Shown here: positions 1 to 64,000 of the stretch, piece after piece
How the letters are laid out: each line of letters starts with the position of its first letter
Position numbering within the stretch: position 1 is the stretch's first letter
Assembly: GCF_003073045.1 (NCBI RefSeq)
Contig: NC_037593.1
Location: 20,978,964 to 21,042,963, forward strand
DNA from: Pomacea canaliculata
Taxonomy: Eukaryota > Mollusca > Gastropoda > Architaenioglossa > Ampullariidae
Direction of reading: 5' to 3'
DNA length: 64,000 bases
Notes under the pieces: model-generated
The model's database searches: none
Seen by the model: the letters and a program-made list of their open reading frames with translations, nothing else
Told to the model about the DNA's origin: nothing
Position numbers and translations under genes: made by a program

Positions 1-590
1 CGACAGCGAAAGCCGCGCGAATCGCCAGCGAGCCAACCCGTACCACACCTTCTTCGGTCCGCTTCGAAAACCGGCTCGCGGTAGGACGGGACGCAGACAA
101 CGATCACTTTCGACCGAGGGCGTCGCACGCCGAGCGAGCGCTCAGTTGCCGATGCAAAAATCCACAACTGGGTGAGCACTACATGGCTAATAGTAACCTT
201 TCTCTATTGCCATGTTCACTTTCTAGCGCCTTTCGGCACACCCTGCGCGCCCCATATATATAGCGCCGACTTATCTCTTCCCTGCCTTATGCCACGCCTC
301 CCCATGCACCAGGCCCTCCGCACCAGACCCTCCGCACCAGACCTCCCGCACCTGACCCCCGCACCTGACCCCCTCTCGAACGTACATTTTCCAAGTTTTG
401 CACCAGACCCTCCGCACCTGACCCTCCTCTCGAACGAACATTTTAACAAGTTTGGCACCAGGCCCTCCGCACCACCCTCCGCGAGACACAGTCAAGCGTT
501 ATTCGATGCGCCGACGCGGCTGCCGAAAGGAGCAACGACGAACCCCTCTCTGCTCAACCAGCGCGCGCCTGAGACGTGAGAAAACGCGGG
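1..590. repeat. GC-rich repeat block, copy 1, with CAGACCCTCC minisatellite
   Basis: This is the first of two similar segments offset by about 585 bases: the string ACGCAGACAACGATC occurs near 91 and again near 676. Each copy has a GC-rich head, a short piece resembling CATATATATAGCGCCGAC, and then an array of CACCAGACCCTCCGCAC-type units (here about 300-480). I see no credible coding frame; the open frames are products of the repeat composition. It is either a tandemly duplicated non-autonomous element or a complex satellite. I cannot assign a family. Confidence 0.65.
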
Positions 591-1140
591 CAGCGAAAGC
601 TGCGAATCACCACCAAGCCAACCCGTACCAGACCTTCTTTCGGTCCGCTTCGAAACCGGCTCGCCAGATGACGGGACGCAGACAACGATCGCTTTCGACC
701 GAGGCTTCGCACGCCGAGCGAGCGCTCATTTGCAGATGAAAAATACAAAACTGGGTGAGCATTTCATATATAGAAACCTTTATAGCCACGGTCCCTTTCG
801 CGCACCTTTCAGGACGCCTGCTTCCCATGTATATAGCGCCGACCTTAACCATACCTGCCTTGTGCCACGCCTCCCATTGCACCAGGCCCTCCGGCACCTG
901 ACCCTCCTAGGCACCATTCCCTCCGGGTACCTGACCCTCCTTAGGCATCAACCCTCCAGGCACCTGACCCTTGCTAGGCACCAGGCCCTCCGGGCACCTG
1001 ACCCTCCCTAGGCACCAGGCCCTCCGGGCACCTAACCCTCCCTAGGCACCAGACCCTCCTGGCACCTGACCCTCGCTAGGCACCAGGCCCTCCGGGCACC
1101 TGACCCTCCCTAGGCACCAGACCCTCCCGAATCCCTTCAG
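591..1140. repeat. GC-rich repeat block, copy 2, with 34-bp minisatellite
   Basis: This is the second copy of the head seen at 1-180, followed from about 880 to 1130 by roughly seven units of a 34-base minisatellite. The unit combines CAGGCCCTCCGGGCACCTG with ACCCTCCCTAGGCAC. The array is more regular than in copy 1, which suggests local expansion after the two copies separated. No gene is visible. Confidence 0.7.
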
Positions 1141-1715
1141 CCGTTGCCGGTGTACAGCGCTGCCGAGAGACCGTTGTGAGTCTTTTTCCGATTTTTGCCC
1201 ATCGTTTGAGAAAAGACACTAGGCCTACAGCAAGCGATGCTCGTTAACAACGATTCCATTTGAATTCCCTGGGGAAATTATTATCCATTTTATTTCTATT
1301 GATTTTTGGTCAAAACAAGACTTGCATGACCATGAGAAATTAGAGAGAGGATAAAATATGTTACTTTTGTTTCAATTTTTTTTTCTACACTTGTATTGCT
1401 TTATTTTGCTTCAGTGCTGAAAGAAAGTGCACATCAAGATAGTAAACATGGTGGCTTAGAAGATTTATTTTCCAATGATCAGCGAAACCAAAGCCATTTG
1501 ACTGGACTAAACAGAGATGGAAAAATGCAAGACTGGGATAGCAGACCTCGATTCATTTCAAAACTGACACCATTGCTCTATTGATGACAGACAGGTGTAT
1601 GTTGAAGATGACGTGTTTAATTAAGATGAGGCTGAACCTTACACAGTACTTGTCTCATACATTTCATACATCGCAAGTCTGTTACATGCCACACACCATA
1701 ATTCTTACACAGGAA
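1141..1715. other. Intergenic stretch
   Basis: AT-rich sequence with a T-run near 1374-1384. Short open frames are present, but none has splice support or a recognisable product. Confidence 0.5.
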
Positions 1716-1857
1716 CGCGTTATGTTACAGGTCCCACACGTCACATGTCACATGCGTTATGTTACAGGTCCCACACGTCACAAGTCGCACGCGTTATGTT
1801 ACAGGACCCACACGTCACAAGTCGCACGCGTTATGTTACAGGTCCCACAAGTCACCC
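1716..1857. repeat. 37-bp minisatellite, about four copies
   Basis: About four copies of a 37-base unit beginning GCGTTATGTTACAGGTCC and continuing CACACGTCACAAGTCGCAC, with a few substitutions between copies. Around 1985-2090 there is a looser duplication of a CAGGTA...GTTACACA segment. Open frames across the array are repeat translations and are not genes. Confidence 0.8.
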
Positions 1858-2439
1858 AGGCCACACGTCATCATACTCACACGTGTTGTTGTTTTGCTCA
1901 CCTGCATCTCCTACATCGCGGAGGAAAATGCGCAACACCACGTGTTAGTGCAGACTTCGTGCGCGTGCTGAGTCAGAACAGTTTGTACATCAGGTACCTG
2001 GTGAGAGTTTAGAAAAACAGTTACACACAAATACTTAGACACAACTCACGTGCCTGTGTGCGCCAGGTATTCGGTGGGAGTTTAAAAGAAGCCGTTACAC
2101 AGAAACAACAGACTGGACATCTAATCTAAAAAATGTTATTTCCCACGAAGGCAATATTTCACAAAATACCATTTGCTTTATTATATTACAGTTTGACTAT
2201 CATGCACTCGACTAAACCTTTAGGCTAGGGCAACGGCCGTGAGATATGTATGTGTAAACCTTGACATAAACTGTGTATTAAAATATCAAGAAACATATTT
2301 CAGAAGCGAGTAGAATGAAAGGAGGCAAGAAATCTGATTTTTTTTTTAAATATCAAATTTATCACGAAATTTGACAAGAGCTTTCATTAGGCCACGTGCG
2401 TTTGAAAATGCTGACAATAAAACACATCTGGATACTTAC

Positions 2440-2571
2440 GACTCCTGTACAGTGCAACTCAGTACCAGTCACATTGCCTGAGGTCACACCTTGCACCACG
2501 TGGACAATAAGAAAACAGACCAGAAATCCCAATGGAGCAGGACACTTCAGCTTCGTGTTCATTTTCTGACC
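2440..2571 (-). CDS. Signal-peptide exon of an unknown secreted protein (partial)
   Basis: On the minus strand an acceptor (TATTATTGCAG) lies just before 2571. The ATG at 2562 opens 41 codons ending at 2440, directly before a consensus GTAAGT donor, in phase 0. The peptide starts MNTKLKCPAPLGF, continues with the hydrophobic run LVCFLIVHVVQG and then a polar stretch with two Asn-x-Thr-like positions and a Cys. This is a textbook secretory signal with cleavage likely after VVQG. The rest of the gene should lie at lower coordinates or beyond the window; I could not find its next exon. The phase-0 signal exon resembles the arrangement of the gene at 8-15 kb, but I see no sequence similarity. A chance ORF is possible, although signal, acceptor and donor together argue against it. 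Confidence 0.5.
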
Positions 2572-3439
2572 CTGCAATAATACTGTACTTTATTTCGTCT
2601 TCCTGTAAACAGTAATATTCCTGGATGATAGATTATCCCTATATTATCTACCTTGATGGGTGTTAGTTCCTTTGTGCACTATTCTACAGTAGCTGCATGG
2701 AAGAAAAGAGACTGCTCATGTAAATGACACTGAAGACGATGTTACACTAGATTTTACTTCCAAGAAGTACAGTATTCCATGGAGAGCCAACTGTCAGCCT
2801 GTTATTTTAGACTGTAAGCAGGGCCGCCGAGAGCCACCCGGGCCCCGGGACAGACCACCTCTCCGGGCCCCTTGTACTTGTAATCGTAAATTATTTTCCC
2901 AGTATATAATGTATGTTTACAATTCGAATCTCACTATCTACACTCAAACTCAACTTCTGCATGTGTAATGCTTGGGTGTTCTGTCCTTAGACCTTTCTTT
3001 AAAAGAAAAAGAAAAGGAGAAGAAGAAAAAAAAATCCACTGACCAAGGCCGGGCCCCCTTGACAGCCGCTGGCCCGGGTACACCAGACCCCCCTGTCCCC
3101 CCCTCTCGTCAGGCCTGGGTGCATTCTCATTTGGTACCGTGTTGAGGATGGGTATTGTTGCGATAGGTTTTTATTTCGCGCGTACTGTAGAACGTGCCTG
3201 CATTCGCCTTCTTCTACTTCTTTTCTAATGATTTCTTTCTGCTTTTCCCAACTTCTTGTCGCCTCCACGCGAGTATTTTCCCCTGCGATTAGCGTTAACA
3301 GCGAATGCAATTCCAAGAGGATGGGTGCATTGTCATTGCAGGTACGGTTATCGGGCTTTGTACTGTTGTGATCGTTTTTGGTCGGTGTACAGAGACACAA
3401 CGTGGTTCCGATGGCGAGCAAGTTACTGATGAGTGAAAA
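2572..3439. other. Intergenic stretch
   Basis: No gene seen. It holds a GC-richer patch at 2820-2870 with CCGGGCCCC motifs, a purine-rich run near 3001-3035, and a C-rich patch near 3085-3105. Confidence 0.45.
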
Positions 3440-3970
3440 TCGTGTTATCCAAGTCTTGCACCAGACCCTCCCATCGAAGTGGAACATTTTTAAAGTTTGG
3501 CACCAGACCCTCCGCACCCCTAGCGACCAGGTAACTAGGACGACCATCCAACAGTCTTTCTTGGAGACTGTATCAACCAATCATGAGTACTACATGGCTC
3601 TCCATTGCCTACCGTCGCCCTAGTTACACTGTGCTCAGTTCATTTACGTCATTCACTATATGACGCAAAAGAATCGTCACGCAGAGCTACGTCAGCGCTC
3701 GCGCGACTGCTCTTCCCTGACCACAGGGAGAGTTAAAAATGAACATGAATCTAGATTCGTCTCAATCGCGTATCGTTACAAACATTTTTACAAGTTTGGC
3801 ACCAGACCCTCCGGCACCAGACCCTCCGATCGAACTACAATTTTACAAGTTTTGCACCAGACCCTCCGCACCAGACCCTCCGTTCGAACTAAAATTTTTA
3901 CAAGTTTGGCACCAGACCCTCCGGCACCAGACCCTCCGATCAATCGAAAATTTTTACAAGTTTTGCACTG
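3440..3970. repeat. Third block of CAGACCCTCCG minisatellite
   Basis: Units such as GCACCAGACCCTCCG alternate with AT-richer spacers like TTTTTACAAGTTTGGC, giving composite repeats of roughly 55-60 bases. A copy of ACTACATGGCT, also found at 177-187 in block 1, occurs near 3590. The shared unit and shared flank indicate the same repeat family as the blocks at 1-1140, inserted or expanded separately. Not coding. Confidence 0.65.
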
Positions 3971-4888
3971 GCTGGCTGTGGCAGAAGTGATGACGTAGCA
4001 CGCAAGTTCGCGTGACGCTACACGTTGCCGTCCCCGTACGCGTCGCGCCAGCGCTGAGTCTCAAACTCTCTAGTGTGTCTCAGTCACCTCAACACAGAGT
4101 GAACCAGTTCCACCAAACTATAACGAGTTTGTAAAAACCTGAAAAAAGCCGATTTAAGGTGTCTAAGTATTAGCCCTCACTTCTCACCCCCTACCCCCAA
4201 CTCAACCATCAATATTTCTCACCCATCCACTCACTAGCACGTGGCTGTCACCACTGTCATTGTCATTAATGTTGACTACTGCACTGTCCAATGAAAACCA
4301 CTGTTCCCCACGCCATCACATTATTCAACATATCCGTTACATGTTTGTGCGCCACATGATTTGGGGATACATTTCTCTCGTAGAAAGATTTCATGCTTAT
4401 TTAATTATCATATTAGGCGTTTCATGCTTGAGCAAAACATTAGCATTTAAACACAGAAAGTGGCTAGAAAGACAGCCATAAAGAGACAGCATATATTGAC
4501 ATCAACAGGAAAATAAACACAGACATAAACAACTATAATGTGCAACCTACAGCTACAAAAACATCTTATCTCTCCCATTTATCCACACCAGCATCAGCAC
4601 GGTGGGGCTTCTATCCGTAGCTAATGTGAAGTTTAATGTTCTCTTTTACGCATGTAGACTGCTGACCCACGTGATCCAGGATTCGCAGTTGAAGTCGCAG
4701 GTAGAAAGTTGAAATCTCCCCACCCAACACAAACACACAGACACACAAACACACGCAAACACACACACACACACACGATCGCTACTCATGATACCAGCAC
4801 ATAAACCTCAACCACATATATGAAAAATTATTTCCTCTTAAAAGAGAAATCGCCACCAAGGCTATGGGCCAGCAAAACGCATATGTTG

Positions 4889-4924
<36 letters not shown>

Positions 4925-5634
4925 AATAAATGAGTCTAACACAACAGTTATAACACCTGAATAACAAAACGATCAGATCTTAAACGTTTAGTGGGGTTCG
5001 TTGTTTTCTAATGATTGAGTAGAGCTCAGTACAAGATACTATTTCAGTATTTCTCCAAATATAAATGCGCCTAATTAACGTATGATCCTAGTTCTCGTGA
5101 CGCCTAATTAACATATGATTCTCCTTGTCTTGACACTTAATTAACATATAATTCTCGTTCTCCTTATGTCTGTCTGACCTCTTTCTGTGCATGGAGGTGT
5201 GTATCTCGAGATATAAAAGAGAATATTCACGAAAATTTTGGGAAATAGTACTTTGCTCTGAGCTTTACCCAGCGATCAGAGAAAGCAGTTGCAGCCCGTC
5301 AGATTTTTCAGCCCGACCCTCCCTTGCTAACCCCGATCCTACCTTGGTAACAAAGACCGGTGTTCATCCTGTTGCTGCTGCCTAGGACAACACTGACCAT
5401 AAGATGCAAACGACAGTACGTCCCCCTTTAAGTACGTATATATTTCGGACACAAGATTCCACTGGAAAACGGAAGAAGGTGAGTCTGAGTAATATCAAAG
5501 AGGATCTCTTTAGTAACACCAAGGAGTGGACAGGCTGCCATCGGGAGACCTAAGAGGGGCGTAGAACAGGTCACACCAGCGCCCACACACCTGTCGTGCT
5601 GCAACTCATCATGCCCACCCAGCGACCTTTTATC
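3971..5634. other. Intergenic stretch with microsatellites
   Basis: It contains a (CA)n-rich run at about 4730-4777 and a clean (CAGA)n run at 4891-4923. At 5068-5165 there is a three-copy tandem repeat of a roughly 40-base unit containing CCTAATTAACATATGATTCT. No gene is supported. Confidence 0.6.
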
Positions 5635-6120
5635 ATTTATTGACACCATAATCGGTTCATATCAAGGGGTAAGCCACCAATACTAAAATATAAAATACAA
5701 TGTGTCGTTAAATCCGTAAGAGTATTTCTACATCTTATACAAGACTTAATGTTTTTGTACATCCTTTGTAACATCGTCGGCATTTGGCAACTGACCTCTC
5801 TGGTTCGGAGAGCGTTCCATAGAATATTTCGGTTTATGGTATCGAAAGCTTTCTTAAAATCAACAAAACAAAACAATCTTTCAAGACTTTTTCAACCGGT
5901 ACTTCTGTATCACTGAATAAGGAACAAAAATATTATCAATGGTAGAGCGTCCTGATCGGAAGCCGCTTTGCTCTTCTACAATGTTCTTGTTGTTTTCAAC
6001 CCAATCTGTCTTTTGTTTAAATATGAGAGAATACTTTAGCTAAGATGCTACGGAGGGATACACCCTGTAATTGTCCGGGTTATCACAATCACCATTTGTA
6101 TGCAATGGTATGACAATAGC
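5635..6120 (-). mobile_element. Decayed LINE reverse transcriptase fragment
   Basis: The minus strand encodes the stretch FVDFKKAFDTINRNILW (about 5870-5820). This is the classical non-LTR reverse-transcriptase motif with the catalytic-region F-x-D-x-x-K-A-F-D signature. Upstream on the same strand (6120-6030) pieces resembling IVIPLHTNGDCDNPDNYR match the usual start of LINE RT domain 2, and GFRSGRSTIDN-like sequence lies between them. Downstream, LPLDMN matches the segment after the missing catalytic block. Frames shift and stops intervene, and no endonuclease or tail is present. It is an old fragment; I cannot settle its clade. Confidence 0.8.
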
Positions 6121-7630
6121 ACCTCTCTAGAACAGAAAGACAGAGAAAGAAAAAGAAAAATTCTTTCAGTTTATTTGTGAGTTATCTTTTAACAGTGACG
6201 AGTAACATCCATTTTGCGAAAATAGAAAATGGTTACAAGTTCTCAGAAAATGATGACAAGTAATGAAGCACGCTGCCTGTGTCTCCAGGTAAAACGACAA
6301 ACACACGGAACTGAGAAAAAAAACCATACGGGATAAATATGTCGGTTATGCTGAACAATTCATAACAAAGCAAACAGTTTCTTTAATTTCAAATAGCTTT
6401 TATTTTACACGTGTCTGCATAAAACTCCCATTGATAAGGGCTTGCCTAACTTGCTCCGTTGAACAGTATCCGTCAAAGGGAGAAAAGCACTTTGCTTGGC
6501 GCTCACACCAGTGCATCAAGTGAGGGCTAGAGGTAGACTACTCTGCTGAATCCGGGACTCTTTCCCAGCCACACCCCGTTAGCACTTAGTGCAGACAAAC
6601 TAAAGGAGGTGAAGGGACTGGCTGGGTCTTATTTGGCAGTGTGGACATCTACAAACCAACACAGAAGATGATGATGAGTACATCACATAAAAACAAAACT
6701 GCAGTGACCCAGGTCCTTGCGGCCAATCACCACCGCATACACTGGACACCTGCAGGGGGGACTATCAGGGACTGACCACCGACTACAAGACAGCGACATG
6801 AGTCAGAAGAACTTGGAATCATTGCTCATTTTAATGAAGCTTGAAAGAAATAAAATTCCGTAGGAACGATAGCATTCTGGGCTGTATTCTGGCCATAAGC
6901 CTCACATACATACTGCCTATCCTTCCAAACTGAGCAATGAAAACACATTAAAAATACAGGACATCACACAGAAACTTAAAACCCAACTTTCCCTTCTTTG
7001 TGCTTTGCAAAGAGAGTTACTAGTTATGGTCGATCTCATGCCCAGTCGACACATATGATTCTCTTTGAGATGTCTGTAGGTCTCTGGTAATTTTCTTTAT
7101 CCCTTGTCATTTTTTTCAAGAGCTTTAATAAAAGAAAGAAATACGGAACGAAAATTGTTGAATGACAAAAAAAAAAAAAAAAAAAAAACCACCAAAAAAA
7201 ACAACAAAAAAAACAACAACAAAAAAACAAACAAACAAAAAACCAAAAAAAAAAAAAACCAAAACAACTGAACTGATAGAAACAGAAAAAAAGAGTGACA
7301 GTAAACCCAGGGATGCAGGCCGCAGGCTCGCAAGTACACACACACGGACACATACATAGAAGAAAATTAATAAACAACACATACGGAATGGAATAAACTG
7401 TTTTGTCTCAGCTTTTGGTGGGAAACATCCGGTACCACCAGCTGCAACCAATAGTCCGAGACAAAATTTCTTCATTCCACATTTTTACGACCGCATAGAT
7501 AAAGAAATGAGTATTGTTTACAATCTCCTTTGAGGCGGGTGTTGAAACAGCATGTGTCCATAAAAATGGTAACCGTTGTAAGTCAAGCGTGTCCTTTACG
7601 TATGAGGTGTAAGACTGACCCGCCTCTCAT
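6121..7630. other. Intergenic stretch with long A-rich tract
   Basis: It includes an A-rich tract at 7166-7260 (A-runs broken by C), which produces a spurious Lys/Thr-rich frame on the plus strand and a Phe-rich frame on the minus strand. It may be the tail of an old retroposon. No gene is supported. Confidence 0.5.
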
Positions 7631-7633
7631 CCT

Positions 7634-7640
7634 TATATAA
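7634..7640 (+). promoter_or_regulatory. TATA box of the cysteine-rich repeat gene
   Basis: TATATAA at 7634-7640 lies about 30 bases before a short presumed non-coding first exon (about 7664-7698). That exon ends at a GTATGA donor (7699). The matching acceptor (CTCACAACTCAG) ends at 8006, and 38 bases of 5' UTR then lead to the ATG at 8045. Spacing and order fit a simple TATA promoter with an intron in the 5' UTR. Confidence 0.55.
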
Positions 7641-7867
7641 ACCAAGGTCGGCTGAATGGAATGACACGTCACCTCTACACAAGGTGAACAAACTAAAGGT
7701 ATGAACAAGTTTGTCAGTTTGCTTGTTTGTGTGCTTTGGTGGTTTAATTTCGTTTCTTTGCTTTTTTATATTGCTTTATATTATTGTCTTCTGTCGCCAC
7801 TCATTCAGTATTTGTAATTATTATGTATTACTTCTAGTAAGATAAGTTTTATATTGTATCTCACAAT

Positions 7868-7999
7868 ATTTGATAGTTTGTCTGACCAACATGCTTGATA
7901 TTATGTTTTACTCACACACATGTTTGATATTATGTCTGACCACTCCCACAACGTTTGATAGTATGTTCAACCAGACATACATGTTTGATATTATCTCAC
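7868..7999. repeat. Degenerate tandem repeat in 5' UTR intron
   Basis: About four degenerate copies of a roughly 35-base unit containing ATGTTTGATATTATGTCTGA lie within the first intron of the gene that starts at 8045. Confidence 0.6.
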
Positions 8000-8044
8000 A
8001 ACTCAGCAGGCGAAAAGCACGAGCATCTCTCGCTATCAACAGTG

Positions 8045-11000
8045 ATGGAAAGGCTGATAATCTTCTGCGTTCTCGTTGCCATGGCAGCCGTAGGAGTCCG
8101 GGTAAGAAATGAATGAAAGAGCTTTCATACAAGTGTGTCCGTATGTACGTCTGTCTGCCTGTACAAGACGATCGCATGCCGCACGTGCGTACATTCATGC
8201 CGTTTGCACGTGTGATGACGTTGCAGGGACAGTGTGTGCCGGCCTACACCGTGGGCTGTCGTTACGGGGGATCCTCCCTCCCCTCACAGCGATGCTGCAC
8301 CAACGTCCCGCTGTACTGTAACATGGCCAACGTGTGCATCGTGAGTGCATTCACTGTAAACTTCTCCAAGTAATTCTGATATAGGACTGAAGTTTACTGC
8401 TTATTAACTTCTTATCATTGGTTTACCTGTAGCTCCTTATCTAGTTTGAACTCTTTCTTCTTCATTTTCAACGCCATGAAGTTTTGTACACCCATTAGAG
8501 AGATTGTGTTTAAGTGACCGACGACGACGACGATGATGATGATGACTATTCAAACTCCCTCCTACATTCCGTCTGTGCAGCCGTGCAAACAAGTGAATGA
8601 GATCAACTGCGTGAACACGTCAGCCACCTCACAAGCCTGCTGCCCAGGGTCGACTTGTGTGTCGGGTGTTTGTGTCGGTTCAGGGGTCAGTACATTTTGT
8701 ACGTTCATGTTCAGAGTACGTGTGAAGGATGTGAAAAGTATGTTTATTTTCTAATTTCCGCTGCTTGCCTGTAAGCAGGCTATGGTAAGCATGGTACAAT
8801 GGTCAACCTGAATCTACCACATCTACTTTGCTTTTATTTTATGTTACTTCCACCTTTGTCCTTTTAATATCCGACACACGTCACTAAAAATAACAACAGA
8901 AAAGAAAGTCTAGACAAGAAATGGTTAATGAAAGGGTATAAGAGACTTGGAAATTGAAAGTCCTCGAAAATAATTCAACGATAAGAAAATTGAACGTGGT
9001 GCATTTTGTGAAATAAAATGATACTTTTATTTGGAGTGTGTCTGGAAATATCAATGATAAATACTGTGACGAGAAACTCAACTCACAGTGAATTAACCCT
9101 TTCCAAACTGCCGGAAATATGTTCTACCAATCACTCAATCATATGAGATTTTACTTATATAGCGGTGAGATGAAATCTGTACAGGTGAGATTACATTTAC
9201 CTCTGCACACTTTAGATTACAATTATACAATTATATTTATATACAGACACATACACATAGTGTTAAAACATCTCTAACAATCATAGTGTAATACTGAATG
9301 TGTTCTCTGTGGGTTTGACAACAACAACCGCTGTTGTGTCTACAGGCAACAGTCGCAACACAGACTGCAACAACAGTGCCAACAACGACAATAAACCCGG
9401 TATGGAGTATTTTTCTGTTATTAAGTGTTGAATCGTATTCACCATCAGAAGTCACGGGTATCCAGATTGATGAGCTCTGTTTGTGGTGGAGAGAGAGAGA
9501 GAGATGTTGATGAGACAGTGCACGAGGGTTGTGTCACAAGACTGAGAGTTAACCTGCAGTTAATCAATCTTAGTTAATGTAGTCGCGGATGTTGACAGCT
9601 GATTGATGTTGATTATAGAAACGTATTTCTAGCTGTAGGAACATCACAACAGAAGAAAAACTCTAGACATGGTGTAAATAACTCCGATAGGTTTCTAAAG
9701 GACAGGTGTGCTCGGCTCTGTAGATGCACACCTACTTGAATTCACAGCTTCTGCACAAACAACACACGGACTGAAACTTTGCAATATGCTGCTGTGTATC
9801 TGTATCTGCACCTGTTTGTTTGTATTTTTTTGTCTGTATGTGCACCTGTCTGCCTGCACGTGGTCCTGACTGCCTGTCTGCACACACTCATGTACGTTTG
9901 CACGTGTGGTACAGTTTTGCGTGCGAGAGAACAACGTGGGCTGCAGGCCGTTTGGACCCGCCACCCCGTCACAGCGGTGCTGCACCAACAAACCTCTGTA
10001 CTGTAACCTGGCCAACGTGTGCATCGTAAGTATTGTGACAAAGTTGTTAAAGCGTAAATAAACTAAAAGTTCTGGACTAAATTTTCCTATGTGGAGGCTG
10101 AACTACTGCTTCATCAGTTTAACGTACAAGTTTTCTCGTCAGGGGTTTACAAGACTGTGACTTTTTACATTTTAGACCTGCCCAGTTTTTACTTTTATGA
10201 TTTGTACGACAATGTTTTACATGAGACCTTTGACCTTAAGCCTTAGGTAGTAACTTCAGGTTATTTGTAAGCCGTGGACCGTCAGATTCGGTGTGTACTA
10301 ACTGCAAGTACAACGTGTAACTCTAGTATTAAAAACCATGTACTAGCTGCAAATACACATTTTGTTCTAACATTCATCTTAAAGAATTAATAACAGAGGT
10401 TTAAAATTAAACTGAAATCGGGTAGGTCTTTAATGGGGGGCTTCAGCTGTAACTTCGCCCAGTATATTAGGATCACGGGCGTTGGTGCGTTTTGTGACCT
10501 GTGTACTTACTTGTGTTCAAGAGCAGACAGACTGGATGTTGAGGGACACATTACTGTCATAGTATCGTACAATCCCCATAATATTTCCCATCTCTCCAGC
10601 CGTGCAAACAATTGAATGAGAACTGCGTCAACACGATGGCAACCTCAAATGCCTGCTGTAAGGATCTTGTGTGTGTGTCGGGTGTTTGCAGGGCTGCAAC
10701 GGTAAGTAGTGTTTATGTTTAGTTAAACATAGCTTATGTTTAGTGTTGACCTGAAGAAGGTGAAGGATTTGAAGTAGAGCCTCAATTTTCTTATCTGTCA
10801 ATTGATTTCGTATACTTTTTGGCATTTATAAAACCAGTATCTCCACATTTTATTTGAAATCATCATCAGCAAGCTTTGGCGCCAATGAGTGGCTTGTCTT
10901 ACCAACATCAGCAAGTGCAGCCGTAAACCAAAAAGAGTGATGGAGTTGACAGAAATGTTTTGATTTCGTGAGAGACGTATCTTCTGTTACATGTGCGAGA

Positions 11001-14000
11001 ATATGCTCGCGAGATACATGTATTATAAAGCTAACTAACAAGGTTGACAGCACAGCATCACACATACAGTGTGCTTGCCATGTATGGTAGGTAGAACTAA
11101 CAAGACTATTATAAAAGAAGCTTGAAGCAGATCTCAAAAGACAATAAAATCAACAACATATAAACACAAATGGAAACATCCAATTCAGATAGGCAACTGG
11201 TGGATTAGCAACAATATGCAAGCAACTACTCCTGAAAATCTCTACTAAACACATTTCTTCTTTCCATTTCCTCTTTCTTCTGTTTGGTTGAATGAGTCTC
11301 AGTTGTCATAGTTACTCTAACGTGTTTTTCTTTGCTTGTTAATGTAAAACAATCGCTGCTGCCTGTACAGTCAACGCAGCTTACCCCAGGGACAACAATA
11401 ACGGGACCAACATCAACCATGGGGACATCTTCGACGGCGGGGACAACAACCATGGGGACATCTTCGACGGCGGGGACAACAACCATGGGGACATCGACGG
11501 TGAGGACGACATTAACTACGAGGACAACAACAACCAACCCGGTAATGTTGCTCAAGTGTATGCTCGTCTTTGTAAAAGGCGGTTTCTGGCTACATATTTA
11601 TTAATGAGCTCTGTCATGGCCACAGGTTATCTCATAAACATCAACAAAGCTGTCATAAAGCTGGCGATGAGGATCTGACTTTGTGGATCATGTCCTGTAG
11701 ACAAATGTTTCATTGTCTTCACATATTTTTGTGTTTTGATAGTCTAGACAGTGCTGAAGTAATGGAATCTTTTTTCACATAGTCGTGACACTGTTCAGAG
11801 AAAACTTTTGAGCCATAGGAACATCACGGACAAGGGGAAAATATGATGCTGTAAATAAAGTTCATCAAGGCGTGAGTGCCTAGAAATGCTACAAGATATA
11901 AGCAGATGTTTGCCCGTCTGCTTACCTATGTTTGTATGCTCACCTGTTCAGTTGTTTTTGCACTTAGCTGTGTATGCGCATCCGTCTGCCTCTATGTGTA
12001 CCTGTCTCTCATTTGTGCACCTGGGACCTATTTTTGCATTTGTCCGTGTGTGCGCTTGTCTGCATATATATTAACCTGTATACATGTGTGTACCTGTCTG
12101 CATGTACACAATATGCAATTATCTTTTGTATGGGCATACGTTTATCTACGTTTACACGTGCGGTACAGTTTTGCGTGCCAGAGAACACTGTTGGCTGCAG
12201 GGCATTTGGACCCGCCCCCCCGTCACAGCGGTGCTGCACGAACAAACCTCTGTACTGCAACCTGGCCAACGTGTGCATCGTAAGTATTGACAAACAAAGT
12301 TGTCAAAGCGTAAATAAACTGAAAGTTATGATCTCAGTTCTCATCATCGATATCTATTTTATCTGCGGAGGCTGAACTACTGCTTGTAACTACGTGTAAC
12401 TCCAACATTTGATATACACTAGTTACACATACACATGTTGCTGTAACATTCGCTTCGCAATGTGCTGGGTAGGTTCATAGCCACCCGCCTTAAACTTGCT
12501 CTTGACCTCATCTGACCAGTCCAGAGACAACGACATGAAAGACAGCTATCCACTCCCTGTTTCGACATTTTCCTAACCACAGATATCTATCAAATACCTA
12601 TGTTAGAGTATAAAGACATCTAGTGAATACAGGTACCCTCCACTCCTACCCAGCTACAGTAGCCTCACCGATTCTATGTCTTTGTGAACGTGTCAGTGTT
12701 TAAAGGTGGGTAGGGGGCACAAGGGTGGGTTTATTTGCTCCTGTGTTGGGGTCAAACCCTTTAAAGACCTAAACCAAGAAATCTGGAAATATATTGAACT
12801 CGGGTGGGTCTTAAAGGTGCTCAGGCCAGAGCTGTTACCCTTAAATAAAATAGTAGGTATGCTGGCGTGTTTTCGCGGAATACTTGTTTAAGATCAGTCT
12901 TAGATATGATATTGAAGCACACATTATTGTCATGTAAACCCCATAATATTTCCCATCTCTCCAGCCGTGCAAACAAGAAAATGAGAACTGCGTCAACACG
13001 ATGGCAACCACAGATGCCTGCTGTCCGGAACTTGTGTGTGTGTCGGGTGTTTGTGTGCGTTCAACGGTAAGTAGTGTTTAACTCTTATGTTTAGTGTTGA
13101 CCTGAAGAAGGGGAAAGATTTGAAGTAGGAGTTAGTAATATTCAAACACATCTCTTCAGAAAGTACAGCCAATATTTTCCACAAATATTTTCTTAGAAAA
13201 AAATGTTTTATGTGCCAGCTAAAGTTATGTCACTGACCTATATGTAGGAGAAAATCGGTGTAATTGAAGTGTATTTGAAAACAAAAGAAGTTTCGGTGTT
13301 TTGATGCACAAAATCAGGATTTTACAGCTAATATAATTTACCGTCATTTCATTCATTTTTCTTTCATTTGGAGATTTGTTGTTTATTTATTGTATTGTTC
13401 ATTAACAAATATTTATTGGTATTATTGCGTTTCGAGTACGTTGTTTACATGCGTACTTGCAGTAGTAAATTATTCTTTAAAAATATCAACTGGTTTATTC
13501 AGCAACTTTAATCATATTAATGAGTCTAAGCACAAGAAAAGGGAAGTGGTTCTTTCAATAGAAAGGTTGTGGATAATGTAGGATTGGGTGTTTGCGAGTT
13601 TTTATTAATTAGATAGTTAGGTTTTTACTAAGTAGCTATAATATTATTAAAACTGTAATGTATTTACGTGCCTTGACAATTTATATATAAAGAGAGATAG
13701 CTTAGCCTAAATAATGGAGCATAAACAATTTTTTTATTGAGCTACGTATTAATAAATTTAACTCTCACTCTGTCTAACTGCTCATGGGTATGGAAGTAAA
13801 GTGTAGGTGCTAAACTGTAAGCAAAACCACTGCTATACCTGTGCAGTCAACGCAACCTACAATGGGAACAACTGTATCAACCATGAGCTCATCATTAAGT
13901 ACGGGGACAGCAGCGTCAACCACGGGGTCATCGACACCAACCACGGGGTCATCGACATCAACCACGGGGTCATCGACATCAAACACGGGGACAGCAGCGT

Positions 14001-15306
14001 CAACCACGGGGTCATCGACTTAAACACGGGGACAGCAGCGTCAACCACGGGGTCATCGACGTTAAACACGGGGACAGCAGCGTCAACCACGGGGTCATCG
14101 ACGTTAAACGGGGACAGCAGCGTCAACCACGGGGTCATCGACGTTAAACACGGGGACAGCAGCGTCAACCACGGGGTCATCGACGTTAAACACGGGGACA
14201 GCAGCGTCAACCACGGGGTCATCGACGTTAAACACGGGGACAGCAGCGTCAACCACGGGGTCATCGACATCAAACACGGGGACAGCAGCGTCAACCACGG
14301 GGTCATCGACATCAAACACGGGGACAGCAGCGTCAACCACGGGGTCATCGACATCAAACACGGGGACAGAAGCGTCAACCACGGGGTCATCGACATCAAA
14401 CACGGGGACAGCAGCGTCATCCATGGGGTCATCATCCTCAACCATCGAGTCATCGTCAACAACCGATGGACCATCAACATCAAGCATGGGGTCATCGACA
14501 CCCAACACGGAGACAGCAGCGTCAACCATGGTGTCATCATCCTCGACCATCGAGTTATCGTCAACAGCCAATGATTCATCAACACCAGCCATGGGGTCAT
14601 CGTCATCAACCATGGAAACAACAACATAATCCTAGTGGGCAGCAACATCAGTCATGGAGATAACAACACCTCGGTATTTTTTCTCAGTTTATTCTCGTCT
14701 TTGTAAAATGCGACTACCGGCTACATATTTGTCAATGAGCTTAATCACGGCGCCTCATAAACATCAACTAAATTATCAAAAACATCAAAAGAATTACCAC
14801 AAAGCAGACGATGAATACCTGACTTTGTGGATATTGTTTTGTAAACAAATGTTTATTTTTACATAATTGTATGCTTTGATAGTTTACACAGAGCTAAATC
14901 TGTGGTAATTTTGTTAACGGAGTCATGTATTTTCACAAACATTTATAGCCTTGTTCACACAACAATGTCAAGAGCTGCAAGTACTGAGGAGAGAATTGTT
15001 GGGAGGAAAGAATCTTAACTAGTGTCAGTCAGAGTTTACTCCAATATAGCAAGCACACGTCGTATAGAGACTTTGTCTTAGAATTTGTATATTTACACAT
15101 TATAAATTATAACGTTTATGTTAATATATTTCATTCTGTATTTTTATAAGGTGTGTGTGTTTATGTATATGTATGCTTTGTTGTAAATGTGTGTATGTCT
15201 GTGTAATGTGTTATATATATATAATCATGAACTCCTGACACATTGCTATTTCTTTCAGCAGACGATACCAACTACGCAGCTACAATTTTCGGCATCCTTC
15301 ACTTAA
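8045..15306 (+). CDS. Secreted protein with three repeated cysteine-knot-like/mucin-like units
   Basis: Spliced model, plus strand. The signal exon 8045-8101 encodes MERLIIFCVLVAMAAVGVR. Unit 1: A 8227-8340, B 8581-8685, linker 9346-9399. Unit 2: A 9915-10025, B 10600-10701, linker 11371-11541. Unit 3: A 12169-12279, B 12965-13066, linker from 13847. Terminal exon: 15259-15306, ending in TAA. Every junction I can define is phase 0, and all have GT-AG sites. Exon A shows C-x7-C-x11-CC-x6-C-x5-C. Exon B shows C-x6/7-C-x9-CC-x4-C-x4-C. Both share the C-C-CC-C-C order of many inhibitor-cystine-knot folds. Linkers are rich in Thr and Ser, as expected for O-glycosylation. Inferred role: an extracellular, mucus- or matrix-type glycoprotein. 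I do not recognise a named family. The long third linker as printed is not one uninterrupted frame, as is common in poorly assembled repeats. The donor that would end it (about 14672) is tentative. Confidence 0.75.
8227..9399 (+). other. Unit 1 of the repeat gene (exons A1, B1, T1)
   Basis: A1 carries GCRYGGSSLPSQRCC and ends in ANVCI. B1 begins PCKQVNEINC and has one residue more than B2 and B3 between the first two cysteines. Its donor is GTCAGT rather than GTAAGT. T1 is only 18 codons, mostly Thr and Ala. This unit is the most divergent of the three, so it probably split off first. Confidence 0.75.
9915..11541 (+). other. Unit 2 of the repeat gene (exons A2, B2, T2)
   Basis: A2 reads FCVRENNVGCRPFGPATPS and then QRCC; B2 begins PCKQLNENC. 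T2 has 57 codons with three TMGTS-type repeats and ends TTNP directly before its GTAATG donor. Intron ends around A2 and B2 closely match those of unit 3, for example CATAATATTTCCCATCTCTC just before the B acceptor, so whole units with their introns were duplicated. Confidence 0.78.
12169..14672 (+). other. Unit 3 of the repeat gene (exons A3, B3, long T3)
   Basis: A3 differs from A2 at only a few residues (FCVPENTVGCRAFGPAPPS). B3 begins PCKQENENC and ends VRST before GTAAGT. T3 starts like T2 (STQ, then P and T), but its core has expanded into a 42-base array. The 3' limit at about 14672 (CCTCG before GTATTT) is placed by analogy with the T1 donor and is uncertain; a stop about 45 bases earlier is an alternative end. 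Confidence 0.65.
13905..14600 (+). repeat. 42-bp coding minisatellite (mucin-like Thr/Ser array)
   Basis: About ten tandem copies of a 42-base unit lie between about 13985 and 14415, with shorter variants on both sides. One unit translates to TGTAASTTGSSTLN or TGTAASTTGSSTSN, so half the residues are Thr or Ser. The opposite strand and the other frames also stay open for hundreds of bases because of the repeat composition. Copy number is probably variable between individuals. Confidence 0.85.
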
Positions 15307-15457
15307 GTGCCAACTACAACATCAAAGCCAAGCGGACGACCACTACAATACCCGAGATGCCATACTAGACAAATTTTCACGGATAAAAAAAAAAAAGAAG
15401 AAAAAATAGCATCTTCTACTCGGACTTTTTAATGAATGATTGGAAACTGTTTCATTT

Positions 15458-15463
15458 AATAAA
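15458..15463 (+). terminator. Poly-A signal of the repeat gene
   Basis: AATAAA occurs 152 bases after the TAA at 15304-15306 and is the first such hexamer downstream, so this is a plausible 3' end for the gene. Confidence 0.45.
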
Positions 15464-15577
15464 ATTTCACGTACAATCTGTTTGCGAGGAGTATATATAC
15501 TGCAGCTTTCCGCTTATAGTTTTTAGTTTACTCGTTCTTCCACGTACAAGGTTTTTATCATCACCTCCTGGTGACGT

Positions 15578-15626
15578 GCACCACCACAACCACCACAACC
15601 ACCACCACAACCACCACAACCAAGTC
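15578..15626. repeat. (CCACAA)n-type microsatellite
   Basis: Alternating CCACCACAA and CCACAA repeats follow the repeat gene. A frame across it gives a His/Asn run that I do not consider coding. Confidence 0.75.
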
Positions 15627-15639
15627 TCGTAGATGTCAA

Positions 15640-18600
15640 AGCAGGGAGATAACTGGCCGTGTGTAAAATAGCCGACAATGAGATGCTTCATGAGAAAATA
15701 TCTCAAGCGGACTTTTCAAAATGTGCATTTCAGATTTTGATTTGTAGTTGTTATTGCTGATGATTTTAACAAAAGATCGTGAGAAGGGTGTGTTTACGAG
15801 GCTACTGTCCCTACACAGCTGCCAGCAGTGTCGACAGCGCCTATCAGCTCTCCCGTGGCGAAGTCGAGGAAATCAATACGCAGCGCTGCAGGTCGTCTGC
15901 GCCAGCCATGGCCGCCAGCAGATAACGGCGTTGCCGACAGCTTCACCTGTTGCTGTGAAGGGCCTGTTAGCCTTATATTTGCGTCTTCTTACTCCAGCAG
16001 CTGTAGAGAGAACGAGAAGAGAATGCAAAAATAAATATTATTTTTATCATCCGGGATACTTTACCACAGGGCACTCGACTAATGTACACACCGATAGCCG
16101 GCGAGATTATCATGCTAGCTAAGCTACAGCGAGAAACAGACACGGACACAAGAGAGCATGGTGACAGTGTCGAACAACACATACACACACGCGCGCGACC
16201 GCGCACTCACACACACACACATAAAGCACGTGCACATGGTGACAACGTGACAGCGGCAGGTGTAAAAAAAAATGTGGAGGCGAGACACTGACCGGCCTGG
16301 CAACCAGACATACACAGCGCCAATCGTTCTTTCAAAAACTGTGTACGTGAACATGTTCTTTTCGTGCATGCGTGCGTGAGAGAGAGAGAGAGAGATTCGT
16401 TCTACCACTGGAAAGAAAATGTCGGGTATTTCATTCCATTCATAGTATCAACATTGCTTTACCTGAATGAATATTTAATCTTCATCTGCTGACACATCTG
16501 AGGATATATCTGACATACATTTTCACAATCTTTCTGTCAATTACTCCATCATTTAAGTTAATCCTTTTTATTATAATTTGCCAATTTCTTTCATGGTGAC
16601 GAACGAGCTAATAAAGAAAATGAGGATGCAAAACAACAGGAAGACTAGAAAGCAATAATAAGAGATTTATTTGACAACAACAGTAAAATAAAGACGAGAA
16701 TAAAATGTTTGAATGAAAGTAAAATTATCAAAGAAACAAAACTATTCCAACTGAATATTCTGGGACTCTTTGACATGTGCTGAGTACCGTTGGTAACAAT
16801 GGCAGCATGCTGGGCAGTGCTTGGCTGTTACTCATTGTAAAGTGGAGCCTGTGACCCGAGGTTTGATTCTCAACGACCCAGAGGTCAGCCTGGACAGCGT
16901 GAGCGCAGCGTGCATGCAGGCAGACGACGCGCGTGTTGACTCACGTTCAGCTGTTTGTTATGAGGCTAGATGTGAACTAGCACTACAGTTATAAACTGTT
17001 TATTATTACAGTGAACATTAAATTTAAATCTTTGAATGTCAGGAGACGTTAGTTCTAAAGCTTTTTGGCCTCGTTTGTGACACAGTTCCTGCGCGTTGAC
17101 ACACTTTAGCCTTATTGGTGGCCCTGACTTAATTAAAAAAAAACTAAAACAAAGATATTGCAGGGAGGGCCATCTGTGGTGTGTTAGTCCAAGCTAAACA
17201 TGGATCGTATTGTTTGGAGACAACAACTTGCCCGGTAAGCGTGTCAGTTCTTTGGTTGTGATGATCGTGAGGACAAAGTGGAGGGGACGATACGTGGAGG
17301 TGACAGAAGTGGCGTTGGCGCCCTCGCTCGCGTGCGTGAGGGAGAGGACACGTGTGTAAGTAACTGTCAAACTGTATGGCAATGAAGAGACGATCCATGG
17401 ACTATGATACAGCTGTTATGGCTGACGTGGACGTGTGGTGTAAACTGTACGACTTGTGTGTGTGATGAAAATTATCTAACCGTCTGGTGTAAACTAACTG
17501 TACGACCTGTATGTGTGATGTAAATTATCTAATTGTGTGACGTGGACGTGTGGTGTAAAGACAGGTCGGCGATGAAACCCTACGAGCCAGACAAGTTCTT
17601 TGTTCCAGGGTGGACGATGCCAACTCAACTGCACAGTCCACTCGCATTCACTAGCCTCTAACTTTGCTCACAGGTTCATCACCTTTAAATGTAATTTATT
17701 TCAGGTTTGAGTTCAAGTTTCTTTAGGTTGTGTTTAGTTTACTCATTGTGAGCAGTTTGTCTCAGATGCCGTGCTACAAAGACTTGTTATTGAGACCAAG
17801 CGCTGCGTGGGTCCACAGGCGCGATAACACACTGGTCGCAGTTACCACTGTAGTTCTTTGCTGTGTATGAAATGCTGCTTCATCAGCCTTCAGACAGCGG
17901 CCACTGTCCATGGTCACACAAACCATCTTCACACAATCACAGACCAAACAAAATATTCGCATCACCTACTGTAATGTTAAAACGATCATTCCCACTCAGA
18001 CCCGACCAAAGTATTCACACAGTCTCCTCATTTAATGTTGTAGACCGATCGCTAGTACAGACCTGACCAAAAGTTATGTTGGGAACGGTAGTCTGCCTGT
18101 TTTGTACAGAAAAAACAACAACATCAGTCTCCGTGCCGCCAGAGCGATGGTGGCAAACAACACAAGTCTCTTGCATGGTCAGACCCGAACTTTGTGTACC
18201 CTACCTTCACCCTACCTTCAGACTGGAGCCCGAACAACCGCCACGGAGATAGGGCACGAGGATTGACATATCTAGCTGTTACAGCTTTAATATTTTGTGG
18301 TGCAATACAAGAAATTACATTCTAGAAGTTAGAGCTTTAAAGGTGCTGCACAAAGAGTGAAATGTCTAGCTGTTACATATTATGTGGACTCCGCTCTGCC
18401 ACCCGACTGGAAACTTCGCCCTCGGCAACTCTCCGTGTGACAGTAACGGAGTTCGACCACTGAGTGTTGTTCCCGGACTTGGTGGCAGCCTGAACTCAGG
18501 AAGTGTATCCCACGACATAACACAAGGGTTTCATTGTCAATGTTTCACTGCGTGTGAACAGTTAGCAGCTTATTATCCTAAAACCTTGAGATGTTGGTGT

Positions 18601-20340
18601 GTTCCACGTACAGACATTGTGTTTTGTTTGCAGAACTGATACACGATGACAGCAGATGAATGAGTCTACAAAACACTTTGACCTCGGTACAGAAGGGTAA
18701 GTATAGGTCCCCCAGTCTTTATTTAAGCATTTCATTAAGCTTTAAAAAGTTTCTGGTTATTCCTCATAACTCTAGATTGTCTATTCTAATAGCCGCTAGT
18801 CAGCATGTACTAGAAGTCTCCCTCTCTCTCAAAACATTCCAAAGTAGGGTTTAAAATAATCTGGTTTCAGGTTCAGTCTGTACGGTAAAGTCACAAAATG
18901 TTTCCATAATGAAACCAGAGACTCCTCTGACCCAAAGATATCAAAAAGACAAAAGTTGCTAGCGATGCCAAAAGAGCAACATACACAGCTTTAGCTTGAG
19001 CTGAGTTTAAACTTTCTAAATTTCAAGTCCTAGGTGTTGTCCATCTGCTCCTTTCAGAGCTAAATGTCTGGGATTTCCCAGAAACAATAAATATGAAGCA
19101 TGTCAGATGTGATACACGGAATTTATAAATTATCGAGTTTCTACAGTCTTTGTAAAATAAGAAAAATAAATATCTTTCAAATATAAGTATTTTAAAAGGG
19201 ATTTCTAAGGAAGTGCACAATATCTTGTTTTAATAAACGAGATTAGCTTTTTCTCTGTAACCAGTGCCAACCATTGCATGAGTGTGTGTGATGTGTATCT
19301 ACAGTAACAACACTTCAGTCCGTGTATATCTTACAGACCAGTACATGGAATGCTTGTGTGTGGGAGGAGGGAGATATTTGTGTGTAGTGTGACTGTGTTG
19401 CGTCTGTGTGAGTGTGTAGTGGGGGAGGTGCAATGGGATACGGAGTGCATGCTTCTGTGCGAGATGTACCTGACTGTGTGTGTACGTGTTGTGTGTGTGT
19501 GTGTTGAGAGCGTACTTCTATGCATGATGTCACTGTGTGCATGCGCGCGTGCATATGTGTGTGTGTGAGCTAGAGAGTACCCTAGGTCTGTGGGTGGTGT
19601 GGCTCCGAGTGTGTGGTGGTAGTGGGTTTGAGTAGCGGACATGTCTGTGTGTGGGTGGATGTACGTATGGTGCAAGGGATGGAGAGAGGAGTGCCATCAA
19701 TCAGTGAGATTACCAAGCAAAGTCTGAATAGCAGAAAGTTGTACTTAGCGAATGTATCTTTTGTAAAGGCCAGCTGACTAGTTCATGCCAGTAAACAGCG
19801 CTGCAATTAAACACAAGTAGCAATTGCGAGGTATCGCTCGCACTCTCTGCCAGTATAAATATGTCTCTGGTAGGCGCCTGACATTTATCAGCTCCACTGA
19901 ATCTGTGCCTTTCCTTGCCCAAACTGTATGTCTGAATGTTCGTACTTCACACAAGGCAAACGTATGTATAAGTATTTAAGTGTGTCTGCTTTCTGTACAT
20001 CACGCATGGCAAACTGTGGATGTCTAACGGACGTCTGTAGACTTGACACAATAGTAAACTGTGTCTAATGCATGTCTGTCTTTGTCCTTCACAGAATATC
20101 TAACATACGGGACTTTGTATGCTTCACGCATGTACAATGTGTTAATGCATGCTTGTATTTGTGTACTTCACAAAAGCCATACGAAGGAAATATAATCATG
20201 ATAACGTCTTCAAAAAAAGCAACTGCCAGCACTGTTATTTCCAACAGCAAATGTGCCTCGGTTTCACTTTGCCTTTAAGTATCATTCTCAGTTTTATGTA
20301 CAGAGCAACCCTTTGTCCATGACTTTAAAATATTATTTTG
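15640..20340. other. Long intergenic stretch
   Basis: No gene is supported. Contents: CA/GT-rich runs (about 16180-16225 and 19360-19640); loosely repeated CGTGTGGTGTAAACTGTACGA-like segments at 17425-17560, whose core ACGTGTGGTGTAAA occurs twice; and degenerate repeats with ACC.GACCAAA at 17940-18075. A few open frames (15828-16034 and 18382-18639) have some cysteines but lack matching splice pairs. Confidence 0.45.
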
Positions 20341-20346
20341 AGATAG

Positions 20347-20561
20347 CAGAGAAAAAAGAACACGAGAAACAAAGAACAAACAGAAACAGCTAGTCATTAG
20401 TCACTAGAATGAGTGAAAATCCGTCGTTTGGCAGCAGAATGATTTCATGATAATAAAAGACAGACTAAAAAAATACTTTATTTTTCAGAGAAAAAAGCAA
20501 TGAAAAACAAAGAGAAACAGCTCGTCATTAGTCATCCAGAATGAGTGAAAATCTGTCGTTG
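20347..20561 (+). repeat. Direct duplication of the 5' end of the CaaX gene
   Basis: About 75 bases around the start codon occur twice, near 20347-20423 and 20487-20561, offset by about 140. Both copies share AGAGAAAAAAG, CAGCT.GTCATTAGTCA and ATGAGTGAAAAT. The upstream copy opens a frame of only 13 codons (MSENPSFGSRMIS), and the downstream copy starts the gene at 20541. Only the downstream copy is preceded by a pyrimidine tract with an AG (TATTTTTCAG, ending 20488). Confidence 0.75.
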
Positions 20562-22401
20562 GAGACTCTGCAGCTACTCTCGCCATTCACGGAGACCGGC
20601 AATGACATGGTGACAGAGGCGTCACGTGACCTCGTCCTGTCGTGCATCAAGACGGACCCACGCGTGCATGATGTCTTCTTTCCCAGTTTCGCTGCCGACC
20701 CTCTGCAGGAGAGCCTTGACCTCAGAACCTTTCCCACTGGACCACTAGCTGTCACTCTGGTAGCGAGGCGATAGCTAACATCAAGGACAGCTTCAAGTTC
20801 CACGCCACCATCAACAAGGGCGCGGTAGACCACGCGCTGAGAGATATTTATAGCAGTCTACAGTGGAAAAAACTTGGTGTGCTTACTAGTTATTTATGTC
20901 TAGCACGATGTCATACGCTGTGTGTCAGTGTGCCAGGGTGTCAGTGTGTCAGTGCTTACATGAATATGTGTAAGGCAACATACGCATGTTGGAAGACGGG
21001 AAGGGGAAGAAAGGGACCGAACTAGGAGGGACAGAAGGAGTAAAAGAAGAGAAGTGGAGAAGGGGTGGGGGAGTTGCCTCCAGCGTTGATGTTCTGCGTT
21101 AACAGTCTTCATCTATGTTCATATTTTCCTAACTCGTATCTGCTCCCTTTGTCACACAGGGTTCCAGGTGTACACAGTTGTTTACCCTCGTGTAGTAAAG
21201 GACGCAGCTACTGGAGTGTCCCTGCAAGACTACATGGGTGAAGATAGGTTAGTACTTCACACAGTTCAAGTCTCTCCTTGTGACTTTAAAAATAATGCAT
21301 GCATGCACCCTCGATAGAAAGACTTAAAGGACAAAAAAAAATTAATAAATGAAAACTACACAAAAATACTGTATCTACATTCTGTACAGTACATTGGCAA
21401 GTACACCAAGATCCTGAGATATCTTGAGAATCACTTTGTTTAAGAAGGGAGGCTATTATTAAGTTGATTAAAAGTTTCAGTCCCAGCGGGTTAGATGCTT
21501 CATCTTGTGACCTCTGCCCCTCAGCTACACGTGGGCCGAGAGGCTGACGTCACTGATCCAGGATCCTCGCTGGACACGGTCAGTACTTGGAAGCATGATA
21601 CGGGGACACTACTGCGAGGAAGCGTACAACAGAGACATGAACGGTTTGTTCGTCAAGTTGCACCTGTTGACCCACAGTCTGTAATACCAGCCTACCAACA
21701 CCTGCTGAACCAGAAAGGTGAGTCAGCCACGTCACAGCTCACTATATCCATCTCGAAAGAACAGGGGGACACAATGAACTTTTATTAATTGTTAAAGTCG
21801 GCTAGGACTAAGGTTGTATAGGACTAAGCTAGAGTTAGGGTTCGAGTTTATGTCATAGTGTCCGTTACAGTTCAGGTCAATACATCATGAGCCCTCCTTT
21901 CATCCTTCACTCTCTCGTTTTCTTTTTTTCTCTTTTTTCTTTTATCCATTTCTTACTCACTTTCTTTCTCTACCAATTTCTTTCTTTCATTCTGTTCCTC
22001 TCTCAGTCTATTACGTTTGTCACCTCTTTTTCTCATTCACTCGAGAGGCTTGTGTGAAAGTTTGCAAAAGGCTGTTATTTCTGGCCATATTTCAATCCAA
22101 GTAGCATGTCTTTAATTTTTCAGCCTTACCTGCTGTACATTTAGAGCTGGCGACCCGGAACTACTTGGGTGGGCCTTTAGACTGGCGAGCCATCCAGTTT
22201 GAAGTGGAAAATGCTGAGCGAAAGCCCTCCACCCCTCTCGGTCTCTCTCGACTCAGCCTCAGTTCTCAAATAGATGTTTTCCATGGCATGGCGGTGGACG
22301 ATTTCGTTGTCACAGAGTGTCGGAATTTAGGTTTGTGGTCTGGACTGCGGCCTGAGAATGCCAAGGTTTCCAAACCGACTAACAAGTGTTTTGTCATGTG
22401 A
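20541..22401 (+). CDS. Unrecognised four-exon gene with C-terminal CaaX box
   Basis: Exons: 20541-20876, 21160-21247, 21525-21717, 22124-22401, all with GT-AG sites and with phases that join logically (1, 2, 1). The protein, about 297 residues, starts MSENLSLETLQLL and contains DVFFPSFAADPLQESLDL, FQVYTVVYPRVVKDAATG, YTWAERLTSLIQDPRWTRS and NYLGGPLDWRAIQFEVENA. It ends NKCFVM, a CaaX box with Met last, which predicts farnesylation and membrane association. No signal peptide or membrane helix is visible. I do not recognise the domain. As printed, exon 1 (near 20755) and exon 3 (near 21650) each lack one base relative to the frame that keeps the downstream protein coherent. These may be assembly errors. 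Confidence 0.6.
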
Positions 22402-22461
22402 CGGAGCAGTATTAATCTGTTGCCCAAGATGCCATTATCGCCATGATTGTTGACGATGTAC

Positions 22462-22467
22462 AATAAA
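22462..22467 (+). terminator. Poly-A signal of the CaaX gene
   Basis: AATAAA lies 61 bases after the TGA that ends at 22401, within the usual distance for a compact 3' UTR. Confidence 0.6.
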
Positions 22468-22479
22468 GACATGTTTTCA

Positions 22480-23665
22480 TTCTCGATCTACTGCGTATTT
22501 TGTAAACTCTTTTATTTAAAAAGCCTTCACTGGTTTCAAAATGTTTGTGTCAAATCAATGTAGTTATTTATTTTAGATATTACATTGTGGTGTATACAAT
22601 CATGCAAAGCACATACACAAACACATGCAGGCACACACACACACACACACGAAAACATAAACTACATCACAACAACTACATTTACAATTGGAAGCTGAAT
22701 TTTGAAGCGCACTACAAACATTGAATAAATCACAGATCTTATATTCCGAGAATATGAAATAAGTTTGACATGATTTATTGTTAACAAAATGGCCGCTTGA
22801 CAATACATATTCAGAGAACAAATCTCACATTCTACAGAAATCACGTGTTTATAAAAAATAAAATCCTCGTGACCGACTGTTTGCGCTCTATTGCCACTTT
22901 TTTTCAGAAATCATGTTTAAAGAGATTGTCTACCGCGGTTCTAGTGTATATTACTCGATTGTTCTTACCTGGACAGTTAGTTCCCTTAGAAATCTTCAGT
23001 CAAGCCTGCTGTCGTCTGCTCGCTTGATTCCTACCCGACACTAACCCTAACCCATACCCTAAAGCTAATCTCAAACCCTAACCCAGTCCCGACGCTCCCC
23101 TCTCTAAAATGGACCATACCCGCTCTCCCTTCTGACAAAATAAGATAGACCGTCCTATGACACACGTGCTCATCTGTATCAAAGCTGTGCTGTACTTTTC
23201 TTTTTCTTAACGGTTTTTTTTTAAAGATACAAGTTGGTATATGCGATATTAACCTAGCCTGTAAATTTACAAACGGATATATGCAAAAAAAACAAAACAA
23301 CAAAAACAACAACAAAACAACCCATTCAGGCTGGTCTTTAATACTGGTTCAAAAATCAGCTTACAACCGCCCAAGACAGGCCTCAACGACGATAGTCTCC
23401 ACGTCTATCTGCTCACCCATAGCACGGACGTATATAGATATTAGTTCGTGGCCTTAAGACCACCGGACCAACATGGCCGATCGTCAGCTGCTACCAGTCA
23501 AGGGATGAACGAATAAATGAACGAGTCCGCTGTTCATGCTGAGTACAATCCGAATTAGTAAGCTGTTAATGTTGATTACATGCCGAGTTAGTATAATGCC
23601 TGGGTCGTCCACTGTTCATCCTGATCACATATCAAGTTAGTCCACTGTCGATGTTGATCGTTTAT
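22480..23665. other. Intergenic stretch between converging genes
   Basis: Sits between the 3' ends of the CaaX gene (plus) and the CRAL-TRIO gene (minus). It contains (CA)n at 22630-22652 and degenerate CCCTAA motifs at 23041-23085, which resemble animal telomere repeats but are too few to call. An AAC-rich run lies at about 23287-23322. Confidence 0.5.
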
Positions 23666-23669
23666 GGAG

Positions 23670-26407
23670 TTAGTCGACATTGAGTTTCCTGAAGGTTCCA
23701 GCCATTGTGTTAATGGCATCCTGCTGCTTTCTGACATCTCGACCCATGGTGTAGTCCACAAACCCATACTTGCTCTCTTCCTCCATTTCCTCATTACAAG
23801 TCAGCATGGTCTGTATCCAGTCCTTGTGTAAACAACACAGAATAGAACGACATGACCAGAGGGTGAAGATGTTTTTCACATGCATGAATAAACATGCTTG
23901 CACGAGCGATACAGCGGTTGGTATATATTATGGTCGCTTAATCATTGTATGACCAGATTTTCGACATCAACGAGCATCAAAATAAAGTAAGTTAGGCTCA
24001 GATATTGCAAATAGAAGACCAGACAGGTTTGTTTGATAATAATAAAGCACGTGATTTATAGAGCGAACACTCACGCTCATAAGAAGGGGGCTCTTAGAGC
24101 TTGAGACAAGAATGAAAAGCTGAGATTATAGTGAAATGTTTAGAAAAAAAAATATATATATATAACAAATATCTATTCACACCTTATCTGTAGGGGACTG
24201 GATGCATGAAAGTGTCCAGAAATATTGATATCTAACACTATACCTTGTCTGTGAAGGGTTCTGGTCTCGTGCCTCCGTACTCACGCGGGAGATGAACGGG
24301 ATCAATGAACTCGTGAAGCTTCCTCCAGTTAGTGCCGATTCTGTGCATCTGTCAGTAAATGTGGAGATATGCAAAAACTAGTATATTTCACTTTTTGAAG
24401 TATATTATAGAGGAAGAAAAAAGTAGAAAACAGGAGACACCTACGCGCTTCAATACTTTGTTCTTCATGAGAGGAGTGAAGACAGTCAGCACAAGGTCCA
24501 TGAAAGATGGTTCATTTACCAGCAGCAGTAGTTTCAGCCTGACCGGAAACGCCTCCTGAAAATAATAAGAAATAAAAAACTAAGCTATTATCGAGGACGA
24601 GTCGGTTGTCTATCTGTCGGTCGGTGTGTCTCTCGGTTAGTCACTATATCTGCCCGTCGGTCTGTCTATCGGTCTCTATCTCGAGAGTTGTCTATCGGTC
24701 TGTCTGTAGTCTGTAGAAATCTTGTTTCTTCAATTCAGTCTTCGGACTGTTCTTAGTCTGCACAAAAATCTTTGCATTTTTGTTTGTTTGAAAAATAAAT
24801 TGAGCTTTATGCATAAAAACTATTACAAAATATGCTTTCAAAGCTTTGTTATCTCGAGTTTATAACGGGTTTGGTCTCACCACATCAAATTTGTGTAAAC
24901 ATCTGAATGTTCAATAATCGTAGCTGAACAAGGCCTCTTACTTGCCATATGTATGTAAATTTTTTCCCATAGTTGAAGTCAAGGGCGTAGTCTTTCATGT
25001 GAGCCATCGTGAAGCCCTGGCAGTCTAGAATGGATGTCACTCCCCGAACTTGCGTTTCCTCGTCCTCCACATCACCGAGTAAGAGAAATGACAAGATAAA
25101 AGCTGTCACCAAGATGAAGATGACCGAAACGTATGAGTCAACAGTGATTCTTACTCGCTCCTTCACAACTTCGATATCATCATTCCCTTTCCTCACTGAC
25201 CTCGCTCTACCTCTCCCCTTTAATACTTCCCTTACTCTTTTCCGTTCCCTCCATCTCTCTCTCTTCCCCCCCTGATCTTAGTTTGCTTGAGCATTTTTAT
25301 TAGTAGATAAACTCCCGTTAAGATGATTATTACATTCGTTCTCATCAACACAATATTACGAACGTGCATTTTTCTTGCATCTCTACCTGAATCATTTTGG
25401 ATATGTTGAGGAACTCAGCCTTGAGTAGATCCTCCATTGAATATCGAGTTGAATCCACCCTTCCTGTACAATAAATGGTCGCCCTGTTGTTTTTATGACT
25501 TTGTTTTAAAGATGTGCAAGCAAAGTATAAAGTTTACTCGCCCTTGCAGTAAATATTTCAACCAGCCTTGTTCCAATCAGTCAATCAACTTTTGTATCAG
25601 AAGCTCCTATTAGTCGATAGTCCCTTAAAAATCATAATACAATTTATTGCAAAGATAGACTACACAGGAGAAAGTAGAGCAAGGTGATCAGATCAACAAC
25701 GACTGAATGCAGCTCTGTAAAGGTGTGCAGCCACCTGTAAAGGTGTTCACCTGTTCAAGCCAGTCATCGCAACAAGACAGCACCAATACAAACCAGAATA
25801 TGTGATGTAGACTTGTCGCCCCAGCCTATCTCGAAAGGGGAGGGGGAAGGCGACGGAGGTCGGGTACACGTGCAGGACGTTGAGCGGCTTCAAGCCCGTG
25901 TACATGCGTGCATCCTGCTTCTTCATGCGGTAGTACTTGAGAATCATGTCGAACGCCTGCTCCTGGTCGAACTTGCGCGCGCGTAGGAAACGTAGTAGAA
26001 ACCTCGTGTCTGTGTTGGGCCTTAGACCTGCGTCACCAAACCCACACTTTGTGCGATAAATAACCCCTTCATCAACATCCAATAACCTACCCACCCATCT
26101 ATTCAATAACCCACCTGTCCGCCTACCCATCCCCTAGTTCATCTTCCCAAGGAGACCGACCAAGAAACATGGACTTATGGAATTATTTCTTACATCGAGA
26201 AACTGAACCAAAATAAAAGCAGCACATTACACACTTGCGAGGGAGAACTTGCAGCACCTCACCGTGTCCGTACTGAAGAAGACGCTCTCGGAAGGCTTTC
26301 ACTTCTAACATCCGGGTGACCGGGTCTTCGCGGAGCTTCAGCTTGGCGTATTCCAGACTTTCCTTCGATAAACTGCACGTGTACTCGGACATGTCCTTGC
26401 AAGCCAT
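23670..26407 (-). CDS. CRAL-TRIO lipid-transfer protein, alpha-tocopherol transfer protein/clavesin-like
   Basis: Seven minus-strand exons: 26407-26263, 26027-25794, 25463-25387, 25064-24942, 24555-24445, 24348-24244, 23822-23670. They join without any frame conflict (948 bases, 315 residues plus TAA), close to the 280-350 usual for the family. The start MACKDMSEYTCSLSKESL was chosen because it begins a continuous frame just after an upstream acceptor near 26449. Residues 49-70 (TRFLLRFLRARKFDQEQAF) are the CRAL-TRIO N-terminal helices. The lipid-binding domain follows: SILDCQGFTMAHM (about 163-175), LLLLVNEPSFMDLV, FTPLMKNK and LPREYGG (about 251-257), each matching a conserved block of TTPA/TTPAL/CLVS. 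Known relatives are cytosolic carriers of tocopherol, retinoids or phosphoinositides; the ligand here cannot be told from sequence. The last 50 residues are acidic, then polar, and less conserved. Confidence 0.9.
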
Positions 26408-26449
26408 TATCCACACGGGATGCTCTCTCTCTCTCCTTCTTTTCGTTAA

Positions 26450-27270
26450 TCTGCAACAAAGGATAACTCAAACTGTTTAGTATCTCTATAAAAAATAATA
26501 TCTCCAGACACGATTCTTCTACACAATATTATTCCACGTCGTCGCCACCATTCGGACAGTTTTGTGTCATCTTATAGCATGAAATAATCAAGACATCAGT
26601 TTAAAAGAAACTCTAATCCGATGCGTGTGTGGTGCAGCAGACACGCATGATGCGACAGTTTGCCGCAAGGAGACCGCTGGAGCAGTTCAACCACTCGTCT
26701 GATGAAAGCCTGCGCTCGACTGAGGCTCAAGCACGACAAAGGTTGCACTCATGCATGCATTAAGTAGAGGACAGGGACCGATCTTGACCTAGTGTGTGAC
26801 AGCAGAAAAACTAAAGCCAAAAATAAAACATTCATTTAGACAGACAACCTATGCGTCCAGCACGATGTGAAATGTTGCACGTGACTGTATGATGGAAATA
26901 TTATCGACAGGTACCGACAGATATTGATACCGATAATCTAATGTTAACAGATACAAGCTGTAAAATCGCATTTTCCGAACCCAGTGGAGCGCAGCGCTCC
27001 AACGAGTATCACCCGGCAGTGCCGCGTGAGGTTTACGGGTACATTACAACATTGCACTTCTCCTGTGAATACTCGACCTGTCATTAAAGTCGGGCACATT
27101 CCAGACCGTACCCTTTAGACGACTTTCTGGCAGATATATGGCTTGGTATTCAGTGCTCTGAATATACGATTATTTGTTCAGGCGTCTTGGAGGTAAAAAC
27201 AAAATTCAGGAGATGAATGTCTTATAGAATAAATTATCTCTCCACACCTTCTCCTCATTTTCTCTATCTC
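26450..27270. other. Upstream region of the CRAL-TRIO gene
   Basis: A minus-strand acceptor (CCTTTGTTGCAG) near 26449 implies a further upstream non-coding exon of the CRAL-TRIO gene. I could not place it or its promoter. Confidence 0.4.
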
Positions 27271-27274
27271 TCTC

Positions 27275-27440
27275 TGAGAGTTATTGGTGTTTTACGCCGA
27301 GCCAGTAACTATAATTAGGCTCTACCACGGCAATGCTCTCTAAACAGTTGACACATGCATAGAAAGAACAGCGCGTGCCTGAGACGAGAGCTGAACCCAA
27401 GATACCCAGCCCTCACTATAGTTGGTGACAGGCGAGAGAG
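27275..27440 (-). repeat. Possible tRNA-derived SINE
   Basis: Read on the minus strand, a TGGGTTCAGCTCTCG stretch resembles an RNA polymerase III B box, followed about 90 bases later by GGCGTAAAACACCAATAA, which resembles the tail region of some molluscan SINEs as I remember them. No A box is convincing. Family assignment is a guess. Confidence 0.35.
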
Positions 27441-29980
27441 AGAGACATCCATTCACAAAGTGCGAAGAAGCCGGCCATAAGTACTTCAAGAAAGGTCTCA
27501 CTCAGGTTGAACAAATGTAACAGGGTAGATGGGGTTGCTTTCCCGATCTCACCACAAGCACAGCACTCTCATGGGTTCCAAGTTTTCTTTACTTTAACGG
27601 CAGTCGATGGTTCTGGCTAAAGCAAAACCTCCACAACACACACGAGCTCTCGATGAGTTTCCTCTCACCTCTGCGCTGTCCCCTCACGTTCTCTCTCCTC
27701 TGTTATGCCCTCTCCACCCGACCTTCATGCCCGACTTCCCTCCAAATCATCCCCGCACCTCCATCCTGTCACTAGTCGACCCCCTCCCGTTCTCCTTCGG
27801 TCACGTGGTTGTCACCCTGCCAGTAATTATCCCCCCCCCCCACCTGTGTACCTGTGTGCGTGTGTATGTGTGCCATGTTCCATACTACTATATATACAAT
27901 GTTACATACTTCTATATAAACACAGCGTGCACAGAGAATGGAAGGTCTAGAGATTCTGACTTTCTTTAAAACAGAATTGCCTCTCGTCTCTGGTATAATG
28001 TACTGCTTGTCCCGTCCAAGTACCAAACAGTGAAATGACCGGTGTCAATGGTTACCATGTGGAGATTTTCCTCTGTTGATGTCACACTTATCAGTATCAT
28101 GCGATGTTTAGTTTAGTCCTTGTTGCTCCTTTGAGGAGCACAGGGCCACAACAACTCACTAGCGGACACGGTTTTGGGTAGCCACCTTCAGTTGGCCCAT
28201 GTGGTTCCGATCGTCCTTTACCTTATATATACCTTCTATACTGTTCGATCTTTTCCAAGTCTGCTTTGGTCTCCCATCATGCGATGTCTTAATACAAAAT
28301 ATCGTTTCAAACAAAGTCAATGCTTTGCTGCAAATTCAGAATTACAAGCAAAAGCAACCAACCATACTCACGCTTACCTCTCTGAGATAACAGTTTTATT
28401 GTCTCATACAGTCGATGATGAAACTGTATCAAAAAATGACTGCAACTGAACGATGAACAATTAAATCACGATGCATCAACATCACCAGCAACCCTCACGT
28501 TCACCAGCACCAGTTACAGTGTGTTGAGCTTCGTGACCAGCTGTCCCTTGATTGACTTTGGAGGCATGCATATAAATAAAATTCATGATAAATTTTCACT
28601 TACGAGACAGTGTCCACACTGCAGAAATATTTGCAGACAATCTTTGTGTACAATGGTTGTTAGACGAGTGGCGCTAGACAGTCAGTGTGGCCAGTATATA
28701 TATATACTTCTCTCGCCACGAGATCATTCCCTTCTCTTGTCACTTGGGTACTCGAGAACTTTTAAGGGAGGACTGGCTTGCGGGGGTCACAGATTGAGTT
28801 ACCTAACGTGTTCATGCCGTTATTCAGGTCAATTTGAAAACTATAGCTAGTTAAGATAAATATGTGAGATACGTGTGATAAAAAGCTGAACAGATTTTAG
28901 CAGCCCTTTATTATCAGTGAAAAAGACATTTCTGGGTACCCATATTATATTTCTGTTTGAAGGACTCACGTAAAGCAGGGGTAACATGCTTAACAGTACG
29001 ACAACATAAAGGTTTTATGGATCTCGTTCTTGATAGTTTATAGCCACACACTCACACAGACACACACGCACACAGAAGTGGTTGGAGCAACTCATGCTGA
29101 TGTAGTTGCTGACCATGAGTAAATTAATTTTGTATTAAAATTTTCCCTAATCGTGGTCTAACATGCGATCAGAAACAAAACATTAAAAAACTGTCATATT
29201 CAATATATAGCGTTACTTCACTTCACACGTGTGTGTGTGTGTGAGAGAATGAGAGATATCTAGAGGGAAAGAGACATAAAACTTGAGCTGGTGGCTTGTA
29301 TACGCATGAGTTTTTGAAAAACGTTGATTTAATTATCCATTCTAAAGAAATCCCACCCACCCACCCACCCATCTCACCAATCGACCGGCTATATATAAGC
29401 TGCTTATACTTACAAAAAAGACAAGAAATCTAAATATAATATTAAATGTTATATATAAACGTTAATGCCTAGTAATGCATGGAATAAAGCTTAAAAGTTA
29501 TATTAAAAGCACTCAGACGATATCCAGACATTTCAAAATGGAAAAGCAATGTCGATTTGATCATTTAATTCATGATGAATAAAATATAAATAATAAAAAA
29601 AAAAAAAGTGGCATACTCACAAAATTATAAGCGACAATAATCTCAGCACCAAGGTAGAGTAAGAGATCGAGGACCTACTTTAACATTATCGGCAATAGAT
29701 ACGGATGACATAAATACAATACTAAATTAAAATTTCCAGTGCACAATATATAGATATAGAGACAAAAGGGATCTTGCCAGAATATTACAACACAGCTGCG
29801 TACATCTAGCGATTGCATTTATAACAGTCGCCAAAGGGCCTTCACTACTTTTTTCCACGACGAATTATCAGCATTTTATCACATTATTTTCAAGCTTGCC
29901 TATCATGTAAGTACATGTATATATCATATACTTGAGGAGATCGCAGAGAGGGGAGACAACACACCTCAGTGTTGCTGCTG
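27441..29980. other. Intergenic stretch
   Basis: No supported gene. It holds a C-run and (GT)n near 27830-27870, (GT)n at 29228-29243, a (CCCA)n run at 29352-29373 and AT-rich sequence before MSH6. At 28085-28190 (minus) there is a possible LINE 3' end: GGCCCTGTGCTCCTC and AGGAGCAACAAGGACTAAAC, followed by a short TAAAC-type tail. Confidence 0.45.
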
Positions 29981-29987
29981 CCGGATG

Positions 29988-30005
29988 TGACGTCAAAACG
30001 CGGGA
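29988..30005 (+). promoter_or_regulatory. CRE and E2F-like sites upstream of MSH6
   Basis: A perfect TGACGTCA (29988-29995) is directly followed by AAACGCGGGA, which matches an E2F-type core on the opposite strand. They lie about 50-70 bases before the MSH6 start codon. Replication-linked, E2F-type control is known for mismatch-repair genes in other animals; its use here is inferred. Confidence 0.4.
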
Positions 30006-30056
30006 GTTCTTGACGTAGTGCGTGAGTCCAGTCGATGGTGCAAGTGTGTACAAACT

Positions 30057-33000
30057 ATGTCAAAGTCGCAGAAGCAGACCCCGAAACAGGGGAATACTTT
30101 GCTGAGTTACTTTAATAAGACGCCAAAGAAGACTACAGATGTTCTTTCACCTAAAAAGTCGCCCAACACCACTTTGTTGACGAGCCCGAAGTCCACACCG
30201 AAGAGCACGAAGAAAGCAAAAGGAACTGCAGCTAGCTCAACCCCTCAACCACAAAACTGCCAACCTCCCGAGGGTAAGCTTGTGTGAATATTTGGAATAT
30301 ATTGTCATATTATTAAGTAGTCTGCCTGTCAAAAGCAGACCATTTTTCCATTTGCCATTCCTCAGCTTCAGACTCGATATCCTACATCAATGATATATAG
30401 CACTAAATTTGAAGTCGAGTTTTTAGAAGTGGGATACGCGAATCTTAGTTTAGGACCTAAATTTGTTAGGATACTTACCTTGGGTTTCATGTTTCACCGT
30501 GAGATCATTTGATATTGGAGCGGATGGCCTATAATGGCTTCTTGTGTAATTACCTGTGAGCCCGCACACTAGGCAGTTTGAAACCCAAGTTGATCCAGCT
30601 GTAGAGTAAATACCTTAATCCCTATAGTTAGGAAAGGTTGTTGATGTTTGAAACTGTTTATATCCTTTCTGAAACCTTTTTGCAGAGATCAAATTCTTAT
30701 GCGGAGATGTTGTTTGGGCAAAGCTAGAAGGGTACCCTTGGTGGCCAAGTCTTGTTTGCAACCATCCCACAACTTGCACACACACTCGCAGTGGCAAGAA
30801 AATGGAGGTACACGTTCAGTTTTTTGACACACCACCTACTCATGCTTGGATCAAGTCCAGGTAAGACAAAATCTATTCTTTATGTACTCTCAGTATTTTT
30901 GCATACACACTTAATTACAAGTATAATGTTAACAAATTACACATTTATAATTTTTCAAGTTTCTTTTAACATTTTACCTTGATTTAGCTCTTATTGAGCC
31001 CCAACAACAATATAGATCAATCATTTTATCATCGAATATGAAATGTAGTTTGCTTGAAAACTTATATTTCACAGAAACTAACCAAGCTTATTTCCTTGTT
31101 CAGTAATAATTTTTGTTAGTGTTGTGAAACTTAAAGATAACTTGAGTTGAATAAAATCTTGGCAAAGGAGTAAGACAAGATTATATACATTAATAATGAA
31201 TAGATTTGTCAGATTTTTTTATTATGTAATATTATTGATTACTTAAATCATGAAGAGGCAACTTAACCTGGTGGTGAGTGTGGTCAACTTTAGAACAGAA
31301 GGTAGCAGAACAACTGACCATCCATCATTTACTCCGCGTGAATGGGTACCTGATTTGTTAGCACAGAAAGGTAGAACTCTCTCCTTCTATGGCCTTCATT
31401 CGCTGGCTGTGCTGTGTACATGATAACATTTAATGCTCTTATGACCACCAGTCTGTGGGCCTTGTACTTGTTTAGAGAGAGTCTACAATGTTGATATTTG
31501 TATTTCTTTGTCCAATTATCCTTCATTAGCAATGTCAAGCCATTTAGAGGATCACTGGATAAAGACTTCCAAAAGGGAGGTCCGTTCTTCACATTAAATG
31601 CTCAAGTCAGGAAAAGTGCTGAAGCAGGTGACAAAGCTTTGAAAATGACTGTTGAGGAACGACTGAAACTTGTTGTCAATCTTCAGCCATCAGATGACGA
31701 AGAGGAAAAATGTAATGGAGAAGATGATGAAGATATGGACTTTGATTGTAAGTGGGATGGCATCAGCTCCTTTGTTGCATAGAGCTGAGGACGGAAACAA
31801 AATTGATATTAAAATCTTACCTGCGATTGTGTGTGTATAGCTGTGTCAGTGTACTGTTCATTTTTTTTTTTTTACTCATTTGCTAGGAAGTATCTCTCAT
31901 TGTAAGTAAGAAATATTTGAAATATTGACATTGTCTAATACTCAGAATTTTTAAAATTATTTATTTAGCAAGGAAACTATAAAAACAATTATAATATAAA
32001 GTTGTTAGAAGGGAATGCAGATTTGTCCAAATATGCATGTACACAAAGAAATACCTTCATACAACAGCATTTGCAATTAGCTGATTTCCTGCTTGCAGCA
32101 GAAATTTTTGATGCAGAAATGTCTGACGAGAATGATGACAGCATAAAAGAAAATAAGGTAGATGAGGTATGTTGAGTAACTGTATTTTTTTAAAGTAAAA
32201 AAAAAATCATATTTATTTATATTTAATAATTTAAAATCATCTTTGTTTAAAAATAAAATGTTTACATGGTAAAAGTACATGTTACATCCCTATGCTATAC
32301 CATTTGATATACTTTATCTTATCAGTGGTAATAGATTTTTTGATAATTGGATCATTGGATGACTTGCAGTCTTTTGCTAAGAAGGAGAATGCAACACCAA
32401 AGAAAAGGACTCGTGCTGCCAATTGTGCAGGATTAAAGCCAAAGCGGAGGAAAATAATACAACCAGAAAGTGATGAAGAGGATTCAGGTCCTGTTTATTT
32501 TTTTTTTATATGAACATTTCAAAAGTTTTCATGAAATGTGAAATATATTGTTTATGATACAGTATATTCACCAACACTAAATATTCACATAGTCTCATTC
32601 ATTTGCACATTTTCCTTTTTCTTGTGCATGTTTGCGTGGCAGGGGTGTTTATTTCTACCTGCCCATTTATAATAATATTTACATATTTATTAACTTCAAA
32701 GACTGTTAATCATTACTTGAATTTAAAAAAAAAATTCTTTGCTTTCTAATTCTTAAGACTTAAATGATAACACTGATGATCTCAAATGCACCATAAGGGT
32801 CTAATGGAACATGCACAATTTTAAAAGATTACATGAAATTTGCTTACACAGGGGATGAATTTAAACCTAGTTCATCTGATAGTAGTGACGAAGAGAGTGC
32901 CAGCAGTGGTGAAGATGAAGATGAAATCTTAGAGCCTGAGGAATCAGAACCAGACTCACCTATCAAGGTAGGAAGGATTGTTACAAAAAAATATAGAGTT

Positions 33001-36000
33001 AATACAGTGGACTTTGTAACTATAGTTCTTGTACTGAAAATATTAAAAATAAAAACATTGAATAACTGTCTTGTTTATCCACAGAATAACCCTTTGTTTT
33101 GCAGAAAAGCAAGAAGAAGCAGAAAATTTCTCCATCGGATAGTACTGACAAGAAATCACCCCCAGGAACTCCTAAAAATAGGAGTCCTAATCAGCCATCT
33201 GTCAGTTCAACAACCAAGTCCAAACTGTTACATTTTGCAGCTGCAGACAGTGTATGCTTAAAATATAATGGCAGTTTCCTTCATTTATGTTTGAAACATA
33301 TCTTCTGGGGTTTTTTTGAGGGGGGAAGCAACTAAATTGAAAACTATTTTACTGTTTTATATCCAGTTTCTTCCATCAAATTAATAATTAAAAGAAGCTA
33401 AGATGCATGTTGATTGTTTTCTTATACTGTTAGCTGTTATTATGGGAAATAAAACGACTTAAAGAATTATGTAAAATTAGAAATGATGTTGTGCTTGACT
33501 TAGTTGCATTTGTATTAGAACATGTAGATTACTTGCTTCAGCAGACCAATCTTTTCTCTCTAAAGGTTGGATCCAGTGCAGAAGGCACCCAGGTTGATGC
33601 CTCAAACCTTCCTCACACGAGACTGGACTTTCTTCAGCCAGAGAAGATCAAGTATGATTTTCATACCTTTCTTTCCTGGTCTTCAAGTTCAACCTTATTT
33701 TAGACTCTTGATGCCATTCATTCAGCCTAGTCCTCACTGTCCTGCATTTGAATTGTTAGAAACTCGAGACTTACTACTGGCTTAGTTTGTCACTGGCAGG
33801 TATATTAATCTATGATCATTATATCATGAATAAGTATGCAAGTTTTATGTCTTTTGTACAATTGGTCTGCTTTTTAACCCGTGTTTCTGCTCTTATTTGA
33901 CCGTGCCTTTTTCCTTCTGGATTTTCTGTTGTTTTTTTTTTATCAGTTACATCATTTAGAGTAGGTGTCTTCTATTGTTTCTTTTCTGAATGAAGTTCAT
34001 AACATGAAAACTGAATATTTGTGACCATCTATATTTCGTACATTTGAGCATTTGTTCTTCTGTTAACTCTTAAACCTTTGTGTACCAGAGATATCAACCA
34101 GAAGAGCAAACATGACCCAGATTATGATCCAAGGACACTGTATGTTCCTTCTTCCTTCCTGAATAAGCAGACCCCAGTAAGTTCTAGTTGTGGTCATACA
34201 GGTAGAATTTAGCAGAGATCGTTAGTATTCACTTAACTGGATTTTTAAAAAAAAATGATATACGAGGAAATTTAAAGTCCTGCTTATTTTCTCTGCACAG
34301 TGTTGTAGATTTTTGTTATGTTTTGGTGTTTTCTCTTTTAAGTTTAACGATTTTTCTGTTTCAAATATTTAGGCAATGCGACAGTGGTGGGAAATGAAAT
34401 CAAAACATTTTGACACAGTATTGTTCTTCAAGGTAATGAATTACTAATTTTTCCTTGATTTTTTTTTTTTTTTTGAAAGTGTGCAAAAGAAAAAAGTAGG
34501 TGAGAACAGATATTTGCAATAATACATGTGCATATATTGCAGAATCTGTATCCTTTGGAGAATGAAAATTTTGAAATTTTATTAATAATGTGTGAGTGGG
34601 TTTTTTTGCTTTTTATTACTATTGATTTTTTTAAAAGTCAGAATAATTGAATAATGGATCAACAGGAGTGGACTCCTTCCCATTCATCATATGCCCTACC
34701 ACCCATTACCTTTTGTGAAAATACTTATTTGTGAAAAAAAAAGCCATTGTTATGTGAAATTTACTTTTCTGATATTTCAGATGGGCAAGTTTTATGAATT
34801 TTTCCATATGGATGCCACAACAGGGTTGAAGAGCTGGGTCTGATCTACATGAAAGTAATTACAAAATTGCTGTGCATGCATATACTTTTCTGTGTGTGTG
34901 TGTGTAAGAGAGAGAGAGCAAGCATGTGCTCTTGGAAATAATTAGGAGAGCTACAGTTTTAAGAAGTAGCTAAAGTGTAGGTCACAGGGCTGTGTTGACA
35001 TGTTGGATGTTTTTATTGACAGAATTTGATCACAGAATACAGTTATGTGTAGCCTTGTTTATTAAATTTTAGTTGATCTGTAGGGAAAGACACTGTGAAG
35101 GGAAGTGTAATATAAAAGGGTGTTGATCATGATGTCCAGAATGTGACACACTGTCATTTTATTTCAGGGCGACTATGCACACTCTGGATTTCCAGAGATA
35201 GCTTATAATCGGTATGCTGATGCCCTCATTCAGAAAGGTTATAAAGTTGCACGCATTGAACAGACAGAAACCCCAGAGATGATGGCTGAACGGTGTAAAC
35301 AGAAGTGAGATATCTTGTCTTCTTGATGTATTTAAAAAGTGTTGTTGTAAACCTGTTGATCATGGAAAGTTTGAGGAATCCATAAGTATTTAGTATTTCT
35401 TGTATTAAAGATCCCACTGTGCATATGTGTCGATTCATGTAAACTTGCAGTCTGGCTTTTGATGATGGTTATGAGCATCTATTTATTATGTGTATCGAAA
35501 GTAATATTTTTTATTTACACTTTCTTTCCACAGTGGCAAGACCAACAAAATATGACAAAGTGGTGCGTCGAGAAGTATGTCAGATTACCACTCAGGGTAC
35601 TCGAACCTTCAGCCCTAGAGATGGTGATGTGGGAGATTCTCAGCCTAGCTATCTCATGGCCATATGTGAGGTGAGAGTGGGATCTTTATCATGATATATG
35701 TTCTTCGGCATAGTTGTTTCTTTACTGTATCAACTACACACCTACTATGATGATTACATTTCTTTCATCTTTCTTACATTTATGCTGATGACATTGGATA
35801 AAAGATGGCAGAAGGTAAAAGATTTTCCAATGTTTTACAGGCTGAGTCAGCAGGAACAGTTAAATATGGTGTTTGCTTTGTCGATACATCTATTGGAACA
35901 TTTCATGTGAGTATGTTCTCCTAAATGTGAAAATTAGCTTAATTTATTAACAGTAATTTATTCATGTTTCAGTATAAACAAATGATTGAAATGAAATAAA

Positions 36001-39000
36001 AAATTTGCATATTTATCTCTTTTCTATGTTTCATCATCAGTGCAGAGAAATTGATATTTGATTATTTGTTAGTAGGATACATAGTTTATATTGCCTGCTT
36101 CGGTAGTTACACATTTTGTTTATAACAGCTTGGCCAGTTTTCTGATGATCGGCACTGCTCAAGGCTCAGAACTGTGTTTGCGCATCACCCTCCATCTCAG
36201 GTAAAGTTTATATTTCTTTTTCATAGATACCCCTCAGGAATACTGTGTGTTACATATATTTGATAAATGAGTAATTATTTTCTTGTAGGATACCATCATT
36301 GAAGTTATTGTGACTTCTAGTCTTTAAACTTACCTTTAATGTTAGAAATGAATTTTCCTTTATTTAATTATGAAAAATCATTATTCCTTGCAGATTCTTT
36401 ATGAACGAGGACAAATGTCACATAAAACTATACAGCTGATCAATGGACAGTCAGCAGCACTTAAAGAAGCACTTAGCTCAGGAAAGGAATTTTGGGATAG
36501 TTCAAAAACATTGAAGACTTTGTAGAAGAAAATTATTTCAGAGAAGATCAAGCTGATATTAAATGGCCAGAAACTTTAAAGAAAATGATGTCTGAAAGTG
36601 AGTGATTTTTACCTGATGTAAGAGTTTAGAGTAATTATTTTCCTTTTGCAGTTTTTTTAATATATATATATAATTTTTAAGATACAGTACAAATCTCCAG
36701 TCTTGAGCTAAATTTTGTCTACTACAGAACATCATAAATCCTTCAAGCTTTTCAATTTGCTTATTTTGAGAGGGAAAAAAAAGATTGATAAAGGTTGCAT
36801 GTTAAGAAAAAAAGCACAGTATAATGAAAATGTTAAACAGTATTATGTATTCGTCCAGGTGTTGCATTTTTTTCTTTATGAAGATGTACACCAAAAAATT
36901 ATAAATAACAGGATGGTCCTATTGATGTGTGCAGGTGATGCTCTAGGCTTAACAGCTTCTGACTCCTACGACCTTGCCGTTCGGTCTCTTGGTGCTGTGA
37001 CTTGGTGAGAATTTAATTGTGTCATCAGTCATCAATCATCAAGCTCAAATTCATTTTTTTGGGGCATATTCCCTACGATTTGCTTACCATTTGGAAATTT
37101 ACAAAATTTACTTAACATTGGAGTAAAGTAAAGCAAATCTGTCTTAAAGAGGCTTAATGACGGCAGAGAACAAGAGAAATAAAAGAAAATAGAAGAGTTC
37201 TTAGTCTTTGCAGGGAAAACAGAAAAAAGATTTTCCTATTATTTGTTTATTATTACAAGAAGAATTTTGAAATTGAGCTGCTTGGGAGAGTAACTTTTAC
37301 TGCAAAATGGAATTTCCTTCCTCTTTGTAAATGAAGTATTTTAAACATTAGTCTTCTGTGACCAGGTACTTGCAGTATTGTCTCATGGATCATGAGGTAC
37401 TGTCTATGAAGAAATTTGAAGAATATGAACCTCTAGACAAAGCACCTGTAAAAGTGCAGACAAGCTTCAACACATCTCAGCATTGTATGGTAAATATTGT
37501 GGTTTTCTTTTGCTTGTCTTTCTCTTTGCCTTTTTGGTATATATTTTGGTCCAGTCGCTTCTTCAGCAGACATTAGTTGTCATGGCATGTGAAAATTACA
37601 AGCTGAACTTTCACTGTGCAGCAGGAAAGAATGGTTTGATTCAGAGGAGGGAGGTGAGGTGCTTTTCAGTACAGATGGAAGCAGTGAAGCATGACCACTA
37701 GGGTATTGCTGCTACATTTGCTTCTTACCTTCCTCCACAGGTCAAACCAGTCTTTCCAGGAAGTTTAATCTATAACAGCACTAACTGCGACAGTCCCTGC
37801 GGTCACTTGTGGTTGATTAGTAGTGACCAATACTGCTAGAGCATGTTTATAGGTGTAGCATGCCATCATCCATTAGCATTTCTGTTGCATTCAAGTTTTT
37901 ACTCACTAGACACTACTTACACCATCTTATTCTGGATGCTGTTTACTTGTTTCTTCCCCTCTTCCCAGGTATTTGAGAACTGTACGTCTTAAAACCCACA
38001 AGTAGCTTTTAAGCTTTGGACTATTCTACAAACTTTCTGTCAGTCAGTGATATGTGGATAGGAGAGACTTCATGTGATAAATCATTTTTCTAAAAATTCA
38101 TCATTGTTATCAAAATGCTTTTCATGAATGTTGTCCAGACCTTACTTAGTTCATGCTCATTTATCATTGGATTTGTACAGACTGAATGTGTGTCTGAACA
38201 TAGTATCTTGTGGTATCAGTTATTTATTTCAATTGTGTCCTTCAGGTTCTTGATGGCGTTTCTCTATCTAATTTAGAGATCATAAAAAATGCAGTCACAG
38301 GTGGAACAGAAGGCACTCTTCTGGAACAGTTGGATACTTGCTCAACACCTTTTGGTAACTTTGCAAGCTATGTCTAAACTTAAATCAGGCCTCAGGGTTT
38401 CATTTCTTTTAAGTTTATAGAATTGTGTTTTACCTGTATTTTTCTTAGTGATACACTAGTCTTTATCTGTACTTGTTAACTATTTACCATTTACCTTCTT
38501 TTGCTACTCTTTCTCTTTGACAGCATTTCAACCAGACATTATTTTCTGTGCAATACTACCATGAGCTTAAGTTACAATCTGACTTCTTTTTCTTGTCATG
38601 TTTCAGTGGGTTCATTATTTGTAACTGTAGCTACAACCTTGACCTACACACATAGGACTTGTATGAAGGGTTGTTTTGTGAAAAATTAGACTTGATAACC
38701 TTGGTTAGATTAAAATATTCACTGAGACATGGTTAATAAAATCATTAATTGCTCATATTGTCTCCCTTTTCCATTTTTTTTTTTTGGACCTCTAAGTCTG
38801 TACAGTGTGTACTTCAGTTTCTAAAATTCGGTTTGTTTAGGCAAGCGTCTTCTGGTACAGTGGTTATGTGCCCCACTATGCCAGCCAGCCGCCATCAATG
38901 ACAGATTAGATGCTGTTGAGGCTCTAATGGAAATGCAGGAGTTAGCAACTGAGGCAACAGATGCACTTAAAAAGATACCTGACCTTGAGAGACTCCTAAG

Positions 39001-42000
39001 CCGGTGAGTCTACTGATGAAGTGAAGTCAGGAACCACAGTAATAGTAGCTGAAATAGTTTTATGTATGTGTGAATGAGGCATATTTACACATGTACATGA
39101 GGAAGTGAGAAGGTTGTGTCTGTCATTAAAACTGCTAGATCCTGTCAGAATAGATTGTATATATAGCAACAGGATACTTTAAATGAATTAATTGTTGCAA
39201 AATGGATATATGTTCCTTTCATTTCACCACTTACCATTCTGCTAAGGTGATGAAAGAAGTAAAGAAAGAACTTTGCTTTTATTAAAGCATTTCTTTTTTC
39301 AACTTTACCAGACGACCCAACTGTTGGTTGTAGCCCCTAAGCTCCTAATAGTTGGGTCATCTGATCTCTGGTAAGTATCAAAGAAAGACAATTTACTTGA
39401 AAAATTTCATAGGCTAAAGATACCAGAATGCAGCTTTTTAACATTGCTGTGAATGGAACATCAAATAGTTGTTATTCTGTACCACTTGAAGTTGACAGTT
39501 TATATTATGATGTGGAAACTGTCATCTTTTCTGTATGATTTACTGATTCAGAATTCATAGCCTGGGTTCACTAAAGCAAAAGTCTTCTCATCCAGCTGAA
39601 CGGGCCATTCTTTATGAGGAAACTCAGTACAGGTCAGTAAAATGACATTCAGAATTTATCTTGTGAGACAATTGTGGTAATATCCTCATGATAGCTGTCT
39701 TGTGATTATGATGTCTTGTAATAACTGTTGTCATTGTACAGCAAACGCAAGATTGAGGACTTTCTGGCGACTGTTGGAGGATTTAAGGTTGGCCTGAAGA
39801 TTTCTGACAAGTTTACACAGCAGGCAAAAGATTGCAAGTGAGATAAATTTCTGTTACTGTGTTTGCTCTGTAAAAGCTTGTGTTCCTTGATTGTCCTTTG
39901 AGTTCCTTGGATATTATAATATTAGCATGTTTACAAGAGTGATACCAATCCTGCAAGCATGCAACACACTCTCACACATTTAAATGCACATATGCAGTCC
40001 CCCACCCACATGATTATGTAGAGAAAAGTGTTGGTAGCTGGGATTTGAAGCTGCCATTAGGCCAGTGTTGGAACATGAGGCAGCTGCACATAAACATATA
40101 CACATATATAATTTTTAGTTGGTATGTCTTGGGGTTTTTATTTTCCTTGTGATAAACCCTGTAACCCTTATGTCCATCTGTAAGCAAAGTGCATAACAGA
40201 CATTAATTTTAAATGGGTGCTGGCCTTTTATAGAAATTTGCTGTTTCTTGCAGTTCTAAACTGTTAAGAAAAACAGTATTGTTGGATTCCAAGGCTTCTG
40301 ATGGTGGCTTCCCAGACATCACAGAAGACTTGGCTTTTTTTGATGTAAGTTGCAATTTGTATTTTCTTTTATTTCCCTATTTTTACTTAGTATTTTTTCA
40401 GTTTTAGGATTGAAAAGCAAATGTAATTATGCATTAGATCTAGAACCTTGTAAAGGGGAGGGAATTTTGTTACCAGGGTTTAGTGATGTGACCTGCACAC
40501 AGTAAACTGCAGTTTATTGGCTGAGCATTTGCAGATATGCACCATTGATGTAGAATATCCCCAAAACTATTGTAGCAATGATTTATTTAATGGCACTTGT
40601 AACTTCTTATTATGTAGCACTGGATTATGCGCTGTTGGTAGTAGCTCTTCCAGAAATATTTATTAATTGCTTTCAGAATGCATTTGATCATGCAAAAGCT
40701 CGCAAAGATGGTGTTATCATACCCAGTAAAGGTAAGCTTTAAAGATATTTCTTAAAAGATGTAAGAGTGTGGTAATAAAATCTTTGTTCCTCAAAAGATA
40801 TGCATTTTACATTTTCATTACATTAGTATGCTATGAGACAAAATTTGTTCAGTACTTCAGCAAGGCCAGGTCAACGGTCAAAAGGGCTATGAATGTGGAA
40901 AAGAGAAGGTAGCAGGAGACGGATAAGGTGGATGAGACCTGGATTTTTTTTTTGCTCCTAAGGTGTGGACAAGGAATATGACAAAGCAATGAAAGACATC
41001 CAGCACCTGGAGGCACAGTTACAGGAATATCTTGAGCAGCAGCGACAGCGGTTAGGCTGTAAGGTGAGAGGACTGGTGTGTGAGTCTTTAGGTTAGACAA
41101 GGTGCCTGAGCTGGTTAACTGTGTTGGGCTTTAGTTTAGACTGTCAGATGAATGAACTGGATTGATGTGTGCTTGTCTTTAGACAAGGTTGCAAGGTTAA
41201 TGAACTGGATTATAGGTTAAGGCTGTTAAGTGAATGAACTGAATTGTGTAAAATTTTTACATTATATTATATGGTAAATAAATGGGATTGATATGTTCAG
41301 TTTTTACATTAGACAGTAAGGTAAATGAATGAGATTGATATATTCAGTCTTTCAGACTGGTGTTTCTTGCCAAACTCATCATCTCTCATGCTCTCCTACC
41401 TGTCTTGTTGACAGTCATGTGGTGCATTAGTCATGTGTTTGTTACTAATACAAATACAGTGAGGAGCAGGTGTCATATGGTTAGAGCTCATCACAGGCTG
41501 AATTTTCATGGCTCACTGTAAAATAAGTTTCCTACGCTCCTGGCTTCCCTTTACATGGCAGCATAAATTTTTAAAAGATGATGCTTGTTTTTTTTTTTTT
41601 AAGAATGATAGAAAATATGCAGAAAATCATTGTTTCTGTAGGGTATAGTCTACTGGGGGACTGGCAAAAACAGGTTTCAAATGGAAGTGCCAGAAGCCGC
41701 TTTGAAGCATGTTCCAGAAGAGTATGAATTGATGTCTTCTAAAAAAGGAGCCAAGCGGTACCGCACCTCCACCATTGAGGCTGTATTGGTGGACCTGACA
41801 GACGCAGAAGAAAAGAAGGATGCAGCTTTGAAGGACATCATGCGGAGAATCTTCCACAGCTTTGATGAAAGGTGAAGATGATTAAAGTTGCAGAATTGAT
41901 ATTAACAGACAGAACAAGAGCTTTGTTGCCTGTTTTCTTATTTCATTTATTTTAGTTGTTGATTGCCTACTTATTTAAAAGGCATGAGACTGGTTGCCCA

Positions 42001-45000
42001 TTGATCCTACAAAAGGTATTGTCACTTGTCAGTATTGTACTTTTTTCCAGGTATGCAAAATGGAACACAGTTGTTGCTTGTCTCTCAGTCTTGGATATAC
42101 TTTCAAGTCTGGCACGATACAGTCGTTGCAGTGAAAGTAGCATGTGTCGTCCAAAGTTCTTTTTGCCAATAATAGAAGAAAGGTAACTTTTACTAGCACA
42201 GGTTCCTGTAATTATTTTCAGGTTCCTGTAGTTAATTATCTCTTGAAAAACAAAGCTATATCATTTGTTACTAATAGCACAACATAACATAGGAAAATAT
42301 CAAGGACACTTTTAGGTGACAATATTTAATTAGTTATTAGTTATATTAGTATTAATAGATATAAAGCATCTTTCTCTGAAACCAAAGTTTAAGTAGTTAC
42401 ATATCATTGCAGAATTACATATTAAGATTTTGATCTTATTTCCTACAGCCTTTTCTGGAAATTCGAAATGGTCAACATCCATGCATAAGTCGTACAGTTG
42501 TTTCCAGTGACTTCATTCCAAATGACACAGTGATTGGCACTGAATATGTAAGTTCGCCTTCTTCCATTCCATATTTAAGAGACTTTATGGTATGGTGCAA
42601 GGTCATCATTTTGTGATATGTCTAGGCAGAATTTTTGCCTCCTCTCTACTATGGATACTAAGATGATGCACCTATCTGTTTGCATGTGTATTGATCATGG
42701 ACCATGAAGGATGAAGATGAAGTAAGCAGTCCCCGAAGTCATGTTGTCATGGTGACAGGACCAAATATGGGTGGAAAATCCACCTTGATGCGACAGACTG
42801 GTCTGATAGTGGTGTTAGCTCAACTGGTGAGTTTCTTCATGGTGTGAATGAGATTTTTTTCCTCCATTCTCTTGTCTGGAGAATTGTAGAGGCTGATTTT
42901 GGTCCGGCAAGTGAATGATCTAGCCATCACCCGCATGTGAGCAAGAGGGAGAGATAAGAGTATGTGTGTGTTTGTGTAAAGGGGCTTGTGCAATCTTTTC
43001 TTCTTTTTCCTCTGTACACCTGTAAGGAATTAAGTTGCTGCTTATGCTCGATCTAGTTTGAATGCTTTATCAGATTTAGTTTGAATGTTTTTTCAGTAAT
43101 CTATAGCTGTAAACATTTTTTGGTGCAATTACTGAGTGTGAAACCTATTTTGCAGGGATGTTATGTTCCAGCAGAAAAGTGCTGCCTCACACCTGTTGAT
43201 CGAATTTTCACTAGGCTTGGGGCCAGTGACAGAATAATGGCAGGTAATTATGTTAGACCAGTTTGAGTTATTGCATCATTTTCTTCCCTTTTGTGTTTGC
43301 TGTGTGAGAAACAAAAATATTGATTCGTTGAAAAAAACCCCACTAGAAACTATGTTTAAAGAATATCATCTTTATTAAATCATTTCAGAAATTATTCTCT
43401 TTGTTAACGAGCTCTTACTTTTCTCATGAGTAATACTGATAATTAGAGTTGTCGTTTTGAGGACATGAAATATGCAGCGTATTTTATATACATTTTTGTT
43501 TTCTTCATTCTTTGATAACCAGGAGAAAGCACCTTCTTTGTAGAGCTGAGTGAGACATCTGCCATATTGCAGCATGCAACAGAGCACTCGCTGGTACTGA
43601 TGGATGAGTTAGGTAAGCAGCTTAAACAGAAAATGCAAAGAAACAATCCAGGCAAAGAAAACTCAAAAGACAGGATTACTTGAATTGCCATCTGACGGTC
43701 ATTTTATTGCTTCCTTGACTATATTTACATGCTACAAAGTATGGGAATAGTACAGTATATTCACTGATAGCTCAGCACATCATTCTGTGTTAATGGTTTA
43801 TCAAAGGTAGTGTTTCACTACAGTGTGGAATTTAGAATGGCAATTTAATACAGATCAAGGACTTCAGCCACCATCCTTCACATTCCATTCATTACCTGCT
43901 GTTGTCTAAACTTTCTTAGGTCATTTTTAAGAATTTATGTATTAAAGAGCATTTGTGCATTTTCTTGCTGGGTAACAAGTTCAATGCATTACATAAAAGA
44001 ACACAATATAATTGGAGAATTAGGTGATAGCCATGGTGTCAGGGGACAATGGATGCCAAGATTTTTCTATCCAGTCTTTGTGTTGCTCCTGCACAGTTCA
44101 GAATTTCAGCCATGGTTTAGGTTTATACACTATAAAAGCATTGTTATCAGGTGGTGACACTACAACTTTACGTATACATTCAGTGGGTAAGAAGGATGTG
44201 CTTACTCCATATCTAAAGAAGAAAAGTGTGCACATATACATAATAATCTCAATTGTATTCTAACAGCAATGTCTTGAGATGTTGGCAGTATTCAGATGAA
44301 AAATTATTTTTAGCATAAATTTAATTCCAGGTCGAGGGACTGCTACATATGATGGCACAGCCATTGCTTATGCAGTTGTCAAGGAACTATCAGAAAGCCT
44401 GCATTGCCGATCTCTTTTCTCCACACATTACCACTCACTTGTAGACCAGTTTTCACATGATGAAAATGTCCGAACTGGCCATATGGTAATGCATACTTAC
44501 TATGATTCTAGTGTTTTATCATTCAATAGCATTTACTTAAGTTATCCGTCCTTTGTACGGATAATCTTTGCTTGGACTGTCAGAGTTTGTGCTGTCTGCT
44601 AGAATGTGCATACTTTCTAAATGACCTAATTTTTCTGCAGGCATGCATGGTGGAGAATGAAGATGGAGATGACCCATCACAGGAAACAATTACATTTCTG
44701 TACAAGTTTGTGAAAGGAGCATGCCCTAAGAGCTATGGTTTCAATGCTGCACGACTGGCTAGCATTCCAGAAGAGGTATAGACAAAGTGAAATGTTGTAA
44801 AGGACCTTTTCTTAATTGAAAAAAAAAAAGTTAAATTCCTGTGAGGAAGCCTTAAGTTAAAAAGAAAACGTGAAAGTCTTGTAGCCTTGGTATTTATTGC
44901 TTGTTGGGAGGGGTGTGGCAAGGGGAGATTTCGAGTCAAGTTGGTCCAGGGGAACATCAGACTAGCCACCTTGTCTAAAAAGCACTCACTGCAAGGCTGT

Positions 45001-45487
45001 AGTTACTGGTTATTTTATTGTTGTTATTGGTTAGCTTTTTTTTTCTTTTTTACTATATGATGCTGACAATCTGAATTCTTACAGGTGATCAGGTGTGCTA
45101 TTGCAAAGTCTAGAGAGTTTGAATTGACAGTTGAACATCTCCATGCAATCAGGTAAAATAAATGGCTACAAGTAGTTAGCTAACAAGGTGGACATATAAA
45201 TTGCAGCAGCTGTTAATTTGTTTTTGTTTTCTTCCCATTTTATGCATGGGATTATGCCAGAGTTGTAAGGTGGGACTTGTGGAAATATTCTGCTACAGCT
45301 ACATCTGACATTGCTAATTTTCACATTTTTCTGTATCTGGTTTTTGCACTTTTATTTATGGGTCTTTGTATATTATTTGAAGCTATTTTATGGTGCAAGT
45401 GTCATGTGTATTTTCAGGAAGCTCTGGAATGGCACATGTCAAAATATTAAGGAAGTGCTGCAAGAGGCTTGTCATGTCGTAAATTAA
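30057..45487 (+). CDS. MSH6: MSH6, MutS-alpha mismatch-recognition subunit
   Basis: There are 35 exons (first 30057-30273; then 30686-30860, 31530-31747, 32099-32166, 32370-32487, 32852-32967, 33105-33251, 33566-33651, 34089-34176, 34373-34432, 34781-34854, 35168-35304, 35534-35670, 35841-35906, 36129-36200, 36394-36597, 36935-37004, 37366-37489, 38246-38354, 38841-39003, 39552-39632, 39742-39837, 40254-40344, 40677-40731, 40963-41063, 41642-41871, 42051-42182, 42449-42547, 42710-42826, 43156-43243, 43523-43612, 44331-44485, 44641-44775, 45085-45152, 45418-45487). They total about 1350 codons against 1360 in human MSH6. N-terminal GNTLLSYF is PIP-box-like (PCNA binding). PWWP domain: [10 protein letters not shown], in exon 2. 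Mismatch-contacting Phe-x-Glu: GKFYEFFH, in exon 11. Walker [15 protein letters not shown], about residue 1130. Walker [13 protein letters not shown]-loop: STHYHSL. With MSH2 it recognises mismatches and small loops in the nucleus. The printed frame fails at exons 11 and 16 and at two junctions (12/13 and 27/28). Confidence 0.96.
31255..31450 (+). repeat. Possible SINE remnant in MSH6 intron 2
   Basis: The segment with CCTGGTGGTGAGTGTGGTCA, AGAACAGAAGGTAGCAG and GGGTACCTGATTTGTTAG is less AT-rich than the surrounding intron and recalls degenerate tRNA-derived elements. The B-box region is poor and no target duplications are visible, so this remains weak. Confidence 0.3.
39305..39374. ncRNA. 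70-nt foldback hairpin in MSH6 intron 20
   Basis: The left arm CAGACGACCCAACTGTTGG (39309-39327) pairs with the right arm CTAATAGTTGGGTCATCTG (39345-39363). There are 16 Watson-Crick pairs of 19; on the plus strand two of the other three are G-U and one is C-A. The loop is about 17 nt. Outside the stem, TTACC and GGTAA can add pairs across a bulge. The size and pairing resemble a pre-miRNA or a tiny foldback transposon relic. Nothing shows that it is expressed. Confidence 0.5.
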
Positions 45488-48400
45488 GCTATCAAAGCTG
45501 AAAATGACCTGTCATAGAAGGCTTCAAGTTCTTGAGGACCTGAGGATGTACTTGGACTTGTTAAATCTGTTGCACCCCTTTCATCACACCCAGTTCCACT
45601 TGAATTTAATTTTTGTGCTGTGCAGGCATTCATATCCTTTTTGACAGGAAGTTAGAGATGATAATAGTTGAACAATCTGCATAACTAGTTAACTGAATTC
45701 CTCTTAGGCTTTTCGGATCTTGTAAGGCAAAACAGCAATTAAGGTAAAGTACATCACACCCAAGCACTTGACCCTTTAAGTCACCATCATCAACACAGTG
45801 CGATTATGTAGCACCAACTTTTTGGTTGAATTCAAACAAGATTTCCTTTCTAGTAGCCATTTCGCAAGTCTTAAGTGTAAATGAGGCTGTTTAAAAAACA
45901 GTATTGTTTTCTTTGAATATGCAAATCTTTTTTTTTTTTTAATTTCTAGCATTTTAAAATCTTATGAGCGGCAGCTAAATATCTCCCTCTTGTAGTAGTC
46001 TCCCATTTATTCATTTTGTGCTTAATGCTCAAAAGATTTGCTCTGTTTTAAATATTAGAGCTGCCCTGTAAATATGACAGTTTGCAGCTTTTTGTTTGGA
46101 CTATTGTTGAAAGCATCTAAACTGAATTAAAAAAAATTTCATTCAGCTGTATGATTTCAAAATGTTTGTAAAATAATGTGAAAGAATTTTGTGTGGAGGT
46201 GTGCTTTTGCATATGCAGAAAAATACCATATAGTTTTCTTTGCACTACAACCGTGCATTAGTCTACTTTTTAAATCATCTCTGCCCTGTCAGGATTTTTT
46301 GGGAGGGGAGAGGGGGATGAGTGAGTCATTCCTGCTGTTTTTAACCATGACTTATTATGTGGGAATAATCAAATTTTACAGAAAAATTGAGCTTTCGAGA
46401 AAATTTAAAGACAATTCAAGTGAGGTAACACTTAAGCTCTGCTAGATTTACTTGTGAGATTCTATTTTGGCTGTTAGCTCAGTAAACCGATGCTTCTGTC
46501 TGTCCATTGGTTTTATGAAGATCGCATTACTGCCCATCCTATTCAAAGTGTACTCAGTACCAATATTTCTCCAAACTAATCCTTGTTTTGCCTGTGCTAG
46601 AGGCAGAAAAAGCAGAATTTGCTGTTTACTGCTTATGGCTAGATTATAACATGATCATTCATGAAGCACTATGTGCACAAAGACACTGTCATACTGAACA
46701 GAAAAAGAAAGAAGCTAAACAAAATTCATCTTTAACATTAACTTCAAGATTATCACAATTCTCATGCAATGCATATATATTTTTATTAATAAGCCCCATT
46801 GATTGGAAAAAAAAAATACAGAAAATTTTGTTTTGTAAACAATGCCAACTGCATTTTCAGCTCATCAACATGCCACAAACTTTCTTGTGAATGTTGGTGC
46901 ACAATGAGCTAGATATGCTGCGCAAAACACTGACTAGTTTTTCAAATGTATATTTAAATATTGGCCACAATTGAACCAGTTTTACACTTTCTTCAATTTC
47001 TCTGTTATAAAGTTTGCAAGGCTAATCAGAAGACAAAATAGGATGAATACCTCACATTTAACCAAAGACATGAGTCAAAGCAACATCTTTGCTGTTGCCA
47101 GCAAATAAACCAAAACTGTATGAGAATGTTACAATCGACAAGATGTATGAGTATGTTACAGATGACAAGTGTTTCACAGCTAGCCAGCTCCACCATGCCA
47201 GACCAGCAGTATGTTATGCCAATAATATTCCACTGGAGAATTTTTTTATGATAAAAGTTTTTTCTCCCCTAATTTCCATTTTTCTCAAACACAACCAGGC
47301 TAAAAAGTGCTAAAACATAATATCTGAGGAGTGGTTCCCAAACAATTTTGGAAGCCTACAAATCATGTTGGTCATTTTCCATCAGTCTGCCATTTTAATA
47401 TTTAAGTAATCCATTTTTTTCTAAATTTCTGGTCTGTTCCTCATCCTCCTACAATTCATTGACATAAACTGCAGCATTTTTTTTACACTTCTCTGTGTTA
47501 ACTAAAAACTTTAGCAAACATCCCTCAGAACAACCTTTATAAACTTCTTTCTCAACAGAACCGAACTCAGTAGACACATAACATGCCAAAACCATTCCCT
47601 CAAAACGAGAGAAAGTTTTAAAAAAAGAAACCACATAAACCTCCAATTAACTTTGCATACCACCACATAAAACAATGAGTTCATAAAAGATATCAGACAA
47701 AAAGTTAAAATATCTAATTTACTAAAGCTGCATGTGCCATCTGAAGAAATATGTAATAGTTGTGTTCAATTAAAACGGCCATCATGTGAGAAAATGTTTT
47801 AATTATTTTCCTGGCACTTGCTGTCTTTTAGTTGCTTTGTGAAAAGAGAGAAATGCAATCACAAAGCATTCTGACTTGGTCTACTGTTCAGATCCTTATA
47901 GTTAAGGCTTTTTTCCATGAAGTGGACAAACGTTTTTCAATTACGGTGTTCGACTGAACTGTAAAGTGTTAAAAAGCATAATGTACAGAGACCATTCACC
48001 AATGAGATGGAATGCTGTCTTCAGCAAATTTATAAATTTTCCATTATAATAAAATCTGATGACATTTGAATCAAGTGGATTGCACTTATGTAGAAAGCAT
48101 GTTCAAGCAGGACATTTGGATGCGTTCAAGTCACCCCTGAGCTGGGATCTTGTTTGGCTCACAAGTACTTATCAGACTGAATATTAGCTCCACAACACTT
48201 CTGCAGCAAAGAGAGCTTTCCAGCTTCTTATGACTTTATATCATTTCTGTGGTTTATCACTGAGCATGCCCATGTATCTTGCTATGGAACCCAACTTAAC
48301 TTTCTTGAAATGTTGCTCCAAATCATATAAGGCATAAACTATCTAAATAGCACTGACAGACTTCAGTAAGCATATGCATATGCATGCTTACACATACTTC

Positions 48401-50560
48401 TGCATCCACTTTTAGTGAATAACAGAAAAGTGTATGATCATTAGATTCCTACAAGTATCAAGAAAGGCATCCATATACATGTATACAGTATATATAATAT
48501 ACATGTATACAATAACTTGTAACATCTGTAACAAAGCGGATTTAGATAAGTCTGACATCAAGAGGTGTACACACAATCAAATATCAGAAATAAGTGTTGC
48601 CCATTTACACTATAGTTCTTGTGTGACCTTTGGTCACTGCCTGTTATCACAACAGTATTCAGCATTACATAGCAAATAAACCATTGTATTGTGAGAAATT
48701 TTTAAGCCTGGCCATTATTTAGCATAAGGAACAATGAAACATACATGAATTTCCAATTACCTTGCCAATCCATCCAACAACTGGACGAATCTCCCAAATG
48801 TACGCATACAGAGAGGATTTAGGAACATCAGTACTATGCCTATAAAACTAATTTGATTTCATAAATGAGCCACAGCTTACAATCACAAGTTTTTTTTTTA
48901 AACAAGTGATGCAAAGAACTAACTATATGGTGGTACCTCAGCACTCAGACTTGCTTTGTGCTTGAACATTTTGGTTCTTGACCAATATTTCTAAGAGAAT
49001 TCTGCTTTGGCGCTTGACCATTTGCTCTGCATTGACTATTGTGCTAAAACCTGTATGAGACATCAAGCTTACCTGTCTTGATGCTATGTTCACAATCTTG
49101 TTGGACTGTTTACATATATATATGATATGTATACAGTCATCATGGCACCAAAGAAACTTTCTAAAGGGAAGGAAAGAGGTAAACAGTAAGAAATAACTGA
49201 ATTAAAAAAAGGAACAGAACATTACCAAGCATGAGTATGGCATTCATGTGCCAGAATTACCCCTTCAGTATGGCATGGTTAAGCCCATGATATTGACAAT
49301 GATTAAAAAAAAATCATTAAAGCAGCTGATGTAGAAAAGGGTAAAAATGGTAACAAGGCAAAGATCTCAAATAACAGAAGAGATGAAATTATTATTGCTG
49401 TGGATAAATGAAAAATATAGCTTGAAACAAACCAATCTTATATGCCACACTATAAAATACTATGAATGACACAAGCTATTGTTAGGATTGGAACCAATTA
49501 AACAGATAGACATTATTTCTTACAATGAAAAAGTGCTAAGCACTCAAGCAGGTCTTCCAAAATGGAATGAGGGTGAGCGCTGAGGTAACACTCATAAAAT
49601 AGCAATGACATACCATAATACCATGAGTTACTTTGCTTTCATAAGAATAACACTGCAGAACTTAACAGGCACATCCCAAAAATATGCTAATTTCCACAAT
49701 AAATAAGAAATGCAAAGTATATAAAATGCATGTCATAAGCTGCGACATCTTTGATTCACTGCTAAATAGCTCAAATATAGCTCACTGAGCTTCATCAGAA
49801 TTTACATTTGATGTGGTAATGACCATTGTTTTAATTTGCACAACAGTAGCAGTGTTTAGACTTGTACATTTGCTTTTACTATTTGTCAGTCAGGAAGCAG
49901 GCCTTTCTGGCACAAGCCACTTTCAAGATCATTTACTGCATCAAGACAGTGTCATAAAATCCCCGATATATCCTCAAAATAATGAATTTTTTAATGCACA
50001 GGAATCAACTGTTCAAAAAGAAAAATACTAATTATAGCAGAACTAGTTTTTTTTTTTTTAAATGGTGTAACTAACAGCAACACTGATGAGATAAAATTCA
50101 ACTGTAAAAACTGTATGCTGAGATGCTGCACCTCAGGAGATGACTTAAAGAGGTTAAAAGGGTTGTCCTCTCAATGGGGACTAAGGTGTTAGGGACCTCA
50201 CTTCTTGGGGCCAGCAATTTGTAAGGGGCGTGCCCATCTCTCCCTGACCCTGGAATCCTGATAGCTGGGGTGACTGGGTGAAGTTTGCTGCACCACACAG
50301 GTTAAATCACAATTAGCAAGCAAATGCCAGGATAATCAGGAAAAGAAGTATGTTGCTGATGGACACAGCATTACACACTTCCAAGGAAACTAAGATATGC
50401 TGATGCCAGCTAATGCCTTGTGGCCAAGAATACAGTTCTTCTGGTGCACTGCCTAGCATTTGCCATGAGTCTATAATAGCGTGTAAGATTCAAGGTGATC
50501 ACACAAACTTCAAAAAAGACAGCTCCTCATATCATGCAGACATTGAGAAAGTTCAGCAGT
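45488..50560. other. MSH6 3' UTR and intergenic sequence
   Basis: AT-rich sequence without a supported gene. Candidate poly-A hexamers occur near 47103 and 48674, but none is close to the MSH6 stop, so the 3' UTR length is unknown. A GC-richer insert at about 50140-50300 (CTCACTTCTTGGGGCCAGC, GGGGCGTGCCCATCTCTCC) stands out and looks like an interspersed repeat that I cannot name. Confidence 0.45.
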
Positions 50561-50567
50561 ACTCATC

Positions 50568-50815
50568 AACATGAACCATTTGTTATCAAATATCAACATG
50601 AACCATTCATCAAATATCAACATGAACCATTCATCAAATATTAACATGAACCATTTGTTATCAAATATCAACATGAACCATTTGTTATCAAATATCAACA
50701 CAAACCATTTATCAAATATCAACACGAACCATTTATCAAATATCAACATGAACCATTTGTTATCAAATATTAACATGAACCATTTATTATAAAATATTAT
50801 AAACCATTTGTCATG
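50568..50815. repeat. 24/27-bp minisatellite
   Basis: About nine tandem copies of ATCAACATGAACCATTTGTT plus ATCAAAT, alternating with a shorter form using ATTCATCAAAT. Long open frames on both strands come from the repeat alone. Confidence 0.85.
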
Positions 50816-51466
50816 AAAAATAACAGGATTTTCTCCACATTGATGATCAAGCAAACCATCATGACGCATGGAGACTGAGACCTCACTGATAACCATCATG
50901 ATACACGCATGCTGACTGAGGCAATCTCAAATAACATTTTGCAATTTACTCATTCCTTCCATCAGCAGTCTCTTTCTGAAATAAACATTGTATTAGATCT
51001 TTTCTAATGTTGACAAAATTTAGACTGTTGATGTTTTTTGGTCAAAGATTTAAAAAAAAATAGAGTAATTCCATTTAAGCCAGTAAAAAAGGGTTTGTAA
51101 ATATATGGGGACACAACAACAAAAGCTTCATAACAGAAAAATACATTTTGACCCTTGCAGTCATAGTTATACTCACTCATTCATGACATCATTATGGAGA
51201 ATGCTTTTAAAGCCATTTTTCTATATTTTGATGGCTATCTAGTCAAACTGTTTTTATGATGACAGCACATTAAGAATTCCCATCCTGAACAAGGGAAACT
51301 ATTTTTAATCACAGAAAATGTGCATGTTGTTTTTCAACATATGTTAACGACTTAATAATTCTGGTCGCCTGTTAAAAAGAATTTTTTAAAAAATAGCATG
51401 TGATCAGCTTTTTTCATGATGTATAACATGAAAAAGAGAAGCTCACAGTTCTGTGGCCACAAAAAT

Positions 51467-53798
51467 TCAATGAACGAAAATGGACGTGTTGGCACGAAGG
51501 TCAACTTGATCCATATCTGCTCCCCATTCCAAATAATCAAAGTACAAGTCGTACACATTCTGGGGTATATTCCTCTTCGATGCTGCTAACTGGTTCAAGA
51601 TCTGCAGAAATGCAAAACACATTTAGATGGTCCTAAGCCTAAATACAAATCATGCCAAAAACACTAAATCATGAGAAAAATCATAAACCATACACTCTGT
51701 GAAACGTTTTCCCAAAAAACTATGCTGAAGTAATGGAGTACACTTGAAGCAGTGAGGCTTCTGTGTGAAATAGGAGTTCTTTTTATAATGAAATCTATCT
51801 ATCTAATCCTCTTCGTGCATCAGGTTGCACATAAGGCCTCAACCAGAGTCCACCACCAATGTCAATCGGCTGAAACCCCGTGTCCAGCCCTTTCCTTTCA
51901 TCTCCCTTTCTACTGTTCTTCTCCAAGTTGATAATGAAATGAGCATGTATAAATAATGCTGCATTACCACAACATAATCATACACTTTGCATGTGGTATA
52001 TGGGATAAATTCTAAGTAAAACAGTATTTAGTGCTGATTTGAATGATTGAATCAAAGAAATATTTCTAAATAATAAACTACAGCATAAAGTTTAAATAAA
52101 CATTCATTACGTTTTGTTAAATAATGTTTGTGAAAATTCTTTCATATAATTTTATTTTTTTGCTGAAACTGCAGGCAATAAAATTTCTAAACTGAATGCA
52201 AGGAATTTCTTACAAAGAGAACAAGATACTCACAGGGCTTTAATTATTTTGCTTTAATTATTACAAAATAATGGAAAACTAAGGAAAGTTTTTTTTTTTT
52301 TAAAAAATGCTGATGGTAATTTGCTTTTCCTACCTGTTGTGATCTTCTTGACAAGCATGCCATGTATAGTTGAAGAAAAAGAAGACTAAAGAAAACCAAC
52401 CAAAACACTATGAAAGAAGCCACCAGCAATCCTTTGGTGCTGCACAAACCAAGTCATATCAAAGTCATTAGTTAGCATTTAATCTTTCACACTTTTCATT
52501 GGCAGCAAAAACTATTCACTTGATAAAAATCTGATTTATTTCCTTTCATTCTTGAGATACAAGCCTACAAAGCAGATCAAGCAGTGTAAGGTTACAGGCA
52601 CATCCATTTGTTGTGTGTGCAATAACAAATTTGCCTAATATACAGCAAGTTTTAAAGTACAACCAAACTTTAAGCCATTTAAATTGAACAGAGTTTATAC
52701 AGGTCTGACCATACTGAAAATAAAGATCTTTCAGCCTGTTGTAAGAACCATTTAGCAGCATGTTTTCACTGTGGGAAGAAAAATCTAAATGCAGGTTGTG
52801 TACAGCATCCATCAATACCTGCCATTATCATGAAAATTGTCATTTGTGTACATCATGAGAGGAAGATATAACTTGGAAAACATTTTTGATGATTTTGTGC
52901 TACTTATTTTAGAGTTAAAATTCTTTCTCTTTCAGATCTTGCAAACTGCATTTTCTAGGCCTGATTTCCATGACTTCCTTATATCTGTTTCAGTTCAGGT
53001 GCAAACAAAAGTAGATAAGGTTCATCTCTTGGAATGTAATGGAAGTTGCTAGATTGTGACCCAAGTCAGAAGTACGTTCCAGGAACAGAAAGAAGTCAAA
53101 CATCTTGACATCAGGAATGTGCATGGATATACTGAAGAGGAGAATCCAGGCATTCAAGAATGCCTGAGAAGGCTGATCTGGATCTTATACAGAGAATATA
53201 AAACCAATGACTCTGTACGACGGTTGCCACACTTGTAGGACACCAGGAACCTCTACTTGCAACAGTTAACTGATGTAAGCTAGTCTGGTTTAGCCATGTG
53301 ACCCAGCAAGAAACCTTGTCAGCTGCCATGTCTATCCATGTGGTCTCCCCAACAAATGGTACCATGCAAGGGACAAATGACTGATGACTGATGGATATGT
53401 TTACATCATCAAAGTTATGGCTAATGTGAGAACTGGGACCATCTGTAGACATTTGTAATGTCATTATTTTGACCTCTTTCTATGCCTAATGATAATTGTG
53501 CTGGGTAAACTAGTAAGCATCCGAAGAATAGGAAACTGATTATTATTCATATTTTGGGAAACACTACCTTGCACTGAAATCGGTCATGAAAAAAATGTTG
53601 TCTTCTTATGGGGATTCCATACATGATTACTCAGGCATTATAAATACTACTTATTATCATCATCATCATCACCACCACTCACTGAAATGTTGTGGCCAAT
53701 GTTTTCTTGCTCTTTGCACCATGTCTGTCTTCACCTGAATCATCGCCTGAATCATCGCTCTCCATACCTTTGTTTTCTGCGGCCTGCTTTTTTGTCAT
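51467..53798 (-). CDS. Small predicted single-pass membrane protein (118 residues)
   Basis: Three minus-strand exons with good sites and matching phases: 53798-53683, 52439-52334 and 51601-51467 (TGA). The start MTKKQAAENKGMESDDS opens an acidic, Ser/Asp-rich N terminus (about residues 1-40). A hydrophobic helix follows (LLVASFIVFWLVFFSLLFL, about residues 43-61), then a basic SRRSQQ stretch. A conserved-looking C-terminal tail contains PQNVYDLYFDYLEWGADMD. Arginines directly after the helix suggest a cytoplasmic C terminus by the positive-inside rule, or a type II orientation if the N terminus is outside. I do not recognise the family. The second intron holds LINE debris. A shorter product is possible if exons are missed. 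Confidence 0.6.
51788..51935 (-). mobile_element. LINE/SINE 3' tail with (GATA)n end
   Basis: On the minus strand the sequence reads ...GGCCTTATGTGCAACCTGAT then GCACGAAGAGGATTAGATAGATAGAT. I recall this tail type, with a short GATA or TAGA repeat, from many invertebrate non-LTR elements. Only the 3' end is present. Confidence 0.5.
53130..53470 (+). mobile_element. Decayed LINE, C-terminal end of the reverse-transcriptase ORF
   Basis: The plus-strand frames give CLRRLIWILYREYKTNDSVR, then VATLVGHQEPLLATV, then KLVWFSHVTQQETLS. This matches the C-terminal signature common in invertebrate non-LTR elements: LRRILGISYREHKTND, VGHQEPLLATVKRRKL and WFGHVTRHDSLSK. Several frame changes and stops separate the pieces. 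It lies inside the intron between exons 1 and 2 of the small membrane-protein gene, on the opposite strand. Confidence 0.75.
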
Positions 53799-56700
53799 TA
53801 CCTGAAAGAGGACTGCATTTTGCATTGGCTAACTTTTCCCAAAACACTGATTATGTGTACAGCTAAAGTATTAGGCAATTGATTATCAATGTTTCACTTA
53901 TTTTTCATGATATGTCTTTTGACGGCTTTACAGCTACCATATTAATTAGAAGTAGTAACTAGTGCTGTAGTCGTGAAATGTGAAATATCGCTGCTCTGGT
54001 ACAGTCTATGTACATACATGTATCTGTTAACTACTTTTGTACATTTTTACCTTCCAATTTACTTTGATATCTTACCTTATGTTTACTACCAGCTATTCTT
54101 TCAGAACTTAATTACTTTATTTACATAGTTTATTCTTTCCATGTAAAGGGCGAAGGCTAAATGAAAAAATGCTTTTTTTTTTTTTTTGCTTACTTTACAA
54201 ATTGTAAATAAACAATTGATATTTGTTTACGTATCTCATCTGTAAACACTGAAGCTTCAAATCCAATTCATTGCATATAATTAGAAAATATGTAAAGATC
54301 AACAGGAATTTCACTGTACCTGATGTAAGCAGAAACACCTCAGAAGAGCCGAAAAAGGAGTTAAATCAAAGACAAGCGACTAGGACTATAGATCAAGGTG
54401 CCTGAGTGGATCGCAGGCGACAGGCTGACAGCGTAATCACACTTCTAAACCTCCTGCACACCCATGCAGCGAAATGAACAGTATCTATCTAATTCAATCT
54501 ACGGGGATTTATACTCAAGACTTCATTCAGTCTAATCCACAAAGTTTGCCAAAATAGGTTTCCACAAGCTTGTCCTCTAACGTCTTGTCGAGAGATAACA
54601 ACGGGGGTTAATCCTCGGGAGTGCTCTCCCCTGCTCAAGCTTTTTTTTTAAAAAAAAAAACAAAAAATAATAATAAAAAGAGAAGACGCCAACGAAGACG
54701 ACGACGACAGAAACCAAAGTATAAATATATATAATATTCGCACAAAACATCATTCGTGTTACCTTTATAATATATAGATTTGAGTGGAACTTACATATGC
54801 GATAACAGAATGTTTAAAACGATTGGCTGTTGTCTTTTTTAAAATTGTATGTTAGTATATTAATTAGTATATATCTAGGTAGTCAACAGTCTTTGTCAGG
54901 TTTAGTGCTTTTTGGTTGCAGATTGTCACAGAAAAATTGTTTTCTTATAGCTGTCATCTTGTATATTTTCTTGATCGCGTGTGTTTAACGTATTTGAAGA
55001 TAAATCGCGCTAGATATATAATGCGAGACAAGAAACCATGCAATAAATTATAAATAAATAATATATATACGTATATAAATCCGGCGGCTATATTAGTGCT
55101 AGGATGCATGAAATAAAGCACTGATCAGTGGTGTTAAGGCGCAAACAAGTGGGAAAATAAAGGGACTGTTACGTATCTTTGTGCTTTTTTTTGTTAAATC
55201 TGAATGCATACGCGCGTTGATTATGATTCAACTGCGATTTTCTGAGTGTATATATATATATGAGATCCGGCCCTTAATTGCCACAATGATGGCAAAATAT
55301 TGTTTTGTTTGTTTTAATTGCATGGTTCGCCTCTCTCGAGGCCATTCTGATTCCATGCAGTGCCCGGTACTGTATGACTGACTGTATGTTTGACGCCACT
55401 GACCATCTAAACACACATGGGGCGTGGCGCCGCGCAGACCGACTTCTTGAAGAGAAATGAGGATGGACGATCTCATCAGAAGACCCAAACAGTCCGCCGG
55501 CTCTGCAGTATACACACATGCAGAATTAGTTTCCTTCCCTGAGTCCTATCGTTAATTTCTCCATAAACTCGAGTTCAGGATATTATTAATGTTTTAGCAA
55601 CTGAAAGGCCCAGTCCGATTGCCATTATAAACCTGTGGAACTTGAGAACATTCGTTTAATAAATAATAAAAAATATAGTACATTTGTAGCCGAGTAGTGG
55701 GGCTTATAGAGTGGTGACAACCTTTTAATTAATGCACGGGGCTAGAACAATGGCCACGGCTCCGTCGCTTAATTGTCCTTGGCGCCTTTTCTGAACCGCT
55801 GTCGTCTGCTCTTTTTTTGTCGTCACCTTATTTTGACGTCACATCACCTTACGTCATTTGTTCAAGGAACTTAGCAAATGACATCTTAGATTTGAGATCT
55901 GCGTATCGCGAGTGTCGACTTCAAACTTTAATTGCCTTTCTCCAGCTGCTTCACAAATGACATCCGGCCTTCTGCACACTGACACTGCGCGATTTACGCT
56001 TTATGATGTTAGGACATCTATGTTCACTCGAACATACGACCACAGCATTCACAAACATCAGGTCAGGTACACCATAAGTCTATAAATGACATATAATACA
56101 AACGGCATGTAAAATGCTAAAGACATATCTAGCACGTACATCTCGAACATTACAAGCATTACATACAGCAAACCACTGACAGATATACATATAGATACCG
56201 CACATGTTCCCCCCAAATAATCCCTAGAATGATTTTTCAGGAAGCTCGTGATATAAGCCCTACTCCACATACCGTGCTACTCCTAAGATAAGACCGGGCT
56301 TTATATTAATGTTTGCTCTGTACAGCGGTATTAGAGCTTCATGTCAGAGGATGTCTTATTTTTTCATGTACAAAAATTTCCATTTATTCTAATAAGGTCG
56401 AGTCGTGCCATCATCTTCTGGAACATCATTATAACTCATATCTTTATTTATTTATTTTATAATTCATTAAGTCCGGCTGGTGTTTTAACGGATGAACGAA
56501 GTCCGTCCGTTTGGCCGACGATCTTACCTAGTGTTTCTATTTTGAGGTAGGGCTACTATCCTGGACATCCTAAATCCATTCCAGGGCTGATATCGGGTTT
56601 GGGCTTATGGGGAAACACGGTATAAGCCCTAGTAAAGGTTGTTCATTGAAACACACAACGAACGTACTGCACGATACAGTAATTATATTAATATATAAAT

Positions 56701-59190
56701 AAACTATTACATTACTGCGTACAATAATTGATAAAAAATTCAGGCTGGAATTCGAGGTTTGTTGAGTTAAGACTATGTTCCAGAAGAAGGTAACACGACT
56801 AAATAAGTGTAGATTTTCTTGTACTTGGATAAACGTTCAGTTTTGCACATGAAAATAAGCCCTAATACCTTTGTTAGAGCAAAAATTATCATAAACCTTA
56901 TTTGCGGGGAAACGGTGCATACATCTATATATATATATAGAGAGATGTGTATGTGTGTGTATTATATATATAGATGTGTATATGTGTGTGTGTGTATATA
57001 GATGTGTATATGTGTGTGTATATATATAGATGTGTGTGTGTGGAGAGAGATGTATGTGTATGTATGTGTGTGTAGAGAGATATATGTATGTGTGTATATC
57101 TATATATCTAGACAGAGTGTCGCACTTTATCACCATTCTTGTGACAGTCCTTTACTCGCTCACCAAAAAGCTCGGGGCTGTCCGACGTGCTCAGAATAAC
57201 TGGGAGAAGCCATCACTGCACTGGCTGCTTATCCTCCAATCAGCTCGTGTGCGTCGCCCTGCTGTACCTGCCTCCTTCAGGGTGGACTGACTACCTGTGA
57301 CAGGGCCGCCAGGTGGAGAAGCGGGTACGGGTACGCGCTGTCGTGAGAGCTCGCCGCCTCTCTACATGTCGACTTCAAAACAGTCGCTGGGCTGAGGTTA
57401 GTGCACAGATTTTCTATTTGTAGGTCGTTTTTCTGTTTACTAACACTTTCAGTCTTTGACCAGTCTCATGCAGTGAAGGAATACAAGAGAAAGAACGAGA
57501 ATGATATAGTCTGATGGCTGATAGCAACTTGTGGAACATCGCCGACATCGTGACATTTGTTTTTGTTTGTTTTGTTTTTGCTTAATTTTATCCTGTGTGT
57601 GTTGTTGTCTTCTGTGAATCCGTGGCCTGTTCTATTGTCATTAGCACATATGGCTAAACAAGGAATACAAATATCTGAAATGTCTTGTCTGTCAGGGTCT
57701 TGACTGGTGCTGCTGCTCTGTTCGTACTTTTTTCTGAATTATTGGAGAGTAGGGTGTGTGTGTGAGAGAGAGAGAGAGAGAAAAAAATGTGCTTGCATGT
57801 GTGTATGTGTACGTGTGTGTGGTCTCCCCACAGACCAACAGTAGGACCGTGAATATGTTTGTTTGTGATGATGACTTCAGTTACAATCAAACTAAGCAAG
57901 CTTGCACGACAGCAATCAGGCGTGGAGTATTCTCACAAAGATGTCTACACATCGGCATGCATGGACGTCTATAACAATTATCATGTTTGTATTATGCTCG
58001 GCATAAGGAAACACACTCCACACTGGTCATGGGAATTTCCCAGGAACTTCACTCGATGTTCATGTCGCCAGTAGACTCCAACACTCGTACAGAGACCGCG
58101 CGTGCCTCACTCTCCCCCTCCCCACCCGGCCACCTTGCGCCATCTTTTTCCTCCGTGTGTTTGCCTTGGATGACATATTTTCCAGCTTTATTTGTGGGCT
58201 CAGTTAGGTGTCGCAATCAATGTTCTCACGTATGTCGTGACAATGGATGGAGACACTAAAAATAGGACCTGTGCTTGAGGGGAAAAATACTTGGCAGATA
58301 CTTGAGGCTCAGCCTCCCCATCATCAGCGCCATCGGCTCAGGAGCCAAACGTTGCCGGTTCCAGGCTTCCAGTGGCAGAGAAAATCCTTCTATCATTCCA
58401 GCAGTGAACGGTACTCTACCTTTCGGAGAATGTTATAAATCTTTCTTAATCCGACGATTTGTATTTAGTAGCCGGACATGAAGATAATCTCAACAATCCC
58501 TGCAGCCAAATAATTGGGCGGACATTGATATACAGAGATCGCCAATATCAGTTAAAATGCATTCAAACTGTAGTAGAAGTTAAAAAAAAATCATAATGTT
58601 ATTTCAAAATAAATTTGAGAATCAGCGATTTAGATAAGTAATGTGAAGAAATGTTATAAAATAATGTATGATTCCTTTATAATCCCTCGTACACGTCACG
58701 CGCTATCTGCAACACGTGATGCCGCCAGGTCACTATAGGGTCACGATGAAGAATCCTTGCACATGAAGATCAAGACGAATCGAGCAGATCATCCATAGAA
58801 TAAGGAACTGAGATGTCAGATCTTGTATCAAGGTTTGACGACCGTCCAAATGAAAACAATCCAACAGGCGACGGCAGTAGATGTCTCCTTATCCATGTCC
58901 TAGACACGGCGAACCACTCCAGCTGACTGTTCTGAGGGCCATCGAGCTGTGGGACTTTCACCGTACACTTCACAGCAAAAACATCTTTTGTAAATTCTGA
59001 TCGAAAAATTTACACCCTGCAATAAAATTTTCTTATCAGTATATCAAATTATCCTTCACTCGTTGACTGCTGGCACTCAGTGAGAGAAATCACAAGCGCT
59101 CAGGGAAAGATGTTGAAGTCACACTTTGACTTTGCTGGGATCAACAGATTATGACCATTAAATTAATGTTTGTTTTACAAACGGCTGTTT
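53799..59190. other. Long intergenic stretch
   Basis: No gene is supported. Contents: T-runs near 54174, an A-run near 54650 with ACGACG repeats at 54697-54708, TATATA runs, and a second perfect TGACGTCA at 55834-55841. A TATA/GT-rich tract lies at 56922-57112 and (GA)n at 57763-57786. A minus-strand frame at 58773-58967 could be a lone exon but has no partner. Confidence 0.45.
56922..57112. repeat. (TA)n/(GT)n composite microsatellite
   Basis: Alternating TATATA and GTGTGT runs with ATAGATGTGTATATGTGTGT units. Open frames on both strands here are compositional. Confidence 0.85.
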
Positions 59191-59191
59191 T

Positions 59192-60147
59192 CTAAATGAT
59201 CATTCCTGATTTATGGCCGACATGAGACAAAATGGAGTAGTTCAGTCCACTGAGCACGGCACGTGCAGGACCACACAGGCTCGTGCATCTGTCCCACCGC
59301 TCCCAAATGTTAATGAAATGCCATGCTCGTATCCGGACTAGTTTCTCACGTGGTATTTTGCATCCTTTGTCATGTGTAGCTGTCAGTGAAAAAAGGCTGA
59401 AATGATTTAAAAAACACAAACTTGACATCCAAAATTTGGTTCAAAGGAAAGTTTTTTTCTGTTATTTCCGGTCATTTACAGTTTAGTTTCTGAAAGACTT
59501 GTATGTAAGGTGTTTCTATACACATACAAAAGTGTGACCAACAAGCCCACATTGCTCGATATTTGAGGTGCCGCTTTCATCCACTTTATTTTCAAAATTT
59601 TTAAAACAAAACAATCTCTTGTTCTTGCCACGAGGTCATTTTGATATGTCCTATCAGTCATTAAGATACAACAGAACACAATTCAAACAACAAGTAAGAT
59701 TCTGTTTTAATGAAGTCTTCATTTTGGTTGTGTACTCACGGCGCTCAGAACAGAAACAACCTCACGATAGACTGGATGTCAGCAAAAGTAACTCCATCAA
59801 ACTTTGCTAAAGAGATGTCAAAACGAAAGTAAAACTACATATCTAGATAATCTAGTGTGATCCACAGACGGAAACCACTTGGAGAGCTTTGTGTTGAGTG
59901 TTGTGGAGCGAGGGCCACTCTTGACTCCTCACACTCTTGGCTGGGACTCACCGGGGCTCGGCAACGTGAGGCAGGTGAGGCAATAAAACTCACCTGGAGT
60001 CCACTGTTGGGCTTTCTTGATAAATCTCGTCTCAAGCAGATCGTAACACAGAAGCAATGAGTAGGCTTTGGCACCTGCATAGTCAGGAAGTTTTGGTCTT
60101 GGAAAGTGAGACAGAGAGCAACCTGCTCTGTCTCTGCCTGTTGCCAT
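59192..60147 (-). CDS. Possible two-exon gene, 113 residues, unknown
   Basis: Minus strand. The ATG at 60147 opens a 51-codon exon (MATGRDRAGCSLSHFPRPKL, then LLLCYDLLETRFIKKAQQW) ending at 59994 on a strong GTGAGT donor in phase 1. An acceptor after TTTTTTCACTGACAG starts a second exon at 59379. That exon supplies the two bases needed and runs KLVRIRAWHFINIWERWD to a TAG at 59192-59194. Phases fit and codon use looks coding, but the protein is not recognised, and the second exon might instead splice onward. No signal peptide or clear membrane helix. Confidence 0.4.
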
Positions 60148-60365
60148 GTTTGCCACAATTACTGGCAATAATGACAGGTGAGGACAGAAGTCTACAGCAG
60201 TAAATGAAACCCTGCGCCGCGGTATCGGCTGAACACAGACTTACTATGAAAAATGTGAAAGGGGCGAGATAGCTTTTGCGAGAACTCCTTTTCAGAAAGA
60301 GGAGACGGCATCAAGAGATTATTTAATATTTTACTAGTTTCCATTATGATGTTTTTTCGCCATAA

Positions 60366-60435
60366 TACAGGGTGGGCCACATAAAGGGAGCCCGAGATTG
60401 TACGAGTGTATCATAGGAGGTGGGCTCACCCTGTA
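60366..60435. mobile_element. 70-bp mariner-like miniature element (MITE)
   Basis: It begins TACAGGGTGGGCC and ends in the inverted sequence GGGCTCACCCTGTA, so the termini pair over about 13 bases with one mismatch and carry TA at the outer edges. TACAGGGTG-type ends flanked by TA are typical of Tc1/mariner elements. With only about 40 internal bases it encodes nothing and would depend on a transposase elsewhere. Confidence 0.65.
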
Positions 60436-60604
60436 TCAGTAACTTAACACTTATCAGATATGTCCCAGACTGCAGGTGGAAGGACCGTTTGCACAGGGGG
60501 AAACAGTTGAGTGTTTGAATTAACTGGCTCTGAATAAAGAACTGTTACAGTCAGTAAAAAGAACCCGCCACGAGACACTTGAACAAATTTATCTTTCTGT
60601 GCAG

Positions 60605-62913
60605 GTACACACAGGGTTTGAGGGGAGGCAGCGAGGAGCACTCAGGATACGTGACAAGCAAGGCCTTCATCAGCAGCCAGAGCTGTCTTCTCGGTACAGT
60701 AGTGTCAGGACTGTCTGAAAACATTGTAGCCATGAGTGTCTGTGACCCCAGTAGAGCCAGGATTGTTTCGTGACCCCACGATAACTAGGGCGTTTCTATG
60801 ATGGCAGTACAGCTAGGACTGTGACCAGGACTTGTGACCCTAGTGGAGCCATTGACATCCCGGAATAGCCAAGCCTGCTTGCGATCACAGTCCAGCTGGG
60901 ATTGTGACTCCATAACAGCCAGGACTGATCGTGACCCCAGTACAGCGAGGACTCTGTGACTTTAGTGCAACCAGGGCTGCTGGGACCCTAGAGCAGCTAA
61001 GATTGTCTCCCAACCCCGAAGCCCACGAGCACCCTTGGGTGCAGCTCAACTCCCGATCTGTCATGCAGTCCAGCTGCACTGTAGCAGGTCACATGCCTCC
61101 CCTTCCCAGAATACTCACTGTCCACTTCTACTGCACGCTGCTGAGTTCTACTGAACACGTGATGGACACCACCTTGCCAGCATCACACCACAGTGACCCC
61201 GAGTTCCTCTGACCGCAGGATGGATGGTGGTGCGGCAGGTCAGCCAGAGGAGGAACCCAACTGCACCCAATGCAAGATGACTGCAGGCAAATCCTTTCCT
61301 GGACTCCGTGGATGGGAAGCTGCTGCTGTGTGTGATGCTGACCATGGTGGTCGTGCTCATCCTCCTCCTCGTGGTCCTCTTGTGCTGGCGGTATTACCGC
61401 CTCATCAAACGCTCCTCTCGCACCACCCAGCTCTCGTGCGCATGCTCCACGACCCTGAGCACGCCTCACGCAACGTGCAGCTGCGCACTGGACAGACGGC
61501 GCCGTGGTGTGGGTGACACTGCCACGTGTCTGTGTCAGTCGTCACGTGACTCGCTCTACGACAGCTGCCTGTGTGGCAGACTCGCCAGCAGTGGCCTGGC
61601 TTCTGCGTTCACCCCGCGGGCTAGCCCGGAAGGTACCCGTGAATGTACCCGAGAATATACTAATAACACGTTCGAGCAGGAAAGGGACGTGAGCTTCAAC
61701 GTTTGTCGGCAGGGGGAGCAGCAGTCGCCGAAACAAACAATCCAGATGACTGACATCACGCAAGGTGCTTGCATGGTGATCTATATTGTCAGGGTGAATG
61801 GTGGACTGTCAGGGTGGATGGTGGACTGCCAGGGTGAATGGTGGACTGTCAGGGTGAATGGTGGACTGTCTCGGTGTATCACTTGGGTGATTGGTGATTG
61901 GCTAGGTGAGCGGTGCACTGGCTGGGTGAAAGTGTGTGACCCGGATGACAGCGCTGTGTAACAAGACTAAATTAGCCTATCACGTGATTGCACGTGCAGA
62001 GGTCGGTTTTCACGGCTCAGCATCTGACAGTGAAAACGATGAAAGGCTGTGGGTGGATTCTGTTCTGACAAATCGTGTTGTCAAGAGTAGACATGATGCT
62101 ACAAGGCCTCACGAGTCCACTAGTTGTAAGGTCACGTGATAAGGTCTAGCCCTCCCACCTTTTATATCCTCTGTTCATAAGTATTCATAAATATTTAACA
62201 GCGAGTTGTTAAACAATGTTGAGGATGGATTTGATGATCGAAAAAATTCTCAATATAGTTCAATGATTCAAAAAGTAGGTGAAAATGGAAGTTGTTCGTC
62301 ATAATATTCACCGGTAAACTGGAAAAACGTTTTAAAAAAGTGTTTAGCTGTTTGCCTCTGATCTAAACGCTGAACAGAAAAGGAATCGGGGAAATATTCG
62401 TTACAAAACTGGAAAATTATGCCAGAAAATAACTGCTGTTAGGTGACTTGGTGAAGGTAGTGAGTGGAAGACACAGACTGCTGCCAGAGCTGAACATCTT
62501 TGTAGCCCCGACATTGGGAAACTGGAATAACAGAATAACGGAACATTGTGTTTGTGTGTTTGTGTTTGTGTTTGTGTTTGTGTTTGTGTTTGTGTTTGTG
62601 TTTGTGTGTGTGCGTGTTTGTGTGTGTGTGTGTTTATGTGTGTGTTTGTGTGTGTTTGTGAGGATTAGTAAGGATAAGGTTGGTCTGGCAAGTGATGTAA
62701 ACAAGGATGCTGGTTTTTCAATCCCTTCTCTCCATTTCTGTCCGTTTTGCTAGCACCAGCGATGGCGCCCCAGACCCCGGGGGTCAGTCCTCACACCTCT
62801 GGGTTCGCGAGTGCGGGGTCAGGACAGTGACGTCCGGCCAGAGACAAGCTTCCTGTCCAGCGTGGTCAGTGACGGGATCACCTTGCCAGTCTTCCCGGAC
62901 ACCTTTCCTAACG
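60605..62913 (+). CDS. Exons of an unrecognised transmembrane protein (partial gene)
   Basis: Three exon candidates. First: 60605-60693, acceptor TTTCTGTGCAG, donor GTACAG, with YTQGLRGGSEEHSGYVTSKA. Second: an exon ending 61632 that holds KLLLCVMLTMVVVLILLL and then LCWRYYRLIKRSSR, a membrane helix with a basic stop-transfer flank. A cytoplasmic tail rich in Cys, Ser and Arg follows. Third: 62754-62913, an excellent acceptor and a GTGAGT donor, with MAPQTPGVSPHTSGFASAG and then DSDVRPETSFLSSVVSDG. The start of the membrane exon is uncertain (61216 or 61287). A stop lies in the printed frame between them, and the third exon changes frame at a GGGG run. Orientation resembles a type I receptor-like protein with its intracellular part to the right. 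Other exons probably lie outside the window. Confidence 0.45.
60725..61010. repeat. Degenerate tandem repeat (GTGACCCCAGTACAGCCAGGACT-like)
   Basis: About nine diverged copies of a 24-33-base unit built from GTGACCCCAGTAC and AGCCAGGACT lie in an intron of the transmembrane gene. Confidence 0.6.
61787..61872. repeat. 20-bp minisatellite
   Basis: Four copies of GTGAATGGTGGACTGTCAGG with two substitutions, just after the membrane exon. The open frame that runs through it (VNGG repeats) is intron read-through. Confidence 0.8.
62545..62660. repeat. (TTTGTG)n microsatellite
   Basis: A clean TTTGTG hexamer run is followed by GT-rich sequence about 90 bases before the 62754 exon. It yields a spurious Val/Phe frame on one strand and a Thr/Asn frame on the other. 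Confidence 0.9.
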
Positions 62914-64000
62914 GTGAGTCCTCCCTCCTCCCATCACACACTTCCTTCCCAAACATCATTTCATCCATCAGCCGACTCTAAGATCCGTCTAACAAGTTTT
63001 GGTTTTCCACTGACCAAGAGGCATTTATTTTCCAGCGCTGTAATTGAATTCTCTGGGCCGTGTCTAGGAATTTATACGTGACATCACATGCATTCATGTA
63101 ACCACACGTCACAGGTAACTGCTATGACCAAACTGCATGTAGCAGAAGTAACTGTTTTAACTAAGTTACATATAAGAGATTCAGTAAATGCTATACCCAA
63201 GTTACATGTAGCAGAAGTAACTACTATACCCAAGTTACATGTAGAGTACACTAAACGTGAGCACCACTACTCGCGCACTCATCCGGACATTTGGAGTGTC
63301 CTTTCTTCCACTCAAAAAGAAATCACACCTGGCGCTCAGGTACCCTGTCGACATTACTAAAACTGACACTCACAGGGTAATTATTACTGGCCAACCAAAC
63401 GAAATAGCTCCAAACACATAAACAGGATTACGAATCCTAGGGGAAAAAACGGTTAACACAACAGGGTGGGTCCTCGCTGTCTGTCCTATAAATGTTAATG
63501 AACTCCTCAAAGAGAGTCAATGCTTACAATTATTCCTCCCCTGCCCCAGACAGTTCAACCCTGAAGCATTCTGATAGTTTGTTCCTTGAATCACACAAGC
63601 GGGTGTGGGGGGCGACAACAGACAGACGATAACTGGGAACTTAGGACATACAGGGTAGATGTCATTAGGGAACGGACGTCCTCGTGAAAGTCACGGCACC
63701 CTGGAGTCTCTCTCTCTCATACATACTCACACACACATACACTCAAACACACACTCTCTCAGTCTCTCTCTCTCACTCTCTCACACACGGTGGATTCAGT
63801 ACATCAAAAATGGTTGAAGCTGCAACCAGATCATCCAGTGTTTGTTCACGAAGTTCATGCAATGGCTGGGCTCCCAATGGTCAGAGCAGGGAGCACAGTT
63901 TGCATTAAGTAGGATGGCGGCTGGCCCCACAGATCGCTCGCCGGCAGTTGTACATCTACTTCTTACATCCATGGCAATGACAACACAAGACTAGAGAAAC
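62914..64000. other. Downstream stretch to window end
   Basis: A roughly 32-base minisatellite (ACCCAAGTTACATGTAGCAG plus AAGTAACTACTAT) runs from 63110 to 63255 in about four copies. CT/CA-rich microsatellite lies at 63707-63788. No exon is convincing. Confidence 0.5.

What the first reader, a model, noticed from the sequence alone, without database searches (positions are those of the whole stretch)
8045..15306. Secreted protein built from three phase-0 exon triplets (knot A, knot B, Thr/Ser linker)
Seen: a signal exon, then A-B-linker repeated three times. Every legible exon is flanked by phase-0 introns, and TATA box, 5' UTR intron, terminal exon and AATAAA are all in place. Known: symmetric exons are the classic substrate for exon duplication. 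Inference: a modular secreted gene that grows by whole units, alternating two different six-cysteine modules with glycosylated spacers. I know no described family with this exact A-B-mucin layout.
Basis: partly seen in the sequence, partly recalled or inferred. Interest (0 to 1): 0.87.

Follow-up and report, generated by a model that had tools for sequence, protein, structure and literature searches.

The report
Secreted protein of repeated knot-knot-linker exons
This stretch of a eukaryotic, probably animal, genome looks like a gene for a secreted protein made of three repeats of two small disulfide knots plus a threonine/serine-rich spacer, each on its own exon; one whole repeat seems to have been copied inside the gene, and a stop in the last spacer means the far end is not as first drawn.

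Summary
The exon chain holds up to the third linker. A six-cysteine knot pattern (C-C-CC-C-C) occurs six times in the window, all six here, in the order A-B, A-B, A-B; shuffled windows give 0.15. Nine of nine coding exons from the signal exon to B3 are multiples of three with phase-0 introns. Units 2 and 3 match through exons and introns, and the homology ends inside linker-to-A introns, so a whole A-B-linker block was duplicated. Linker 3 is not intact: it meets TAA at 14021 and its homologous donor is out of phase, so the terminal exon is reachable in frame only by skipping it. Models of A and B resemble inhibitor cystine knots, weakly; no Pfam family passes its cut-off. Conotoxin, mussel CRP-I and family I84 membership fail on phase or cysteine spacing. 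In mussel mCRP-I and spider Hc1a genes, as reported, knots multiplied inside one exon; here they multiplied as exons. Best reading: a secreted, multivalent knot protein on mucin-like spacers, target unknown. Transcription, species and function are untested. New variant of a known kind.

The parts
7634..7640 (+). TATA-box-like sequence TATATAA
   Evidence: sequence; promoter activity not tested
7661..7698 (+). possible 5' UTR exon 1 (start inferred from the TATA box)
   Evidence: GT at 7699; no transcript
8010..8101 (+). exon 2: end of 5' UTR and signal peptide from ATG 8045 (19 codons)
   Evidence: hydrophobic N-terminus read by eye
8227..8340 (+). exon A1, six-cysteine knot module A, 38 aa, phase 0-0
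8581..8685 (+). exon B1, six-cysteine knot module B, 35 aa, phase 0-0
9346..9399 (+). exon L1, Thr-rich linker, 18 aa, phase 0-0 (least certain exon)
   Evidence: Thr+Ser 0.44
9793..11780 (+). duplicated segment, copy in unit 2 (intron part - A2 - B2 - L2 - intron part)
   Evidence: local alignments; blastn 9890-11758
9915..10025 (+). exon A2, knot A, 37 aa
10600..10701 (+). exon B2, knot B, 34 aa
11371..11541 (+). exon L2, Thr/Ser-rich linker, 57 aa, with a 33-bp tandem repeat
11995..14938 (+). duplicated segment, copy in unit 3
   Evidence: local alignments; blastn 12144-14898
12169..12279 (+). exon A3, knot A, 37 aa
12965..13066 (+). exon B3, knot B, 34 aa
13847..14023 (+). start of linker L3 up to the first in-frame stop (58 codons + TAA 14021-14023)
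   Evidence: Thr+Ser 0.67
13901..14433 (+). 42-bp tandem array in L3 (12.8 copies, 94% matches)
   Evidence: one spacing of 20 and one of 19 bases among half-units of 21
14674..14675 (+). GT that corresponds to the donor of L2, out of phase for L3
   Evidence: homology of the following intron; length
15259..15306 (+). possible terminal exon with TAA 15304-15306, phase 0 at its acceptor
   Evidence: no transcript
15458..15463 (+). AATAAA polyadenylation-like signal

Best explanation
A gene for a secreted modular protein: signal peptide, then three units of knot A (6 Cys), knot B (6 Cys) and a Thr/Ser-rich linker, 367 aa up to the first in-frame stop. Shown from sequence: the exon layout, the phases, the conserved cysteines, and one intragenic duplication of a whole A-B-linker block with both ends in linker-to-A introns. 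Inferred: each pair folds as two adjacent inhibitor cystine knots; the linkers are O-glycosylated and stiff like mucin; the protein stays in one piece and shows several copies of one binding face to an extracellular partner (microbe, protease or matrix glycan) in a mucous or matrix layer. Because every exon is 0-0, units can be gained, lost or skipped without breaking the frame, so binding strength can be tuned by copy number; linkers lengthen separately by repeat slippage. The last linker has lost its frame in this assembly (real lesion, allele or assembly error).
For: Six of six knot-pattern hits of the window in this locus, expected 0.15. Nine of nine phase-0 exons. Units 2 and 3: introns aligned over 188, 62, 118 and 233 columns at 82, 97, 86 and 79% identity, scores 86, 88, 47 and 149 against shuffle maxima of 25, 35, 26 and 30. 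A2/A3 changes: 5 synonymous, 4 nonsynonymous, neutral nonsynonymous share 0.76, p 0.04, so A looks constrained. No dibasic site in any of ten pieces, so no sign of a peptide precursor. Linkers 44, 60 and 67% Thr+Ser. Best models: A mean pLDDT 87, B 81; most Foldseek matches of A (6 of 8) and many of the 38 of B are small knot peptides.
Against: No transcript or protein seen. The chain breaks in linker 3. B2/B3 changes are 2 synonymous, 12 nonsynonymous, not different from neutral (p 0.75), so B could be unconstrained or diversifying. The other four models of A have pLDDT 60-68 and no Foldseek match reaches E 0.001. No relative found: 0 of 14 pattern stretches in genome contigs, 0 of 26 (A) and 0 of 11 (B) in viral contigs were confirmed, but these hold no animal genomes. 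Glycosylation and binding are pure inference.
Confidence: 0.55

Rival explanations
1. A multi-headed protease inhibitor: each A-B pair is one inhibitory unit, as in molluscan family I84 where two different six-cysteine modules sit on two successive exons, here repeated like multi-headed Kazal inhibitors.
For: A+B is 71-73 aa with 12 cysteines on two exons; I84 mature peptides have about 70 aa, 12 cysteines, 6 on exon 2 and 6 on exon 3 (PMC9198434 passages). Best Foldseek match of B, and fifth of A, is the fungal protease inhibitor AmFPI-1 (3bt4), E 0.64 and 6.3.
Against: I84 cysteine array not met in 0 of 3 pairs tested positive; I84 intron phases are not 0; Foldseek matches are not significant; no inhibitory loop known.
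Confidence: 0.2
2. A precursor from which single ICK peptides are cut out, for venom or defence.
For: B2 and B3 have the cysteine spacing 6-9-0-4-4 of muO-conotoxin MfVIA; B changes mostly at non-cysteine sites.
Against: No dibasic sites in ten of ten pieces and no pro-region between signal and A1; phases differ from the conotoxin genes described in PMC3862624; sequence match to MfVIA has E 0.075.
Confidence: 0.1
3. A decaying gene: linker 3 has lost its frame and the locus is on the way to a pseudogene, or transcripts with the early stop are degraded.
For: Frame-0 stops at 14021, 14063, 14105, 14627, 14633; L3 donor out of phase; B2/B3 changes near neutral.
Against: Nine of nine upstream exons intact, 36 of 36 cysteines kept, A2/A3 constrained. 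The stop lies after all knots, so a 367-aa protein is still encoded. Irregular spacings of 20 and 19 within an array of 21-base half-units could also be an assembly error.
Confidence: 0.15
4. Chance or artefact: the exons are not a gene.
For: No transcript available.
Against: Six pattern hits against 0.15 expected; splice borders and phase agree in all nine exons.
Confidence: 0.01

Closest known systems
Mussel CRP-I family, multi-knot branch mCRP-I (PMC10138031, passages seen)
   Same: Secreted molluscan C-C-CC-C-C peptides; several knots in one product; tandem duplication of the knot.
   Different: There the whole cysteine-rich part lies in exon 4 whatever the number of knots, and the authors call exon duplication not plausible; loop spacing differs (array met by 0 of 6 modules); no alternation of two knots or mucin-like linkers mentioned in the passages seen.
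Bivalent spider ICK toxins, Hc1a subfamily (PMC13172734, passages seen)
   Same: Two or three knots in one secreted chain.
   Different: Introns of phase 1 and 2; both knots in exon 3; reported to arise by duplication inside the exon. Short conserved linker instead of Thr/Ser-rich spacers.
MEROPS family I84 molluscan protease inhibitors (PMC9198434, abstract and passages seen)
   Same: Two different six-cysteine modules on two successive exons; about 70 aa and 12 cysteines per pair; signal peptide.
   Different: Cysteine array (CxC, no adjacent CC) and intron phases differ; one pair per gene; no linkers.
Conotoxins with framework VI/VII (PMC3862624 passages; PDB 2n7f, 1rmk)
   Same: C-C-CC-C-C; spacing of B2/B3 equals that of MfVIA.
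   Different: Three exons with one mature peptide; pro-region; intron phases mostly 1 and 2 in the superfamilies reported; no repeats.
Multi-ShKT proteins of the vampire snail Cumia (PMC6409789, passages seen)
   Same: Snail secreted proteins with two to four six-cysteine modules in tandem.
   Different: ShKT is another cysteine fold; exon structure not given in the passages seen.

Membership tests
Inhibitor cystine knot (knottin) fold | six cysteines in the order C-C-CC-C-C | tested here: met
   6 of 6 modules
Inhibitor cystine knot (knottin) fold | disulfides 1-4, 2-5, 3-6 and the knot fold | tested here: inconclusive
   AlphaFold models resemble ICK peptides but no Foldseek match at E 0.001 or better; disulfides not measured
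Conotoxins, framework VI/VII | cysteine framework C-C-CC-C-C | tested here: met
   sequence match weak, E 0.075
Conotoxins, framework VI/VII | signal, pro-region and one mature peptide on three exons, intron phases mostly 1 then 2 | tested here: not met
   phase-0 introns, no pro-region, six knots; family features from passages of PMC3862624, where phases of O1 itself are not stated
Mussel CRP-I | array C(X3-6)C(X1-7)CC(X3-4)C(X3-5)C | tested here: not met
   0 of 6 modules; array
Mussel CRP-I | all knots in exon 4 | tested here: not met
   each knot on its own exon
MEROPS I84 | 12-cysteine array with CxC at positions 5-6 and 11-12 | tested here: not met
   0 of 3 A-B pairs; array
MEROPS I84 | two six-cysteine modules on two successive exons | tested here: met
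MEROPS I84 | inhibition of subtilisin-type proteases | not testable with these tools
   needs protein
Dickkopf N-terminal region | Pfam PF04706 above its cut-off of 25 bits | tested here: not met
   14.4 bits at best for single exons, 13.1 for joined A-B
Gel-forming mucin | Thr/Ser-rich, O-glycosylated tandem repeats | tested here: inconclusive
   Thr+Ser 44-67% and tandem repeats; glycosylation not tested
Gel-forming mucin | VWD/C8/TIL domains | tested here: not met
   no such Pfam match in the six cysteine exons; other exons of the locus not scanned

The most novel reading that the evidence does not exclude
A so far undescribed family in which inhibitor cystine knots are built like extracellular matrix modules: two different knots and a mucin-like spacer on separate phase-0 exons, multiplied as a cassette by recombination between introns, so that valency and spacing evolve separately. 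It would be a second route to multi-knot proteins beside duplication within one exon.
Probability: 0.45. Interest if true: 0.62.

Novelty: new variant of a known kind. Interest (0 to 1): 0.5.

Why it matters
Reports on mussel mCRP-I and spider Hc1a looked for exon shuffling behind multi-knot proteins and excluded it (passages). A locus in which each knot has its own symmetric exon and a whole cassette was copied gives a case of the excluded route, with traceable breakpoints in introns. Copy number and linker length can be compared between individuals and species to ask what multivalency is selected for.

Tried and rejected
A and B as copies of one knot: profile comparison gave probability 1.7%; cysteine-preserving shuffles reached the observed score 40 to 686 times of 1000 over nine A-B pairs, one pair of nine below 5%. 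Not supported, not excluded.

Zinc ribbon of IFT122 (PF25144): joined A3-B3 scores 21.5 bits, E 2.1e-4, below the cut-off of 27; PDB match to IFT122 E 0.062; 0 of 5000 cysteine-preserving shuffles reach the score for each of three pairs (but the segment was chosen after the fact). The match spans the A/B joint. The first zinc knuckle is not kept and the protein has a signal peptide, so I take it for convergence, without proof.

Dickkopf and Toxin_12: below cut-off. Further copies in the window: none beyond the six by tblastn; the next hits have E 0.055 or worse. Relatives in prokaryote and viral collections: none confirmed. Rfam: no match in the window. Second-look structure alignment was not available.
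Full report
What is there. The stretch 7.6-15.5 kb of the + strand reads as one gene. TATATAA lies at 7634, a possible 5' UTR intron runs from GT 7699 to AG 8008-8009, and ATG 8045 opens a 19-codon signal sequence that ends at a GT. Then follow A1 8227-8340, B1 8581-8685, L1 9346-9399, A2 9915-10025, B2 10600-10701, L2 11371-11541, A3 12169-12279, B3 12965-13066 and the beginning of L3 at 13847. Nine of nine coding exons up to B3 are multiples of three, and the introns between them begin with GT and end with AG, all in phase 0.

More than chance. I scanned six frames of the 64-kb window for C-C-CC-C-C with loose loop lengths and no stop. There are six hits, and all six are the A and B exons. 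Sixty dinucleotide shuffles of the window gave 0.15 hits on average and never more than one; 300 shuffles of the gene region gave 0.03 and never more than one. Module A has spacing 7-11-0-6-5 in three of three copies; B has 6-9-0-4-4 in two copies and 7-9-0-4-4 in B1. All 36 cysteines are kept. A tblastn of all six modules against the window finds only these six; the next hits have E 0.055 or worse.

One whole unit was copied. Units 2 and 3 are alike in introns as well as exons. Best local alignments: A-to-B introns 188 columns at 82%, B-to-linker introns 62 columns at 97%, linker-to-A introns (3' parts) 118 columns at 86%, and the introns that follow L2 and L3 233 columns at 79%; scores 86, 88, 47 and 149 against 25, 35, 26 and 30 as the best of 20 shuffles each. 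The homology starts at 9793/11995 and ends near 11780/14938, both inside linker-to-A introns; blastn gives the same order with narrower limits, 9890/12144 to 11758/14898. So the copied block is A-B-linker with parts of its flanking introns. Unit 1 matches units 2 and 3 in the exons, and in its introns only in part of the intron before A (73 columns, score 45 against 25; 29 columns, 31 against 25); its other introns do not exceed shuffles. It is therefore older or arose otherwise.

Linkers. L1 has 18, L2 57 residues; L3 has 58 codons before a stop. Thr+Ser make up 44, 60 and 67%. L2 holds a 33-bp tandem repeat and L3 a 42-bp array of 12.8 copies, 94% matches. So linkers seem to lengthen by slippage inside the exon, a second process beside unit copying (inference).

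What is wrong with the first drawing. L3 meets TAA at 14021-14023; frame 0 has four more stops at 14063, 14105, 14627 and 14633. Among 30 spacings between marked half-units, 26 are 21 bases, two are 42, one is 20 and one is 19; the frame is lost near the odd ones. The GT that corresponds to the donor of L2 (14674) leaves 827 nt, not divisible by three. Thus the terminal exon 15259-15306 cannot follow the full L3 in frame. It can follow B3 in frame. Either the message ends in L3 (367 aa), or L3 is skipped, or the array is wrong in the assembly. I did not read through or mend the array. If the L3 donor is used, a stop about 650 nt before a splice joint might invite decay of the message (general rule, recalled).

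Selection. Between A2 and A3 there are 5 synonymous and 4 nonsynonymous changes where 76% nonsynonymous is the neutral expectation (p 0.04); between B2 and B3 2 and 12 with 78% expected (p 0.75). A looks constrained; B is compatible with neutrality apart from its fixed cysteines. The counts are small.

Fold and families. AlphaFold2 models from three-row alignments: A mean pLDDT 87 for the best model, but 60-68 for the other four; B 81, with three more at 78-80 and one at 60. Foldseek in the PDB gave 8 matches for A and 38 for B at E up to 10, none at 0.001; most for A and many for B are spider, scorpion and cone-snail knot peptides, and the protease inhibitor AmFPI-1 is first for B and fifth for A. 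Sequence searches of the PDB gave nothing better than E 0.06: muO-conotoxins for B (E 0.075, 0.13), IFT122 for joined A3-B3 (E 0.062). With the three-row profile of B, MfVIA falls to E 4.9 and 'Superfamily Pmag-02' leads at 0.13. No Pfam family passes its cut-off. A and B are not demonstrably related to each other.

How it most likely works. There is no dibasic site in ten of ten pieces and no pro-region, so a chopped-up precursor is unlikely. I read a secreted chain of three A-B heads on Thr/Ser-rich spacers, probably O-glycosylated, that binds an extracellular partner with several heads at once. A has three aromatic residues per copy and B none, so A might carry a binding face (speculation). 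The layout and the duplication are shown by sequence; fold, glycosylation, binding and tissue are inferred. The chief rival is a multi-headed protease inhibitor.

Compared with what is known. In mussel mCRP-I the knots all lie in exon 4 and the authors reject exon duplication (PMC10138031, passages). In spiders, the Hc1a subfamily carries both knots in exon 3 and the authors reject exon shuffling; DkTx probably arose otherwise, for instance by transposition or recombination between single-knot paralogues (PMC13172734, passages). Molluscan I84 inhibitors do have two six-cysteine modules on exons 2 and 3 (PMC9198434, abstract and passages), so separate exons for two modules are not new; but their cysteine array and phases differ and there is one pair per gene. 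Conotoxin genes have three exons and phases mostly 1 and 2 (PMC3862624, passages). Snail multi-ShKT proteins have two to four modules of another fold (PMC6409789, passages). The limpet adhesive proteins in the passages seen of PMC7333891 carry other domains. PMC6891753 passages had nothing to the point. Nine literature searches showed no paper with this layout among the entries listed; they cover open-access papers only and lists are capped.

Limits. No animal sequence collection could be searched; the prokaryote and viral scans say little. No RNA evidence exists here.

Noticed in passing
window 24885-26133, - strand: Two ORFs look like exons of a CRAL-TRIO (SEC14-like) gene: CRAL_TRIO_N 34.2 bits, above its cut-off of 23, at 25747-26133; CRAL_TRIO 16.3 bits, below its cut-off, at 24885-25277.
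   Followed up: partly
window 8287-8355 with 8581-8592, and the same places in units 2 and 3: The end of knot A plus the start of knot B resembles the zinc ribbon of the ciliary protein IFT122 across the exon joint (Pfam E 2.1e-4 for A3-B3, below cut-off). Probably convergence, unexplained.
   Followed up: partly
window 306-1127 and 3784-3968: Tandem repeats built from GCACCAGACCCTCC-like units occur at both places, perhaps one repeat family.
   Followed up: no
window 50565-50825: Array of 24-27-base units (ATCAACATGAACCATT...) with a long minus-strand open frame.
   Followed up: no
window 15304-15360: After the TAA of the terminal exon the same frame goes on with Thr-rich codons (read by eye), so the terminal exon may once have been longer.
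   Followed up: no
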